A stretch of 64,000 nt of DNA from Rubrivivax sp. Its GTDB lineage: Bacteria > Pseudomonadota > Gammaproteobacteria > Burkholderiales > Burkholderiaceae_C. Under the pieces are notes generated by a model, which made no database searches, was not told the DNA's origin, and was given only the letters and a program-made list of their open reading frames with translations. Position 1 is the first letter of the stretch; each line of letters starts with the position of its first letter. The stretch lies in NCBI GenBank assembly GCA_020248945.1, contig JADCGQ010000001.1:1-64000 (forward strand), written 5' to 3'. Below, piece after piece: positions 1 through 64,000 of this stretch. Made by a program: the position numbers and the translations under genes.

Positions 1-73
1 CCTTGGGCAGCCAGTCTTGCAGCGATGCAGGCAGCAGCATCTCCTGCTGCGGTTCGTACGGGCGATAGCTCAT
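1..73 (-). CDS. IS1182-type transposase, N-terminal fragment (continues left of window)
   Basis: Reading leftwards from the ATG at 73, the first 24 codons translate as MSYRPYEPQQEMLLPASLQD followed by WLPK. This is the characteristic opening of IS1182-group (IS4/IS5-like DDE) transposases, which begin with a 'YRPY.P.Q..LLPPSL.DWLP' segment. The rest, including the DDE catalytic residues, lies outside the window, so I cannot tell whether the gene is intact. The insertion sequence end should fall between 74 and about 136, because the next gene stops at 137, but no terminal inverted repeat can be identified with only one end visible. The family assignment rests on 24 residues. Confidence 0.7.
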   Translation of the reverse strand, partial: MSYRPYEPQQEMLLPASLQDWLPK

Positions 74-136
74 GTTCGATCAACGTCCATGAGGCATGCA
101 GCGCTGTCAGGGACTTCCCTTCTGCCGCCCACGCTC

Positions 137-2827
137 CTAGCCGCGTGGGCGGCCGTCGAGCCAGCGGTCCACCGCGGCGAGCAGGCTGTCCAGATCGATC
201 GGCTTCGTCACGTACTCGTCGAAGCCGGCCGCCTGGGCCCGTGCGCGGTCGGCCGGCATGGCGTTGGCGCTGACGGCGATGACCGGGATGCCCGCCGTCA
301 GCGCATCGGCGCGCAGGCGCGCCAGCACCTCGAAGCCGTCGATGCCCGGCAGCTGGATGTCCAGCAGCACCAGCGCCGGCGGCGCCGCATGGGCCATGGC
401 CAGGCCCTCCTCGGGCAGCGCGGCGAGCTCCAGCTCGATGCCCGGCCGTTGACCCAGCATGCCCTGCATCAGCAGCCGGTTGACCTCGTTGTCCTCGATG
501 TAGAGCACCCGCCTGCGGCCGGCCGGGGCCGGCGTCGGCGCTGGCTGCGCCTGCGGCGGCGGTGCCGGCAGCTCGGCCGGGCGCGGCGCCACGGGCTCGG
601 CCGCCTCGGCCAGCTCGAACCAGAACTCGCTGCCCAGCCCGGGCCTGCTGCTGACGCCGATGCGCCCGCCCATCAGCTCGACCAGCCACTTGCTCAGCGC
701 CAGGCCGATGCCGGTGCCCTCGACCGTGCCGGACTCGGCGCCCAGGCGTTCGAACGGATGGAACAGGCGAGTCTGTCCCTCGGCATCGAGGCCCGCGCCC
801 TCGTCCTGCACCACCACGCGCACGCGCCCATCGACCCGGTGCCACGACAGCCGCGCCACACCGCCCGCGCGGTTGTACTTGGCGGCGTTGGACAGCAGGT
901 TCAGCAGCACCTGTTTCAGCCGCATCGGGTCGGCCCGGAGCACGCAGTCGCCCGGGCACTGCAACTCCAGGTGCACCTCGTGCTGCGCCATCAGGCCGGC
1001 GACCAGGCCTTCGCACTCGCGGGCCAGCGCGCACAGCTCCACCGGCTGCAACTGCAGCCGCAGCGCACCGGCCTCGATGCGCGCGAGGTCGAGCACATCG
1101 TTGATCAGGTCCAGCAGATGGGCACCGCCCCGCTGCAGCTCGCGCACCCGGTCGCGCTGGCGTGGTGTCAGCGGCTCGGCCGTGTCGCTGGCCAGCAGCT
1201 GGGCGAAGCCGAGCACCGCGTTCAGCGGCGTGCGCAGCTCGTGGCTCATGCGCGACAGGAACTCGCTCTTGGCGCGGCTCAGCCGCTCGGCCTCGTCCTT
1301 GGCGGCGGCCAGCGCCTGCTGTGCCGCCTTGCGCTCGGTGATGTCCCAGCCGTAGCAGGTGAAGCCCTCGAAGCGGCCGTCGGCGTCGAAGCGCGTGATG
1401 CCGTGGTCGGCGACCCAGACGATGCGGCCGTCGGCGCAGACGACGCGGTACTCGAACTCGAACGGCCGCCGCGCTGCGGCGGCGGCGCCCAAGACCGTGC
1501 GGCCCCAGTCCAGGTCGTCCGGGTGCATGCGGTCGCTCCACGGGCGCTGCAGCTCGTCGTCGAGCGGACGCCCGGTGCACTGCAGCCAGCGCTGGTTGAA
1601 CCACACGGCGCGGCCGTTGGCCTCGCCCTGCCAAATGAGCGCCGGCGCCGCATCGGCCATCTGGCGGAAGCGCTCGCCGCTCACGCGCAGGGCTTCGGCG
1701 GCGCGGACATCGGCCGTGACGTCGCGGTAGGTGCGCACCAGGCAGCCGTCGGTGGCGCGCCGCCCCTCCACCTCGAGCAGTTGACCGTCCTTGGTGCGTC
1801 GGCGGTAGCGATCGGGCAAGGCTGCACGCTGGGCCGGATCGTTGAAGGTGCTGTCGTGCGCGAAGTCGCCTCGTGCCACCTGGAACGAGCGCACCTCCTC
1901 GATCGTCGGCCGCTTCCGCAGCAGCGACTCCGGCAGTTCCAGCAGCTCCAGCAGCCGGCGGTTCCAAACCACCGCGCGGCCATCCTGGCCGGTGGTGAAC
2001 ACGCCCTCGTGCAGGCTCTCCAGCGTGAGGGTGAGCGCCTGCGACTGCTCGGCCAGCCGCCGCTCGGCCTCCTTCAGCGGCGTGATGTCGGTCCACAGGC
2101 CGACCGAGCCCGTCAGCGGCCCGCTGGCGCCGGCGATGGGCGTGGCGTTGTTGACGCAATGGCGGCGCGTGCCGTCGGCCGCCCGGAGCGTGATCTCGTA
2201 GGCCTCGCTCTGGCCGCGCCGGCGGCGCTCAATCGTCTCGCGGAACAGCGCCGCGCCGTCCTCGTCGACGAAGTCCCAGATCGGCCGGCCGCGCAGCTGT
2301 TCCAGCGGCAGCGCCAGCAGCCGGCACATCGCCGGGTTGGCGTCGACGGTGCGCTGCTGCTCGTCGATGAACCAGATGCCTTGCTCGGTGCGCTCCACCA
2401 GCAGCCGCAGCATGCGCTGATCGGCCGCCTTGGCGGCCTGCAGCGCCTTGCGCTCGCTGATGTCGGTGAGCACCACCACGGCGCCGCCCGTGGCGGTGCG
2501 GCGGCGGCGGATCTCGACGGTGCGGCCGTCGCGCCGGCGCTGCTCGAGCGGCGGTGCGTCGCCGGGCAGGGCCAGCCACTGGCGGTGCCAGCGGGCTTCG
2601 GCGCGTGTGCGGCTGATCTCGCCGCTGCGCAGCAACTCGCGCAGTAGCTCGAGCAGCGGGCGGCCTTCCTGGGCGGCGTCGGCCCCGAGGCCGGCCAGAT
2701 CGAGGAAGTGCTCGTTGCGCGACAGCAGCCGGGCATCGGCACCGAACACCGCCAGGCCCAGCTCGGTGTGTGCGTACAGCAGGTGCAGCAGTTCGCTGCT
2801 GTCGGGTGGAGGTGGCGCGGTGCTCAC
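137..2827 (-). CDS. PAS-domain hybrid sensor histidine kinase with C-terminal receiver
   Basis: This is a cytoplasmic two-component hybrid kinase of 896 residues with no membrane segments. It has four PAS-like sensor modules (roughly 10-120, 145-270, 275-375 and 385-505), then a HisKA domain with phospho-acceptor His529 in SHELRTPLNAVLG, an HATPase domain with N-box and GTGIGLAL motif, and a C-terminal receiver whose acceptor is Asp823 in LLDIQLPG. The open frame extends to a TTG at 2881. I chose the GTG at 2827 because the product then begins MSTAPPPPDSSELL, the region upstream looks non-coding, and it leaves room for promoters between this gene and the divergent tkt. The final output could be the internal receiver or another regulator, as no partner is adjacent. 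Signal unknown. Confidence 0.9.
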   Translation of the reverse strand: MSTAPPPPDSSELLHLLYAHTELGLAVFGADARLLSRNEHFLDLAGLGADAAQEGRPLLELLRELLRSGEISRTRAEARWHRQWLALPGDAPPLEQRRRDGRTVEIRRRRTATGGAVVVLTDISERKALQAAKAADQRMLRLLVERTEQGIWFIDEQQRTVDANPAMCRLLALPLEQLRGRPIWDFVDEDGAALFRETIERRRRGQSEAYEITLRAADGTRRHCVNNATPIAGASGPLTGSVGLWTDITPLKEAERRLAEQSQALTLTLESLHEGVFTTGQDGRAVVWNRRLLELLELPESLLRKRPTIEEVRSFQVARGDFAHDSTFNDPAQRAALPDRYRRRTKDGQLLEVEGRRATDGCLVRTYRDVTADVRAAEALRVSGERFRQMADAAPALIWQGEANGRAVWFNQRWLQCTGRPLDDELQRPWSDRMHPDDLDWGRTVLGAAAAARRPFEFEYRVVCADGRIVWVADHGITRFDADGRFEGFTCYGWDITERKAAQQALAAAKDEAERLSRAKSEFLSRMSHELRTPLNAVLGFAQLLASDTAEPLTPRQRDRVRELQRGGAHLLDLINDVLDLARIEAGALRLQLQPVELCALARECEGLVAGLMAQHEVHLELQCPGDCVLRADPMRLKQVLLNLLSNAAKYNRAGGVARLSWHRVDGRVRVVVQDEGAGLDAEGQTRLFHPFERLGAESGTVEGTGIGLALSKWLVELMGGRIGVSSRPGLGSEFWFELAEAAEPVAPRPAELPAPPPQAQPAPTPAPAGRRRVLYIEDNEVNRLLMQGMLGQRPGIELELAALPEEGLAMAHAAPPALVLLDIQLPGIDGFEVLARLRADALTAGIPVIAVSANAMPADRARAQAAGFDEYVTKPIDLDSLLAAVDRWLDGRPRG

Positions 2828-2903
2828 GTGGACAACGATAGCGCCCCGCAAGCCGGGGCGGCGGCCGTTGTCGAAGCGCAAGGGCGGGCGGGGGGGTCGA
2901 ATC

Positions 2904-2909
2904 TAGAAT
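2904..2909 (+). promoter_or_regulatory. candidate -10 box for tkt
   Basis: TAGAAT lies about 50 bases before the preferred tkt start. No convincing -35 hexamer sits 16-18 bases upstream; the nearest TTGTCG is 30 bases away. A start of transcription just after this box would place the ATG at 2911 at or inside the RNA end, which is one reason for preferring the start at 2956. The same TAGAAT hexamer occurs upstream of ilvE in this window. Confidence 0.4.
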
Positions 2910-2955
2910 CATGGGCTTCCCGCCGCTCAATCCGCGCGCTGCGGCGCGCTGCCCC

Positions 2956-4980
2956 ATGCCCAGCTCCGCCCCCGACACCTCCTTGATGGCCAACGCCGTC
3001 CGTGCACTGGCCATGGACGCCGTGCAGCAGGCCAATTCCGGCCATCCTGGCGCGCCCATGGGCATGGCCGAAGTGGCCGTGGCCCTGTGGAGTCGCCACC
3101 TCAAGCACGACCCGGCCGACCCCGCCTGGCCCGACCGCGACCGCTTCGTCCTCAGCAACGGCCACGGCTCGATGCTGCTGTACGCGCTGCTGCACCTCAC
3201 GGGCTACGAGCTGCCGATGAGCGAGCTGCGCCGCTTCCGCCAGCTGCACAGCAAGACGCCCGGCCACCCCGAGGTCGACGTGACCCCCGGCGTCGAGACC
3301 ACCACCGGCCCGCTCGGCCAGGGCCTGGCCAACGCGGTGGGCATGGCGCTGGCCGAAAAGTTGCTGGCGGCCGAGTTCAACCGGCCCGGCCACGAGATCG
3401 TCGACCACCGCACCTGGGTGGCGGTGGGCGACGGCTGCCTGATGGAAGGCATCAGCCACGAGGCCATCGCGCTGGCCGCCGCCTGGAAGCTGAACAAGCT
3501 GGTGGCCGTGTACGACGACAACGGCATCAGCATCGACGGCAAGATCGAGCCCTGGTACCCCGACAATGCCGGCCTGCGCTTTGCGGCGATGGGCTGGAAC
3601 GTGATCGGCCCGGTCGACGGCCACGACGTGGCCGCCGTGGATGCGGCGCTCGAGCAAGCCCGCCACAGCGCCACGATGCCCACGCTGGTGATCTGCCGCA
3701 CCACCATCGGCAAGGGCAGCCCCAACCGCGCCGGCAGCGCCAAGGCGCACGGCGAGGCGCTGGGCGCCGAAGAGATCAAGCTCACGCGCGCCGCCCTGGG
3801 CTGGGCGCACGAACCCTTCGTCGTGCCCGAGGCCGCCTACGAGGCCTGGGACGCACGCGCCACTGGCGCCACGGCCAACGCGGCCTGGGCCGAGCGCTTC
3901 GCGGCCTACGCATCGGCGCACCCGGAACTGGCCGCGCAGCTCGAGCGCCGCCTGGCCGGCGCCCTGCCCGAGAACTTTGCCGCCCAGGCCGCGCAGGCCA
4001 TCGGCGCCGCGCACGACAAGGCCGAATCGGTGGCCACGCGCAAGGCCAGCCAGAACGCGCTGGAGGTGTTCACCGCCGCGCTGCCCGAGCTGCTCGGTGG
4101 CAGTGCCGACCTCACCGGCAGCAACCTCACCAACACCTCGCACACGCCGGCGCTGCGCTTCGGCGACGACGGCGCCCCGAACGGTGGCCGGCACATCAAC
4201 TACGGCGTGCGCGAGTTCGGCATGGCCGCGGTGATGAACGGCGTGGCGCTGCACGGCGGCTACATCCCCTACGGCGGCACGTTCCTGACGTTCAGCGACT
4301 ACAGCCGCAACGCCATCCGCATGGCCGCGCTGATGAAGAAGCGCGTCATCCACGTCTTCACGCACGACAGCATCGGCCTCGGCGAAGACGGCCCCACGCA
4401 CCAGAGCGTGGAGCACGCGGCCAGCCTGCGGCTCATCCCCAACCTCGACGTCTGGCGCCCGGCCGACGCTGCCGAAACGGCGGCGGCCTGGGCCATGGCG
4501 CTGGCCAGCCACGGCCGGCCGAGCGCGCTGCTGCTCAGCCGCCAGGCGCTGCCGCACCTGCCCAAGCAAAGCCTGGCCGACCTGGCCAAGGGCGCCTACG
4601 TGCTGGCCGAGCCGGCCGAGGTGGGCCTGAAGAAGAAGGCGCAGGCGGTGATCGTGGCCAGCGGCTCCGAGGTGCACCTGGCGCTGAAGGCGCAAGAGGC
4701 GCTGGCGGCGCTGAAGATCGCCGTGCGCGTGGTCAGCGTGCCCAGCACCACGGCCTTCGACCGCCAGCCGGTGGCCTACAAGCGCAGCGTGCTGCCCGAG
4801 GGCGTGCCGCGCATCGCCGTGGAAGCCGGCGTGACGGACGGCTGGTGGAAGTACGGCTGCGCGGCCGTCGTCGGCATCGACACCTACGGCGAAAGCGCGC
4901 CGGCGGGCGACCTGTTCAAGCACTTCAAGCTCACGGCCGACAACGTCGTGGCGGTGGTGCGCACGGTGCTCAAGCGCTGA
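2956..4980 (+). CDS. tkt: transketolase
   Basis: This thiamine-diphosphate enzyme of the non-oxidative pentose phosphate pathway transfers two-carbon ketol units between sugar phosphates (xylulose-5-P, ribose-5-P, erythrose-4-P). The product of 674 residues is close to the usual 660-670. Visible landmarks are the N-terminal NSGHPGAPMGMA segment, the ThDP/Mg motif starting GDG at residues 158-160 and ending at the DDNGISIDG segment, and the central EFGMAAVMNG and HDSIGLGEDGPTHQ segments of the pyrimidine domain. The frame also opens at ATG 2911 (15 more residues), but that start sits next to a -10-like box and has no ribosome site. Clustering of tkt with gap suggests a role in glycolysis or the Calvin cycle, although no Calvin-specific gene is present here. 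Confidence 0.96.
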   Translation: MPSSAPDTSLMANAVRALAMDAVQQANSGHPGAPMGMAEVAVALWSRHLKHDPADPAWPDRDRFVLSNGHGSMLLYALLHLTGYELPMSELRRFRQLHSKTPGHPEVDVTPGVETTTGPLGQGLANAVGMALAEKLLAAEFNRPGHEIVDHRTWVAVGDGCLMEGISHEAIALAAAWKLNKLVAVYDDNGISIDGKIEPWYPDNAGLRFAAMGWNVIGPVDGHDVAAVDAALEQARHSATMPTLVICRTTIGKGSPNRAGSAKAHGEALGAEEIKLTRAALGWAHEPFVVPEAAYEAWDARATGATANAAWAERFAAYASAHPELAAQLERRLAGALPENFAAQAAQAIGAAHDKAESVATRKASQNALEVFTAALPELLGGSADLTGSNLTNTSHTPALRFGDDGAPNGGRHINYGVREFGMAAVMNGVALHGGYIPYGGTFLTFSDYSRNAIRMAALMKKRVIHVFTHDSIGLGEDGPTHQSVEHAASLRLIPNLDVWRPADAAETAAAWAMALASHGRPSALLLSRQALPHLPKQSLADLAKGAYVLAEPAEVGLKKKAQAVIVASGSEVHLALKAQEALAALKIAVRVVSVPSTTAFDRQPVAYKRSVLPEGVPRIAVEAGVTDGWWKYGCAAVVGIDTYGESAPAGDLFKHFKLTADNVVAVVRTVLKR

Positions 4981-4985
4981 CCGAC

Positions 4986-5993
4986 ATGGCCAGCCGGGCT
5001 CGCGGGCTCGCCCTTGCGCTGCTGCTGGCCGCGGGCTCGGGTGCGGTCCCGGCCTTTGCGCAGCAGGTCGATGTGCCTGTGTCGGAGGCGGCACGCTGCC
5101 TGACGGTGCGCGAGGGGGCTGCCGAAGCGCCTGACTACCCGTTCGATGCCTACAAGAGCGGCGAGCGTGGCGCCGTGCAGGTGCTGCTGGAGTTCGACGC
5201 TGCCGATGCCCCGCCGAAGCTGACGGTGCAAGAGAACGTCGGTGGGCCCGAGTTCGTCGGCGCCGTGCGCAAGCATGCCCGTGACCTGCGCGTGCCCTGT
5301 CTGAAGCCCGGCGACGGCCCGGCGCGCTTGATCCGCGACTACGTGTTCCGGCCCGATGACCGCCAAGTGCACTGGCACCGCTCGGTAGACGCCGACGCGG
5401 GCGCCAGGTTCGACGCCTGGGGCTGCGTCAAGCACCAGCGCGGCGAAGACAAGCCGGACTATTCCAGGGAGGTGCGCCTAAACGAGGTGCAAGGGCGTGT
5501 GGTCGCCGAGATCCGCTTCGAGGGCCCGGACAGTGCCCCCGTGGTGAAGATCCATGCCCGTCCCAGCGCGCGCCTGCTGGCGCAGGCCGTGGAGTCCTGG
5601 CTGAGCCAGACGCGCATGCCCTGCTACCCAGGGCGACCCGTCACAGTCAACGTGACCTATGTGTTCATGTTCCATGGCGAGAGCGCCTTCGGCTTCAGGA
5701 ACCTGCCCTTCACCGCGCTAGTGGGCAGCACCGTCGGCATCGATCGTCAACGCCTGCAGTTCGACACCACCCGAATGGCCTGCCCCTTCGAGGTCGACTT
5801 CAATTACCGCCGGCCCCAGCTGCGCAACCGAATCGGCGAAGTCGGTGACCGCCACCCCGAGCGACGGCCGCTGCTGGAGTGGATGGAGACCATCGAACTC
5901 CAGGTGCGCGGTCGATCTCTCGATTCCATCTACGGTGACACCACCCGCATCACCGTTCCCTGCGTCCGCATCGATCTCAAACCCAAGGAGTAA
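4986..5993 (+). CDS. secreted protein with repeated TonB-C-like domains, function unknown
   Basis: The 335-residue product starts with a clear Sec signal peptide (LALALLLAAGSGAVPAFAQQ) five bases after the tkt stop. The mature part contains two visibly related modules, about residues 50-105 and 150-210. Each has a G.V.V...F......P pattern, then an AV-containing helix, and ends in an R-x-PC motif (LRVPC, TRMPC). A more distant third ends ITVPC. This resembles the C-terminal domain of TonB-family energy transducers, but there is no N-terminal anchor or proline-rich spacer, so it is unlikely to be a working TonB. The last codons carry the AGGAG ribosome site for gap, so translation is probably coupled. 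Periplasmic location is inferred. Confidence 0.75.
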   Translation: MASRARGLALALLLAAGSGAVPAFAQQVDVPVSEAARCLTVREGAAEAPDYPFDAYKSGERGAVQVLLEFDAADAPPKLTVQENVGGPEFVGAVRKHARDLRVPCLKPGDGPARLIRDYVFRPDDRQVHWHRSVDADAGARFDAWGCVKHQRGEDKPDYSREVRLNEVQGRVVAEIRFEGPDSAPVVKIHARPSARLLAQAVESWLSQTRMPCYPGRPVTVNVTYVFMFHGESAFGFRNLPFTALVGSTVGIDRQRLQFDTTRMACPFEVDFNYRRPQLRNRIGEVGDRHPERRPLLEWMETIELQVRGRSLDSIYGDTTRITVPCVRIDLKPKE

Positions 5994-6998
<1,005 letters not shown>

Positions 6999-7089
6999 AG
7001 GCGCCCGCCGGGCGTTGCCGTGCCGGATGCGTCACGCCGCGCCACAAGCCGTAGCTGCAGCCGGCGGGGCGCGCCCCTAAACTGGGGCG

Positions 7090-9102
7090 ATGCGCTTGCC
7101 CCTCCTCGCCCTGGCTGCCACGGCAGCCGCTTTGTGGAACCTCCCCGCGGCCTCGGCCGCCACCCTGGCCCCGGTGGCTGGCGAGGTGATCGTCGGCTTC
7201 AAGCCCGGCGCCGACACCCTGCGCCGCCACCCGATGGCCGAGCGCTTGGCAGCGGCCCAGGCGCAGCGCGTGCTGCAGCAGCGGGCCGAGGGCCTGGGCA
7301 CGCGGCTCGGCCGCCCGCTCGTGGCCGGCAAGGCGGTGGGCCGTGGCGTGCAGGTGGTGCGTGCCGAGGGCATGGACGCCGCTGAACTGGCGCGGCGGCT
7401 GTCGGCCCACCCCGATGTGGCCTACGCCGTGCCCAACGGCCGCAAGCAGCGCGTGGCCGCGCCCAACGATCCGCTGTACCCCGCCAGCACCACCGAGCGC
7501 CGCAGCAACGGCGCCGGGCTGCAAGACGGCCCCGCCAGCGGCCAGTGGTACCTGCGCGCACCCGACGCCACCGTGCGCTCGGCCATCGGCATCGAGGCCG
7601 CATGGGCGCGCACGCGCGGCAGCGCCGGCGTCGTAGTAGCGGTGCTGGACACGGGCGTGCGCCTGGATCACCCCGACCTTGCGACACGGCTGCTGCCTGG
7701 CTACGACTTCGTCACCAACGCCACCGTGGCCAACGACGGCGACGGCCGCGACGCCGACCCCAGCGACCCCGGCGACTGGGTCGCCAGCACCGAGGCCGGG
7801 CGCGCGCCGTTCACCGGCTGCAGCGCATCGTCGAGCAGCTGGCACGGTACCGCCACCAGCAGCCTGATCGGCGCCGCCACCGACGACGCCAACGGCATGG
7901 CCGGCGCCGCCCCCGGCGTGCGCGTGCTGCCGGTGCGCGTGCTGGGCAAGTGCTTCGGCACCGACGACGACATCATCGCCGGCATGCGCTGGTCTGCCGG
8001 CCTGCCGGTGGACGGCGTGCCCCTCAACCCGAACCCGGCCCAGGTGCTGAACCTCAGCCTGGGCGGCGGCGGCGGCTGCGGCGCGGCCTACCAGGCCGCG
8101 GTCGACGAGGTCACGGCGGCGGGCGTGCTGGTGGTGGCCGCGGCCGGCAACAGCGTCGGCGGGTCCGTGAACGTGCCGGCCAACTGCCGTGGCGTGGTCG
8201 GGGTCGTGGCGCTGCGCCATGTCGGCAGCAAGGTCGGCTTCTCCGACATGGGGCCCGAGATCAGCATCGCCGCGCCCGGTGGCAACTGCATCAACGTCAC
8301 GCCGGGCACGCCCTGCCTGTACCCCATCCTCGCGGCCTCGAACAGCGGCGCGCGCGGGCCGGTGGCCTCGATCTGGACCGACAGCTACGACATCACCGTG
8401 GGCACCAGCTTCTCGTCGCCGCTGGTGGCGGCGGTGGCGGGCCTGATGGTGTCGCAGCGCCCGGGCATCACGCCGGCGCAGATGACGGCGGCGATGAAGT
8501 CCACCGCGCGCCCGTTCCCGACCACCGGGGCCGACAACGGCCCCGACGACCCGACGCCGGTGCCCTCGTGCACCAACCTCTCGCTCGCCGGCCCCAGCGG
8601 CCAGTGCTACTGCACCACCGGCCTGTGCGGCGCCGGCATGCTCGACGCTGGCGCGGCGGTGGCCGCTGCGGGCGGCGCGCTGGCGCGCATCCAGCTGCAG
8701 ACGGCCGCGCCGACGGCCGGCGCGGCGGTGCTCCTCAGTGCCTCGGGCAGCGTGGGCAGCCTCGGCGCCAGCGTCAGCAGCTACGCCTGGCGGCTGGTGG
8801 CGTCGGATGCCGGGGTCGTGAGCGGCTTCAGCAGCGCCACCAACGGCGCCACCGTGACGCTGAACCCGGCGGTGGCGGGCAGCTTCACGGTCGAGGTGGC
8901 CGTCACCGACAGCGCCGGCGCCACGGGCACGGCGCAGACCACGGTGACGGTGGCCGCAGCCACCTCGCCGCCGCCGACGGGCGGGGTGCCGGGCGGCAGC
9001 TCGCCGGGCGGTGGCAGCGGTGGCGGCGCCCTGACGGCGCCCTGGCTGGCCGGCCTCGTGCTGGCCGTGGCCGTGCTCGGCACGCTGCGGCGCCGCGAGT
9101 GA
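7090..9102 (+). CDS. secreted subtilisin-like (S8) serine protease with C-terminal membrane tail
   Basis: A 670-residue exported peptidase. Residues 1-23 form a Sec signal, followed by an inhibitor-type propeptide region (about 30-120, 'GEVIVGFKPG' to 'VAYAVPNG'). The S8 catalytic domain carries Asp187 (VLDTGV), His252 (WHGTA), oxyanion Asn354 (AAGN) and Ser440 (GTSFSSP). A PKD-like beta-sandwich spans about 535-625. The C terminus has a Gly/Ser/Pro linker, about 20 hydrophobic residues and a final LRRRE. This tripartite tail resembles GlyGly-CTERM or other sorting tails, so the enzyme may be anchored before release. The gene stands alone after gap. Its substrate is unknown; nutrient acquisition by extracellular proteolysis is the likely role. 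Confidence 0.92.
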   Translation: MRLPLLALAATAAALWNLPAASAATLAPVAGEVIVGFKPGADTLRRHPMAERLAAAQAQRVLQQRAEGLGTRLGRPLVAGKAVGRGVQVVRAEGMDAAELARRLSAHPDVAYAVPNGRKQRVAAPNDPLYPASTTERRSNGAGLQDGPASGQWYLRAPDATVRSAIGIEAAWARTRGSAGVVVAVLDTGVRLDHPDLATRLLPGYDFVTNATVANDGDGRDADPSDPGDWVASTEAGRAPFTGCSASSSSWHGTATSSLIGAATDDANGMAGAAPGVRVLPVRVLGKCFGTDDDIIAGMRWSAGLPVDGVPLNPNPAQVLNLSLGGGGGCGAAYQAAVDEVTAAGVLVVAAAGNSVGGSVNVPANCRGVVGVVALRHVGSKVGFSDMGPEISIAAPGGNCINVTPGTPCLYPILAASNSGARGPVASIWTDSYDITVGTSFSSPLVAAVAGLMVSQRPGITPAQMTAAMKSTARPFPTTGADNGPDDPTPVPSCTNLSLAGPSGQCYCTTGLCGAGMLDAGAAVAAAGGALARIQLQTAAPTAGAAVLLSASGSVGSLGASVSSYAWRLVASDAGVVSGFSSATNGATVTLNPAVAGSFTVEVAVTDSAGATGTAQTTVTVAAATSPPPTGGVPGGSSPGGGSGGGALTAPWLAGLVLAVAVLGTLRRRE

Positions 9103-9138
9103 CCCCCCACCGTTCGCGCTGATCCGCCCGGCGCACCC

Positions 9139-9780
9139 TCAGCGCGTGGCGCTGCAGGGCCTGAAGCCCACCGCGATCAGCTTGTCGGCCTGTTCGGCGG
9201 CCAGCCGCGGCACGCGCAGCAGGGTGCCCTCGCTGCGGCCCGGCAGCGCCACGACGCGGGCGCCGCGCAGGGCCTTCGGCGCCTTGTCCTTGAGCCAGGA
9301 CTCGGCAGCTTCGCGGCTGTCGTGGCGCGAGAGCACGAAGCCCGGTGCCAGTTCGGCCGGGCTCGTCAGCCGCTCGAAGCTCAAGCCCAGGCGGCGCAGG
9401 TTTTCCTCGCGCGCGCTGCGCGTGCCGGCCTCGGGGTAACGGCCGCCGAAGACGATCCAGCGCGCGGGCGTGCTCGACTCGCGGCGCTCCACCGCGTCAG
9501 GGGCCACCAGGGCTTCGGCCAGCCGGTACTCGGCCTGGCCCAGGGCCGGCTCTTCGTAGGGCCCTGCTTCAACGCAGCGCAGCGCCGCCTCGCGCGCCGC
9601 CTGCAGCGCGGCACTGGCGCGCGCGGGCGGCAGAACCGTCACGGCGTCGGGCGCCACCTGCGCAGCCAGCCGCCGCGGCTCGCGTTCGGCGTGGCGAGGT
9701 GGGGCGCCAAGCCAGCCCTGCGCCCAGGCGAAGTACAGCCCGTTGGCCAGCAGCAGCACCACCACGAGGCCGCGCAACAT
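9139..9780 (-). CDS. SPOR-domain membrane protein
   Basis: The 213-residue protein has one N-terminal membrane segment (LRGLVVVLLLANGLYFAWA) and an outside C-terminal region with the pattern of SPOR domains: WIVFGGRYPEAGTRSAREEN and a terminal LIAVGFRPC. SPOR domains bind denuded glycan strands of peptidoglycan at division septa. The frame runs up to 9924, but ATG 9780 begins immediately before the membrane helix and lies 16 bases after the birA stop, so it is the preferred start. In many Burkholderiales a pantothenate kinase gene separates birA from this gene; it is missing here. Confidence 0.8.
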   Translation of the reverse strand: MLRGLVVVLLLANGLYFAWAQGWLGAPPRHAEREPRRLAAQVAPDAVTVLPPARASAALQAAREAALRCVEAGPYEEPALGQAEYRLAEALVAPDAVERRESSTPARWIVFGGRYPEAGTRSAREENLRRLGLSFERLTSPAELAPGFVLSRHDSREAAESWLKDKAPKALRGARVVALPGRSEGTLLRVPRLAAEQADKLIAVGFRPCSATR

Positions 9781-9796
9781 CGGCGTCAGATCCGTG

Positions 9797-10783
9797 TCAT
9801 GGCACAGCGGCCAGCCGCACGCTGGCTTCGCCGCTGACGACCCGGTGGCAGGCGCCACCGGCGCGCACGAGCAGCGCGCCCTGGGCATCGACGCCCTCGG
9901 CGGTGCCCTGGAGCTCGAGCCCACCGCTCACGCTCACGCCGCGGCCACGCAGCAGGTCGCGCCGGGTGAAGGCGTCGAGGAAGGGCGCGAAGCCTTCGCG
10001 CTCGAAGCGCTTGAGCGTCTGCGCCAGCGGCACGGCCACGGCGGCCAGGGCGGCCGGTGCGCTGGCCGCGGGGCTCAGCTCCTGCAGGCAGGCATAGCCG
10101 TGGTGCAGCGGCGTGGCCGCGCCCGAGGCCGCCGCTTCGCGCGGCCGCACGTTCAGGCCGACGCCGACGACCATCATGCGCTGCGTGCCCACGGCCACCG
10201 TCTCGATGAGGATGCCGCCGAGCTTGCGCCCGCCCGCCGGCGACGCGGCGTCGCGCAGCCAGAGGTCGTTGGGCCACTTCAGCGCCAGGCGCGTCGCGGC
10301 GGGCGATGCCGCCAGGGGATCGAGCGCGTCGGCCAGCGCCACGCCCACCGCCAGCGACAGCCCGCCCCACTGCACCGGCGCCATTGGCAAGGCCAGCGAG
10401 AAGGTGAGCGAGCGGCCCGGCGCGCTGACCCAGCCGCGCCCCAGCCGGCCGCGGCCGGCCGTCTGCTCTTCGGCCACCAGCAGGCAGGGCGCGAGGTCGG
10501 CGGCGCGGCGGCCGAGCGGGGTGCGCTCGGCGGCTTGAGAGGCGATGTCGTCGTCGAGTGCGCCCGGGCGGGTGACGAGGGCGTCGCGGTCACCGCCGAC
10601 GTGGCGTGCGCGCTCCAGCAGCCGTGTGTTGGTGCTGTCCAGGCGCGCCACGACCTCGACGCTGATGCCCGGCAGTACTGGCTGCAACTGCTCCCACAGC
10701 GCCTCGGCGCCCCAGTGAAGCGGGCGCGTGGCGGGGTGCAGGGTGGGGCTGTCCACGCCGGCGGCGTCGGGCGCGTCGGCCAC
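9797..10783 (-). CDS. birA: biotin--[acetyl-CoA-carboxylase] ligase
   Basis: BirA activates biotin to biotinyl-AMP and attaches it to the carrier lysine of acetyl-CoA carboxylase. The 328-residue product contains the adenylate-binding loop GRGRLGRGW (110-118), the conserved KWPNDLWL with Lys169, and the GGILIET strand. The usual N-terminal DNA-binding domain of the E. coli protein is absent: only about 45 residues precede the catalytic domain. It is therefore a monofunctional ligase and not a biotin repressor. There is no ATG near the front. The chosen GTG at 10783 has GGGG six bases before it and lies eight bases after the SET gene stop, in the same transcript. Confidence 0.92.
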   Translation of the reverse strand: MADAPDAAGVDSPTLHPATRPLHWGAEALWEQLQPVLPGISVEVVARLDSTNTRLLERARHVGGDRDALVTRPGALDDDIASQAAERTPLGRRAADLAPCLLVAEEQTAGRGRLGRGWVSAPGRSLTFSLALPMAPVQWGGLSLAVGVALADALDPLAASPAATRLALKWPNDLWLRDAASPAGGRKLGGILIETVAVGTQRMMVVGVGLNVRPREAAASGAATPLHHGYACLQELSPAASAPAALAAVAVPLAQTLKRFEREGFAPFLDAFTRRDLLRGRGVSVSGGLELQGTAEGVDAQGALLVRAGGACHRVVSGEASVRLAAVP

Positions 10784-10791
10784 GGCCCCGC

Positions 10792-11319
10792 TCAGCGCTT
10801 GGGTGCCAGCATCGTGTGCCGGCAGCGCGGGCTGCCGCAGCGGCACTCGTACTGCTTCTTCAGCGCCTTGGTGTAGCGCTGGTCGATGACGAGGCCGTAG
10901 TCGTAGAACAGCTCCTCGCCGGGCGAGAGCTCGCGCAGCGCCTCGATGAAGACCCGGCCGTCGTCGGTTTCGTTGGCGCGGCAGTTGGGCTCGCAGGCGT
11001 GGTTGATCCAGCGCGAGGCGTTGCCGCCGAACTTGGCGTCGATGACGTGGCTGCCGTCGTCGAGGCTGAAGTAGAAGGTGTGGTGCGGGTCGGTGGGGTC
11101 GTGCGGATGGCGGCGCAGCGCCTCGGGCCAGGTGATGACCTCGCCGGTGTACTCGATCAGGCGTTCGCCCGCGGCGACGGCCTGCAGCGCGAACACGCCC
11201 TTGCCGTGCACGCCGCTCTTGCGCACCTGGATGCGGCGGCCGCCGGCGGTGGCGGGCTGGGCGGGCTTGACGGGCTTGGCGGGCTTTGTCACGGAACGCA
11301 CTTGCGGGGTCTTCTTCAT
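10792..11319 (-). CDS. SET-domain protein lysine methyltransferase-like protein
   Basis: The 175-residue product is essentially one SET domain. It shows the start motif GKGVFA, the AdoMet pocket N106-H107 in NHACEPNC, the catalytic GEELFYDYG segment, and a post-SET zinc-type tail with the cysteine pattern C-x-C-x4-C (ECRCGSPRC). These are the signature elements of eukaryotic-type protein lysine methyltransferases, which transfer methyl groups from S-adenosylmethionine. Ahead of the domain is a basic, proline/lysine-rich stretch of about 25 residues. Three in-frame ATGs occur (11337, 11328, 11319); I use the last, MKKTPQV. A good sigma70 promoter lies about 70 bases upstream. The target is unknown. 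Similar genes occur in other Burkholderiales. Confidence 0.85.
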   Translation of the reverse strand: MKKTPQVRSVTKPAKPVKPAQPATAGGRRIQVRKSGVHGKGVFALQAVAAGERLIEYTGEVITWPEALRRHPHDPTDPHHTFYFSLDDGSHVIDAKFGGNASRWINHACEPNCRANETDDGRVFIEALRELSPGEELFYDYGLVIDQRYTKALKKQYECRCGSPRCRHTMLAPKR

Positions 11320-11390
11320 TCGGTACATTGAAAACATGCGGGTGCGCGTGTGCGCGTGACGCCCGCGCGCATACACGAGAGCGGCGGCGC

Positions 11391-11419
11391 ATTGTAGGGA
11401 GCTGCTCGCCGCGACCCAA
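11391..11419 (-). promoter_or_regulatory. sigma70-type promoter for the SET-birA-SPOR operon
   Basis: On the minus strand TTGGGT (11414-11419) and TACAAT (11391-11396) are separated by exactly 17 bases, close to the consensus. Transcription would start near 11384 and run into the SET gene. It lies between the divergent SET and topB genes. No equally good promoter is visible for topB in the same gap. Confidence 0.6.
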
Positions 11420-11430
11420 CCAGACACACC

Positions 11431-14030
<2,600 letters not shown>

Positions 14031-14034
<4 letters not shown>

Positions 14035-14064
14035 CACCCCCCGGGCCGTGACACCCCCCGGGCC
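14031..14064 (+). repeat. 17-bp tandem duplication spanning the topB stop codon
   Basis: The unit GTGACACCCCCCGGGCC occurs twice without interruption (14031-14047 and 14048-14064) and is followed by GTGACG, the beginning of a third unit. Copy one contains the TGA stop of topB. The first codons of the next gene (GTG at 14065) coincide with the start of the third, partial unit. Confidence 0.95.
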
Positions 14065-15093
14065 GTGACGACGGCCATCGCCTTCAAGCTGCTGGCCATC
14101 CTGGCCACGGTGGCACTGGGCTGGCTGGCCGCGCGGCTGAACTGGCTCAGCAGCGCCGGTGTCGACCGCGTGGCCGCGGCGCGCGTGCTGTCCGATGCGG
14201 CCTTCATGGTGTTCGTGCCGGCGCTGCTGTTCCGCACCACCGTGCGGCTCGATCTGGCCGCGCTGCCGCTGCCCCTGCTGGCGGCCTTCTTCGTGCCGAT
14301 GGTGGCCCTGCTGCTGGCCGTGCACGCCGCCAGCCTGTGGCGGGCACGGCGCCAGCCGATGCCAGCGGCCGCGCCGGCCACGCGCGCCGTCACGGCCACC
14401 TTCGCGAACTCGGTGCAACTGGGCATCCCGATGGCCGCGGCGCTGTTCGGCGAGGCCGGCCTGGCGCTGCACATCGCGCTGGTCAGCCTGCACGCGCTGG
14501 TGCTGCTGTCGCTGGCCACCGCGCTGGCCGAAGGCGCGCTGGCGCGCGAGCGCGCCCGTGTCGACGGCGGCAGCAGCCTCGTCCGCACGCTGATGCACAC
14601 GGTGCGGCAGACGGTGGTGCACCCGGTGGTGCTGCCCATCCTGGCGGGCCTGGCCTGGAACCTCACCGGCCTGGGCCTGCACCCGGTGGTCGACGAGGTG
14701 CTGGCGCTGCTGGCCAGCGCCGTGGTGCCGCTGTGCCTGCTGCTCATCGGCCTGTCGCTGGCCGCCTACGGCCTGAAGGCGCACTGGCGCGGCGCCATCG
14801 GCCTGGTGCTGGTGAAGCTGTTCGTGGCCCCGGCCCTGGTGCTGGTGGTGGGCCAGGCCGTGTTCGGCCTGCAGGGGCTGCCGCTGGCGGTGATCGTGAT
14901 GCTCGCGGCGCTACCGGTGGGCAGCAACGCGCTCATCTTCGCGCAGCGCTACCGCGGAGAAGCGGGCACGCTCGAGGCCGAGGCCACGGCGGCCATCGTC
15001 GCGTCGACCGTCGCGTTTGTCGGCACCGCCGCACTGTGGCTGGCGGTGCTGGGTCTTGTCGGCGCACTGCCCGCGGAGGGCCTGAGACAATGA
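14065..15093 (+). CDS. AEC-family (auxin efflux carrier) transporter
   Basis: The 342-residue integral membrane protein has about ten hydrophobic helices in two inverted halves. This is the fold of the AEC/BASS superfamily, which exports or imports small organic anions in bacteria (malonate or malate permeases are known members). The midpoint charged segment around residues 155-190 separates the halves, and the last half has the family's [14 protein letters not shown] motif. The start is a GTG immediately after the duplicated 17-bp unit. No ATG alternative preserves the first helix. It overlaps nothing and ends four bases before proA, so co-transcription is likely. Substrate cannot be told from the sequence. 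Confidence 0.85.
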
Positions 15094-15097
15094 GCTT

Positions 15098-16375
15098 ATG
15101 AACGCGAGCGACGACACCAGCGCGCTGATGACCACCCTCGGCGCCGCCGCCCGCGCAGCAGCCACGCGCATGGCCGCCGCGCCCACCGCGGCCAAGGATG
15201 CGGCCTTGCGCGCGCTGGCGCGCCGGCTGCGCGAAGCCGCCGCGCCGCTGGCCGAGGCCAACGAGCTCGACCTCGCCGCCGCCCGCACGGCCGGCCTGGC
15301 CGCGCCGCTGGTCGACCGCTTGAAGCTCACGCCCGCCATCATCGCCACCGTGGCCGAAGGCTGCGAGCAGATCGCGGCCATGCCCGATCCCGTGGGCGAG
15401 ATCACCGGCGTCAAGCGCCGCCCCAGCGGCATCAGCGTCGGCCAGATGCGCGTGCCGCTGGGCGTGTTCGGCATGGTCTACGAGAGCCGGCCCAACGTCA
15501 CCATAGAGGCCGCCAGCCTGGCCATCAAGAGCGGTAATGCCGCCATCCTGCGCGGCGGCTCCGAGGCCATCCACAGCAACCGCGCGCTGGCCGCGGTGGT
15601 GCGTGCTGCGCTGGCCGAAGCGGGCCTGCCCGAAGACGCCGTGCAGCTGGTGCCCACCACCGACCGCGCCGCCGTGGGCGCGCTGATCACGATGCCGCAG
15701 TACGTGGACGTGATCATCCCGCGCGGCGGCAAGGGGCTCATCGAGCGCATCAGCGCCGAGGCGCGTGTGCCCGTCATCAAGCACCTCGACGGCAACTGCC
15801 ACGTCTACGTCGACGCCGAGGTCGACCTCGACCTGGCGCTGAAGGTGACCGACAACGCCAAGACGCAGAAGTACAGCCCCTGCAACGCCGCCGAGAGCCT
15901 GCTCGTGCACGCCGCGCAGGCAGCCGCCTTCTTGCCGCGCATCGGCGCGGTGTTCGCGGCCAAGGGCGTGGAGATGCGCGGCTGCCCGCGCGCGCTGGCG
16001 CTGCTGGCCGGTCTGCCCCAGCTGCTGCCGGCCACCGAGGAAGACTGGGCCACCGAGTACCTGGCGCCCATCATCAGCATCAAGGTGGTGGACTCGCTCG
16101 ACGAGGCCATGGCGCACATCGGCCGTTACGGCAGCCACCACACCGATGCCATCCTGACGACGAACCACGCAGCAGCCATGCGCTTCCTGCGCGAGGTGGA
16201 CTCCGCCAGCGTGATGGTCAACGCCAGCACGCGCTTCGCCGACGGCTTCGAGTACGGCCTGGGCGCCGAGATCGGCATCAGCACCGACAAGTTCCACGCC
16301 CGCGGGCCGGTGGGGCTGGAGGGCCTCACGTCGATGAAGTGGGTCGTGCTGGGCCAGGGCGAAGTGCGCGGCTGA
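15098..16375 (+). CDS. proA: glutamate-5-semialdehyde dehydrogenase (gamma-glutamyl phosphate reductase)
   Basis: ProA reduces gamma-glutamyl phosphate to glutamate semialdehyde with NADPH, the second step of proline synthesis. The 425-residue product is the normal length. It contains the catalytic Cys262 in [13 protein letters not shown], the LKSGN-equivalent [32 protein letters not shown], and the terminal [12 protein letters not shown](M)KW motif. Partner genes proB and proC are not in the window. Start ATG 15098 lies four bases after the transporter stop. Confidence 0.97.
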
Positions 16376-16386
16376 GGCTGCACGAC

Positions 16387-16923
16387 ATGGGCTGGTTGCT
16401 GCTCGCGTTGGGCGCGGTGCTGATGTTCTGGGTGGTGGGCGCCAACAACCGGCTCATGGGCCTGCGCAACGAGCTCGCGTCGGCCTGGCAGCGCCTGGCC
16501 GAGGCGCTGGTGCCGCGTGATGCCGTCGTCGAGCCGCTGGTGGCGCTGCTGCGCCGGCCCATGGCCGCCGAGCAGGGCGCGCTCGATGCCTTCCTGGCTG
16601 CCGCGGCGCAGGCCCGGCAAGGCGGCGCGGCGCTCGGCGCGCGGCACTTCGATGCCACGCTGGCGCGCCAGTGGGTGGTGGCCGAATCGGCGCTGGCCGT
16701 CGCCGCCACGCGGCTGCTCGCGCTGCTCGAGCAGCACACCGAACTGCGGGCCGATGCCGAGGTGGCGCCGCTGCTCGCGGCCTGGCACGAGGCGCAGCCG
16801 AAGCTGGCCTATGCGCGCCAGCGCTTCAACGAGGCCGCCGAGGCGCACGACAGCGCCATCGCGCTGTTCCCGACCACGCTGCTGGCACGCGTCTTCGGCA
16901 TGGCGCCGGTGGGGCGCGTGTAG
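16387..16923 (+). CDS. LemA-like single-helix membrane protein
   Basis: The 178-residue protein begins with one hydrophobic helix (GWLLLALGAVLMFWVVG) followed directly by the LemA-type pattern NNRLMGLRNELASAWQRLAEAL, then a long amphipathic helical region. It ends with a helix carrying YARQRFNEAAEAHDSAIALFP, comparable to the 'ARR.YN..V..YN..I..FP' signature of LemA. LemA proteins are membrane-anchored coiled helical proteins of uncertain function. The frame opens at 16339 inside proA; the ATG at 16387, eleven bases after the proA stop, places the helix at the N terminus and is preferred. Confidence 0.75.
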   Translation: MGWLLLALGAVLMFWVVGANNRLMGLRNELASAWQRLAEALVPRDAVVEPLVALLRRPMAAEQGALDAFLAAAAQARQGGAALGARHFDATLARQWVVAESALAVAATRLLALLEQHTELRADAEVAPLLAAWHEAQPKLAYARQRFNEAAEAHDSAIALFPTTLLARVFGMAPVGRV

Positions 16924-16941
16924 CGGCTGCCGCTGGGGCGC

Positions 16942-17340
16942 TCAGCCGCGGCCGACGGTGGTGAGCGGCGTCAGGCGCTCCGAGGGCGGCAGCTCGACAT
17001 CGCCGTCGAACTCGGTGGCGATCTGCATGCACACCGCGCGGCACAGCGTGGCGGCGCGCTCGCTGCCGATGCGGTAGTAGATCTGCGTCGCATCGCGCCG
17101 GCGCGCCAGCACGCCCGCGCGGTGCAGGGTGGCCAGGTGCTGGCTCATGTTGGGCTGCGTGGTGTCGATCTCGGCCAGCAGCTGCGACACGTTCTTCTCG
17201 TGCCCGCACAGCGCGCTGATGATCTTCAGCCGGATCGGTGTGGATAGCAGTCTGAAGAGCTCGGCCGCCGAGTCGAACACGACATCGGATTCGTCGTTGG
17301 CAGAGGCCGCAGCGGCGCGGGCCGGGGACGGGTTGTTCAT
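16942..17340 (-). CDS. ArsR-family repressor, probably persulfide/thiol-responsive (SqrR/BigR-like)
   Basis: A 132-residue winged-helix regulator: helix-turn-helix at about 48-78 (TTQPNMSQHLATLHRAG), wing at 79-92 (RRRDATQIYYRIG). It lacks the metal-binding CxC motif of ArsR/SmtB sensors but has Cys45 in helix 2 (SALCGHEKN) and Cys100 and Cys104 in helix 5 (TLCRAVCMQ). This is the layout of the dithiol sensors SqrR, BigR and YgaV, in which persulfides link the two cysteines and relieve repression. The gene is last in a three-gene minus-strand operon, overlapping the thioredoxin gene by four bases, opposite fccAB. Control of the whole sulfide unit is inferred from this position. Confidence 0.8.
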   Translation of the reverse strand: MNNPSPARAAAASANDESDVVFDSAAELFRLLSTPIRLKIISALCGHEKNVSQLLAEIDTTQPNMSQHLATLHRAGVLARRRDATQIYYRIGSERAATLCRAVCMQIATEFDGDVELPPSERLTPLTTVGRG

Positions 17341-17876
17341 GTGCGGGCTTTCGTCTGGGGCGCGGCGGGCGCCAGGTCGAGCAGTTCCATCACGTCCTCC
17401 TCGAACATCTCCCCGGGCAGCAGCTGCAGCAGGCGGCCGTCGCGGCCGACCACGGCGGTTTGCGGGATCAGGCTGCGCGGGGCCATGGCGGCGGCCATCG
17501 GAGCGACATCCTGCGTGATGTCGAAGCTGTAGCCCTGCGCGCGGGCGTAGCGGCGCACGGTGTCGGCGTCGCGGTCGCGTGCCACGCCCAGCACCTTCAG
17601 CGGCGCACCGGCGGCTCGCGCGGCCTGCTGCAGCTTCTCGACGTGCTGGTTGTGGCGGCGGCAGAAGGGGCAGGTCGTCGACCAGAACACCACCACGCCG
17701 ACCTGGCCCTGCCAGTGCGCGGGCGTGAGCGTGCGGCCGTCGAGCAGCGTCACCGTCGGCCAGGCCACGGGCTCGCCCTTCTGCGCAGGTGCGGCGTGCA
17801 CCTGCGCCGCGCCGGTGGCCAGGGCCAGCGGGGCGAGAAGCACCAGCCGGCGGCGTTGCGCGTCGGGGCGTGTCAT
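17337..17876 (-). CDS. exported TlpA/redoxin-family thiol protein (SoxW-like)
   Basis: The 179-residue protein carries an N-terminal export signal (RRRLVLLAPLALATGAAQVHA) and a thioredoxin fold with the redox pair CPFC in FWSTTCPFCRRHNQ, followed by the cis-proline region LIPQTAVVGRDG. Periplasmic TlpA-like proteins keep cysteine or haem partners reduced; in sulfur-oxidising operons the equivalent protein is SoxW. The start at ATG 17876 is favoured over the GTG at 17894 by GAGGGA six bases upstream. It starts ten bases after the metallo-hydrolase stop and overlaps the regulator's ATG by four bases, so the three genes are coupled. Confidence 0.85.
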   Translation of the reverse strand: MTRPDAQRRRLVLLAPLALATGAAQVHAAPAQKGEPVAWPTVTLLDGRTLTPAHWQGQVGVVVFWSTTCPFCRRHNQHVEKLQQAARAAGAPLKVLGVARDRDADTVRRYARAQGYSFDITQDVAPMAAAMAPRSLIPQTAVVGRDGRLLQLLPGEMFEEDVMELLDLAPAAPQTKART

Positions 17877-17886
17877 GGGCGGTCCC

Positions 17887-18840
17887 TCATTCACGTTCCA
17901 TCAGCAGGTAGGTGTTGTACGCGTTGATCCGGTTAGCCGCCTTGAACAGGGGCAGGTGCTCGAAGCGCGACCAGTCGGCCTTCGCATAGGCCTCGTCGAA
18001 GGGCTCGAGCTTGCGGGCGGCCTCGCCCATGGTCGCACGAAGATGCTGCAGGTAGTCGCGCGTGAGTTGCAGGTCTTCGGTGGCCTGCCGCGACACCGGG
18101 CCGTGGCCGGGCACGATGGTGGCCACCTTCAGTGCCAGCAGCCGGTCGAGCGCCTGGATCCAGCGCCCGCTGTCGGCCTGGCCGACGAAGGGGATGCGGC
18201 CGCGGAACACCAGGTCGCCGGCGAACAGCACGCCGTTCGAGGGCATCGCCACCACCAGGTCTTCGGCCGTGTGCGCGGGCCCGGCGGGCTGCAGCAGGAA
18301 CTCGACGCCGCCCAGGCGGAGGGTGGTCGGCCCGGCGATCCAGCGGTCGGCCGCCACCAGCCGCGTGGCGCCATCGATCCAGGGCGCGAGCTCCTCGCGG
18401 CTGGCCAACAGGCGCTGCTCGGCGGTGTCGCTGTGCAGGTACAGGCGGCCGGCCTCGTGGCCGATGATCTCGACGCCACGATCCTTGAAGACCTGCAGGC
18501 CGTAGATGTGGTCGGCGTGGTAGTGGGTGATGACGAGCACCTTCACCGGTTGCGGCGTGATGCGGGCGATGGCCTCGAGCAGCTCGCGCGCCAGCGCCGG
18601 CGAGCCCAGGGCGTCGACCACCAGCACCCCGGCCGGCGTGACCACGAAGCCGGCGTTGCTGATGAAGTTGCGGTTGGCCGCGCTGCCCAGGGCCGATTCG
18701 CCCTGCACCATCCACACGCCCGGGGCCACGGCCTGGGGCTGCACGACGGCGGCTTGCGCCGACACCATCATGGCCGCCCCCAGCATGGCCTGGACCGCCA
18801 GCGCAGCGGCCACCCGGGCGCAAGCCACCCGGGTTTTCAC
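17887..18840 (-). CDS. exported metallo-beta-lactamase-fold hydrolase (SoxH-like)
   Basis: The 317-residue protein has an N-terminal Sec signal and the metal-binding motif HYHADH, further histidines in PAHTAEDL and VPGHGPV, and the aspartate in LFAGDLVF. These are the ligands of a dinuclear metal site in this superfamily. Its closest described relatives are the SoxH and 'quinoprotein relay' zinc hydrolases found in sulfur-oxidation and thiol-handling loci; the substrate could be a glutathione or persulfide thioester. The frame opens at ATG 18876, but GTG 18840 has a strong GGAGG nine bases before it and gives a typical KTR...signal peptide, so it is preferred. First gene of the operon ending with the ArsR regulator. 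Confidence 0.85.
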   Translation of the reverse strand: MKTRVACARVAAALAVQAMLGAAMMVSAQAAVVQPQAVAPGVWMVQGESALGSAANRNFISNAGFVVTPAGVLVVDALGSPALARELLEAIARITPQPVKVLVITHYHADHIYGLQVFKDRGVEIIGHEAGRLYLHSDTAEQRLLASREELAPWIDGATRLVAADRWIAGPTTLRLGGVEFLLQPAGPAHTAEDLVVAMPSNGVLFAGDLVFRGRIPFVGQADSGRWIQALDRLLALKVATIVPGHGPVSRQATEDLQLTRDYLQHLRATMGEAARKLEPFDEAYAKADWSRFEHLPLFKAANRINAYNTYLLMERE

Positions 18841-18876
18841 GAGCCGTGCCCTCCACCTGGAACCGTACATTCGCAT

Positions 18877-19006
18877 GGAGCGATATTAAAGGCCGTGCTC
18901 TCAGTGATGGCAAGCCGATTCGACAAGGGTTAGGCCCCGGGTCCGAGCCGGCCGGGGCCCGCTCACAATATTCACCGTGCCGGCACACCGGCCTCTGTTG
19001 CTGCCT
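18877..19006. promoter_or_regulatory. divergent promoter/operator region of the sulfide unit
   Basis: The gap between the two divergent transcripts is GC-rich except for two AT-rich patches, one near each gene. TAATAT on the minus strand (18883-18888) is placed to start the hydrolase-TlpA-ArsR transcript. CAATAT on the plus strand (18966-18971) is placed for fccAB. Both share the core AATAT. Only half-sites such as ATTC can be seen; I cannot find a full ATTC-N8-GAAT palindrome of the kind reported for SqrR. The boundaries are approximate. Confidence 0.4.
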
Positions 19007-19020
19007 GAGGAGACACCGAC

Positions 19021-19353
19021 GTGAACCGATTCCAAGCCGTGGTGGCCACTGTCACCACCGTCAGCGCCTTGTGCGCGCCCTGGGCCGCGCAGGCGCAGGC
19101 CACCGCCCCCGACATGGTGCTCGCCCGCAACCTGGCCGCCACCTGCGCCAACTGCCACGGCACCAACGGCAACGCCCGCGGCGACATGAAGCCCCTGGCC
19201 GGCCTGGCCGCCGACAAGCTCATCGCCATGATGGCCGACTACCGCGCCGGCAACCAGCCCGCGACGATCATGCACCAGATCGTCAAGGGCTACACCGAAG
19301 AGCAGATCAAGCTGATCGCCGCGCACTTTGCGGCGCAGAAGCCCGCCAAGTGA
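19021..19353 (+). CDS. fccA: c-type cytochrome subunit of sulfide dehydrogenase
   Basis: A 110-residue periplasmic cytochrome with a Sec signal (residues 1-25), one haem site CANCH (42-46) and a probable distal ligand Met84 in TIMHQIVKGYTEEQ. These match the FccA/SoxE subunit of flavocytochrome c, which accepts electrons from the flavin subunit oxidising sulfide to polysulfide or sulfur. The start is a GTG supported by GAGGAG nine bases upstream. Fourteen bases separate it from fccB, so the two are co-transcribed. Only one haem is present, as in the monohaem class; diheme FccA proteins are about twice this size. Confidence 0.88.
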   Translation: MNRFQAVVATVTTVSALCAPWAAQAQATAPDMVLARNLAATCANCHGTNGNARGDMKPLAGLAADKLIAMMADYRAGNQPATIMHQIVKGYTEEQIKLIAAHFAAQKPAK

Positions 19354-19367
19354 CGAGGCCGCACACC

Positions 19368-20666
19368 ATGAGCAACGCATTCGAACTCTCTCGCCGCCGC
19401 CTGCTGGGCGCTGGCGCCGCGCTGTCGGGCATCGCGCTGGCCGGTTGTGCCACCGGCGGGGCCTCGGGCCCGTCGATCGGCCGTGTCGTCGTCGTCGGTG
19501 GCGGCTTCGGTGGCAGCACCGCGGCGCGCTACCTCAAGATGTGGGGCGGCAACGTCGACGTCACGCTGGTCGAGCGCAACGCGCAATTCGTGTCGTGCCC
19601 GATCAGCAACTACGTCATCGGCGGCCACGCCGGCATGGACCGCATCACGCGCGGCTACGGCGGCCTCAAGGCCATGGGCGTGAAGCTCGTGCAGGGCGAG
19701 GTCACGGCCATCGACGCCGCGGCCAAGAAGATCCGCCTGAAGGACGGCAGCGAGATCGCCTACGACCGCCTCGTGCTGAGCCCCGGCATCGGCTTCATGT
19801 CCGAGCAGACCGGCGGCCTGCAGCCGCTGCTCGACAACGGCCGCGTGCTGCACAGCTGGCAGGCCGGGCCGCAGACCGCGGCGCTGCGCGCGCAGCTCGA
19901 GGCCATGCCCGACGGCGGCGTGTTCGCGATGACGATCCCGAAGGTGCCCTACCGCTGCCCGCCCGGGCCGTACGAGCGCGCCTGCATGGTGGCCAGCTAC
20001 TTCAAGCAGGCCAAGCCGAAGTCGAAGGTGCTGGTGCTCGACGCCAACCCCGAGGTGCAGAGCAAGAAGGCGCTGTTCGAGCGCGCCTTCAAGCAGCACT
20101 ACGAGGGCATCCTCGAGTACCGCGCCAACAACGAGGTGCGGGAGGTCTCGGTGTCGGGCAGCCAGCTCGTCGCCAAGCTGGAGTTCGACGACGTCAGGGC
20201 CGACGTGCTGAACGTCATCCCGGCCCAGCGCGCCGGTGACCTGGCGCGCAACACCGCGGGCCTGGTGAACGTGAACAACCGCTGGGTCGGCGTGAACTGG
20301 CTGACGATGGAAAGCACGGCCATGCCCGGCGTGCACGTGCTGGGCGATGCCACCTTCAGCGCGCCGGCCATGCCCAAGAGCGGCCACATGGCCAACCAGC
20401 ACGCCAAGGTGGCGGCCGCGGCCATCATCCAGCTGCTCAAGGGCGAGGCCGTCAGCGCCACGCCGGTGGTGATGAACACCTGCTACAGCTTCGTCACCAA
20501 GACCGACGTCGTGCACGTGGCCAGCGTGCACCAGTACGACGCCGCCGACAAGACCTTCAAGACCGTGCCGGGCTCGGGCGGCGTCAGCGCCGCGGCCAAC
20601 CAGATCGAGGGCCGGTATGCGTTGAGTTGGGCTGACAACATCTGGGCCGACATGCTGGCGGTCTGA
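19368..20666 (+). CDS. fccB: flavocytochrome c sulfide dehydrogenase flavin subunit (FccB/SoxF)
   Basis: The 432-residue flavoprotein carries a twin-arginine signal (SRRRLLGAGAALSG), so it is folded before export. The FAD Rossmann motif VVVVGGGFGGSTAARYL begins near residue 40. Cys77 in FVSCPISNYVIGG matches the cysteine that holds FAD covalently in FccB. Cys197 (YRCPPGPYE) and Cys372 (NTCYSF) match the redox-active disulfide next to the flavin. These features support an intact sulfide-oxidising enzyme rather than a plain NADH dehydrogenase paralogue. It works with FccA in the periplasm and would pass electrons to the respiratory or photosynthetic chain. A dispersed-repeat cluster lies just downstream. 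Confidence 0.93.
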   Translation: MSNAFELSRRRLLGAGAALSGIALAGCATGGASGPSIGRVVVVGGGFGGSTAARYLKMWGGNVDVTLVERNAQFVSCPISNYVIGGHAGMDRITRGYGGLKAMGVKLVQGEVTAIDAAAKKIRLKDGSEIAYDRLVLSPGIGFMSEQTGGLQPLLDNGRVLHSWQAGPQTAALRAQLEAMPDGGVFAMTIPKVPYRCPPGPYERACMVASYFKQAKPKSKVLVLDANPEVQSKKALFERAFKQHYEGILEYRANNEVREVSVSGSQLVAKLEFDDVRADVLNVIPAQRAGDLARNTAGLVNVNNRWVGVNWLTMESTAMPGVHVLGDATFSAPAMPKSGHMANQHAKVAAAAIIQLLKGEAVSATPVVMNTCYSFVTKTDVVHVASVHQYDAADKTFKTVPGSGGVSAAANQIEGRYALSWADNIWADMLAV

Positions 20667-20685
20667 GCCCCTGAGCCCCTGAGCC

Positions 20686-20850
20686 CGTTCGGGCTGAGCC
20701 TGTCGAAGCCCTTGAGCCAGGCGCTTCGACAAGCTCAGCGCGAACGGTGTTTGCTGCACCCGGCGCTTCGACAGGCTCAGCGCGAACGGTGCTTGTTGCG
20801 CCGGGACTTCGACAAGCTCAGCCCGAACGGGGTGACCGACTCAGCGCGAA
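20686..20850. repeat. cluster of REP-like dispersed repeats
   Basis: Four near-identical 24-base copies of a repeat with core TTCGACAAGCTCAGCGCGAA lie in 145 bases: 20686-20709 (inverted), 20723-20746, 20765-20788 and 20806-20829. A truncated fifth copy at about 20838-20850 contains the stop codon of the following minus-strand kinase. Copy one pairs with copy two as a long hairpin, which could terminate both convergent transcripts. Related sequence appears at 39912-39944, and a half copy follows the subtilisin gene near 9108-9120. This repeat type is widespread in Burkholderiales genomes. Confidence 0.9.
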
Positions 20851-23372
20851 CCCTGATCGTCCAGAACGGCCCTCACCGCGCCCAGCAGGTCGGTGCTCGT
20901 GAAGGGCTTGTCCAGCGTGGCGGCCCCGGTGTCGGCCAAGGTCTGGCGGGCGGCATCGGACAAGGTGTCGCCGCTCACGAACAACATCCGCCGCGCCAGC
21001 GCCGGGTGTTCTGCCTGCAGGCGCTGCCACAGCGCCGGGCCGTCGAGATCGGGCATGCGCACGTCGCTGACGACGGCATCGAAGCGGGCCCCGGCCAGCA
21101 GCTCCAGCGCCACCGCGCCCGACTCGGCGGTGAGCACGTCGAAGCCGGCGGACTCGAGCACCTCGCGCATCAGCTCGGCGACCTCGGGTTCGTCGTCGAC
21201 CACCAGCACGCGCCGCAGCTCGCCGGCTGCGGCCTCGGCGTCGGAGGTGTCCGATGGCGTGGCGGCCTGCACGTCGCCATCGGCCGACTTCTCGCCACTG
21301 ATCGGCAGGCTCAGCCGGAACGACGCCCCGGCCGGCGCGGCCACGCCGTCACTGTCCCGCGGCTGCTCGAGCACGAGGTCGCCGCCGTGCTCGCGCACGA
21401 TTCCGCGTGACACCGACAGGCCGAGCCCCGTGCCCAGACCCACGGCTTTGGTGGTGAAAAACGGCTCGAACAGGCGCTCGTGCAGCTCGACCGGCACGCC
21501 CGGGCCGGTGTCGGCCACGCGCAGCCACACGCGTGGCTCGCGCCCGGGGCGCGGCAGCTCGACGCCGGTGCTGATGCTCAGCACACGCGTGAGCGTGGCC
21601 GCGCCCTCCATCGCCTGCTGCGCATTGACCATCAGGTTGAGCACCACCTGGCCGATCTGGTCGGCGTCGGCCTGCACGTCGGGCAGGCCCTCGCCGAGTG
21701 CCAGATCGACGCGCACGCCGTGGCTGCGCAGGGTGTAGCCGAGCATGTCGGTGGCGGCGCGCACGATGTCGTCGAGCTGCACCGCGCGCCGCGACGGTGG
21801 TCGCTGGCGCGCCATGTTCAGGAAGGTGCGCACGATGCGGCCGCAGCGCTCGGCGGCCTCGCGGATGCGGCGCGCGTCATCCTGCAGGGCACCCGGCTCC
21901 GCACCCGCGGCCACCTTCTCCTCGAGCAGGCTGGCGCGGCCCATCGCGATCGCCAGCGGGTTGTTGAGCTCGTGGGCCACGCCCGCCAGCAGCGAGCCCA
22001 TGGCGGAGAGCTTCTCGCTCTGGCGCAAGGCCTCGCGCTGGCGCTCGATTTGGTCGGAGGCCTCGCGCTGGCGCCGGAAGGTGTCGGTGACGGCGTCGAC
22101 CCAGCCCTGCCAACGCCGGCCCAGGCGAGGCACCGGCGCGGCCGGGTCGGCGGCCAGTTGCCGCAGGTAGGCCAGCACCGCCACCGCCGGCGTGACGAAC
22201 CAGCGTGCGAACAACCACTGCCCGAGCACGAACACCGCCAGCAGCGCGCCGCCCAGCAGCGCGTTGGGCAGCAGGCTGCGCCACACCGGCGCCTGCAGGG
22301 TCGAGCGCGGCAGGGCCTCGACCACGATCCACGGCAGGCCTTCGCGGCTGGCGCTGGCGATCACCCAGTCGCCGACGTGGGAGAGCTGGCCGCGCTGGTG
22401 CACGAGGCGGTCCAGCAGCGCCTCGTCGACCGGGATTCCGCGTGCGGCCAGGCGGGTGGCCAGCGGCACGCTGACGCGCGTGTCCGCCAGCCCCTGGCCG
22501 GGCGGCGCGCGCAAAGCCTCGCTGGCATCGGCCAGCACGACGAGGCCGCGCTCGACGATCCAGACCTGGCTGTCGTCGGCCTGCCAGCGCAGGGCCAGGC
22601 GCTGCAGCGTGTCGATGCGGAAGTCCAGGCTCACCTCGCCGCGGTAGCGGCCGTCGACGATGACGGCGCTGCCGTGCGAGAGCACGAGCTCGCCGTGCAG
22701 CTGGCTGACATAGGGCACGCCCCAGAAGTCGGTGTCCTCCGGGTCGGCGGCGAGGTCCTTTTCGGCACGGGCCACGCCGGCCTGTCGGGGGACGTCGAGC
22801 CCGCGCAGGTCGGCAACCCCCATGCTGGCCAGCATGCGCGCGGTGTCGACCCAGGGGTAGCCGAAGCTGAGGTTGTCTTCGGCGGCGGCAAACCAGGTGG
22901 CCTCGAAGCCCGGCTCGCGCGCGTGCACGATGCGCGCCACGTCGAGGAAGACACGCGCCCGCCGCAGCCAGGCCTCGTCGGGCGCGCGGCCATCGACCGG
23001 GGCCCACCACAGCTGCCCGAAGCGCTGCTGGGCCGCGGTGTCGGCGGGGTCGACGGCCCAGCCGTCGCCACCGGCGCGCGGGCGCAGCGCGCGGCGCAGG
23101 GCCGGGCCGGGGTCGGGTGGCTCGCGCCAGTGTTCCTCGAGCAGGCGGCGCAGGTCCTGCACGTGTTCGGCGGCGGGCCGCGCGAGTTCGGCCAGCACCT
23201 GCATGCGTTCATCGACACGGGCGCCGAGCTCGCGCTCGGCCTCGGCCGAGCGGGCGGCGAACTGCTGTGCCGTCAGCACCGCCAGCAGCAGCCCCACCGG
23301 CACCACCAGCCACCACAGCAGCCGCCGCGCCAGGGCCGGCGTGCCCGCGGGCACGCGCGCCGATGCAGTCAC
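20841..23372 (-). CDS. membrane hybrid sensor histidine kinase
   Basis: The 843-residue protein has a first membrane helix near residues 15-35, a long extracytoplasmic sensor region resembling a Cache-type domain, a second helix near 365-390 and a HAMP-like linker. The HisKA domain has His467 in GVAHELNNPLAIA, then come an HATPase domain and a C-terminal receiver with Asp770 in VSDVRMPDLDG. It begins with GTG ten bases after the upstream response regulator stop, so the pair forms one operon. The phosphorelay could feed its own receiver, the neighbour's, or both. Signal unknown. The last codons are part of a dispersed repeat copy. Confidence 0.9.
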   Translation of the reverse strand: MTASARVPAGTPALARRLLWWLVVPVGLLLAVLTAQQFAARSAEAERELGARVDERMQVLAELARPAAEHVQDLRRLLEEHWREPPDPGPALRRALRPRAGGDGWAVDPADTAAQQRFGQLWWAPVDGRAPDEAWLRRARVFLDVARIVHAREPGFEATWFAAAEDNLSFGYPWVDTARMLASMGVADLRGLDVPRQAGVARAEKDLAADPEDTDFWGVPYVSQLHGELVLSHGSAVIVDGRYRGEVSLDFRIDTLQRLALRWQADDSQVWIVERGLVVLADASEALRAPPGQGLADTRVSVPLATRLAARGIPVDEALLDRLVHQRGQLSHVGDWVIASASREGLPWIVVEALPRSTLQAPVWRSLLPNALLGGALLAVFVLGQWLFARWFVTPAVAVLAYLRQLAADPAAPVPRLGRRWQGWVDAVTDTFRRQREASDQIERQREALRQSEKLSAMGSLLAGVAHELNNPLAIAMGRASLLEEKVAAGAEPGALQDDARRIREAAERCGRIVRTFLNMARQRPPSRRAVQLDDIVRAATDMLGYTLRSHGVRVDLALGEGLPDVQADADQIGQVVLNLMVNAQQAMEGAATLTRVLSISTGVELPRPGREPRVWLRVADTGPGVPVELHERLFEPFFTTKAVGLGTGLGLSVSRGIVREHGGDLVLEQPRDSDGVAAPAGASFRLSLPISGEKSADGDVQAATPSDTSDAEAAAGELRRVLVVDDEPEVAELMREVLESAGFDVLTAESGAVALELLAGARFDAVVSDVRMPDLDGPALWQRLQAEHPALARRMLFVSGDTLSDAARQTLADTGAATLDKPFTSTDLLGAVRAVLDDQGSR

Positions 23373-23382
23373 GCCGCTGCCG

Positions 23383-24162
23383 TCACGCCAGCGGCGGCAC
23401 GTAGACGTAGCCGACGTTGCGCACGGTCTTGAGCACCTCGGGCTTGTCGGGGTTGCGCTCGATCTTGCGGCGCAGGCGCATCACGCGCAGGTCGATGGAG
23501 CGGTCGAACACGTCCCAGCCGCGGTTGTGCGCCTGCTCCATGATCTGGTCGCGCGACAGCGGCCGGTTCGGGTGGCGCGCGAACAGCGCCAGCAGGTCGT
23601 ACTCGGCGGCCGTGATCTCGACCTCGCGGCCGTCAGTGGCCAGCAGCTTGCGTTGCTCGAGGTCGAGCCACAGGCTGCCGAAGGCGATGCGGCGGCTCAC
23701 ATCGGTGGGCAGCGCGATGGCGGGCACGGCCGGGGCCAGCGCCGAAGGCGGGGCCAGTGGGGCCAGCGGCGCCTGCGTGCGGCGCAGCACGGCGCGCACG
23801 CGCGCCAGCAGCTCGCGCAGCTCGAAGGGCTTGCCGATGTAGTCGTCGGCGCCGAGTTCCAGGCCGACGATGCGGTCCACCGACTCGCTGGCCGTCGTGA
23901 GCATGACGATGGCGACGCCGGCATGCGCCTCGCGCAGCCAGCGCGCCAGGCCAAGGCCGTTTTCGCCGGGCATGTTGATGTCGAGCAGCGCCAGCGCCGG
24001 GCGCTGCTCGGCGATGAGGGCGCGCGCCTCGGCGGCACCCGAGGCCGCGCGCACCGCGAAGCCGTGGCGCCCGAAGTACTCGGCCAGCAGGCTGCGCAGC
24101 TCGGGCTCGTCGTCGACGATGAGCAGGGGCGTGGCCGCAGCGGGTTCGGGGGTCGGCACCAT
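23383..24162 (-). CDS. OmpR-family response regulator
   Basis: The 259-residue protein has an N-terminal receiver with Asp61 in LLDINMPGENG and the KPFELRELLARVRAVLRR end. After a proline/alanine-rich linker comes an OmpR-type winged-helix DNA-binding domain (EITAAEYDLLALFARHPNRP to VRNVGYVY). It is the partner of the kinase immediately downstream. The open frame runs up to 24435, but ATG 24162 leaves only a short leader before the receiver and is the more likely start. Target genes cannot be told from the sequence. Confidence 0.9.
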   Translation of the reverse strand: MVPTPEPAAATPLLIVDDEPELRSLLAEYFGRHGFAVRAASGAAEARALIAEQRPALALLDINMPGENGLGLARWLREAHAGVAIVMLTTASESVDRIVGLELGADDYIGKPFELRELLARVRAVLRRTQAPLAPLAPPSALAPAVPAIALPTDVSRRIAFGSLWLDLEQRKLLATDGREVEITAAEYDLLALFARHPNRPLSRDQIMEQAHNRGWDVFDRSIDLRVMRLRRKIERNPDKPEVLKTVRNVGYVYVPPLA

Positions 24163-24477
24163 GGTCGGGGCGGGGCGATCATAGCCAGCGTCCACCGCTG
24201 CCGGGCCGCCCGCGGCCAATGCGGCAGCGAACCACGGGTGGTGGAAAACCGGGTGGGGCCGGAACGGAGTGCCCATCCCCCCAATGGTGGAGGCGACGCG
24301 TATCGCCGGTGCATCGCGCGGGCGGGCGCCGTGTTTCGTTTGTTCGTGGCGCGGCAGCGCGCCGGCAACAAAGCAAACCCGCGGGCGCCGCGGCTGACAC
24401 GACAGCGATACCGGCGGCGCGCACAGTCCTGCCACACCCCGCCCACTTCCACCCGCTCCAGCCGAACACCTTCTGCG
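24163..24477. other. intergenic region between divergent genes
   Basis: About 315 bases separate the response regulator from a small plus-strand gene. It is GC-rich like its surroundings, with slightly more A/T around 24337-24350 and 24368-24377. I see no clear -35/-10 pair, tRNA, repeat or conserved small frame here. Promoters for both neighbours are presumably inside it. Confidence 0.5.
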
Positions 24478-24729
24478 ATGAACGCCGCCAACGCTTCAGG
24501 CCCGGGCTTCGGCCGCACCAGCGGCTTCCCCGCGAGCGCGCTGCCCGAGCTGCACCGCAGCGAGGCCTTCGTCGAAGACCTGTTCGACTGCAGCGGCTTC
24601 ACGCCCGAGCGCAGCGCACGCCCCGAGCTGGCCACCAGCGGCCGCTGGAGTGCGGTGCTGCTGTGTGGCGTGCCGCTGCTGGTGGCCTTGCTGGGTGGCG
24701 TGCTGGCCTTCTTCCACGGCATCGGCTGA
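24478..24729 (+). CDS. small single-pass membrane protein, function unknown
   Basis: An 83-residue frame beginning at ATG 24478. It has a soluble part with acidic and aromatic residues (ALPELHRSEAFVEDLFDC) and one hydrophobic helix near the C terminus (AVLLCGVPLLVALLGGVLAF) ending in HGIG. It is not a shadow of another gene, and coding periodicity looks normal for the region. I do not recognise a family. It is followed by a hairpin before a convergent lipoprotein gene. Moderate confidence that it is expressed. Confidence 0.5.
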   Translation: MNAANASGPGFGRTSGFPASALPELHRSEAFVEDLFDCSGFTPERSARPELATSGRWSAVLLCGVPLLVALLGGVLAFFHGIG

Positions 24730-24813
24730 ACCGCCGGTCCGTCTGCACACCGAGAGAGACGCCGTCACAGGCGCAGGCATCGGCTCAGGGAAGCGTTGAC
24801 GACGAACCGCGAC

Positions 24814-24832
24814 ACCCGCCCTCCGGGCGGGT
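24814..24832. terminator. hairpin between convergent genes
   Basis: A perfect seven-base stem (ACCCGCC / GGCGGGT) with a five-base loop lies between the small membrane protein and the convergent lipoprotein gene. There is no T-run on either strand, so termination is suggested only by position. Confidence 0.4.
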
Positions 24833-24860
24833 CGGCAGGTCACCCCCCCTCGCGGGAGGA

Positions 24861-25397
24861 TCAGCGCGCGAGCAGGCCGTCTTCGCGCAGGCGGTGGATC
24901 ACGGCGTCGGCCATGCGCTCGGCCACCTGCTGCGGCGGGGTGCCCGAGCGGGTGTCGAGTTCACCGGCGTAGCGCCACACCACCGTGCGCGTCAGCGTGT
25001 CGCGCAGTTCCACCTGCAGTGCGGTGCGCCCCACGGCCGCCGCGGGCAGGCTGATCTGCACGAAGTGGCTGGCCGCCGGCCGTCGTGGCGCGGCCGTGCC
25101 GGGTGGTGTCGCGGCGATCGTCGGCACACCCGCCGCGCGCAGGCGGCGCAGCAGGGCCGCGTCGACTTGCTCGCGCGTGGCGCCTGCCGCGCTGGGCTGG
25201 CCGCGCGAGGCGGCGGCCTCGGTCGGTGGCGCCATCACCACCACCGCCGTGACCTCGGCGCGGTACTGCGCGCGCCGCTCGCTCGTCGACACCACCGGCG
25301 GCTCGGCTGCGGGCGTGACCAGGCAGCCGGCGAGCAAGGCGCCGGCGGCGGCGCACGTGGGCCGCAAGGAGCTGAGCAGGGCGTGGGCAGGGCGCAC
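24861..25397 (-). CDS. putative lipoprotein, function unknown
   Basis: The 178-residue product has a lipobox (LLAGC) about 25 residues from the start, so it is probably a lipid-anchored envelope protein. The mature part is alanine-rich in its first half. It then has a region with alternating hydrophobic residues (VQISLPAAAVGRTALQVEL, then TRTVVWRYAGEL) and a final helix, a layout reminiscent of small outer-membrane lipoproteins that respond to efflux or envelope genes. I do not recognise a family. The start is GTG 25397. It lies downstream of the maltodextrin operon on the same strand, 61 bases after that operon's last stop. Confidence 0.65.
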   Translation of the reverse strand: MRPAHALLSSLRPTCAAAGALLAGCLVTPAAEPPVVSTSERRAQYRAEVTAVVVMAPPTEAAASRGQPSAAGATREQVDAALLRRLRAAGVPTIAATPPGTAAPRRPAASHFVQISLPAAAVGRTALQVELRDTLTRTVVWRYAGELDTRSGTPPQQVAERMADAVIHRLREDGLLAR

Positions 25398-25458
25398 GGC
25401 GGTGGACGGGGGCTCATCGGCTTATCGGCCGCCCCGTCACCCGCTTGAGCGCCGGCTC

Positions 25459-28236
25459 TCAGCGCAGCAGCACGCGACCGGCCAGCGCCGGCAAGGTGAA
25501 ACGGATCAGCTCGCCCTCGGTCGAGATCTCGCCGGCGCCGCCGGCCTCCAGGGCGTCGCGCAGCGGCCCGGCCGGAAACCCGGCCGGGCGCGCCATCTGC
25601 ACACTGCGCGCCGTGGTGCCGTTGTTCACCGCCACCAGTGCCCAGCGCTCGCCCTTGTCGGCTGATGTGCCCGCGGCCAGCCGGCGCGGCCAGACGACCA
25701 CGTGCTCGTCCACCACCACCGGTGCCATCAGCTCGCCGCGCCGCAGCACGGGGTGTGCATGGCGCATCGCGATGAGGCGGCGGAACTGCTCGCGCAAGCC
25801 CAGGTCGGGCCGGCCGCCTTCGTCGGGCCAGGGGTAGGTGGCGCGGTTGTAGGGGTCGTCGCCGCCGGTCACGCCGACCTCGTCGCCGTAGTACACGGTG
25901 GGCGCGCCGGGGTAGCTCATCTGCAGGAACACGCCGAGCAGCAGCCGCTGCTTGGCGCGGGCGATGACGGCGGGGTCCTTGACGTCGTCGTGCCAGCCGA
26001 AGACGTGCAGCGCGCGCGCCTGGTCGTGGCTGGAGAGCAGGTTCATCAGCGCCTGGTGCACCGGTGCCGGGTAGGCCTCGCGCAGGTGCTCGAGCTGCGC
26101 CACCAGCGCGGCGGCCTTGCCACCCGCTGCGTAGTCCTGCACGGCGTTGCGGAAGACGTAGTTCATCGTCGAGTCGAACATGTCGCCGAGGAAGTACTTG
26201 CTCGAGTCGAACCAGGTCTCGGCCACCGTCAGCGCGTCGGGCTTGGTGGCCTTGACGGCCTGGCGCCACTCGCGCCAGAAGTCATCGGGCACCCAGGGCG
26301 CGACGTCCATCCGCCAGCCGGCGGCACCGCGCTGGAGCCAGGTGCGCGTCACGCTGTCGGACTTGCCGTACGCAAACTCGCGCCAACCGGGGCTCGATTT
26401 GTCGAGCTCGGGCAGATCGGGCACGCCGACCCAGCCGCGGTACTGCCGGTCGGGCGCGGTCTGCGTCGGGTCGAAGCGGTACCAGCTGAAGTAAGGGCTC
26501 TTCGGGTTGGGCTTGCCGCCGGAGAACGCGCCGTTGCTGTGGAAGTTGCCGTAGCGGTCGAAGTAGATCGAGTCGCTGCCGGTGTGGTTGAGGCTGGCAT
26601 CGGGGATCACGCGGATGCCGCGCTTCGCCGCCTCGCGCACAAGGCGCTCGAAGGCGGCGTTGCCACCGAAGGCCGGGTCGACGTTCAGGTAGTCGGCGTG
26701 GTCGTACTTGTGGTTGCTGGCGGCGCGGAACACCGGCGTCATGTAGATCGTGTTGGCGCCCAGGGCCTGGATGTCGTCGAGCTTGTCGGCCAGGCCGTCG
26801 AGATCGCCGCCGAAGAAGTCGTTGTTGAAGACGGCATCGCTGCCGTCGCCGCTGCCGGGCTTGAAGGGCTTCTCGTTCCAGCTCTTGTGCGTCTCGACGC
26901 CGACGTTGCGGTACTTGTCGCGGCCGGGCTTCGGATCGTTGGCGCGGTTGCCGTTGCGGAAGCGCTCGGGGAAGACGTAGTAGTAGACGATGTCGGCGGC
27001 CCACTCGGGCACCGCCAGGCCGGGCGCGTGCACCGTCTGGCGGAAGCGGCGGATGCCACCGGCGTTGGCCGGCCGGTCGGCCACGGCACCCAGGCCGCCG
27101 GTGCCCTTCTCGCGCGTCCAGTGCAGTGGCTCGGTGTTGTTCTGGTAAGCGAAGAGCTTGCCGCCGATTTCCACCTCGAACCAGTAGCCGTGCACGGCCA
27201 CGTCGGTGAATCGGTGGCGGGCGCTGAAGTGCTCGCGGCCGTCGGGCGCGGTGCGGCGGCTCATCGGCAGGCGGGTCAGCGGCGTGTACTCCAGCACCTC
27301 CTGGTTGCCTTCGAGCCGGCGCCTTTCGATCACCAGCGTGGCGCGCTGCACGCCGGGCAGGGCTGTCAACGCGAACTCGATGTCGGTGCCCGCGGGCACG
27401 GCGCCGAAGGGCTGCTTGTGCGCGGTGCTGCGCGAGTCGAAGCGCAGGCTCAGTGCGACGGGGTCGGTGACGGCCGCGGCGCGCGGATCGGCCCAGCTCT
27501 TCGGCCCGATGTCCAGCTGCGGCCGGCCGCCGGCCCAGGCCAGGCGCAGCGTGTGCTCGCCGCTGAAGCTGTGCGCGAAGTTGGCGCCCTGGCCGAAGCC
27601 GCCGGGGCCGATGGTGCTGGTGTCCTTCCAGGCCGCGTCGCCGATCTTGAACTCGTGCCGGCCCTCCAGCTTGACGTTCAGGTAGTAGGCATCGCAGCTG
27701 AACTGGAACTGGAAGTCGTCGAGCGCCGCCCAGTTGTTGGGCGTGCCGCGCAGGAAGAGGGCCGTGGCGCCCAGCGGCGGCTCGTTGGCGGGGCATTCGT
27801 CGATGCGCAGCTCGGGCGTGGTGGGGTCGGCCATGGTGACGGTGAAGCGGTAGGTGCCGGGCGTGGTCGTGGAGTTCGTGCCACCAAAGCGGCGCTGCAG
27901 TTCGGGCCCCTTGGGCACGAGGCGCCGGCCGTCGGCGCTGCCGTAGTCGGCGTCGGCACTCCAGCCTTCGTCGCCGAGCTTGAAGCGGTGCTCGCCTTGC
28001 AGCCGGGTGACGAGCTCCCAACGGTTGCAGAACCAGGTGAAGCGCTGCGCCTCGGGTGCGGCCCAGGCGTTGAAGCTGCCGCGCAGGTAGACGGCGCGGC
28101 CCTGCAGCGGATCGGGCCGGCAGGCCGCGGCGGCGGACGCCGTCGGCGCCGCCTGCGCGTGGGCCGGAGCGGTGGTCAGCAGCAGCGCCGCGGCAGCCGC
28201 AGCGGCCAAGGGCCTAACGGACACGCTTGTAGGCAC
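25459..28236 (-). CDS. exported GH13 alpha-glucan hydrolase with N-terminal starch-binding-like domains
   Basis: A 925-residue secreted enzyme. After the signal peptide there are two related modules (about 40-130 and 135-225), each with an 'LRGxxNxW' strand and an 'EFKIGDxxW' strand. These resemble the CBM/E-set domains of pullulanases. An Ig-like neopullulanase N-domain follows, then the TIM barrel. The catalytic residues are Asp644 (GWRMDVAPW), Glu673 (TVAETWF) and Asp738 (SSHDQAR), as in cyclomaltodextrinase/neopullulanase enzymes. It probably trims maltodextrins or cyclodextrins outside the cytoplasm. The GTG start overlaps the preceding GH13 gene by 23 bases. Last gene of the malK-to-amylase operon. 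Confidence 0.9.
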   Translation of the reverse strand: MPTSVSVRPLAAAAAAALLLTTAPAHAQAAPTASAAAACRPDPLQGRAVYLRGSFNAWAAPEAQRFTWFCNRWELVTRLQGEHRFKLGDEGWSADADYGSADGRRLVPKGPELQRRFGGTNSTTTPGTYRFTVTMADPTTPELRIDECPANEPPLGATALFLRGTPNNWAALDDFQFQFSCDAYYLNVKLEGRHEFKIGDAAWKDTSTIGPGGFGQGANFAHSFSGEHTLRLAWAGGRPQLDIGPKSWADPRAAAVTDPVALSLRFDSRSTAHKQPFGAVPAGTDIEFALTALPGVQRATLVIERRRLEGNQEVLEYTPLTRLPMSRRTAPDGREHFSARHRFTDVAVHGYWFEVEIGGKLFAYQNNTEPLHWTREKGTGGLGAVADRPANAGGIRRFRQTVHAPGLAVPEWAADIVYYYVFPERFRNGNRANDPKPGRDKYRNVGVETHKSWNEKPFKPGSGDGSDAVFNNDFFGGDLDGLADKLDDIQALGANTIYMTPVFRAASNHKYDHADYLNVDPAFGGNAAFERLVREAAKRGIRVIPDASLNHTGSDSIYFDRYGNFHSNGAFSGGKPNPKSPYFSWYRFDPTQTAPDRQYRGWVGVPDLPELDKSSPGWREFAYGKSDSVTRTWLQRGAAGWRMDVAPWVPDDFWREWRQAVKATKPDALTVAETWFDSSKYFLGDMFDSTMNYVFRNAVQDYAAGGKAAALVAQLEHLREAYPAPVHQALMNLLSSHDQARALHVFGWHDDVKDPAVIARAKQRLLLGVFLQMSYPGAPTVYYGDEVGVTGGDDPYNRATYPWPDEGGRPDLGLREQFRRLIAMRHAHPVLRRGELMAPVVVDEHVVVWPRRLAAGTSADKGERWALVAVNNGTTARSVQMARPAGFPAGPLRDALEAGGAGEISTEGELIRFTLPALAGRVLLR

Positions 28237-29842
28237 TGTAGCCCCCGCCAGGGCTGGCCTCGGGCACCAGGACCTTCACGCTCTTCGGCGGCATCACCAT
28301 CTCCAGCAGACCGGTGGTGATGCGCAGCTTCTCGGAGCCGCCCAGCGCCTCGACCATCATCCACACGTTCATCAGCTTGCTGTTGGCCACCATCACCGTC
28401 TCGCGCACCTCCACATCCGACGGGTTGGCGACCACGACCACGGTGTCGAGCGCGCGATCGGTGTGGCGCTCGAAGGCGAACAGGCGCTCGGTGGTGAGCG
28501 GGCGGAAGTCGCCCACGCGCAGCGCGCGGCGCTGCTTGCGCAGGCCGATGAGCTTGCGCGTCCAGGCCAGCGTCGGGTTGTCGTCGCGCACCAGGTCCCA
28601 ACGCATGGGGCCGCGCATTTCGGGGTCGTCGCCGCCGGTCATGCCGACTTCGCTGCCGTAGTACAGGTTGGGAGCTGCCGGCAACGTGAACTGCAGCACC
28701 TGCGCGAGGCGCCGCGAGGGCTCGTGCGGCAGCGCGGTGGCGATGCGCGGCGTGTCGTGGTTGTCGAGCATCAGCCAACTCTTCAGCAGGTTCTCGATGC
28801 CGCTGTCGGCCACCATGCGATCGACCATGCGCAGCGCCAGAGCCGGCGTCATGCGGCCATCGGCCAGCCGCAGCACGATCTCGCGCAGCGTGAAGTTCAT
28901 GACGCCGTCGACCGCCGGGAACCATTCCTTCGGGTAGTTGGCGATCTCACCGACGACCAGCGAGCCCGGCTTCTCGGCGTGCGCGGCCTTCGTGAGCTGC
29001 TCGAGCCACTGGAAGCCGATGTCCACGGCCACGTCGAGCCGCCAGCCGTCGATGCCGTCGCGCAGGTAGCTGCGCACCACGGAGTCCCGGGCGCCCCAGA
29101 CGTGCGCACGCACGGCGGGGTTCTCCAGGTTCAGCTCGGGCAGATTCTCGGCTAGCCACCACACGCGCGTGCCGCTCTGGTACTGCGGGCCGAAGTAGAA
29201 CCAGTCGCGCCATTTGGACTGCGGGTTGGCCATCGCGTCCTTGAAGATCGGCGCGTTGCGGCCCATGTGGTTGAACACGCCGTCCAGCACCAACTTCATG
29301 CCGCGGCGGTGCACATCGGCGGCGAGCGCCTTCACATCCGCGCGCGTGCCGAACTCCGGGCTCACGGCCTGGTAGTCGAAGGCGTCGTACTTGTGGTTGG
29401 TGTAGGCCAGGTGGATGGGGTTGAGGTAGACGACGTCGGCGCCCAGCGTCTGGACGTGGTCGAGCCGGCTGCGGGTGCTGGCGATGTCGCCGCCCCAGAA
29501 CTGGATCTCGTGGCTCCAGAGGCGCTCGCTCTCCAGGTACACGCCGCGCTTCGGGTTCTCTGTCCAGGGGTGCAGCGTCTTCGGGGCGGGGTACAGGGCA
29601 CGCTTGGCTTCGAGGTTGGCGCTGGGCGCGAAGCGGTCCACCAGCACCTGGTAGACGAGCGCGCCGATGCGCCAGTCCTTCTCGCGCCGCTCGTAGGTGC
29701 CGGCCACGGCGGTGTCGGTGGTGTTGCCGGCGGGGGTGTCCACGTGGGTGGCAAAGCCCTGCGCCGCGGCCTGGTGGACGGCACCGGGCAGCGCGCCGGC
29801 GGCGGCCGCGGCGGCCAGCAGTTGGCGGCGGGTCATGGACAT
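28214..29842 (-). CDS. exported GH13 alpha-amylase-family glycosidase, paralogue 1
   Basis: A 542-residue enzyme with an N-terminal MTRRQLLAAAAAAG signal of the twin-arginine type, then a complete GH13 barrel. Catalytic residues are Asp270 (GWRLDVAVD), Glu299 (VVGEIANYP) and Asp363 (LDNHDTPR). The HKYDAFDY and [10 protein letters not shown] segments and the C-terminal beta domain are also visible. It is very similar along its whole length to the next gene, so they are tandem duplicates. ATG 29842 has AGGAG upstream; the second ATG two codons later also fits. Product specificity is unknown: alpha-amylase, maltogenic amylase and neopullulanase activities all occur among such proteins. Confidence 0.92.
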   Translation of the reverse strand: MSMTRRQLLAAAAAAGALPGAVHQAAAQGFATHVDTPAGNTTDTAVAGTYERREKDWRIGALVYQVLVDRFAPSANLEAKRALYPAPKTLHPWTENPKRGVYLESERLWSHEIQFWGGDIASTRSRLDHVQTLGADVVYLNPIHLAYTNHKYDAFDYQAVSPEFGTRADVKALAADVHRRGMKLVLDGVFNHMGRNAPIFKDAMANPQSKWRDWFYFGPQYQSGTRVWWLAENLPELNLENPAVRAHVWGARDSVVRSYLRDGIDGWRLDVAVDIGFQWLEQLTKAAHAEKPGSLVVGEIANYPKEWFPAVDGVMNFTLREIVLRLADGRMTPALALRMVDRMVADSGIENLLKSWLMLDNHDTPRIATALPHEPSRRLAQVLQFTLPAAPNLYYGSEVGMTGGDDPEMRGPMRWDLVRDDNPTLAWTRKLIGLRKQRRALRVGDFRPLTTERLFAFERHTDRALDTVVVVANPSDVEVRETVMVANSKLMNVWMMVEALGGSEKLRITTGLLEMVMPPKSVKVLVPEASPGGGYSAYKRVR

Positions 29843-29868
29843 CGGGGCTCCTGGGTGGGCAGCCTGGT

Positions 29869-31425
29869 TCAGGGCACGCGCTTGTAGCGGCTGTAGCCGC
29901 CCAGCGCCTTGGGCTTGGGTTGCAGCACGACCACGCTGCGCGGCGGCAACTCCACGGTGATGAAACCGGGGCCGAAGCCCATCGGCGGCAGCGTGCCCAC
30001 GAGGCCGAGCACGTCGACCATCGGCGTGTCGTCCATCAGGTGCGCATTGGCCACCAGCAGCCGCTCGCGCACCGTCGCGTCCGTCGGGTTGGCGACGACG
30101 AGGCGGGTCTCGAGCGCGCGGTCGGTGTGACGCTCGAAGGCGAGCAGCCGGTCGGACTCGATCAGCCGGAAGTCACCCACGCGCAGCGCGCGGTGGGCCT
30201 GGCGCAGCGCCACCAGCTGGCGCACCCAGCCGAGCTCGGGGTTGTCGTCGCGCACCAGGTCCCAGCGCATCGGTCCGCGGTTGGCGGGGTCGGCGCCGCC
30301 GGTCATGCCGACCTCGACGCCGTAGTACAGGTTGGGCGCGCCGGGCAGCGTGAACTGCAGCGCCTGCGCGAGGCGGCGCTGTGCCGCGTCGGGCAACTGC
30401 GTCGCAATGCGCGGGATGTCGTGGTTGTCGATGACGACCCAGCTCTTGAGCAGCGGCTCGATGCCGGCGTCCTTCACCAGGCGATCGGTCATGCGGCCGG
30501 CGGCACCCGGGGCGATGTCGCCGCGCACCGCGCCGAGCACGATCTCGCGCAGGGTGAAGTTCATCACCGAGTCCATCGAGCGCAGCCACTCGCCGGGGTA
30601 GTTGACGATCTCGCCCACCACCAGCGAACCGGGCTTCTCGCGGTGCGCGGCGTCGGTCAGCTCGCGCAGGTAGGCGTGGCCCAGCTCGTAGGCGGTGTCC
30701 AGGCGCCAGCCGTCGGCGCCGTCGCGCAGGTAGCCGCGCACCACCGAGTCCGCGTCGCCCCAGAGGTGGCGCCGCACGGCGGGGTTTTCGAGGTTCAGCT
30801 CGGGCAGGTTCTGGAAGCCGGTCCAGGCGCGCGCCCCGCCCTCGTACTGCGGCCCGATGGCGAACCAGCTGCGCCAGCGGCTCTTCGGGTCGGCCATCGC
30901 CTCCTTGAAGATCGGCGCGTTGCGGCCCATGTGGTTGAACACGCCGTCGAGCACCACCTTCAGGCCGAGCTTCTTCGCCTCGGCGGCCAGGCGGCGGAAG
31001 TCGTCGCGCGTGCCGTACTCGGGGCTGACGGCCTTGAAGTCGAAGGCGTCGTACTTGTGGTTGGTGTAGGCCAGGTGAATGGGATTGAGGTACAGCACGT
31101 CGGCGCCGAGCGCGCGGATGTGCCCGAGCTTCGTCGTCGCGCTGGCGAGGTCACCGCCCCAGAAGTGCAGCTCGTGCGCCGCGAGCTTCTGGTCGGCGAG
31201 GTAGGGGCCCGGCTCGGGCACCTCGGTCCAGGCGCGCAGCACCTTGGGCGCCGGGTACAGCGCGCGTTTGGCCGCCAGGTCGGCCGGCGGCACGAAGCGG
31301 TCGACGATGATCTGGTAGACGATGGCGCCGTTGCGCCAGTCGCGCTCGCGGTCCTCGAAGGGGCCGGCCTGCGCGGCCGTGGCGGCCATCAGCAGCGTTG
31401 CCGCGACGGCAGTGCGTATCGTCAT
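29869..31425 (-). CDS. exported GH13 alpha-amylase-family glycosidase, paralogue 2
   Basis: The 518-residue enzyme has a plain Sec signal ([16 protein letters not shown]) rather than twin arginines. Its barrel matches the neighbouring paralogue: Asp243 (GWRLDTAYE), Glu272 (VVGEIVNYP) and Asp336 (IDNHDIPR), with the same 29-residue spacing between nucleophile and acid/base. Segments such as [20 protein letters not shown], shared almost exactly with the paralogue, show recent duplication. The ATG overlaps the malG stop (ATGA), so translation is coupled to the transporter. It probably hydrolyses starch oligomers in the periplasm or outside. Confidence 0.92.
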
Positions 31426-32312
31426 CCCTTCACGCCGCCAGCCGTGAGCCCACTGACGATCCAGCGCTGCGCCAGCAGAAACACCAGCGTGATCGGCAGG
31501 CCGCTCAGCACAGCCGCCGCGGCGAAGTCGCCCCACAGGTAGCGCTGCTCGTACAGGTAGAACTTGCTGCCCACCGCGAGCGTGAGGTTGGGCTCCTCGC
31601 GCAGCAGGATGCTGGCCACGGGGTACTCGATGATGGTGCCGATGAAGGCCAGCACGAACACCACCATCAGGATCGGCACCGCCATCGGCAGCAGCACGTG
31701 GCGGAAGGTCTGCCAGTGGGTGGCGCCGTCGACCTTGGCGTTTTCTTCGATCTCCACCGGGATGGTCTCGAAGTAGCCCTTGATCGTCCAGATGTGCATG
31801 GCCACGCCGCCGAGGTAGGCCACGATGAGGCCGGCATGCGTCTCGATGCCCAGCCACGGCACCTGCGTGCCGATGCCCTCGAAGATGGCGTAGATGGCGA
31901 CGAGTGCCACCGCCACCGGGAACATCTGCAGCAGCAGCATGCTGTTGAGGATGAGCTGCTTGTGCGCGAAGCGCAGCCGCGCAAAGGCGTAGGCCGCGGT
32001 GGTGCTGATGGCCACGATGAGGAAGGCCGAGATCGTGGCGATCTTGATGCTGTTCCACAGCCACAGCAGCACCGGGAAGGGCGGCTGCGTCACGCTGCCG
32101 TCGGCGTTGGTGACGGGGATGCCCAGCGCCAGCTGCCAGTGCTCGAAGCTGATCTGCGTGGGGATGATGCTGCCGGTGGCGAAGTTGCCGGGCCGCAGGC
32201 TGATGCTGACGACGGCGAGCAGCGGGAACAGCGTGAAGGCCAGCAGCACCCACAGCGCACCGTGGGCGGCCCAGGCGCGCCAGCGCTGCTTCTTGCCGGT
32301 GACGATGGGCAT
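31422..32312 (-). CDS. malG: maltose/maltodextrin ABC transporter permease MalG
   Basis: The 296-residue inner-membrane permease has six predicted helices and the conserved cytoplasmic EAA loop ([20 protein letters not shown]) that docks on MalK. Its length matches E. coli MalG (296). The N-terminal helix, the periplasmic loop with [14 protein letters not shown], and the C-terminal [15 protein letters not shown] ending are all family features. It starts one base after the malF stop and overlaps the next gene's ATG by four bases. With MalF it forms the translocation channel for maltodextrins delivered by MalE. Confidence 0.95.
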
Positions 32313-32313
32313 G

Positions 32314-33864
32314 TCAGCGTCTCCCTTCGGGGCTGTTCGTGAAGCGCAGCTGCACCAGCGCCATCACCGCCACCAGCAGGAAGATCAGTGTGCTGATGGC
32401 TGCCGCGAGGCCGAAGTTCTGGCCGCTGTCGGTGAAGGCGATGCGGTAGGTGTAGCTGACGAGGATGTCGGTGGTGCCCGCCGGCAGCTTGGTGTTCAGG
32501 AAGTCGGGCCGCCCGTCGGTGAGCAGGCTGATGAGCACGAAGTTGTTGAAGTTGAACGCAAACGCGCTGATGAGCAGCGGCGTCAGCGGCCGCGCGATCA
32601 GCGGTGCGGTGATCTTCCAGAAGTTCGTCCAGGGGCTGGCGCCGGCCAGCGCGCTGGCCTCGTACAGGTCGCTCGGGATCGCCTTGATCAGCCCCGCGCA
32701 CAGAATCATGATGTACGGGTAGCCCAGCCAGGTGTTGACGATGAGGATCATCATCTTGGCGAGAAGCGGCTCGGCAAACCACGCCGGCCGCACGCCGAAC
32801 ACGGCGTCCAGGATGGCGTTGATCTCGCCGAAGTTCTGGTTGAACAGGCCCTTCCACACCAGGATGCTGATGAAGCCCGGCACCGCGTAGGGCAGGAACA
32901 GCAGCGTGCGGTACAGCGTGCGGTGCTTCAGGCCCTCCCACTCGAGCAGCACCGCCAGCGACATGCCCAAGGCCGTGGACAGCAGCACCGTCAGGCCCGA
33001 GAACATGACCGTCCAGATGAAGATGCTGACGAAGGGGCCGCGGAAGTCGGCGTCCAGCAGCATGCGGCTGTAGTTGGCGAATCCGATGCCCACGGTGAAA
33101 CCGGGCGAGATGCGCTCCACCTCGCCGCCGGCGCCGGCGGACTCGAAGTAGCCGGTCTCGCGGTTGGGCACGAAGACGCGGCCGCTGCCGGTCTGCACCA
33201 GTGCGCCGTCGGGTCGTGCCGTCCACAGCGGCTCGATGGGGCCGAACTCGCGCAGGCCGGCGTACTGCACGCGCTCGCCGCCGGGCAGCTGCAGCGCCAG
33301 GCGCTGCAGGCCCTCGCGCTGCGCGATCACCGCCTTCAGGTCGAGCGCCGGGCCGATTGTGTTGGCGGGGGTGGTGGCCGCCTCGGGTGCCATCACCACC
33401 GGGGTGGCCGGCGGCGCGCGCAGGTCCAGCGGCGGCGACAGCAGCGGCTCGCCGCCGGCCTCGCCCGGCGCCAGCCGCAGGCGGTGCGCGCTGCCCTCGG
33501 CATGCAGCGTGTAGGGCCGCGCGCGGGCTTCGTCCACCAGGTTCTGGTCGAGCAGGTACTGGCGCGAGCGTTCCTCGGTCAGCAGGTGCGCCGACGAGTA
33601 GTTGGTGAAGCCGATCTGCACCGTGTAGACCAGCGGGAACACCACGAACAGCAGCATGCCGGCCACGCCCGGGAACAGGTACTTCCAGGCCACCGAGGTG
33701 GCCGTGCCGTACACCACCAGCGCCACGCTGCCGAAGGCCAGCGCGCCCACCGCCACCAGGGCCTGGCCGGCCATCCACAGGTTGAACACCAGCCACAGCA
33801 GCGCCAGCGCGGCCAGGGCCGCCACGCCGTGGTGCAGCCAGCGGGAGCGGGCCGGCGTGCTCAT
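32314..33864 (-). CDS. malF: maltose/maltodextrin ABC transporter permease MalF
   Basis: The 516-residue permease is almost the length of E. coli MalF (514). It shares that protein's distinctive architecture: two to three N-terminal helices, a large periplasmic P2-type domain (about residues 95-265), then the core permease helices with the EAA loop [20 protein letters not shown]. The P2 domain contacts the binding protein. The ATG at 33864 overlaps the malE stop (ATGA). The open frame continues upstream through malE in the wrong register, which I ignored. Confidence 0.95.
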
Positions 33865-35034
33865 CGGGCCTTCATGCGCGCGGCGGCGCCGTCGAGGGCT
33901 TCCTTCGCTGCCTGGCGGCCACTGGTGACGGCCTCCAGCGCGGCGTCCATCGCCGGGAAGAAACGGCCCATCTCGGGGATGTTGGGGATGGGCTCGCCGG
34001 CGCGGGCGTTGGCCATCGTCGCGGCGATCTTCGGGTCGGCGCTCAGCTCGGCGTAGTAGGCCTTGTTGGCCGGCACGCCCAGCGGCACGTCGGCGCTGAC
34101 GATCTTGAGGTTTTCCACCTTGAGCAGGTGGTGCTCGAGGAACTCGCGCGCGATGTCCTTGACGCGGCTGGGCGCGGTGATCATGCAGCCGAGCACGCCG
34201 ACGAAGGGCTTGCCGGGCTTGCCACCGACGCTGGGGATGGGCGCCACGGTGAAGTCGATGCCGACCTTGCGCACGTTGTCCCAGGCCCAGGGGCCGTTGA
34301 TCATCATCGCCACCTGGCCCTTGGCGAAGGCGCTTTCCATCTCGGCATAGCGCGCGCCGCGCGGCATGTGGCCGTCGCGCACCAGGCGATCCAGCAACTG
34401 CACGCCCTGCAGCGCGCCAGCGTTGTTGACGCCCACCACCGAGGTGTCGAAGTCGCCCGCAGCGTTGCGGCCGAAGATGAAGCCGCCCGGGCCGGCGAGC
34501 AGCGACCAGCTGAAGAAGCTGTTGTTGTAGGCCCAGAGGATGGCGCTCTTGCCCTCTTTCTTGAGGCGGCGGTCGATCTCGATCACCTCGTCGAAGGTCT
34601 TCGGCGGCTCGGGCACCAGCGCGCGGTTGACGATCAGGCCCACCGACTCGATGGCGATCGGATAGCCCCAGGTCTGGCCGCGGTAGGTGAAGGCGGCCCA
34701 GGCGCTGTCGTCGATCTCGGCGCGCAGCGCGCGGCCGGGGCGGATGGGCACGATCAGCCCGCCCTTGGCCCACTCGCCGACGCGGTCGTGCGCCCAGCAC
34801 ATGATGTCCGGGCCCTTGCCGGCGGCGGCCGCGGCCTGGAACTTGTCGGGTGCGCCCTCGGGGTGCTGCACCACCACGGGCACGCCGCTTTTCGCGGTGA
34901 AGGCGTCGCCCACCTTCTGCAGGCCGTTGTAGCCCTTGTCGCCGTTGATCCAGACGAGCAGGCGCAGGTCGCGCCCGCCCTGGGCCGTGGCGGCGGTGGC
35001 CGCGGCGGCCAGCAGGGCCGCCGCCAGCAGGCGA

Positions 35035-35045
<11 letters not shown>
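33861..35045 (-). CDS. malE: maltose/maltodextrin-binding periplasmic protein MalE
   Basis: The 394-residue solute-binding protein carries a signal peptide (LLAAALLAAAATAATAQ). Its mature sequence follows the MalE pattern: LLVWINGDKGYNGL, the hinge segments GPDIMCWAHDRVGEWA and YPIAIESVGLIVNR, MMINGPWAWDNV, and the C-terminal PNIPEMGRFFPAMD. It delivers maltodextrins to MalFG and possibly to a chemoreceptor. The ATG 35045 lies eleven bases inside the end of malK, so the two are translationally linked. Confidence 0.95.
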
Positions 35046-36171
<1,126 letters not shown>

Positions 36172-36202
36172 TGCTTGTCTCCGGGCCTCGGCCCCTGCGT
36201 TT

Positions 36203-36219
36203 CTGTAATGAATATACAG
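36203..36219. promoter_or_regulatory. candidate operator upstream of malK
   Basis: The inverted repeat CTGTA-N7-TACAG lies 32 bases before the malK start, in the only AT-rich patch of this gap. Its TGTA-N7-TACA core has the same geometry as the palindrome at the glgX start 110 bases away. Binding by a transcription factor is inferred. Confidence 0.45.
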
Positions 36220-36313
36220 CCCGATCGCCGGGCGGCTCAACCGAATCCGGCGCGCAGAGCTGGGTAGCAAACCATTATGAATCAACAGCTTGGCGTGACA
36301 CTGGGGAATCCAC

Positions 36314-36332
36314 CATGTAGCATTACTACATG
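36314..36332. promoter_or_regulatory. candidate operator overlapping the glgX start codon
   Basis: A perfect 7-base inverted repeat, CATGTAG-CATTA-CTACATG, includes the glgX ATG in its right arm. It contains TGTA-N7-TACA, as does the malK site. A protein bound here would block both the RNA start and translation region of glgX-malQ. Confidence 0.5.
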
Positions 36333-38345
36333 ACGACGCCCTTTGCCGCCACCTTGGCGCCCGGCCGGCGAGGCCCCTTCGGCGCGCACGCCGTGGCCGG
36401 TGGCGTGAACCTCGCGGTCTGGTCGGAGCATGCCACCGCCATCGACTGGTGCCTGTTCGACGCCGCCGGCGCGCAGGAACTCGCGCGCCACCGCCTGCAC
36501 CGCGACGCCGACGGCGTGTTCCACGGCTTCCTGGCTGGCGCCGGGCCGGGCCTCGTGTACGGGCTGCGCGCCCACGGGCCGAACTTGCCGCGCGAGGGCC
36601 ACCGCTTCAACCCGGCCAAGCTGCTGCTCGACCCCTGGGCGCGCGAGATCGTCGGCCGCTTCGAGTGGCGGCCCGAGCACCACGGCTACGTGCTCGGGGC
36701 ATCGCCCTTCGACACCGAAGAGACCACCGACAACGCCGTGCACGCGCTCAAGGCCCGCGTCGCGCCGCCGCGCGAGCCCGCGCGCCGTGACCGGGCGCCG
36801 CGCCACGCACCGGCCGCGCGCGTGCTGTACGAGCTGCACGTCAAGTCGTTCTCGATGCGCCACCCCGGCCTGCCGCCCGAGGTGAGGGGCACCTATGCCG
36901 CGCTGGCCCACCCGGTGGCGCTGGCGCACTTCAGGCGCCTGGGCGTGACGACGCTGTCGCTGCTGCCGGTGCAGTACCGGCTGAACGAGCCGATGATGGC
37001 GCCGGGGCTCGTCAACCACTGGGGCTACAACACGCTGGGCTTCTTCTGCCCCGACCCGCGCTTTGCCCAGCAGCCCGGCGACGCCACGGCCGTGGCCGAC
37101 GAGTTCCGCGCCATGGTGGCCGCGCTGCACGCGGCCGGGCTCGAGGTGCTGATGGACGTGGTCTACAACCACACGCCCGAGGGCAACCACTTCGGGCCCA
37201 CGCTCAGCTTCCGCGGCCTCGACCAGAAGAGCTGGTACCGCGTGGCGCCTGATGGTCCAGATCGCGGCACGCTGGTCGACTTCACCCACTGCGGCAACAC
37301 CGTCAACGTGGCGCACCCGGGGGTGGCGCGCTTCGTCGTCGACAGCCTGGCTTTCTGGGTGCGCGAGATGGGCGTCGACGGCTTCCGCTTCGATCTCGCC
37401 CCCGTGCTGGGCCGCGGCGCAGACGGCGCGTTCTCGCGCGACGCAGCCTTCTTCCGGATCCTGCAGGCCGAACCCGCGCTCGACGGCGTCGCGCTCATCG
37501 CCGAGCCCTGGGACGGCGGCCCGCGCGGCTACCGCGTCGGCGGCTTCCCGGCGCCCTGGCAGGAGTGGAACGACCGCTTCCGCGACGCCACGCGCGGCTT
37601 CTGGCTCAGCCAGCCGGGGCCGCACGGGCCGGTCACGCGGCGCGAGATGCTGGCGCGCCTGGCCGGCTCGCCCGAGTTGTATGCAGGCGACGGCCGCCCA
37701 CCCACCAGCAGCGTGAACTTCATCGCCGTGCACGACGGCTTCACGCTCGCCGACCTCGTGGCCTACGCGCGCAAGCACAACCACGCCAACGGCGAAGACA
37801 ACCGCGACGGCCGCGACGACGAGCACAGCGCGAACTTCGGCGCCGAGGGCCCGACGACCGACACCACGATCCGCGCCACGCGCGCCGCCGTGCAGCGTGC
37901 GCTGCTGGCCACGCTGCTGCTGGCCCAGGGCACGCCGATGCTGCTGGCCGGCGACGAGTTCGGCCACAGCCAGCACGGCAACAACAACGCCTGGAACCAG
38001 GACAATCCGCTCGGCTGGCTGGCCTGGGACGAGGCCGACGATGCGCTCACGGCCTTCGTGGCGCGAGTGCTGGCGCTGCGGGGCGAGGGTGCGCTCGGCG
38101 CGCCGGCCACCTGGCACGAAGCCCCCTTGCGCGCGTTTGCGCTCGACGACGACGCGCCCGAGGCGCTGGCCGTGCGCGCCGGGGGCTGGTTGCTGGCGCT
38201 GAACCCCGATGCCGCGCCGCGACCGATCCCGCCCGAGGCCCTGGAGGGTGTCGTCTGGGCCCTGGCGCTCGACACGGCAGCCCACACGCCCACCGATGTC
38301 ACGGCCGCGCTCGCCCCGCGCAGCCTGCGCCTCTTGCGGCGCTGA
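36330..38345 (+). CDS. glgX: glycogen/maltodextrin debranching enzyme GlgX
   Basis: GlgX hydrolyses alpha-1,6 branches of limit dextrins inside the cell. The 671-residue product starts with a CBM48-type domain (about 12-120, PFGAHAVAGGVNLAVWSEHA) followed by a GH13 barrel of the isoamylase/GlgX group with MDVVYNHTPEGN. The catalytic residues are Asp355 (GFRFDLAPV), Glu392 (IAEPWDGG) and Asp469 (AVHDGFTL). GDEFGHSQHGNNNAWNQD is the characteristic late motif. It has no signal peptide, so it is cytoplasmic. It lies ten bases before malQ and is divergent from malK. The start codon lies inside a palindrome. Confidence 0.94.
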   Translation: MTTPFAATLAPGRRGPFGAHAVAGGVNLAVWSEHATAIDWCLFDAAGAQELARHRLHRDADGVFHGFLAGAGPGLVYGLRAHGPNLPREGHRFNPAKLLLDPWAREIVGRFEWRPEHHGYVLGASPFDTEETTDNAVHALKARVAPPREPARRDRAPRHAPAARVLYELHVKSFSMRHPGLPPEVRGTYAALAHPVALAHFRRLGVTTLSLLPVQYRLNEPMMAPGLVNHWGYNTLGFFCPDPRFAQQPGDATAVADEFRAMVAALHAAGLEVLMDVVYNHTPEGNHFGPTLSFRGLDQKSWYRVAPDGPDRGTLVDFTHCGNTVNVAHPGVARFVVDSLAFWVREMGVDGFRFDLAPVLGRGADGAFSRDAAFFRILQAEPALDGVALIAEPWDGGPRGYRVGGFPAPWQEWNDRFRDATRGFWLSQPGPHGPVTRREMLARLAGSPELYAGDGRPPTSSVNFIAVHDGFTLADLVAYARKHNHANGEDNRDGRDDEHSANFGAEGPTTDTTIRATRAAVQRALLATLLLAQGTPMLLAGDEFGHSQHGNNNAWNQDNPLGWLAWDEADDALTAFVARVLALRGEGALGAPATWHEAPLRAFALDDDAPEALAVRAGGWLLALNPDAAPRPIPPEALEGVVWALALDTAAHTPTDVTAALAPRSLRLLRR

Positions 38346-38355
38346 GAATCGCCCG

Positions 38356-39888
38356 ATGCCCTTCGACTTCAGCACCCGCCGCTCCGGCGTCGTCCTGCAC
38401 ATCACCTCGCTGCCCGGGCCGCACGGCCTGGGCGACCTCGGCGACGAATCACGACGCTTCGTCGACTGGCTCGCCGCCTGCGGCCAGAGCCTGTGGCAGG
38501 TGCTGCCGGTCAACCCCATCGGGCCCGGCCACTCGCCTTACCAGTGCCCCTCGGCCTTTGCCGGCAGCCCGTGGATGCTGGCGCTGGCGCCGCTGGTGCG
38601 CGCCGGCTGGCTGCCGGCCGCGGCGCTGGCGTCGGCACCGGTCTTCGACCCCACGCGCGCCGACTACGAGCGCGCCGTGCCCTGGCGCTGGGCGCTGCTG
38701 CAGCAGGCTGCGACCGGCTTTTTTGCGCAAGCCACGGCCGACGAGCGCGCGCGCTTCGAGGCCTGGTGCACGGTGGCCTCGAACTGGCTCGACGAGTGGT
38801 GCCTGTTCGCGGCGCTGAAAGACGCCCACGGCGGCCAGCCCTGGTGGGCCTGGGGCGAGCCCCTGGCCCGCCGCGATGCTGCCGCCCTGCGCCAGGCCCG
38901 CGCAACGCACGCGCAAGCGATGCGCGTGCACGCCTTCGTGCAGTGGCAGTTCGACGAGCAACTGGCGGCGCTGCGCGACTACGCCCACAGCCGCGGTGTC
39001 TTCCTGATGGGCGACGTGCCCATCTTCGTGGCCCACGACAGCGCCGATGTCTGGTCGCGCCCCGACCTGTACCTCATGGACGATCGCCACGAGCTCACCG
39101 TGGTGGCCGGCGTGCCGCCCGACGGCTTCGGCCCCGACGGCCAGCGCTGGGGCAACCCGCTGTACCGCTGGGACCGCATGGCCGCCGAGGGCTACGCGTG
39201 GTGGGTGGCGCGCCTGAAGCGCTCGCTGGCGCAGGCCGACCTCGTGCGCATCGACCACTTCCGCGGCTTCGCCGGTTACTGGGAGGTGCCTGCCGCCTGC
39301 CCGACGGCGCGCGAGGGCCGCTGGGCGCCCGGCCCCGGCCCGGCGCTCTTCGAGGCCTTCCGCGCCGCGCTGGGCGACGAGTTGCCCGTGGTGGCCGAAG
39401 ACCTGGGCACGATCACGCCCGACGTCATCGCGCTGCGCGACGGCTTCGGCCTGCCCGGCATGCGCATCGTGCAGGAGGCCTTCAACGGCTGGGGCGATGG
39501 CAGTGCGGCGGCCAACGCGCAGCACCCGTTCCTGCCGCACCACCACGTGCCGCACGCGCTGGCCTATAGCAGCACGCACGACAGCGACACCGCGCGCGGC
39601 TGGTGGAACAACGCGCGGCCCGAGGTGCGCGCCTACGCCGCCGAGTACCTGGCCTGCAACGAAGCCGAACGTGTGCACTGGGCGCTGATCCGCGCCACCA
39701 GCCAGAGCGTGGCGAAACTGGCCCTCTTTCCGCTGCAGGACGTGCTGGGCCTGGACGGCGCGCACCGCATGAACCTGCCCGGCACGGGCGCCGGCAACTG
39801 GTGCTGGCGCTTCGAGTGGCCGATGCTGCACGCTGACGCGGCCACCTGGCTGGGCCGCATCACACTGGCGGCCGGCCGCGCCGGCTGA
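38356..39888 (+). CDS. malQ: 4-alpha-glucanotransferase (amylomaltase)
   Basis: MalQ (GH77) transfers maltosyl and longer dextrinyl units between maltodextrins, releasing glucose. The 510-residue product opens with RRSGVVLHITSLPGPHGLGD. It has the nucleophile Asp300 (RIDHFRGF), acid/base Glu348 (VVAEDLGTI) and stabilising Asp409 (STHDSDTARGW), and the C-terminal NLPGTGAGNWCWR motif. It is a compact plant/Thermus-type MalQ without the N-terminal extension of the E. coli enzyme. The frame opens upstream at 38209 inside glgX; ATG 38356 matches the family start. No signal peptide, so it is cytoplasmic and works with GlgX on imported dextrins. Confidence 0.95.
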   Translation: MPFDFSTRRSGVVLHITSLPGPHGLGDLGDESRRFVDWLAACGQSLWQVLPVNPIGPGHSPYQCPSAFAGSPWMLALAPLVRAGWLPAAALASAPVFDPTRADYERAVPWRWALLQQAATGFFAQATADERARFEAWCTVASNWLDEWCLFAALKDAHGGQPWWAWGEPLARRDAAALRQARATHAQAMRVHAFVQWQFDEQLAALRDYAHSRGVFLMGDVPIFVAHDSADVWSRPDLYLMDDRHELTVVAGVPPDGFGPDGQRWGNPLYRWDRMAAEGYAWWVARLKRSLAQADLVRIDHFRGFAGYWEVPAACPTAREGRWAPGPGPALFEAFRAALGDELPVVAEDLGTITPDVIALRDGFGLPGMRIVQEAFNGWGDGSAAANAQHPFLPHHHVPHALAYSSTHDSDTARGWWNNARPEVRAYAAEYLACNEAERVHWALIRATSQSVAKLALFPLQDVLGLDGAHRMNLPGTGAGNWCWRFEWPMLHADAATWLGRITLAAGRAG

Positions 39889-39911
39889 GGGCCCGTCTGC
39901 GCGGCGCCGGC

Positions 39912-39944
39912 GCTTCGACAGGCCTGTCCTGAGCCTGACGAAGC
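39912..39944. terminator. REP-like hairpin between convergent malQ and GH13 gene
   Basis: GCTTCGACAGGC and GCCTGACGAAGC form a 12-base stem with one mismatch and a nine-base loop. This is a variant of the dispersed repeat clustered near 20700. Its position between two convergent stop codons suggests bidirectional termination, although there is no T-run. Confidence 0.55.
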
Positions 39945-39950
39945 CCAGCC

Positions 39951-41669
39951 TCAGCGTGTCCGCTTCGCCCGCTTTTTCTTCGGCACCGCCTTGTTGACCT
40001 CCAGCACCCGCACCGACAGCGGCGCCAGCAGCAGCGTGGCCACGCCTTGCGCGTCGGCGCGCGTGGCGGTGGCGCTGCCGGCCGGGTGCAGCGACACCAG
40101 CCGTGCGTGCGGCGGCAGGCCGCTGATCTGTGCCGGCGCCGGCGCCGTGTCGTGGTTGACGATGGTCACCGTGTGCTCGCGCTCGCGGCCTTCGGCCAGC
40201 CGCCGTTGCCACACCGCCACCAGGCCTTGCGCCGAGCCCTGCTCGAACGAGCCGCGCGCAATCGACGGGTGCGCATTGCGCAGGCCGATCATCGCCTTGT
40301 AGAAGTTGCGCAGCGAGCCCGGGTCGCGGCGCTGCGCCTGGGCGTTGTACGTGGCCACGTTCGGTGCCACCGGGCGGAACGGCGTGCCGGTGGTGAAGCC
40401 GCCGGTGCGCGCATCGGCCGTCCAGCTGCGCGGGCCGCGCAGCGGTGGGTCGCCTTCGAGGCCGTGTTCGGGCGCGTGCAGGCCGGCCTGGCCGATCTCC
40501 TCGCCGTAGTAGATGAAGGGCGTGCCCGGCTGCAGCAGGTAGGTGGCGGCGGCCAGGCGCATGCGGCGCTCGTCGCCGGCGAGCTGGTCCCACAGGCGCC
40601 GGCCGGCAAAGCCGTCGTGGTTCGACAGGAAGGTGGCCATCGTCGGGCTCGCGCTGTGCCAGAACGTGGCCACACGCTGCACCGATTCGGCCTTGCCGCG
40701 CGCGGCTTCCACGATGTGGTGCACGTAGCCGAAGGCGAAGGCGCCGCCGCACACGGCCGGGTCGCCCCACTCCTGCGGCTGGGCCGTGGCCTCGCAGACC
40801 ACGTAGCGCTGCGGATAGGCCCTGACCAGGTCCTGCAGCACCTTCGTGTAGGCGCGGCTCTCGGGCTGGTCGTTCCAGTCCTTGGCGCTGGTCTCGAACA
40901 GGTGCGGCACGGCGTCGAGCCGGTAGCCGTCGAGCCCGCGGTTGAGCCAGAAGCGCAGGCTGTCCTCGTGGTACGCCCGCACGGCCGGGTGGCGGAAGTC
41001 GAAGTCGGGCATGTGCGGCCCGAAGGTGCCGAGGTAGAAGCCGCGCGCCTCGGGGCCGGCGCGCGGCACGGTCTTGGCGCTGCCCGGCCACTGCCAGGGC
41101 GCCGACGCGGCGTGGTACCAGGGGTAGGCGCCCCAGATGTCCCAGCCGCCGGCGCAGGCGGCCGGGGCCTCGTCGCTCCACACGAACCAGCGGTGGAAGG
41201 GGTTGTCGGGGCCCTTCAGCGCCTCGGTGAAGAAGGGGTGCCTCGCCGAGGCGTGGTTGATCACGTAGTCCATGATCACGCCGATGCCGCGGGCATGCGC
41301 CTGGCGCAGCAGCTCGTCGAAGTCGGCCAGCGTGCCGTACTCGGGCGCGATGGCGCGGTAGTCGGTGGTGGCGTAGCCGTGGTCGCCGTCGGCGTTGGCG
41401 GTGACGGGCATCAGCCAGATGCCGCGGATGCCGAGGTCCTTGAGTTCGTCGAGCGTCGAGGTCAGGCCGCGCAGGTCGCCGATGCCGTCGCCGTCGCTGT
41501 CCTTCCAGGCGCGCACGAAGATCTCCATGAACACCCCACGCTCCCAGTGCGCCGGCAGGGTGCTGCTGCGCGGCGTGGCGGGCACCGGCGAGGTGTCGGG
41601 CGGCGCGGCCAGGGCGGCACCGAGCGCACACAGCGCGGCGGCCAGCGAGAGGAGGATCGAGCGCAACAT
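39951..41669 (-). CDS. exported GH13 alpha-amylase-family glycosidase, paralogue 3
   Basis: A 572-residue enzyme with a Sec signal (LLSLAAALCALGAALA) and a complete barrel: Asp252 (DGYRLDAVPH), Glu293 (VVCEATAQ) and Asp352 (FLSNHDGF). The first barrel motifs GVFMEIFVRAWKDSDGDGIGD and VIMDYVINHAS are those of alpha-amylase/trehalose-synthase-like subfamilies, so it is more distant from the two tandem paralogues at 28-31 kb. The C terminus is strongly basic (VPKKKRAKRTR), unusual for an exported enzyme. It is a single-gene unit convergent with malQ and divergent from the pullulanase. A degenerate operator-like motif overlaps its start codon. Confidence 0.9.
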   Translation of the reverse strand: MLRSILLSLAAALCALGAALAAPPDTSPVPATPRSSTLPAHWERGVFMEIFVRAWKDSDGDGIGDLRGLTSTLDELKDLGIRGIWLMPVTANADGDHGYATTDYRAIAPEYGTLADFDELLRQAHARGIGVIMDYVINHASARHPFFTEALKGPDNPFHRWFVWSDEAPAACAGGWDIWGAYPWYHAASAPWQWPGSAKTVPRAGPEARGFYLGTFGPHMPDFDFRHPAVRAYHEDSLRFWLNRGLDGYRLDAVPHLFETSAKDWNDQPESRAYTKVLQDLVRAYPQRYVVCEATAQPQEWGDPAVCGGAFAFGYVHHIVEAARGKAESVQRVATFWHSASPTMATFLSNHDGFAGRRLWDQLAGDERRMRLAAATYLLQPGTPFIYYGEEIGQAGLHAPEHGLEGDPPLRGPRSWTADARTGGFTTGTPFRPVAPNVATYNAQAQRRDPGSLRNFYKAMIGLRNAHPSIARGSFEQGSAQGLVAVWQRRLAEGREREHTVTIVNHDTAPAPAQISGLPPHARLVSLHPAGSATATRADAQGVATLLLAPLSVRVLEVNKAVPKKKRAKRTR

Positions 41670-41680
41670 AGGTAGGAATG
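41667..41680 (-). promoter_or_regulatory. operator-like motif at the start of the GH13 gene
   Basis: Read on the minus strand, CATTCCTACCTATG runs into the ATG of the gene. It resembles CATTACTACATG at the glgX start, with the CATT-x-CTAC core and the overlap with the start codon conserved. Weak by itself. Confidence 0.3.
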
Positions 41681-41745
41681 TAGGAGAACTGCAACAAGAG
41701 GCGCCTCAGTTGAAGCCCTTGCTGGAGGCTGGTCTGGGTGGTGGA

Positions 41746-41760
41746 TGTAGTTTTACTTCG
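41746..41760 (+). promoter_or_regulatory. operator-like motif upstream of the pullulanase gene
   Basis: TGTAGTTTTACTTCG lies 31 bases before the start codon. It matches the glgX palindrome TGTAGCATTACTACA at 11 of 15 positions and is the most AT-rich stretch of the gap between two divergent amylolytic genes. Confidence 0.35.
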
Positions 41761-41790
41761 CTAGCATCGCGCGCCGATCCAGGAGTTGCC

Positions 41791-44547
41791 ATGTCCGCCG
41801 CCCGCCTGCTTGCCGTGCCTTTGCTTGCTGCCACGCTGGCCGTCTCGGCGCGCCCGGCGGCGCCGCCGCCCACCTTGCAGGCCTGCGCCGCGGGGCACGA
41901 GACGGTGCTGCATGCGGCCCCGGCCGGGGCTGCCAGCACCGCCGTCACGACCCCGGCGCGCGCCGTCTGGCTGGATGCTCGCACGCTGCGCTGGCCTGGC
42001 GTGCCGGCCGATGCGCGGCTGCGCCTGTGGCACTCGGCCCGTGGCCAGATCGTCGCCCGCCCGGGCGAGCCGGTGCAGGGCGCCGATGGCTCACTGGCGC
42101 TGGTGCCGCCGGCCGCGCCGCTGCCGGCCGCGGTGGAAGAGCGCTTCCGCTGGGTGGCTGCCGGCGCCACCCGAGCGCTGGCGCAGCCGCGGGCGCTCGA
42201 CGCAGCGATGGCCTCGCAGTGGGTGCTGGTGCAGGAAGACGCCGCCGGCCGCGTCATCCAGGCCACGCACACGCAGGCCGCGGCGCTGCTCGACGCGCGC
42301 TTCGGCGCCGCCGCCGACCCCGCCGTGGTGCCCGCGCTGGGCGCGCTGCACACGCCTTCGGCCACCACCTTCCGCGTCTGGGCGCCCACCGCGCAGCGCG
42401 TGGCGCTGTGCCTGCACGCGCCGGGGCAGGAGGCCGCCGCACGCCTGGTGCCGCTGGCGCGCGGCGCCGCCGGCACCTGGCAGGCGCGCGTGGCCGGCGA
42501 CTGGTTCGGCCACACCTACACCTACCTCGCCGACGTGGCCGTGCGCGGCGTGGGCCTGGTGCGCAACAAGGTGACGGACCCGTACTCGCTGAGCCTCAAT
42601 GCCGACAGCCGCCGCAGCTGGATCGGCCGCCTCGACGACCCGCGCACCATGCCGCCGGGCTGGGCCGCGTCGCCGCAGCCGCACCCGGCCGCGGCGCGGG
42701 TGCGATCGCTGGTGGACATGGTGATCTACGAGCTGCACGTGCGCGATTTCTCCATCGGCGACACCACCGTGCCCGCGGCGCACCGCGGCACCTACCTCGG
42801 CTTCACGCACGCCGGCAGCGCGGGCATGGCGCACCTCAAGCGCCTGTCGGAGGCCGGCGTCACCGACGTGCACCTGCTGCCCGCCTTCGACCTGGCCACC
42901 GTGCCCGAGCGCGGCTGCACCACGCCCGACACCGCTGCGCTGGCCGCCATGCCCCCCGACAGCGAAGCGCAGCAGGCCCTCGTGATGGCCGAGGCCCAGC
43001 GCGACTGCTTCAACTGGGGCTACGACCCGCTGCACTTCAACGCGCCCGAGGGCAGCTTCGCCACCGATGCCGACGACGGCGCGGTGCGGCTGCGCGAGTT
43101 CCGCGCCCTCGTGCTGGCGCTGCACGAGGCCGGGCTGCGCGTGGGCATGGACAAGGTCTACAACCACACCAGCGCCAGTGGTCAGAACCCGAAGAGCGTG
43201 CTCGACCGCCTCGTGCCCGGCTACTACCACCGGCTCGACGCCGAAGGCCGCGTCACCAACAGCACCTGCTGCGACAACACCGCCACCGAGCACCGGATGA
43301 TGGAGCGGCTGATGATCGACTCGGCCGTGATCTGGGCACGCGACCACCGCATCGACAGCTTCCGCTTCGACCTGATGGGCCACCAGCCGCGCGCCGCGAT
43401 GGAGCGGCTGCAGCAGGCGGTGAACAAGGCCAGCCAGCGCCGCATCGACCTCATCGGCGAGGGCTGGAACTTCGGCGAGGTGACCAACGGCGTGCGTTTC
43501 GTGCAGGCCAGCCAGCTGAGCCTGAACGGCAGCGGCATCGCCACCTTCAGCGACCGCGGCCGCGACGCCGCGCGCGGCGGCGGCTGCTGCGACGACCCCG
43601 CCGCCACCGTGGCGCGGCCGGGCTGGCTGAATGAGTCCGGCCGCCTGCCCGCCGCCGAGCATCGCCGCCTGGCCGACCTCGTGCGCACGGGCCTGGCCGG
43701 CACGCTGCGCGGCTACACGATGACCACGGCCGACGGCACGGTGAAGCGCCTGGAGCAGATCGACTACGCCGGCCAGCCCGCGGGCTATGCCAGCCAGCCG
43801 ACCGAGGTGGTGAACTACGTCGAGAACCACGACAACCAGACGCTGTTCGACATCCAGCTGCTGAAGCTGCCGCGCGACACGACGATGGACGACCGCGCCC
43901 GCGTGCAGGTGCTGGGCGTGGCGCTCACCGCCTTCAGCCAGGGCGTGGCCTACCTGCATGCGGGCGTGGAGCTGATGCGCAGCAAGAGCGGCGACCGCAA
44001 CAGCTTCGACAGCGGCGACTGGTTCAACCGCATCGACTGGACGGCGCGCGACAACGGCTGGGGCGCCGGCCTGCCGCCCAAGGGCGAGAGCGGCGCCTTC
44101 TGGCCGCTGCTCAAGCCGCTGCTGGCCGACCCGGCGCTCAAGCCGGCGCCTTCGCACATCGCCTTCGTGCGCGATGCGTCGATGGACCTGCTGCGCATCC
44201 GTGCCGGCACGACGCTGCTGCGGCTGCAGACGGCCGACGAGGTGACGAAGCGGCTGCGCTTCTTCAACACCGGCCCGGCGGCGCGCGCCGACGTGATGCT
44301 GGCGCACCTCGACGGCCGCGGCCTGCCCGGCGCCGGCCATGGCGAGCTGGTCTATGCCGTCAACGCCGGCACCACGGCGGCGGTGCTGCCGATGCCGGGG
44401 CTGGAAGGCCGCGCGCTGGAACTGCACCCGGTGCACCGTGCCGCGAATGCCGCCGACCCGCGCCCCGCGCGCGAGGCGCGCTGGGACGCCGCCACCGCCA
44501 CGATCACCGTGCCACCGCGCACGGCGCTGGCCTTCGTGGGGCGCTGA
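41791..44547 (+). CDS. exported pullulanase-type alpha-1,6-glucosidase
   Basis: A 918-residue secreted debranching enzyme. After the signal peptide there is a region resembling pullulanase N-terminal domains, then a CBM48-type domain (near residues 185-260, 'HTPSATTFRVWAPTAQRVAL'). The GH13 barrel of the pullulanase group follows, with MVIYELHVRDFSI, VYNHTSASG, Asp527 (FRFDLMGH), Glu557 (LIGEGWNFG) and Asp681 (NYVENHDNQTLFD). It hydrolyses alpha-1,6 bonds in pullulan and limit dextrins. ATG 41791 has AGGAG five bases upstream, which fixes the start; the frame open from 41395 is not used. It is divergent from the GH13 gene at 39951-41669. Confidence 0.94.
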   Translation: MSAARLLAVPLLAATLAVSARPAAPPPTLQACAAGHETVLHAAPAGAASTAVTTPARAVWLDARTLRWPGVPADARLRLWHSARGQIVARPGEPVQGADGSLALVPPAAPLPAAVEERFRWVAAGATRALAQPRALDAAMASQWVLVQEDAAGRVIQATHTQAAALLDARFGAAADPAVVPALGALHTPSATTFRVWAPTAQRVALCLHAPGQEAAARLVPLARGAAGTWQARVAGDWFGHTYTYLADVAVRGVGLVRNKVTDPYSLSLNADSRRSWIGRLDDPRTMPPGWAASPQPHPAAARVRSLVDMVIYELHVRDFSIGDTTVPAAHRGTYLGFTHAGSAGMAHLKRLSEAGVTDVHLLPAFDLATVPERGCTTPDTAALAAMPPDSEAQQALVMAEAQRDCFNWGYDPLHFNAPEGSFATDADDGAVRLREFRALVLALHEAGLRVGMDKVYNHTSASGQNPKSVLDRLVPGYYHRLDAEGRVTNSTCCDNTATEHRMMERLMIDSAVIWARDHRIDSFRFDLMGHQPRAAMERLQQAVNKASQRRIDLIGEGWNFGEVTNGVRFVQASQLSLNGSGIATFSDRGRDAARGGGCCDDPAATVARPGWLNESGRLPAAEHRRLADLVRTGLAGTLRGYTMTTADGTVKRLEQIDYAGQPAGYASQPTEVVNYVENHDNQTLFDIQLLKLPRDTTMDDRARVQVLGVALTAFSQGVAYLHAGVELMRSKSGDRNSFDSGDWFNRIDWTARDNGWGAGLPPKGESGAFWPLLKPLLADPALKPAPSHIAFVRDASMDLLRIRAGTTLLRLQTADEVTKRLRFFNTGPAARADVMLAHLDGRGLPGAGHGELVYAVNAGTTAAVLPMPGLEGRALELHPVHRAANAADPRPAREARWDAATATITVPPRTALAFVGR

Positions 44548-44557
44548 GCCTCAAGGC

Positions 44558-46030
44558 TCAGCCCACGCGCAGCGGCAGGCTCACGCAGAACTCCGAGCCC
44601 ACGTCGAGCTCGCTGCGCACCTCGATGCGGCCGCTCATGCGCAGCACCAGCGCCTTGGTCAGCGCCAGGCCGATGCCGGTGCCCTCGATCGCGCTGCGCT
44701 CGTGGGGCCCGCGGTGGAAGGGTTCGAACAGCCGTGCCAGCTGCGCCTCGCCGATGCCCAGGCCGCTGTCCTGCACCACGATGCGCACCGTGCCGTCGGC
44801 CTGCGCGGCCAGCACCACGCCGACACGGCCGCCCGGCCGGTTGTACTTGATGGCGTTGGACACCAGGTTCAGCAGCACCTGGCGCAGCCGCGTGCGGTCG
44901 GCCTCCAGGGACAGCAGCGCGCCGGGCTCCAGCGCCAGCGTCACGCCCTGGCGCGCTGCCGGCTCGCCCAGCAAGGCAAACACCTGCAGCACCAGCTCGC
45001 GCAGCTCCATGCGCGTGGGCGAGAGCGTCAGGCCGCCACTCTCGATGCGCGTCAGGTCGAGCAGGTCGTTGATCATGTGCAGCAGGTGCTCGCCGGCCTC
45101 GCGGATGAGCTGCAGCCGCCGCTGCTGCTCGACTCGCGGCGGCTCGCTGCGGTCGATCTGCATCAGCTGCGTGAAGCCCAGCACCGCGTTCAGCGGCGTG
45201 CGCAGCTCGTGGCTCATGCGCGCCAGGAACTCGGTCTTGGCGCGGCTGGCAGCCTGGGCCTCGGCGGCCTCTTCGCGCGCGCGCTCGAGCTCGCGGCGCT
45301 CGGTGATGTCGGTCTGCGTGCCCACCATGCGCAGCGGCCGGCCGTCCGGTGCGCGGTCGACGATGCGGCCGCGCTCCAGCATCCAGCGCCAGCGGCCGTC
45401 GACGGCGCGGATGCGGTAGGCGTGCTCGTAGACCTCGACCTCGCCCCGCTCGTGGCGCAGGTAGGCTTCGTGGTTGTCGCCGCGGTCGTCGGGGTGGATC
45501 AGCGCCGTCCAGTGCTCTTGCGTGTGGCTGCCGCCGTGCGCCGGGTAGCCCAGCAGGCGCAGGCCCTGGTCGATGTCGGTGAGCCAGTCGCTGTCGATCC
45601 ACCACTCCCACACGAAGGTGCCGGCCCCCGCCAGCGCCGAGCGGATCAGCCCGGCTTCGGGCCCGCTATAGCGCGGGGTCGTGGCGCTGCCGGCTTGTTT
45701 CTCGCGCAGCGCCAGCAAGGCGCCGAGCGCCGGCAGCACGGGGTCGAGCCGGGCGACTGCCACCTCGCCGTCGAGCTCGAGGTGGCCGAGCACCTGGCCC
45801 AGCCGCTGCACCGGCAAGCACAGCCCAGCGCCGGGCGACGGCGCCGTGCCTTCGTCGCGCATCCGGCAGGGCACGCCCAGCTGCCGGCTCAGCTCGGCCA
45901 GCAGCAGGGCCAGCGAGCGGCCGGCGTCACGGCGCTCGGCGTGGTCGAGCAGGGCGTCGCGGGCTGCGCGCCACAGGGCGGCATCGGGCGCGTCGCCGGC
46001 CGCGGCGCCTGTCGGGTCAGTGGGCGCCAT
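44558..46030 (-). CDS. PAS-domain sensor histidine kinase
   Basis: The 490-residue soluble kinase has an alanine-rich N-terminal region of about 115 residues resembling a GAF/unknown sensor module. A PAS fold with a PAC motif follows (about 130-250, ending TQTDITERRELE), then HisKA with His274 in RMSHELRTPLNAVLG and an HATPase ending GTGIGLALTKALV. It has no receiver and no membrane helix. Its 3' end is ten bases from the convergent pullulanase. Its ATG lies 14 bases inside the end of the preceding zinc-finger gene. No response regulator is adjacent, so it is an orphan kinase. Confidence 0.88.
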   Translation of the reverse strand: MAPTDPTGAAAGDAPDAALWRAARDALLDHAERRDAGRSLALLLAELSRQLGVPCRMRDEGTAPSPGAGLCLPVQRLGQVLGHLELDGEVAVARLDPVLPALGALLALREKQAGSATTPRYSGPEAGLIRSALAGAGTFVWEWWIDSDWLTDIDQGLRLLGYPAHGGSHTQEHWTALIHPDDRGDNHEAYLRHERGEVEVYEHAYRIRAVDGRWRWMLERGRIVDRAPDGRPLRMVGTQTDITERRELERAREEAAEAQAASRAKTEFLARMSHELRTPLNAVLGFTQLMQIDRSEPPRVEQQRRLQLIREAGEHLLHMINDLLDLTRIESGGLTLSPTRMELRELVLQVFALLGEPAARQGVTLALEPGALLSLEADRTRLRQVLLNLVSNAIKYNRPGGRVGVVLAAQADGTVRIVVQDSGLGIGEAQLARLFEPFHRGPHERSAIEGTGIGLALTKALVLRMSGRIEVRSELDVGSEFCVSLPLRVG

Positions 46031-46235
46031 GCGCCTTCTCCCCTGCCTTCAGCCGGTACACGGTGCCGCAGTACGGGCACTTGCCTTCACCGGTGGAGGC
46101 GACGTCGATGAAGACCTTCGGGTGGCTGCTCCACAAGGGCATCTTCGGGTTCGGGCAGTAGATGACGCCCGGGCCTTGCAGCTCGGCTGCGGTCAGCTCG
46201 ACGACGGCGCGGGGTTCGGTGTCGGCGCGGCTCAT
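46017..46235 (-). CDS. small zinc-finger protein (zf-CHCC family, NDUFS6-like)
   Basis: The 72-residue protein contains the metal-binding pattern C-x(8)-H...C-x2-C: VIYCPNPKMPLWSSHPKVFI followed by CPYCGTVYRL. This matches the CHCC zinc finger found in mitochondrial complex I subunit NDUFS6 and in small conserved bacterial proteins beside ilvE in Burkholderiales. Its function in bacteria is not settled. The ATG at 46235 overlaps the ilvE stop (ATGA) and is favoured over the ATG at 46250. Co-translated with ilvE. Confidence 0.88.
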   Translation of the reverse strand: MSRADTEPRAVVELTAAELQGPGVIYCPNPKMPLWSSHPKVFIDVASTGEGKCPYCGTVYRLKAGEKAHGAH

Positions 46236-47155
46236 ACCAGCGTCAGCCACTCGGCGTACTTGGGGTTGCGGCCGTTCACGATGTCGAAGAACGCGGTCTG
46301 AATCTTCTCGGTGATGGGCCCGCGGCTGCCCGCGCCCAGCTCGATGCGGTCGAGCTCGCGGATCGGCGTGACTTCGGCGGCCGTGCCGGTGAAGAAGGCC
46401 TCGTCGCAGATGTAGACCTCGTCGCGCGTGATGCGCTTCTCGACCAGCTTCAGGCCCAGGTCCTGGCAGATCGCGAAGATCGTGTCGCGCGTGATGCCGT
46501 TCAGCGCACCGGCCGACAGATCCGGCGTGTAGACCACGCCCTTCTTGATGACGAACAGGTTCTCGCCGGCGCCTTCGGAGACAAAGCCCGAGGGGTCGAG
46601 CAGCAGCGCCTCGTCGTAGCCCTCGTCGGTGGCTTCCATGTTGGCCAGGATCGAGTTCGTGTAGTTGCTCACCGCCTTGGCCTGCGTCATGGTGATGTTG
46701 ACGTGGTGGCGCGTGTAGCTGCTGGTCTTGACGCGGATGCCGCGCTTGAGGCCCTCTTCACCGAGGTAGGCGCCCCAGGCCCAGGCCGCCACCATCAGGT
46801 GGATGGTGTTGCCCTTGGGGCTGACGCCGAGCTTCTTGTCGCCGATCCAGGTGAGCGGGCGCAGGTAGCAGCTCTCGAGCTTGTTCTCGCGCACCACGGT
46901 GCGCTGGGCTTCCATCACCTCTTCATGGGTGAAGGGGATCTTCATGCGCAGGATCTTCGCGCTGTTGAAGAGGCGCTCGGTGTGTTCACGAAGCCGAAAT
47001 ATCGCGGTGCCCCGAGCCGTGTGGTAGGCCCGCACGCCCTCGAAGGCGCCGCAGCCGTAGTGCAGCGTGTGCGACAGCACGTGGATCTTGGCGTCGCGCC
47101 AGTCGACGAGCGTGCCGTCCATCCAGATCTTGCCGTCGCGGTCGGACATCGACAT
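46232..47155 (-). CDS. ilvE: branched-chain amino acid aminotransferase
   Basis: This pyridoxal-phosphate enzyme (fold type IV) interconverts leucine, isoleucine and valine with their 2-oxo acids. The 307-residue product is the usual length. It begins DRDGKIWMDGTLVDWRDA and shows the SHTLHYGCGAFEGVRAY segment, the catalytic lysine region TMTQAKAVSNYTNS, EALLLDPSGFVSEGAGENLF and GITRDTIFAI. The start ATG has GGAG upstream. The leader contains a -10-like TAGAAT whose first bases belong to the border of a large structured element (47192-47465). Confidence 0.96.
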   Translation of the reverse strand: MSMSDRDGKIWMDGTLVDWRDAKIHVLSHTLHYGCGAFEGVRAYHTARGTAIFRLREHTERLFNSAKILRMKIPFTHEEVMEAQRTVVRENKLESCYLRPLTWIGDKKLGVSPKGNTIHLMVAAWAWGAYLGEEGLKRGIRVKTSSYTRHHVNITMTQAKAVSNYTNSILANMEATDEGYDEALLLDPSGFVSEGAGENLFVIKKGVVYTPDLSAGALNGITRDTIFAICQDLGLKLVEKRITRDEVYICDEAFFTGTAAEVTPIRELDRIELGAGSRGPITEKIQTAFFDIVNGRNPKYAEWLTLV

Positions 47156-47188
47156 GGGGGTTCTCCAGCTTCGAAAGGTGAGTCGGGG

Positions 47189-47194
47189 ATTCTA
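47189..47194 (-). promoter_or_regulatory. candidate ilvE -10 box at the element border
   Basis: On the minus strand TAGAAT lies 34 bases before the ilvE ATG. Its TAG comes from the CTAG at the edge of the 274-bp element and AAT from flanking DNA. The place for a -35 (47212-47217) is inside the element's terminal stem and reads CCGATC, a poor match. The same hexamer precedes tkt. Confidence 0.4.
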
Positions 47195-47465
47195 GGAGTC
47201 TGCGCGGCAGAGATCGGCACCCGCGCCGGGGCACCCAAGGCCGCTGGCGTAGGCGCGTCGCGCGGCCCGGGCTTGCCGCCCGGGCAAGCGGCGCAACGCC
47301 CGCCAGCGGCCTTGGGTGCCCCGGCCCTTCGGGTTGGGCCTGCATCGGGGCGCAAGCAGTGTTGCGACGCTGGCCTGGGCGCACGCCCAGGCGGCGCGCC
47401 GCGCCTTGCCTTCGCCCCGATGCAGGCCCAACGCGGGTGCCGATCTCTGCCGCACAGACTCCTAG
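47192..47465. mobile_element. 274-bp foldback element with cloverleaf inverted-repeat architecture
   Basis: Outer stem: 47192-47225 pairs with 47432-47465 in 33 of 34 positions, and the one mismatch is a G-U pair in minus-strand RNA. Inside, three self-complementary blocks follow one another without spacer. Arm 1 is 47226-47324, with a perfect 24-bp stem (47226-47249 / 47301-47324) and an inner hairpin at 47271-47289. The mini-hairpin CCC-TTC-GGG is 47325-47333. Arm 2 is 47334-47431, with a perfect 19-bp stem (47334-47352 / 47413-47431) and an inner 8-bp hairpin 47373-47392. Both borders read CTAG. There is no significant coding frame. A MITE-like mobile element is my preferred reading; a structured RNA in the ilvE leader is the alternative. 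Confidence 0.75.
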
Positions 47466-47866
47466 GCAGCGGCGCGTTGCAGCTCCCACTGCGTGAGGTG
47501 GCCGTCCTCGAGCGTGAGCTGCACCGTGTCGCCGCCGGTGTCGGTCCAGGCCCAGGTCTCGCTCGGGCTCTGGGCGTCGCCCGCCACGCGGCGGCCGAGC
47601 GAGCGCGTGAGCACCAGCACCTCGGGCAGCTTCATGCCGCGCTTGAGCTTGGCGTTCAGCATCACGGCGTTGGCCACGTGGCCCACCGGGTTGCTGGCGG
47701 CGATGCGCAGCACGCGCATCGCGCGGCTGAACTGCAGCAGCAGCCAGAACACGATGACGGTGATCGCCAGCACCACGCCCGGCCAGCCGTACGAGGCCCA
47801 GCCGACGGCGATGGCGGCCACCGCGAGGCCCCAGCCGACCCAGACACCGCCCAGGCCGCCCTTCAT
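47462..47866 (-). CDS. two-helix inner-membrane protein, function unknown
   Basis: The 134-residue protein has two adjacent hydrophobic helices near the N terminus (VWVGWGLAVAAIAVGWA and GVVLAITVIVFWLLLQF), an amphipathic segment (SRAMRVLRIAASNPVGHVAN), and a soluble end containing WAWTDTGGDTVQLTLEDGHL. ATG 47866 is preferred over the longer frame from 48079, which antisenses a glycosyltransferase. The stop TAG at 47462-47464 is formed by the border CTAG of the adjacent foldback element, so that element abuts or defines the 3' end. I do not recognise a family. Confidence 0.75.
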   Translation of the reverse strand: MKGGLGGVWVGWGLAVAAIAVGWASYGWPGVVLAITVIVFWLLLQFSRAMRVLRIAASNPVGHVANAVMLNAKLKRGMKLPEVLVLTRSLGRRVAGDAQSPSETWAWTDTGGDTVQLTLEDGHLTQWELQRAAA

Positions 47867-47894
47867 GGGCGTGGCCTCGCTGACAATCTCGACG

Positions 47895-48674
47895 ATGGAT
47901 GCTGTGCAGACATGGGTGATCAATCTCGACCGCGCGCCGGACCGGCTGGCCCGCGTGCGCGAGCAGCTCGATCGGCTGCAGATGCCCTTCACGCGGCTGC
48001 CGGCGGTGGATGCCCGCCAGTTCACGCCGGCGCAGCGGGCCCTGCTCGACGAAGCCACCTTCCACCGCCGCCACGGCATGACGCCGCTGCCCGGTGAGCT
48101 GGGATGTTATCTCTCGCACATCGAGGTCATGCGCCACCTGCTGGCCAGCACCGCCGAAGCGGCGCTGGTGCTGGAAGACGACGTGCGGCTGCACGACACG
48201 CTGCCCGCGGTGGTGGCGGCCCTGATGAAGCAGCCTGCGCACTGGGACGTGGTCAAGCTCTCGGCCGTGCACTCTGGCACGCCGGTGGCGGTGGCCGATC
48301 TGGGCCAGGGTCACGCCTTGGCGGTGATGCTGTCCAAGTGCACCGGCTCCAGCGCCTACCTGATGAACCGCCGTGCCGCTGAGGCCTGGCTGCGCAGCCC
48401 CGGCGGCCTGCTGCCGATGCAGCTGCCCTACGACCACGCCTTCGACCGCGCCTGGATCTACGGCCTGAAGCAGCGCCTCGTGGTGCCCACGCCCTGCGGG
48501 CACGACGACCAGGTGGCCTCGACCATCGGTGCGCCGGCGAACATGCCCTCGCGCAAGTTCAAGGGCCTGAAGCGGCTGCCCACGCACCTGTGGCGGGTGG
48601 GCAACGAGCTGCGCCGCGTGGCCTATGGCCTGGGGCAGCTGCTGCGCCAGAAGCTGGGCGGCGCCGCCCGCTGA
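47895..48674 (+). CDS. family 25 glycosyltransferase (LPS biosynthesis type)
   Basis: The 259-residue protein has the GT25 signature: the opening TWVINLDRAPDRLARVREQL, the GCYLSHIEVMRHLLAS segment, the acidic LVLEDDVRLHDTL metal site, and LPYDHAFDRAW near the end. Such enzymes add galactose or related sugars to lipooligosaccharide. The gene is isolated from other surface-sugar genes and divergent from the two-helix membrane protein 28 bases away. The frame also opens at 47493 but is antisense there to the neighbour; ATG 47895 matches the family start. Confidence 0.88.
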   Translation: MDAVQTWVINLDRAPDRLARVREQLDRLQMPFTRLPAVDARQFTPAQRALLDEATFHRRHGMTPLPGELGCYLSHIEVMRHLLASTAEAALVLEDDVRLHDTLPAVVAALMKQPAHWDVVKLSAVHSGTPVAVADLGQGHALAVMLSKCTGSSAYLMNRRAAEAWLRSPGGLLPMQLPYDHAFDRAWIYGLKQRLVVPTPCGHDDQVASTIGAPANMPSRKFKGLKRLPTHLWRVGNELRRVAYGLGQLLRQKLGGAAR

Positions 48675-48679
48675 ACACC

Positions 48680-49462
48680 TCAGCCGAAGACATCAGGCCG
48701 CGTGCGGCCGGTGGCCAGCTCGTGTGCCCAGTCCTGCGCCCAGGCGGCGCGCACCGTGGCGGCCTGGCGGGCGGCTGAGTCCCAGTCGTAGGCGGTCTGC
48801 CGCAGCTGCGCTTGCCAGCCACCGGGGCCGCGCTCGAGCAGGGCCCAGCGTGCGTGGGGGCTGCCGGCCTCGACGAGGTGGCGGTGCGGCCGGTCGTGGG
48901 CATAGGCCGGGCGGCCGACGCTGCCGGGGTTGACGATCAGCGTGCCGTCGGCCAGGCGCAGGGCGCGTGCCGTGTGGGTGTGGCCGCAGGCCAGCACCGG
49001 TGCGCGCAGGGCGCCCAGGCGCTGCAGCACCTCGGCGGCGGTCGCGGCACGCACGCCGGGATCGCCGGCCGGCGTGAAGTCGGGCGTCACGGTCTCGAGC
49101 AGGCCGACAAGGTCGTTGCCCGGCACGCCGTGGAAGGCGAGCAGCTCGCCCTCGGCGGCGCTCAGCCCAGCTGGGAACGCGCCCAGCCAGGCGCGTTCGG
49201 CGGCGCCCAGCTCGGCGGCCGTGAAGGCGTCGTCATCGCCATCACCCGGGGTGGCCGCCAGCGCTTGCCGCTCGTGGTTGCCGGCGATCGTGGGCCAGCC
49301 GCGGTCGGCCAGCCAGGCCACCGTCTGGCGCGGCCACAGCGGGCCGCTGGCGATGTCGCCCAGGTTCAGCACGAGCTCGGCGCCGGCGGCTTCGATCTCG
49401 GCCGCCACGGCCTGCAGCGCCGGCAGGTTGCCGTGGATGTCGGAGACCAGCGCCAGGCGCAT
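48680..49462 (-). CDS. calcineurin-like metallophosphoesterase
   Basis: The 260-residue cytoplasmic protein has all dinuclear metal-site motifs of the MPE superfamily: SDIHGN (residues 7-12), LGDIASG, AGNHE, FHGVP and CGHTHTAR. It belongs to the YfcE/YmdB-like group of small phosphodiesterases. Substrate cannot be read from sequence; general phosphodiesterase activity is usual. It is downstream of a DUF1232 gene with a gap of 14 bases and convergent with the glycosyltransferase. Confidence 0.88.
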   Translation of the reverse strand: MRLALVSDIHGNLPALQAVAAEIEAAGAELVLNLGDIASGPLWPRQTVAWLADRGWPTIAGNHERQALAATPGDGDDDAFTAAELGAAERAWLGAFPAGLSAAEGELLAFHGVPGNDLVGLLETVTPDFTPAGDPGVRAATAAEVLQRLGALRAPVLACGHTHTARALRLADGTLIVNPGSVGRPAYAHDRPHRHLVEAGSPHARWALLERGPGGWQAQLRQTAYDWDSAARQAATVRAAWAQDWAHELATGRTRPDVFG

Positions 49463-49476
49463 CGCGCCAACAGTCG

Positions 49477-49755
49477 CTAGAGGTTGACGGTGCGGCCGTC
49501 GATGTCGGCCCGCACGTTCGGCGGCAGCCGGTTCAGCAGGGCGCGGATGGCCAGCGGGATCAGCACCAGGTCATCGACCATGCCCAGCAACGGGATGAAG
49601 TCGGGCAGCAGGTCGACCGGCGACACGAGGTACAGCGCCAGCCCCGCCACCGCCCACTTCAGCCAGGTGGGCGATGCTGGGTGGCGCAGCGCGCGCCACA
49701 GGCGCATCGCGTCGCCGCGCACCAGCGTCCACAGCAGCAGCAGTCGCTTGCCCAT
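49477..49755 (-). CDS. YkvA-family (DUF1232) small membrane protein
   Basis: The 92-residue product contains the defining YkvA core: LYLVSPVDLLPDFIPLLG followed by DDLVLIPLAIRAL, with one to two membrane helices. Function of the family is not established. ATG 49755 is chosen over 49788 because GAGGAG lies eight bases before it. It probably shares a transcript with the phosphoesterase. Confidence 0.88.
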   Translation of the reverse strand: MGKRLLLLWTLVRGDAMRLWRALRHPASPTWLKWAVAGLALYLVSPVDLLPDFIPLLGMVDDLVLIPLAIRALLNRLPPNVRADIDGRTVNL

Positions 49756-49812
49756 CGGGTGTGCTCCTCGTTCAGGGTTGACAGCCATCGAAGATGGCGT
49801 CGCTCTCGAAGA

Positions 49813-51189
49813 CTACAACCCGCGCACCGCCTCGATGGCCTGCTCGATGCGATCGACCGCGTGCACCGTGAGGCCTTCGATCGGCTTCTTCGGCGCATTG
49901 GCGCGCGGCACCACGGCGACGCTGAAGCCCAGCTTGGCGGCCTCCTTCAGCCGCTCCTGGCCACGCGGCGCCGGCCGCACCTCGCCAGCCAGGCCGACCT
50001 CGCCGAAGGCCACGAACCCGCGTGGCAGCGCGCGCCCGCGCAGGCTGCCCTGGATGGCCAGCAGCACCGCCAGGTCGGCCGCCGGCTCGGCGATGCGCAC
50101 GCCGCCGACGGCGTTGACGAACACGTCCTGGTCGAGGCAGCTCACGCCGGCGTGGCGGTGCAACACGGCCAGCAGCATGGCCAGGCGGTCGCGGTCCAGG
50201 CCCACGCTCAGGCGGCGCGGGCTGCCGCCACCGCCGTCGACCAGCGCCTGGATCTCCACCAGCAACGGCCGCGTGCCCTCGAGCGTGACGAGCACGCAGC
50301 TGCCCGGCACCGGCTCGGTGTGGGTGGACAGGAAGATGGCGCTCGGGTTGCTCACGCCTTTCAGGCCGCGGTCCGTCATGGCGAACACGCCGATCTCGTT
50401 GACGGCGCCGAAGCGGTTCTTGATGGCGCGCACGAGGCGGAAGCTGCTGTGCGTGTCGCCCTCGAAGTACAGCACCGTGTCGACGATGTGCTCCAGCACG
50501 CGCGGGCCGGCCAGCGCGCCTTCTTTGGTGACGTGGCCCACCAGCACGATGGTGCAGCCGCGCGTCTTGGCCACGCGCGTGAGCTGTGCCGCGCACTCGC
50601 GCACCTGCGCCACGCTGCCCGGGGCGCTGGTGAGCTGTTCGCTGTAGACCGTCTGGATCGAGTCCACCACCACGAAGGCCGGGTTCTCGGCCTCGATGGC
50701 CTGCACGATGCGCTCGAGCTGGATCTCCGCCAGCACGCGCACCTGCCTTCCCTGCAGCCCGAGCCGGCGGCTGCGCAGCGCGATCTGCGCGCCGCTTTCC
50801 TCGCCCGTGACGTAGAGCACGCGCATGCGGGTGGACAGCGCGTCCACGGCCTGCAGCAGCAGCGTGCTCTTGCCGATACCCGGGTCACCCCCGATCAGCA
50901 CGACCGCGCCTTCGACGATGCCGCCGCCGAGCACGCGGTCGAGTTCGTCCTGGCCGGTGGGTGTGCGCTCCACCTCGGCAGCCTCGATCTCCGACAGCGT
51001 GGCCACCAGCTGGCGCTGGCCGGCGGCGCCCGCCAGCGCCTGGAAGCGGTTCTTGCCGCCTGCGCCGGCGGGCTCGGCCACCGATTCGTCGAGCGTGTTC
51101 CAGGCCTTGCAGTGCGGGCACTGGCCCAGCCACTTGGGGCTGGTGCCGCCGCACTCGCGGCAGGTGTAGAGGGTCTTGGGTGCAGCCAC
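49813..51189 (-). CDS. radA: DNA repair protein RadA
   Basis: RadA is a RecA-like DnaB-type helicase that extends recombination intermediates. The 458-residue protein has the N-terminal zinc finger C10-x2-C13 ... C24-x2-C27, Walker A GGDPGIGKST, the RadA-specific KNRFG motif, and a C-terminal Lon-like domain (about 290-458, with GGGSPRRLSVGLDRDR and GFVAFGEVGLAGEVR). The frame extends to 51270, but the GTG at 51189 starts directly before the zinc finger as in homologues. No clear ribosome site is visible, so translation may be leaderless. Confidence 0.95.
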   Translation of the reverse strand: MAAPKTLYTCRECGGTSPKWLGQCPHCKAWNTLDESVAEPAGAGGKNRFQALAGAAGQRQLVATLSEIEAAEVERTPTGQDELDRVLGGGIVEGAVVLIGGDPGIGKSTLLLQAVDALSTRMRVLYVTGEESGAQIALRSRRLGLQGRQVRVLAEIQLERIVQAIEAENPAFVVVDSIQTVYSEQLTSAPGSVAQVRECAAQLTRVAKTRGCTIVLVGHVTKEGALAGPRVLEHIVDTVLYFEGDTHSSFRLVRAIKNRFGAVNEIGVFAMTDRGLKGVSNPSAIFLSTHTEPVPGSCVLVTLEGTRPLLVEIQALVDGGGGSPRRLSVGLDRDRLAMLLAVLHRHAGVSCLDQDVFVNAVGGVRIAEPAADLAVLLAIQGSLRGRALPRGFVAFGEVGLAGEVRPAPRGQERLKEAAKLGFSVAVVPRANAPKKPIEGLTVHAVDRIEQAIEAVRGL

Positions 51190-51359
51190 GCGCCCGATTG
51201 TGGAGGCGCGCCGGACCCGCGCACGCGGTGCGGCATAAGTCACGACACGAATCGCGGCGCAGATGAACACTCAAGCTCTGCTCGCGGAGCCCGAAAACAG
51301 TTCTACCGGGTCAATGGCCTGGGTTCGTCTTGGGAACATTGAGAGCACGCAGGGAAGCC

Positions 51360-52670
51360 ATGTCCGCCACCATCGCCGTCGAAGACCTTCGCGTCGGCAT
51401 GTTCGTCATGCTCGATGGTGGCTGGTTGTCGCACCCGTTTCCGCTCTCGAGCTTTCGCATCACGACGCAGGAGCAGCTGGCCACGCTGCGTGGCCTGGGG
51501 CTGCAACAGGTGCGCTGGTCGCCCGAGAAGAGCGAGCTGCTCGATGAAGCTGCCGCTGCTGCCGGCGCCGACGCCGCCGGGGCTTCAGGCACGGCCAACG
51601 ACGCCGCCAGCGCGGCGCAACGCCAGGCCCAGGAGGCCGCGGCCGCTGCCGCGTTGCGCAAGCGCAGCCTGCAGCAGCAGCTCGAGGCCAGCCAGCGCTG
51701 CGAGCGCCAGCATGCCGAGGCCGCCAAGGCCTGGCGCGAGTCGATCGACCTCGTCACGGCGCGCCCGCAGCACGCGGCCCAGCAGTCGGAAGCGCTGACG
51801 CGCGCGCTGCTCGACCGCATGCTCACCGACGACGACATCGCCATCCGCCTGGTGGCCGGCAGCGGCGACCGCGCGGCCTCGCACGCGCTCAACGTCGGCG
51901 TGATCTCGCTGCTGATCGGCCGCACGCTGGGCCTGACCGAGCCCGAGCTGATCGAGCTCGGCGTCGGCGCGCTGATGCACGACGTGGGCAAGCTCGAGGT
52001 CGCCGACCGCTTCCGCCACGCCGAGGACGGCTTCAACGCCAACGAGGTGGCGGCCTACCGCGACCACGTCGCCAAGGGCGTGGCCGTGGGCCAGCGCATG
52101 GGCATCTCGGCTGGCGCGCTGCGCGTGCTGGCGCAGCACCACGAACATGCCGATGGCAGCGGCTTCCCGCTCAAGCTGGCCGGCGAGCGCATCACGATGG
52201 CCTCGCGCGTGGTCTCGCTGATCAACCGCTACGACAACCTCTGCAACCCGCAGTCGCGCACGCCGCAGCTCACGCCGCACGAGGCCGTGTCGGTGCTGTT
52301 CGCGCAGGGCCGCAACCGCTTCGATCCGGCGGTGCTGAACGTCTTCATCCGCATGATGGGCGTGTACCCGGCGGGTTCGCTGGTGCAGTTGACTGACGAC
52401 CGCTTCGCGCTGGTGGTGGGCGTCAACTCCAGCCGGCCGCTGAAGCCGCGCGTGCTGGTGCACGACACGAAGGTGCCGCGCCACGAGGCCCTGCTGCTCG
52501 ATCTGGAAACGCAGGCCAACCTCGGCATCCGCCGCAGCCTGCCGGCATCCAAGCTGCCGACGGCAGTGATCGAGTACCTCGATCCGAGGCCGCGCGTGAG
52601 CTACTACTTCGAGCCGCTGTCGCGCGTCGCCGCCGCCGACAGCGAGGCCCCGGTGGAGCTGGCTGCGTGA
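51360..52670 (+). CDS. HD-GYP-domain cyclic-di-GMP phosphodiesterase
   Basis: The 436-residue protein has an N-terminal DUF3391-type domain (about 5-100), an alanine/glutamine-rich coiled segment (about 70-130) and an HD-GYP domain. Metal-site residues H207-D208 (LMHDVGKLE), the downstream histidines of QHHEHADGSGFP and the late SLINRYDNL helix are present. The GYP motif reads GFP, a tolerated change. HD-GYP enzymes hydrolyse c-di-GMP to pGpG or GMP. The GTG start of the next gene overlaps its stop, so it is coupled to a GGDEF/EAL protein. ATG 51360 is preferred over 51330 because homologues start at the DUF3391 domain. Confidence 0.9.
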   Translation: MSATIAVEDLRVGMFVMLDGGWLSHPFPLSSFRITTQEQLATLRGLGLQQVRWSPEKSELLDEAAAAAGADAAGASGTANDAASAAQRQAQEAAAAAALRKRSLQQQLEASQRCERQHAEAAKAWRESIDLVTARPQHAAQQSEALTRALLDRMLTDDDIAIRLVAGSGDRAASHALNVGVISLLIGRTLGLTEPELIELGVGALMHDVGKLEVADRFRHAEDGFNANEVAAYRDHVAKGVAVGQRMGISAGALRVLAQHHEHADGSGFPLKLAGERITMASRVVSLINRYDNLCNPQSRTPQLTPHEAVSVLFAQGRNRFDPAVLNVFIRMMGVYPAGSLVQLTDDRFALVVGVNSSRPLKPRVLVHDTKVPRHEALLLDLETQANLGIRRSLPASKLPTAVIEYLDPRPRVSYYFEPLSRVAAADSEAPVELAA

Positions 52671-54865
52671 ACGATGGCGATGCCATGATGACGGCCCTGC
52701 CGGGCGGTGGCCTGCACCTGCTGAAGCCGCCCGTGGGCGCTGCGGCGGAAGGCCTGCTCGGGACCTTTCTCGAAGGCCTGCCCCACGCCGCCTGGCTGGC
52801 GCGGCTGGATACGCGCTGCATCGTGGCCGCCAATGGCCAGGCCGCGCGCTGGTTCGTCGGCGCCGACGCCCCGGCCTCGGCGCTGCTCGGCCGCGCGGCC
52901 GATGCCGTGGCGGCGTCGCCTGAAGACCTGGCCTGGTGGCTGGGCGCGGAGCTCGGCGACTGCTCGCCGCTGTTCAGCGACACCCTGGTGGGCAGCTGCG
53001 ACGGCCGCACCCGGCCGGTGAGCCGCAGCATCCGCGTCGTCGAGCTGCCGCTGCAAGCCGGCGGCGAACCGCAGTCGCTGGCGCTGGTGACCCTGGCCGA
53101 CCGCAGCGCCGAGGTGCAGCTGCAGGCCCAGCGCGAAGAGCTCGTGGCCGAGCTGCAAGGCACGCTGGAGGCCACGGCCGACGGCATCCTCGTCACCGAT
53201 CTGGCCGGCCGCCTGCGCGTGTTCAACCGCCGCTTTGCCGAGCTGTTCGAGCTGCCTGACGACCTCCTGCTCAAGCGCGACGATGCCGCGCTGCGCGATG
53301 GCCTGGTCTCGCGGCTGGCCGATCCGGCCGCCGACGCGCGGCGGCTGCTGGCCCTGCAGGGCGAGGCACCCGTGTCGGAGCGCTTCACGCTGACGCGCGG
53401 GCGCGTGCTCGAGCGTGTGTCGCGGCCGCTGATGCACGACGGCCGCGGCAGCGGCTGCGTCTGGTCGTTCCGCGACCTCACCGAGCGGCTGGCCGCCGAG
53501 GAGCGCATCGAGACACTCAGCCACACCGACCCGCTCACCGGCCTGGCCAACCGCGGTCGCATGGCCGAGCATGTGCGCTCCTTGCTGGAGCTGCCCGAGG
53601 GCGACGGCAGCGGCACGGCCGGGCCGACGACGCTGTCGCTGCTGGTCGTCGACCTCGACCGCTTCGGCCACATCAACGACACGCTCGGCCACGTCGTCGG
53701 CAACGACGTGCTGCTCGACGTGGCGCAGCGCATCCAGGGCTGCCTGCGCAAGGGCGACCTGCTCGCGCGCGTGGGCGGCGACCAGTTCGCCATCGTCGTG
53801 AGCCCGGCCGACGCGGCCTTCGCTGAAAAGCTGGCCGGCCGCGTGCTCAACGAGATCAAGAAGCCCTGCAGCGTGGGCGACGCGCAGTTCACGCTCACCT
53901 GCAGCATCGGCGTCGCACTGGCGCCTTCGCACGGCCGGGATGCCGACCAGCTGATGCGCCGCGCCGAGCAAGCCATGCGCGCCGTCAAGGGCACCGGGCG
54001 CGCGAATTGGCGGTTGCACCAGGCACGCACGGAGGTCGATTGGCGCAGCCATATGAAGATCGACCACGCCATGCGCCATGCGCTGGTGAGCAACCGCTTC
54101 CGGCTCAACTACCAGCCGCAGGTCTGCTTGGCCACCGGGATCGTGACCGGTGCCGAGGCGCTGCTGCGCTGGCGCGACCCCGAGATGGGCGAGATCTCGC
54201 CCGGCCGCTTCATCAAGGTCGCCGAAGACAGCGGCTTCATCGTCCAGCTCGGCGAGTGGGTGCTGCGCACCGCGGTGGGTCAGGCCGCGCGCTGGCATGC
54301 GCAGGGGCGCTCGCTGCCGGTGGCCGTCAACGTGTCGGCGCTGCAGTTCCAGCAGGCGCACTTCGTCGAGCGCGTGGCCGAGGCCCTGGCCGTGGCGGGC
54401 ATGCCGGCGCCGCTGCTGGAGCTCGAGCTCACCGAGTCGATCCTGCTGCACGACGAAGCCGGCGACATGCTGCACCGCCTGGAAGCGCTGGCGCGGCTGG
54501 GCGTGCAGATGTCGATCGACGACTTCGGCACCGGCTATTCCAGCCTCTCGTACCTGAAGCGCATCCCCGTGCACAAGCTGAAGATCGACCGGGCCTTCGT
54601 CTCGGGCCTGCCCGACGACGACGGCAACGCCGCGATCGTGCGCGCGATCGTCCAGATGGCCCACGCGCTGGGCAAGACCGTCATTGCCGAAGGCGTGGAA
54701 ACCGAGGCGCAGCGCCAGTTCCTCAGCGACATCGGCTGCGACGAGTTTCAGGGCTTCCTGTTCGCCCCGGCACTGGACGTGCTGAGCTTCGAGCAGCGCC
54801 TGCCGGCTCTCACCACCCCGGTGCCGCCCCGACGCCGCGCGCCGCGCATGCGGCTGGTCAGTTAG
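52667..54865 (+). CDS. PAS-GGDEF-EAL protein with degenerate cyclase motif, likely c-di-GMP phosphodiesterase
   Basis: A 732-residue protein with one or two PAS-like modules (about 25-270), a GGDEF domain (about 280-450) and an EAL domain (about 465-720). The cyclase signature reads GGDQF (370-374), losing the essential glutamate, while an RxxD inhibitory-site motif (RKGD) remains five residues upstream. The EAL domain is intact: E497-A498-L499, TESILL, DDFGTGYSSL and AEGVETEAQ. It should therefore degrade c-di-GMP, with the GGDQF part as a possible nucleotide sensor. The GTG start overlaps the stop of the HD-GYP gene (GTGA); ATG 52685 is an alternative. Confidence 0.92.
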   Translation: MNDGDAMMTALPGGGLHLLKPPVGAAAEGLLGTFLEGLPHAAWLARLDTRCIVAANGQAARWFVGADAPASALLGRAADAVAASPEDLAWWLGAELGDCSPLFSDTLVGSCDGRTRPVSRSIRVVELPLQAGGEPQSLALVTLADRSAEVQLQAQREELVAELQGTLEATADGILVTDLAGRLRVFNRRFAELFELPDDLLLKRDDAALRDGLVSRLADPAADARRLLALQGEAPVSERFTLTRGRVLERVSRPLMHDGRGSGCVWSFRDLTERLAAEERIETLSHTDPLTGLANRGRMAEHVRSLLELPEGDGSGTAGPTTLSLLVVDLDRFGHINDTLGHVVGNDVLLDVAQRIQGCLRKGDLLARVGGDQFAIVVSPADAAFAEKLAGRVLNEIKKPCSVGDAQFTLTCSIGVALAPSHGRDADQLMRRAEQAMRAVKGTGRANWRLHQARTEVDWRSHMKIDHAMRHALVSNRFRLNYQPQVCLATGIVTGAEALLRWRDPEMGEISPGRFIKVAEDSGFIVQLGEWVLRTAVGQAARWHAQGRSLPVAVNVSALQFQQAHFVERVAEALAVAGMPAPLLELELTESILLHDEAGDMLHRLEALARLGVQMSIDDFGTGYSSLSYLKRIPVHKLKIDRAFVSGLPDDDGNAAIVRAIVQMAHALGKTVIAEGVETEAQRQFLSDIGCDEFQGFLFAPALDVLSFEQRLPALTTPVPPRRRAPRMRLVS

Positions 54866-54933
54866 CAGTCTGCGCGGCATCCAGCGCCTGCCGGTTTTCG
54901 GCGGCCGGCTCGCATTCGCCGCACAATCGAGCG

Positions 54934-55251
54934 ATGCCGTACAAGTTCCGCAGCAAGGCCAGTGGTGACGTGATCATGCTTCAGGCACACGGTGACGCGC
55001 TGCTGCGTCTGCTCGGCCGCGAGCCCGCGCCCAAGGGCATCTTCGAGACGGCGCACCAGCCGGCGCTGGTGGCGGTGCTGGAGGCCGCCATCGCCCAGGC
55101 CGAGGCCGCCGCAGCGCCCGGTCGTGACGAAGTCGCCGAGCCCGAGACCGGCCCTGCCGCCGCGGTGGGCCTTCGCCAGCGTTTGTGGCCGATGATCGAG
55201 ATGCTGCGCCGCAGCCACGCCGGTGGCGAGCCGGTGGTCTGGGGTGTCTGA
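54934..55251 (+). CDS. DUF1840 family protein
   Basis: The 105-residue protein begins MPYKFRSKASGDVIMLQAHG, the strongly conserved opening of DUF1840, with a downstream KGIFETAHQPALVAVLEAAI segment and a C-terminal helix ending PVVWGV. The family is restricted mostly to beta- and gammaproteobacteria and has no known function. The gene lies between a c-di-GMP protein and a PEBP-family gene on the same strand; 68 bases of leader upstream include a 13-base match to the foldback element's terminal stem. Confidence 0.9.
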   Translation: MPYKFRSKASGDVIMLQAHGDALLRLLGREPAPKGIFETAHQPALVAVLEAAIAQAEAAAAPGRDEVAEPETGPAAAVGLRQRLWPMIEMLRRSHAGGEPVVWGV

Positions 55252-55300
55252 CAGCCGCAGCCCGCGCGGCCGCGGCCCTTTCCTTTCGAGATCACATCCG

Positions 55301-55954
55301 ATGAAGCTCTGGAGCGACAGCTGGACCAACGGCGACCGCATCCCTGAACGCCATGCGGCCGGCCGGCCCGATGGCGCCGGCGCCGCCACCTTCAGCGACA
55401 ACCTCAACCCGCACCTGGCCTGGAGCGATCTGCCCCCCGGCACCCAGAGCCTGGTGCTGATCTGCCACGACTTCGACGTGCCCACGCGAGCCGACGACGT
55501 GAACCAGCCCGGGCGCGAAGTGCCGGCCGACCTGGCGCGCGCCGACTTCTTCCACTGGGTGCTGATCGACCTGCCGCCGACACCGGCCGAGATCGCCGAG
55601 GGCGCCTTCAGCCGTGGCTTCACGCCATGCGGCAAGCCCGGGCCGGCGGTGCAGGGCCTGGCCGGCGGCGAAGGCGCCCGCCACGGCCTGAACGACTACA
55701 CGAACTGGTTCGCCGGCGATGCCGAGATGGCGGGCCAGTATTTCGGCTACGACGGGCCGTTCCCGCCCTGGAACGATTCGCTCGTGCACCACTACGTCTT
55801 CACGCTGTACGCCGTGGCCGTGCCGCGGCTGCCTTTGGAAGGCGTGTTCGACGGCCACCAGGTGCGTGCGCAGCTGGCCGGCCGCGTGCTGGGCGAGGCC
55901 ACCTTCTCGGGCACCTACACGCTGAACGCGCGCCTGCTGGCCGAGCCGTCTTGA
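55301..55954 (+). CDS. YbhB/YbcL-type phosphatidylethanolamine-binding-like protein
   Basis: The 217-residue product follows the bacterial PEBP (Raf kinase inhibitor-like) pattern: an NLNPHLAWSDLPPGTQSLVL opening, a CHDFDVP ligand-site segment, DFFHWVLIDLPP, YDGPFPPWND and the HHYVFTLYAV strand. These are small cytoplasmic proteins of uncertain role. No signal peptide. It overlaps the next gene's TTG start by four bases. Confidence 0.9.
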   Translation: MKLWSDSWTNGDRIPERHAAGRPDGAGAATFSDNLNPHLAWSDLPPGTQSLVLICHDFDVPTRADDVNQPGREVPADLARADFFHWVLIDLPPTPAEIAEGAFSRGFTPCGKPGPAVQGLAGGEGARHGLNDYTNWFAGDAEMAGQYFGYDGPFPPWNDSLVHHYVFTLYAVAVPRLPLEGVFDGHQVRAQLAGRVLGEATFSGTYTLNARLLAEPS

Positions 55955-56607
55955 TCGAGCCGACGCACCTCTTTGCGCTGCGACACGGCCAGACCGCCTA
56001 CAACGCGACGCAGCGCCTGCAGGGCCACCTCGACATCGGCCTCGACGACACCGGCCGCTGGCAGGCCCGCCGGCTGGGCGCGGCGCTGGCCGATGCCGGC
56101 ATCGTGGCCGTCTACAGCAGCGACCTGCTGCGCGCCCGCGACACCGGCGCGGCGGTGGCCGCGGCCTGCGGCCTGCCGCTGAGCACCCACGTCGAGCTGC
56201 GCGAGCGCCACTTCGGCGTGCTCGAAGGCCTGAGCTACGCCGAGATCGAGGAGCGCCATCCCGAAGACGCCCGCCGCTGGCGCGAGCGCGAACCCGGTTT
56301 CGGGCCGGGCGGGGGCGAGTCGCTGATCGACTTTTCGGCGCGCTGCATCGCCATCTTCACGCGGCTGGCCGAGGCCCACCGGGGCCAGACCATCGCCATC
56401 GCCGCGCACGGCGGCGTGCTCGATTGCCTGTACCGGGCGGCCAACGGCATCGGCCTGCAGGCACCGCGCACCTGGCAGCTGGCCAACGCTGCAGTGAACC
56501 GGGTGCTCTACACGGGCGAGGGCTTTCGTGTCGTCGGCTGGGACGACCGCCGGCACTTCGATGGCGCCGACGCCGACTCAGGCGCCGCCGAAGAGATCGC
56601 CGCCTGA
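55951..56607 (+). CDS. histidine phosphatase family protein (phosphoglycerate mutase-like)
   Basis: The 218-residue enzyme has the phospho-histidine motif [12 protein letters not shown] near the start, the [13 protein letters not shown] acid/base segment and the second catalytic histidine in [10 protein letters not shown]. It belongs to the broad-specificity phosphatase/cofactor-independent-of-bisphosphate group (GpmB/CobC-like). No ATG or GTG precedes the active-site motif in frame; the TTG at 55951, overlapping the previous stop as TTGA, is the only sensible start. The 3' end overlaps convergent ruvB by 30 bases. Confidence 0.9.
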
Positions 56608-57654
56608 GCCCAGGCCCGCGGCCGGCACCGCCAGCCCCAGGTGGCGCCAGGCCGCAGCCGTGGCCATGCGGCCGCGCGGCGTGCGCTGCAGGTAGCCCTG
56701 CTGGATGAGGTAGGGCTCGATCACGTCCTCGATGGTGCCGGCTTCCTCGCCGATGGCCGCGGCCACGTTCTCCAGGCCCACCGGGCCGCCACCGAAGCGG
56801 TGCACCACGGCCTCAAGCAGCTTGCGGTCCATGACGTCGAAGCCGAGCGGGTCGACATCGAGCATGGCCAGCGCCAGATCGGCCACGCGCTCGACGATGC
56901 GGCCGTCGGCCTTGACCTGCGCGTAGTCGCGCACGCGGCGCAGCAGCCGGTTGGCGATGCGCGGCGTGCCGCGGCTGCGGCGTGCGATCTCGCCTGCTCC
57001 GGCCTCGTCGATGGCCACGTTCAGCAGTGCCGCCGAGCGCGTGACGATGCGCGTGAGCTCCTCGGCCGTGTAGAACTCCAGCCGCGCGACGATGCCGAAA
57101 CGGTCGCGCAGCGGGTTCGTCAGCATGCCGGCGCGCGTGGTGGCGCCCACCAGCGTGAACGGCTGCAGGTCGAGCTTGATCGAGCGCGCGGCCGGGCCCT
57201 CGCCGATCATGATGTCGATCTGGTAGTCCTCGAGTGCGGGGTACAGGATCTCCTCGACGACCGGGCTCAGCCGGTGGATCTCGTCGATGAAGAGCACGTC
57301 GTTCTTCTCGAGGTTGGTGAGGATGGCCGCCAGATCCTTGGGCTTTTCAAGCACCGGCCCCGAGGTCTGGCGCAGGTTCACGCCCAGCTCGTTGGCGATG
57401 ATGTGGCTGAGCGTCGTCTTGCCCAGGCCCGGCGGGCCGAACAGCAGCACATGATCCAGCGCTTCGGCACGCTGGCGCGCGGCGCCGATGAAGATCTCGA
57501 GCTGCTCGCGGGCCTTGGCCTGGCCGACGTAATCGGCCATGCCCTTGGGCCGCAGCGCGCGTTCGAGCGCTTCCTCCTTGGGGCTGTCCGGCGCGGCACT
57601 CAGCACGCGGCGGGCCGGGGCGGCGCTGGCGAAGTCGTCGGTCTGGATGGCCAT
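56578..57654 (-). CDS. ruvB: Holliday junction branch migration ATPase RuvB
   Basis: RuvB is the AAA+ motor that drives branch migration with RuvA during recombinational repair. The 358-residue product shows [11 protein letters not shown], Walker [10 protein letters not shown], Walker [10 protein letters not shown], sensor-1 GATTRAG and arginine finger region NPLRDRFG, and the C-terminal winged helix ending [12 protein letters not shown]. It lies 35 bases after ruvA. Its last 30 bases overlap the convergent phosphatase gene. Confidence 0.97.
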
Positions 57655-57689
57655 CCAGTGATTATCGGCCGCGGCCGGCCGCCGCGGTG

Positions 57690-58268
57690 TCAGCGATTCA
57701 GCGCCTTCAGGGCCTGCTTGATGCCGTCCGAGACACCGATGTCAGGCGGCAGCGCCTTGATGGCAGCCTGCGCCTCGCGCTCGTTGTAGCCCAGGGCCTG
57801 CAGCGCCTGGGTGATGTCGGCCTGCGCGTCCGACAAGGCCACGGCGCCGGCGGCCAGCGGCAGGTCGGCGCCGAGCTTGCCTTTCAGCTCGAGCAGCAGC
57901 CGCTCGGCTGTCTTCTTGCCGATGCCCGGCACCTTGACGAGCCGGGCGCTGTCTTGCCGGCTCACTGCGGCGGCCAGCTCGGCCACGCTCAGGCCCGACA
58001 GGATGGCCAGTGCGGTGCGCGGCCCGACGCCGCTGATCTTGACCAGCTCGCGGAAGGTGGCGCGCTCGGCTTCGGTGAGGAAGCCGTAGAGCAGCTGCGC
58101 GTCTTCGCGGACCACGAGGTGGGTGAGCAGCTGTGCCGGCTCGCCCAGCGCCGGCAGGTTGTAGAAGGTGCTCATCGGCACGTCGAGCTCGTAGCCGACG
58201 CCGTTCACGTCGAGCAGCACCTGCGGGGGTGACTTGGCCGCGAGGCGGCCCGAGAGGCGTCCGATCAA
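57690..58268 (-). CDS. ruvA: Holliday junction DNA-binding protein RuvA
   Basis: RuvA tetramers hold the four-way junction for RuvB. The 192-residue product starts [20 protein letters not shown] and has two helix-hairpin-helix motifs ([18 protein letters not shown] and [19 protein letters not shown]), an acidic/alanine linker and the C-terminal RuvB-binding domain. The start codon is TTG, fixed by homology to the MIGR opening. RuvC is not nearby. It starts ten bases after the TlpA gene. Confidence 0.96.
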
Positions 58269-58278
58269 GGCGGTCGGC

Positions 58279-58806
58279 TCAGGCTTCGGCCAGCAGCTTC
58301 TCGACCAGCCCGCCCAGCTCGGCGAAGTCGGGCTCGCCGACGTAGCGCTTGACGATCGCGCCCCGTTTGTCGATCAGGAAGGTGGTCGGGGTGATCTGCG
58401 TGTCGTTGAAGGCCCGCGCGATGGCGCCGGTGTTGTCGATCACCACGCCGAACGGCAACCGCCGCGTCTGCGCGAAGTTGACCACGTAGGCCGGTGGGTC
58501 GTAGCTCATGGCCACGGCCAGCGTCTCGAAGCCGCGGGCCTTGAAGCGCTGGTGCGTGGCGACGATCTGCGGCATCTCCTTCACGCAGCTCACGCAGCTG
58601 GTGGCCCAGAAGTTGACGAGCACCACCTTGCCGCGCAGGCCGTCGGTGTGGCCCTTGGCGCCGTCGAGCAGCGTGTAGCCGAAACTCGGTGCCGGATCGC
58701 GCCCGCTGCAACCCGCCACGCCGCCCAGCAACAGCGCCGCCGTTGCCAGCAGGGCCCGGCGTGGCGGAAGATGGGTCGAGGAACGCATCGGAAGGAACGG
58801 GTTCAT
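58279..58806 (-). CDS. TlpA-family thiol-disulfide lipoprotein
   Basis: The 175-residue product has a lipobox (GGVAGCSG) and a thioredoxin fold with the redox pair CVSC in [14 protein letters not shown], a PPAYVVNF segment, and the cis-proline loop [11 protein letters not shown]. It is probably anchored to the cytoplasmic membrane facing the periplasm. ATG 58806 shares the tetranucleotide CATG with the divergent DUF4197 start; a second in-frame ATG at 58788 would avoid the overlap. It precedes ruvAB in the same direction with only ten bases between. Confidence 0.88.
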
Positions 58807-59476
58807 GCAGCGCCGGCAGTTTACGGCAGTGGCTCTTCTCCCCTGGTGGGCCGGTGCAGGCGACGCCTGGGCGCTGACCGAGTCCGACGCCGCAGCCGGC
58901 ATCCGGGACGCCCTGCGCCGAGCCGCGGGCAGCGCGGTGGCCAGCCTGGGCCGCAACGACGGCTTCCTCGGCAACGCCCAGGTCCGCATCGGGCTGCCAC
59001 CGGCGCTGGAGCGGGCTGGCGAGGTGCTGCGCAAGCTGGGGCAGGGCAAGCGGGTCGACGACTTCGTCACCGGCATGAACCGCGCCGCCGAACAGGCGGT
59101 GCCCCTGGCGCGGCCCCTGCTTGAAGACGCCGTGCGCCGCATGAGTGTGGAAGACGCCATCGGCCTGGTGCGTGGCGGCGACACCGCGGCCAGCGACTTC
59201 TTCGCCGCCAAGACGCGGGCGCCGCTGAGCCAGGCGTTCTTGCCGGTCGTTCAGCCGGTCACCGAGCGGCTTGCGTTGGCTCGGCGCCACGACGAGCTCG
59301 TCGACCGCGCGGCGCGCCTGGGTCTGGTCCAGGGCACACCGCGCAGGGTGCACGAGCACGTCACCGACAAGGCGCTGGACGGCGTGTTCCTGCTGCTGGC
59401 CCAGGAAGAACGCAAGCTGCGCGCCGATCCGCTGGCTGCTGGCAGCGCGCTGTTGCTTCGCGTGTTTGGCCGGTGA
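58805..59476 (+). CDS. DUF4197 exported protein
   Basis: The 223-residue product has an N-terminal signal (RRQFTAVALLPWWAGAGDAWA) and the DUF4197 pattern: GIRDALRRAAGSAVASLG, DGFLGNAQVRIGLP, FVTGMNRAAEQAVPLA and DALDGVFLLLAQEE-like segments. Function is unknown; homologues are predicted periplasmic. The ATG overlaps the opposite gene's ATG, so promoters for each must lie inside the other gene or be very short. Confidence 0.88.
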   Translation: MQRRQFTAVALLPWWAGAGDAWALTESDAAAGIRDALRRAAGSAVASLGRNDGFLGNAQVRIGLPPALERAGEVLRKLGQGKRVDDFVTGMNRAAEQAVPLARPLLEDAVRRMSVEDAIGLVRGGDTAASDFFAAKTRAPLSQAFLPVVQPVTERLALARRHDELVDRAARLGLVQGTPRRVHEHVTDKALDGVFLLLAQEERKLRADPLAAGSALLLRVFGR

Positions 59477-59608
59477 GTGCGCGCAAAGCCCGAGGGGATG
59501 GGTACTGACCCCACCCCCGATATGTGGGGTGGCCCGCAAAGCAGAGGGGTCATGAACACCGCGCTTGAGGCATCCTTTGCGTTCCTTTACGCATACCAGG
59601 GGTAGCTC

Positions 59609-60727
59609 TTGAAGAAGACATTTCGCGCCGCGCTCGGCGTCGTCGCCTTGGCCGCTCTTTTGGCCACCTCGGCCCAGGCCCAAACGCGCACCGCCAGTGG
59701 CAGCTACGGCGGCATCGAGTGGACCGCCCAGAGCATGTTGGTCGGCACCATTGCCACCAACGGTGGCGCTGGCACGACCATCTACACGGGTTCGATGCCC
59801 GCGTACTCGGGCGTCGTCGGCCTGTCGATGGGCGGCTTCGTGTGCACCGGCGCCTTGCTGAGCGACCGTCAATCGATCCTCACGGCAGCTCACTGCGTCG
59901 AAGGCATCGCCAACAACGCCGTGACGGCCTTCTTCCGCGATCCGAGCAGCGGCCCTGACGTGCAGCTGTACTACGGCGGCCCGGGCTACACCACCGTCGG
60001 CTCCTCGCTGGTGACGATTCACCCGCTGTACACCGGCGACGTCATTGACCAGAACGACATTGCCGTCGTTCGCCTGGCGGCCCCCGCCCCGGCCTTCGCC
60101 GACGCCTACGGCATTTACACCGGCCCCGGTCTCACCGGCCAGATCGGCAACATCACGGGCTTTGGCTCGACCTCGTCGATCGGCGGCACGGCGGGCGTCA
60201 ACACGCTCAACCCGAACCGCCTGGGCTGGTTCCGCCAAGGCGACAACGAGTTCGACTTCCGCATGGGCGACTCGATCTTCGGTGCCGGCTGGTCCACCGT
60301 TCTGGGCGAGCCGCTGGCCCAGATCCAGTACTCGTACCTTTCCGACTTCGATAACGGCTTGGCCGCCAACGATGCAGGCTGCATTGTGGCTTCCAACGGC
60401 GCCCTGGGCGGTGCAGCTGGCGCGGTGTTCTGCAACACCGGCGTCGGTGCACGCGAAGTGGGCGTCGCCGGTGGCGACTCTGGCGGCCCCTCGTTCATCG
60501 GCGGCCAGATCGCCACGGTCAACTCCTACGGCCTGAGCTTCGGCACGAGCTTCGGCGACTCCTTGAGCGGTCTGCAGTCCAGCTACGGTGAGTTCAGCGG
60601 TTACGTCCCGACCTACATCCACGCCGACTTCATCAACGCGGCGCTGGTACCCGAGCCGGGCACCTACGCGATGATGCTGGCCGGTCTGGCCGCCATGGGT
60701 CTGATGGTTCGCCGCCGCCAGGGCTGA
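59609..60727 (+). CDS. PEP-CTERM-anchored trypsin-like (S1) serine protease
   Basis: The 372-residue protein has a Sec signal (AALGVVALAALLATSAQAQ), a trypsin-fold domain with His95 (LTAAHCVEG), Asp150 (DQNDIAVVRL) and Ser291 (GGDSGGPSF), and a C-terminal PEP-CTERM sorting signal: VPEPGTYAMMLAGLAAMGLM then VRRRQG, with the PEP at 348-350. Exosortase (EpsH/XrtA) cleaves such tails and sends the protein to the cell surface or matrix. The start is TTG after an AGGGG ribosome site. The coding sequence looks less GC-biased than its neighbours. A good terminator follows. The exosortase gene is outside this window. Confidence 0.9.
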   Translation: MKKTFRAALGVVALAALLATSAQAQTRTASGSYGGIEWTAQSMLVGTIATNGGAGTTIYTGSMPAYSGVVGLSMGGFVCTGALLSDRQSILTAAHCVEGIANNAVTAFFRDPSSGPDVQLYYGGPGYTTVGSSLVTIHPLYTGDVIDQNDIAVVRLAAPAPAFADAYGIYTGPGLTGQIGNITGFGSTSSIGGTAGVNTLNPNRLGWFRQGDNEFDFRMGDSIFGAGWSTVLGEPLAQIQYSYLSDFDNGLAANDAGCIVASNGALGGAAGAVFCNTGVGAREVGVAGGDSGGPSFIGGQIATVNSYGLSFGTSFGDSLSGLQSSYGEFSGYVPTYIHADFINAALVPEPGTYAMMLAGLAAMGLMVRRRQG

Positions 60728-60746
60728 ACAGCAACCCGCTGACAAC

Positions 60747-60772
60747 AAAGCCGGCCCTCGGGCCGGCTTTTT
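60747..60772 (+). terminator. rho-independent terminator after the PEP-CTERM protease
   Basis: AAAGCCGGCC and GGCCGGCTTT form a ten-base perfect stem with a four-base loop, followed by TT on the plus strand and preceded by A on the other side. It can terminate the protease transcript and, by symmetry, the convergent gene beginning at 61987. Confidence 0.85.
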
Positions 60773-60820
60773 CGTGGGCGGGCGGCGCGCTGCACCAACG
60801 TGCCGCTCGAGCAGCGCCTG

Positions 60821-61987
60821 TCACGCCTTGCGGGCAGCGGCCTCCTCGGCCCGTGACAGCTCGAAGGTCAGCGCCTCCGGCAAGGCCACCATGATGGCGT
60901 CGCGGCCCACGCTGGTCAACTGGCGGCCGCCGATGTTGAGCACCTCGAAGGCCTTGCCCTGGTCGGAGATGCGCACGAACACCAGCGTCGGCACCTCGGT
61001 GAGCATCTCGCCGCGCAGGCGCTCGAAGGCCTCGCCGGCGATGGCGGCCTCGTAGACCACCGCGTGCGGCAGCCCGTCGGCCACCAGTTGGCGGAGTTCC
61101 TCGACCGAGGTCACGAAGTCCACCATCAGGCCCATCGGCCGCAGCGCCGTGCGCACGATGTTGCGCACCTCGCGCCGAGTTGCCAGCACCACGATGTGGC
61201 GGCCGGCCAGCGGCTGGGAGTTGTGCGCCTGCGAGCCCTGTTCCTCGGGCTGCGTTGTGCCGGGCTGCATGAGCCGCGGCGCCAGGGTCTGGGGGAACTG
61301 CAGCACCACCTTGGTCTTGCCCGGCGCGTCGCTGCGCACGAGGTCCAGGCCCAGCACCCCGGAGGTCTGTTGCAGCAGCCGCCAAGCCATGGTGTTGAGT
61401 CGGGCCTCGTGCATCGGCGCGGTATTGCCGGCCGGGGCCTCGACTTCGTCTGGGGGCTGGTGCTGGAAGGCCACCGTCAGGCAGGCGTGCGCCGGCCAGC
61501 TCTTGATCTCGACCGTCATGTCGATGCGGCCGAAGGCGTGCTCGAAACACCAGTCGAGCGTCGTCTGCAGCAGCGAGAACACCAGCGTCGAGTCGCTCAT
61601 GACCTCGGCCGACGACAGAACTTGCCGCACCTCGATGCCGCGCGAGTCGATCTCGCGGCCGCGCTGACGCAGGGCCTCGCTGAGCAGGCCCGTGAGATCG
61701 AGCCGTTCGCTGGCCAGCTGCACGCGACCGCTCGACAGCCGCACGACCTGCTGGCCCATGATGCCGGCACGCCGGGCGCGGTCGATCTCGTCGCGCAGCG
61801 CGCGCAGGCCGGCGCGGTCGATCTTGCCGGTGGCCGCCAGCGTGGTGACGCGCTCGAGTGCCGACGACAGGTGGTTGGCGACCTCGCTGCCGAGTTGTGC
61901 CACCAGGGCTTGCGAGTCGACAGACTCGACGACGCGGCGGCCCATCGCGGTAGGGGCGGTCGGGTCGGTCAGTTCGAGGCTCTTCAC
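60821..61987 (-). CDS. degenerate hybrid-kinase-like signalling protein
   Basis: The 388-residue soluble protein follows the order of a hybrid histidine kinase but appears to have lost catalysis. Residues 20-90 resemble a DHp helical pair, without an H-E-x-R/N-T-P motif. Residues 110-235 resemble an HATPase domain, but the N-box position reads LLQTTLDWCFEHAFG without the usual Asn. After a Gln/Gly linker, residues 265-388 resemble a receiver whose phospho-acceptor position is Glu313 (VVYEAAIAG). It probably acts as a scaffold or phosphorylation-independent regulator. The start is a GTG. Convergent with the PEP-CTERM protease. Confidence 0.65.
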   Translation of the reverse strand: MKSLELTDPTAPTAMGRRVVESVDSQALVAQLGSEVANHLSSALERVTTLAATGKIDRAGLRALRDEIDRARRAGIMGQQVVRLSSGRVQLASERLDLTGLLSEALRQRGREIDSRGIEVRQVLSSAEVMSDSTLVFSLLQTTLDWCFEHAFGRIDMTVEIKSWPAHACLTVAFQHQPPDEVEAPAGNTAPMHEARLNTMAWRLLQQTSGVLGLDLVRSDAPGKTKVVLQFPQTLAPRLMQPGTTQPEEQGSQAHNSQPLAGRHIVVLATRREVRNIVRTALRPMGLMVDFVTSVEELRQLVADGLPHAVVYEAAIAGEAFERLRGEMLTEVPTLVFVRISDQGKAFEVLNIGGRQLTSVGRDAIMVALPEALTFELSRAEEAAARKA

Positions 61988-62126
61988 AGGCGGGTCCGGG
62001 TGGGGTGATGGAGCCGGCGGTGCATGGCCGCTGGCGTGTAGGCCGATGAAAATGAGGTCGGCGCTTCTGGATATCTACCCCACAAACGCGGGGTGTGGCA
62101 AGCACCAAGACCGTATGTGTGGAGGA

Positions 62127-63401
62127 TCACGCGGGACCGATGACTCCTTGCGCACGCAAACGGGCGCGCTCGGCGGCACCGACGCCGAGCTCTTCGAGCA
62201 CGGCGTCGGTGTGTTCACCCAGCAGTGGCGGTGGCCGCCGCACCTGCGCCGGCGTGGCCGACAGCTTGATCGGGCTGGCCACCAGCTCGAGCGAGCGCCG
62301 GCGCGGGTGCGCCACCTGGGCGACCATGCCGCGCGAGCGCACCTGGGGGTCGGCGAAGACCTGGCCGAGGTCGTTGATCGGGCCCGCCGGCACCTTGGCC
62401 GCCTCCAGCGCTGCCAGCCAGGCGTCGCGCGGGCGCGTCAGCAGCACCGGTTGCAGCAGTGCGACCAAGGCCTCGCGGTGGCGCACGCGGGCGGCGTTGG
62501 TGGCGAAGCGCTCGTCGCCGGCGAGAGCTTCGCAGCCCGCGGCGCGGCAGAAGCGATCGAACTGCCCGTCGTTGCCCACCGCCAGGATCAGATGGCCGTC
62601 GGCGACCTCGAACACCTGGTAGGGCACGATGTTCTGGTGTGCGTTGCCGGCGCGCCGCGGCGGCTGGTGGGTGACCAGATAGTTGGCCCCCAGGTTGGCC
62701 AGCATGGCCACCTGGCTGTCGAGCAGCGCCATGTCCACCACCTGCCCCTGGCCGGTGGCGTCGCGGTGGCGCAGCGCCGCCAGGATGGCCACCGTCGCAT
62801 ACAGCCCGGTGAACAGGTCGGCCACCGCCACGCCCACCTTCTGCGGGCCGCCGCCGGGCTTGTCGTCGCGCTCGCCGGTCACGCTCATCAGCCCGCCCAG
62901 GCCCTGGATGGCGTAGTCGTAGCCGGCGCGCTCGCGGTAGGGCCCGGTCTGGCCGAACCCGGTGATCGAGCAGTAAACGAGCCGCGGGAACTCGCGTCTT
63001 AGGCTCTCGGCGTCAAGCCCGTAGCGCGCCATGTCGCCGACCTTGAAGTTCTCGACCAGCACATCGGCCTGCGCCGCGAGCCGCTTCACCAGCGCCTGGC
63101 CCGCGGGCTGCGCGAGGTCGATGGTCACCGAACGCTTGTTGCGGTTGGCGCCCAGGAAGTAGGCCGCGTCGTCAGTGTCGCGGCCCTCGTCGTCGGCCAG
63201 GAACGGCGGACCCCAGCCGCGGGTGTCGTCGCCGCCGCGCTGGCCGTCGGCCGGCGGGCGTTCGACCTTGATGACGTCGGCGCCGAGATCGGCCAGTGTC
63301 TGCGTGCACCAGGGGCCGGCGAGCACGCGCGAGAGGTCGAGCACGCGCACGCCGTCGAGCGCGCCCGGGGTCGGCAGGGTCGATGCATCCATGCGGGTCA
63401 T
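62127..63401 (-). CDS. class III (CaiB/BaiF) CoA-transferase
   Basis: The 424-residue enzyme transfers CoA between organic acids through an aspartyl-CoA intermediate. It opens GALDGVRVLDLSRVLAGPWC, has LGADVIKVERP, NRNKRSVTIDL, the catalytic Asp region 'ADVLVENFKVGDMARYGLD', GFGQTGPYRERAGYD and GQGQVVDMALLDSQVAML. Substrate is not evident (formyl, succinyl, carnitinyl and others are known). The open frame extends to 63821, but homologues begin at about MTRMDAS; ATG 63401 is chosen, ATG 63392 is the alternative. Confidence 0.92.
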   Translation of the reverse strand: MTRMDASTLPTPGALDGVRVLDLSRVLAGPWCTQTLADLGADVIKVERPPADGQRGGDDTRGWGPPFLADDEGRDTDDAAYFLGANRNKRSVTIDLAQPAGQALVKRLAAQADVLVENFKVGDMARYGLDAESLRREFPRLVYCSITGFGQTGPYRERAGYDYAIQGLGGLMSVTGERDDKPGGGPQKVGVAVADLFTGLYATVAILAALRHRDATGQGQVVDMALLDSQVAMLANLGANYLVTHQPPRRAGNAHQNIVPYQVFEVADGHLILAVGNDGQFDRFCRAAGCEALAGDERFATNAARVRHREALVALLQPVLLTRPRDAWLAALEAAKVPAGPINDLGQVFADPQVRSRGMVAQVAHPRRRSLELVASPIKLSATPAQVRRPPPLLGEHTDAVLEELGVGAAERARLRAQGVIGPA

Positions 63402-63442
63402 TGTGGCGCGGGTGCACGAGGGCGATCGCGATAATCCCGGCG

Positions 63443-64000
63443 GTGCCCAGACCCGCTTCTCCCCGTGCCCCGAACCGCCGCGCATGGGGATCGGCGGGCG
63501 CCTGCTTGGCGCTGGCGGTCGCGTTGCCGGCCTGCGCGCCGTCGCACGATTGGCGCCAGATGCGAAGCGCCGATGGCGCCGTCGAAGCGCTTTTCCCTTG
63601 CAAGCCGACGCTGCACGAGCGGCGCATCGGCCTCGCCGGCGGGCCCGTGAAGTTGTCGCTGATGGCGTGCGACACCGGCGGCCAGACCTGGGGCCTGGCC
63701 AGCGCCGAGCTCGGCGACCCGGCCCGCCGCGGCGAGGTGCTCGATGCGCTCGCGGCCGCCGCTGCCGGCAACGTGGCGGCCGCCGCGAGCACGGCTGCGC
63801 TGAGTGTTCCCGGCGCGACACCGCACCCGGGCAGCCGGCGCCTGCGGCTGGAGGGCCGGCGCCCCGATGGCCAGCCGGTGCAGATGCAGCTGGCGCTGTT
63901 CACGCATGGCACGCGTGTCTACCAGGCCACCGTGCTGGGCGAGCGCGTGTCGGACGAACTCGCCACCACGTACTTCGAGTCGCTGCGCGTACCGCCTTGA
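63443..64000 (+). CDS. putative lipoprotein, function unknown
   Basis: The 185-residue product has an N-terminal signal with lipobox (LALAVALPAC), so it is probably an anchored envelope protein. The mature region has alternating strands (AVEALFPCKPTLHERRIGLA, VKLSLMACDTG) and an alanine-rich helix, then QPVQMQLALFTHGTRVYQAT. I do not recognise the family. The GTG at 63443 is preceded by GATAAT at 63430-63435, so the mRNA may be leaderless. The stop codon is the last triplet of the window, so the gene is complete. Confidence 0.7.
   Translation: MPRPASPRAPNRRAWGSAGACLALAVALPACAPSHDWRQMRSADGAVEALFPCKPTLHERRIGLAGGPVKLSLMACDTGGQTWGLASAELGDPARRGEVLDALAAAAAGNVAAAASTAALSVPGATPHPGSRRLRLEGRRPDGQPVQMQLALFTHGTRVYQATVLGERVSDELATTYFESLRVPP

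Follow-up and report, generated by a model that had tools for sequence, protein, structure and literature searches.

Locus and folded structure

The window, by which we mean the whole stretch of 64,000 nucleotides from Rubrivivax sp. that was analysed, encodes on its minus strand the branched-chain amino acid aminotransferase IlvE. Upstream of ilvE lies a second minus-strand gene, which has no NCBIfam match; in relatives a similar gene ends before ilvE, as judged by eye. Between both genes a cloverleaf of inverted repeats is found, the parts of which are as follows.

46232–47155, minus strand: ilvE, branched-chain amino acid aminotransferase (TIGR01122, 444.9 bits, cut-off 245.55)
47189–47194, minus strand: TAGAAT, a −10-like box upstream of ilvE, putative promoter element
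47192–47225, plus strand: outer stem, 5' side, pairing with 47432–47465
47226–47324, plus strand: arm A, a 24-bp perfect stem with looped tip (fold; covariation in helices 2–4)
47251–47256, plus strand: arm A tip motif, 5' half, AGGCGC
47293–47297, plus strand: arm A tip motif, 3' half, GCAAC (invariant in 16 of 16 representatives)
47325–47333, plus strand: central CCC-TTC-GGG mini-hairpin of the junction (CCC and GGG triplets invariant, 16 of 16)
47334–47431, plus strand: arm B, a 19-bp perfect stem with looped tip (fold; covariation in helices 6–9)
47361–47365, minus strand: arm B tip motif, 3' half, GCAAC on the minus strand (motif pattern search)
47401–47406, minus strand: arm B tip motif, 5' half, AGGCGC on the minus strand
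47432–47465, plus strand: outer stem, 3' side, partner of 47192–47225
47462–48079, minus strand: upstream gene, ending in CTAG

The sequence-only reading had described a 274-bp cloverleaf without unpaired linkers, located 36 bases upstream of the ilvE start, and this distance is correct. Recomputation returned 33 of 34 pairs for the outer stem, the exception (C47203 × A47454) being a G-U on the minus strand, as well as all 24 pairs of the arm A stem (47226–47249/47301–47324) and all 19 pairs of the arm B stem (47334–47352/47413–47431). The small hairpin was found as described and reads CCCTTCGGG. While the linker-free tiling stands, the extent of 274 bp does not hold for the element as such: the outermost 4 + 4 bases are a duplicated CTAG, and the element comprises 47196–47461.

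For the minus-strand RNA of 47180–47480 a folding energy of −264.5 kcal/mol was calculated (z −19.8, equalled by none of 100 shuffles). The DNA fold of the plus strand gave z −15.3 (0 of 100 shuffles as good), and RNA folds are very stable on either strand. Chance GC-rich palindromes or an artefact of assembly might be considered, given the high GC content of the region and an assembly that breaks up at repeats. However, the z value and the recurrence of this architecture in further assemblies, among them contigs of 1.8 and 2.2 Mb, leave this explanation a practically negligible probability; chance was rejected, in agreement with the earlier statement that such tiling is not expected from it. 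A known Rfam family was rejected as well: the element matched none at gathering score, and the sole match of one Rfam search was a microRNA family (27.8 of 268 bits, E 0.015).

Insertion upstream of ilvE

Comparison with empty sites, other copies and insertion sequences (ISs) defined the limits of the element.

47196–47461: non-autonomous element, 266 bp, delimited by the empty site and by 274/275-bp copies elsewhere that include both CTAGs
47192–47195: target-site duplication CTAG, ilvE side
47462–47465: target-site duplication CTAG, far side, including the stop codon, TAG, of the upstream gene on the minus strand
47196–47211, plus strand: terminal inverted repeat GAGTCTGCGCGGCAGA of IS1182/ISKpn6 type, like the ends of ISs at loci L171 and L228–L232 and of ISKpn6 (L338)
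47446–47461, minus strand: terminal inverted repeat GAGTCTGTGCGGCAGA, located exactly by an end search and by comparison of IS ends

In one relative (L292) the site upstream of ilvE is empty. Its junction, GCCGCTGCCTAGAATC, contains a single CTAG followed by AATC, whereas the window has, with the same flanks on the minus strand, GCCGCTGC-CTAG, the 266 bp and CTAG-AATC. One CTAG in the relative and two in the window identify CTAG as a 4-bp target duplication; because CTAG is palindromic, it had been taken as part of the stem. For a copy in genome G041, too, an empty site could be identified: its joined flanks correspond to a contiguous stretch of genome G031 with one CTAG (L354). The same flanks are contiguous in the window's genome too, where the site reads CTGTAG (L355), and G041 itself matches the joined flanks in two pieces. 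The element contains no transposase gene and is too short for one.

The structure is a miniature non-autonomous transposon (MITE). That it might be a structured non-autonomous mobile element was among the suggestions made from the sequence, and it is borne out by the two empty sites, by copies at other loci, by ends shared with IS1182 and by paired changes in the stems.

Of 21 same-genus ilvE upstream regions 19 were read; two (L285, L287) were dropped as their orientation was not assigned. The sequence TA(A/G)AAT lies less than 100 bases from the ilvE start in all 19, and at 33–48 bases before it in 15; CTAGAAT is present in eight. The element sits in the CTAG of this box region, with the box staying on the ilvE side and the end of the element as its new upstream neighbour. 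The short distance to ilvE had also suggested a leader RNA or attenuator belonging to this gene. However, the pair of ends occurs in none of the 19 regions (L299 has one weak, single end-like match) and other copies are situated at other places. The structure is thus not conserved at ilvE, and this reading, which we consider very improbable, was rejected.

Copies and shorter forms

The similarity search proposed earlier, run in this genome and in relatives, found copies, and the element is therefore not unique. One further copy is present in the same genome (G000, contig C48, 11882–12156, 78% identity). Some match was obtained in 74 of 148 genomes searched, the window's genome included, many of the matches being partial or weak. 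Among the matches listed in this search at least 272 of the 274 bases are covered in 11 genomes, again including the window's; only rows of at least 272 bases were counted as copies. The exact 24-base end pattern occurred in 11 of 100 genomes of a second search, with 32 forward and 30 reverse matches (62) in G041. A strict pattern scan of the genome collection gave no match and a degenerate one at least 116 stretches, while a loose search with the ends alone returned mostly noise (73 and 98 matches vs 61 and 61 in controls). The full cloverleaf was found, among the matches listed, in Ramlibacter rhizophilus and Pseudorhodoferax, and the listed records with the pattern also include MAGs labelled Rubrivivax sp. 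The plasmids, phages and E. coli genomes searched matched neither the element nor the copy from G041.

From the loci we collected 79 distinct pieces, with both ends required and sizes of 40–340 bp allowed; one of them (L233) is an IS remnant. The pieces fall into 47 of 274 or 275 bp and 32 of 56 to 220 bp, i.e. every piece above 220 bp has 274 or 275 bp although up to 340 bp were allowed. Among the shorter pieces, forms with one arm (175 bp) or no arm (60 and 56 bp) lie between CTAGs at other loci. They look like deletions of arms, presumably at short direct repeats. These forms either moved as such, in which case both arms are not needed, or they lost their arms after insertion.

Shorter palindromic elements of 166–220 bp with ISKpn6-type ends were observed, among the matches listed, in Luteimonas, Rhodanobacter, a Gammaproteobacteria isolate, Proteobacteria and an Acidobacteria MAG. 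The 168-bp form of Luteimonas had no match in the plasmids searched. Such short palindromic elements (L129, L131, L142, L186, L189 and similar ones) have internal loops of their own, which by eye look conserved.

Of the 79 pieces, 14 were left out and 65 are bordered by CTAG on either side. In 52 of these 65 copies an open frame of at least 100 codons ends exactly in the TAG of the CTAG, vs 55% at random positions. As CTAG may be enriched at stop codons in GC-rich genomes anyway, this number describes the landing sites and is no proof of an active choice.

Relation to IS1182

Cupriavidus necator has a 1538-bp IS bounded by the same ends; its transposase of 441 aa passes the IS1182 model (357 bits, cut-off 270). 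Same-genus genomes contain ISs with 64–70% identical transposases and the same ends; one of these ISs (L231) has an internal stop codon. An IS of this kind is also found at the beginning of the window.

1–140, minus strand: end of an IS1182 (ISKpn6-type) IS, with the end repeat CTAGGAGCGTGGGCGGCAGAAGGG at 117–140 and the transposase start codon at 71–73

The transposase-start ends of ISKpn6-type ISs open or close contigs C17, C37, C60, C64 and C77, and apparent opposite ends are located on contigs C22, C41 and C45 of this genome. ISKpn6-type IS1182 is multi-copy in this genome, the assembly breaks at its copies, and the window begins inside one of them.

The nearest named relative of the IS is ISKpn6 (68.6% at the DNA level over 82% of the query), the ends of which, read directly, are CTAGGAGCCTGCGCGGCAGA... 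and ...TCTGCCGCGCAGACTCCTAG. Because its ends are those of ISKpn6-type IS1182, the 266-bp element is assigned as a MITE of IS1182. The match between IS and MITE spans only about 20 bases per end, and the element itself, being without an IS1182-model transposase, is filed as an IS derivative and not as an IS.

The IS1182 model was run on 12 element-bearing genomes. Ten had some match, and only in G061 was the cut-off exceeded, whereas no match over the cut-off was found in the other 11; the IS1182 of G061 has other ends. G054 contains a broken ISKpn6-type copy, and the window's genome (G000) has IS fragments and one distant relative and nothing else of IS1182 type. G029 and G015 gave no match to the model. 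In the 3-contig assembly of G041 the model had 18 matches, none over the cut-off (best E 5.1e-14), and the transposase search for a close ISKpn6-type enzyme returned 0 matches. G041 is the richest in ends among the genomes of the end-pattern search; with no close transposase found, its helper was lost, was missed or is something else.

Two further observations concern the ISs. At L233 (1080–1258) a remnant of 179 bp, in which the two IS1182 ends and part of the transposase start are preserved, directly adjoins another, longer IS copy. Many contigs of Caballeronia calidae (e.g. L112, L113, L117, L134) have an ISKpn6-type IS end 579–602 from the contig end; among the matches listed, these contig ends are a further multi-copy IS.

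A similar cloverleaf within other ends

Inspection of 20 loci from the matches listed in the 148-genome search revealed 11 complete, similar cloverleaf elements with other outer stems. Two loci (L018, L021) have ISKpn6-type ends, and seven without a complete element were dropped (L003, L004, L025, L028, L031, L032, L034). The outer stems of the 11 begin with AGAGCCTGTGAAG..., AGAGGTTGAGAGG..., AGAAGCTGTGAACG..., AGAAGGTGTGAAAG... or CTAGGGCCTGTTCAC..., of which the third and fourth are mutually alike. A similar cloverleaf occurs within at least four kinds of ends besides the ISKpn6 type, which indicates that the cloverleaf interior travels with different ends.

Nine of these elements are 267–269 bp in length; the other two (329 and 337 bp) have enlarged arms or an enlarged central hairpin. 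The tip motif pattern AGGCGC...GCAAC is present in the first arm of all 11 and in the second arm of nine, the misses being L023 and L033, the latter with a different fold of its second arm. Ten of the 11 do not end in CTAG, and 7 of these are flanked by the same 4 bp on either side, TCAG or TGAG, in a register chosen by eye.

The other ends probably belong to other IS1182-like transposases, which are putative partners. The search for an autonomous IS with the second end type (AGAGCCTGTGAAG...) gave none, and most other IS1182-like loci tried gave no convincing end repeats. The IS1182 ends of G061, GAGGCTGTGTGAGAACCC, agree with a third type, GAAGCTGTGAACGAACCC, at 14 of 18 positions, which is suggestive only. 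G029 contains 42 forward and 42 reverse matches to the second end type (AGAGCYTGTGAAGAYATGMATC, at most 2 mismatches). A number of these ends are paired about 52 bp apart and form armless hairpins, e.g. C73:46205–46256.

Paired changes and conserved positions

Sixteen representatives with pairwise identities of 56–89% (median 72%) were aligned, and a consensus structure was derived by RNAalifold. At paired columns 1644 of 1707 cells stay paired (96.3%, vs 81.4% in shuffles), although the consensus leans towards these 16 sequences because it derives from the same alignment. Changes on both sides were found in 62 of 107 pairs (33.4 in shuffles), and cells with a double change number 236 (70.6 in shuffles), counts which kinship among the sequences inflates. 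None of 500 shuffles reaches any of the three measures. When structures were slid along the alignment only 35–43% of the cells pair. The window copy's own fold, projected onto the alignment, still pairs 90.7%.

The bases which surround the junction are invariant or nearly so in the 16 representatives. At the arm tips the consensus-unpaired columns A61, C64, A107 and A108 are invariant in all 16. The tip motif, searched as a loose pattern, is present in arm A of all 16 representatives; in inverted form it occurs in arm B of 15 of them, and in L009 the pattern fits in both directions. In L010 (1501–1775) the arm B tip is inverted with respect to the other 15, which looks like a flip of the inverted-repeat loop. 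Compensatory changes, and copies of the same length and fold in relatives, are thus what was found in place of the isolated or shrunken structure that would have spoken against the sequence-only reading; shorter deletion forms exist as well.

Paired changes may, however, also come from mutation. Template switching, i.e. quasi-palindrome correction, could keep a MITE palindromic which became so by chance, without any function. Standard pairs with only one partner changed are few (31 cells) compared with those in which both have changed (236 cells), and G-T cells (40) are not in excess of other non-Watson-Crick cells (62), both as such correction would leave them. Arms apparently lost at short direct repeats (by eye) are what is expected of DNA palindromes, and the flipped tip in L010 also speaks for this reading. 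Yet correction should erase the tip loops too, and the four unpaired tip columns are invariant; the length is constant, at 274/275 in all 47 long pieces and 267–269 in 9 of 11 elements with other ends; and the small hairpin and the tip motif are kept while the arm stems change. We regard mutation without function as a possible but on balance unlikely origin of the pairing.

A structured RNA, made on read-through from either neighbour gene and serving as RNase III substrate, 3' end stabiliser or attenuator of the upstream gene, has to be weighed too. The RNA folds are very stable on both strands, and from the 52 frames that end in CTAG many copies may lie in the 3' ends of transcripts. Excerpts of a review describe RNA-level roles of other bacterial MITEs (PMC2229807). 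With one conserved T-G column left out, mismatch cells in arm A are 26 G-T vs 1 A-C, as would fit selection on one RNA strand, but the outer stem (4 vs 9) and arm B (10 vs 9) do not fit. Over the 16 folds there is no overall strand preference, with 69 GU pairs on one strand and 70 on the other, and since the two arms carry one motif in opposite orientations, neither strand can be called the sense strand. The Rfam result speaks against an RNA as well. The signal for one strand from the G-T and A-C counts is mixed, as is that for folding on both strands, and a role as RNA appears to us slightly less probable still than mutation.

Proposed mechanism

As a whole, the findings are best explained by a MITE that is moved in trans by an IS1182 transposase, has a fold which aids the element, and has exchanged the sequence upstream of ilvE; we give this reading a probability of roughly 0.87. 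The ends would be recognised, and the element moved, by an IS1182 transposase, for example by that encoded from base 73 on the minus strand of the window. The same enzyme would insert it at CTAG with duplication of these 4 bp. If a TAG stop codon lies within the CTAG, it would be restored by the duplication, and the insertion would cause little harm. At ilvE, the sequence upstream of the −10-like box would have been replaced by the end of the element.

Less firmly, we suggest that the element benefits from the folded nucleic acid itself and that the inner cloverleaf is kept for this reason. It is retained with different end types and has no preferred strand overall, which points to a benefit for the element itself. 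In its most likely form this would be a folded single-stranded or cruciform DNA, which brings the ends close to each other or offers its arm tips to a host factor for binding. From the sequence comparisons we favour such a role as folded DNA, with palindrome-correcting mutation and a role as RNA as live rivals. It is tempting to go further and to regard the cloverleaf, and not the ends, as the selected unit. This would be a portable four-way-junction cassette, some 200 bases long, whose two arm tips carry the motif in inverted orientation. Five or more kinds of ends would have acquired it, and it would act via a host factor common to these bacteria, as folded DNA or as strand-blind RNA, to raise transposition or to protect the element. 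This extension is speculative, and we hold it to be rather doubtful.

An element that inserts at CTAG can leave a restored stop codon behind and, in the same step, exchange the upstream half of a promoter-like region, here that of ilvE. The length, the small hairpin and the tip motif are held while most pairs of the arm stems change, and the cloverleaf recurs with different transposon ends. Dozens of natural variants make it directly testable whether the fold is selected or a by-product of palindrome mutation.

Comparison with known elements

A MITE with the ends of an IS is a known kind of element; the unusual part is the folded interior. No published description of the element was found in the open-licence literature searched. 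Integron attC sites, to which the cloverleaf may be likened, consist of structured DNA in which arms pair and unpaired bases are conserved.

With the ISKpn6 group of IS1182 the element shares the terminal repeats CTAGGAG..TG.GCGGCAGA and the CTAG at both outer ends. It differs in having no transposase, in its length of 266 bp vs about 1.5 kb and in its unrelated and folded interior. For ISPse1, another IS1182 member, the tabulated value of 4 (excerpt of PMC3281130) is read here as the length of the duplication. In the part of PMC8027508 consulted the target of ISPsy36 (IS1182) is GGCC and that of ISPsy32 CTAG, and a passage of PMC6053426 mentions ISPsy36 and an unrelated 102-bp MITE.

Bacterial MITEs are described in excerpts of PMC2229807 as elements of about 100–200 bp with long stem loops, mostly simple hairpins, from which the cloverleaf departs. 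As covered there, Correia/NEMIS, ERIC, RUP and YPAL/RU-2 share with it the small size, the lack of a transposase gene, the terminal inverted repeats and long-stem transcripts, and Correia elements the target duplication as well. In contrast to those elements, as far as these excerpts describe them, three hairpins stand here on a closing stem without unpaired linkers, and one kind of interior is common to several end types. The CIR repeats of Caulobacter, in the same source, also fold with two long arms; these are joined by a linker and the repeats are set apart from those with paired ends, whereas here the ends pair. REPINs, according to a part of PMC3116915, are likewise non-autonomous and built from paired inverted units that form hairpins, but they are linked to RAYT transposases and REP sequences, while the element described here has IS1182 ends with a target duplication.
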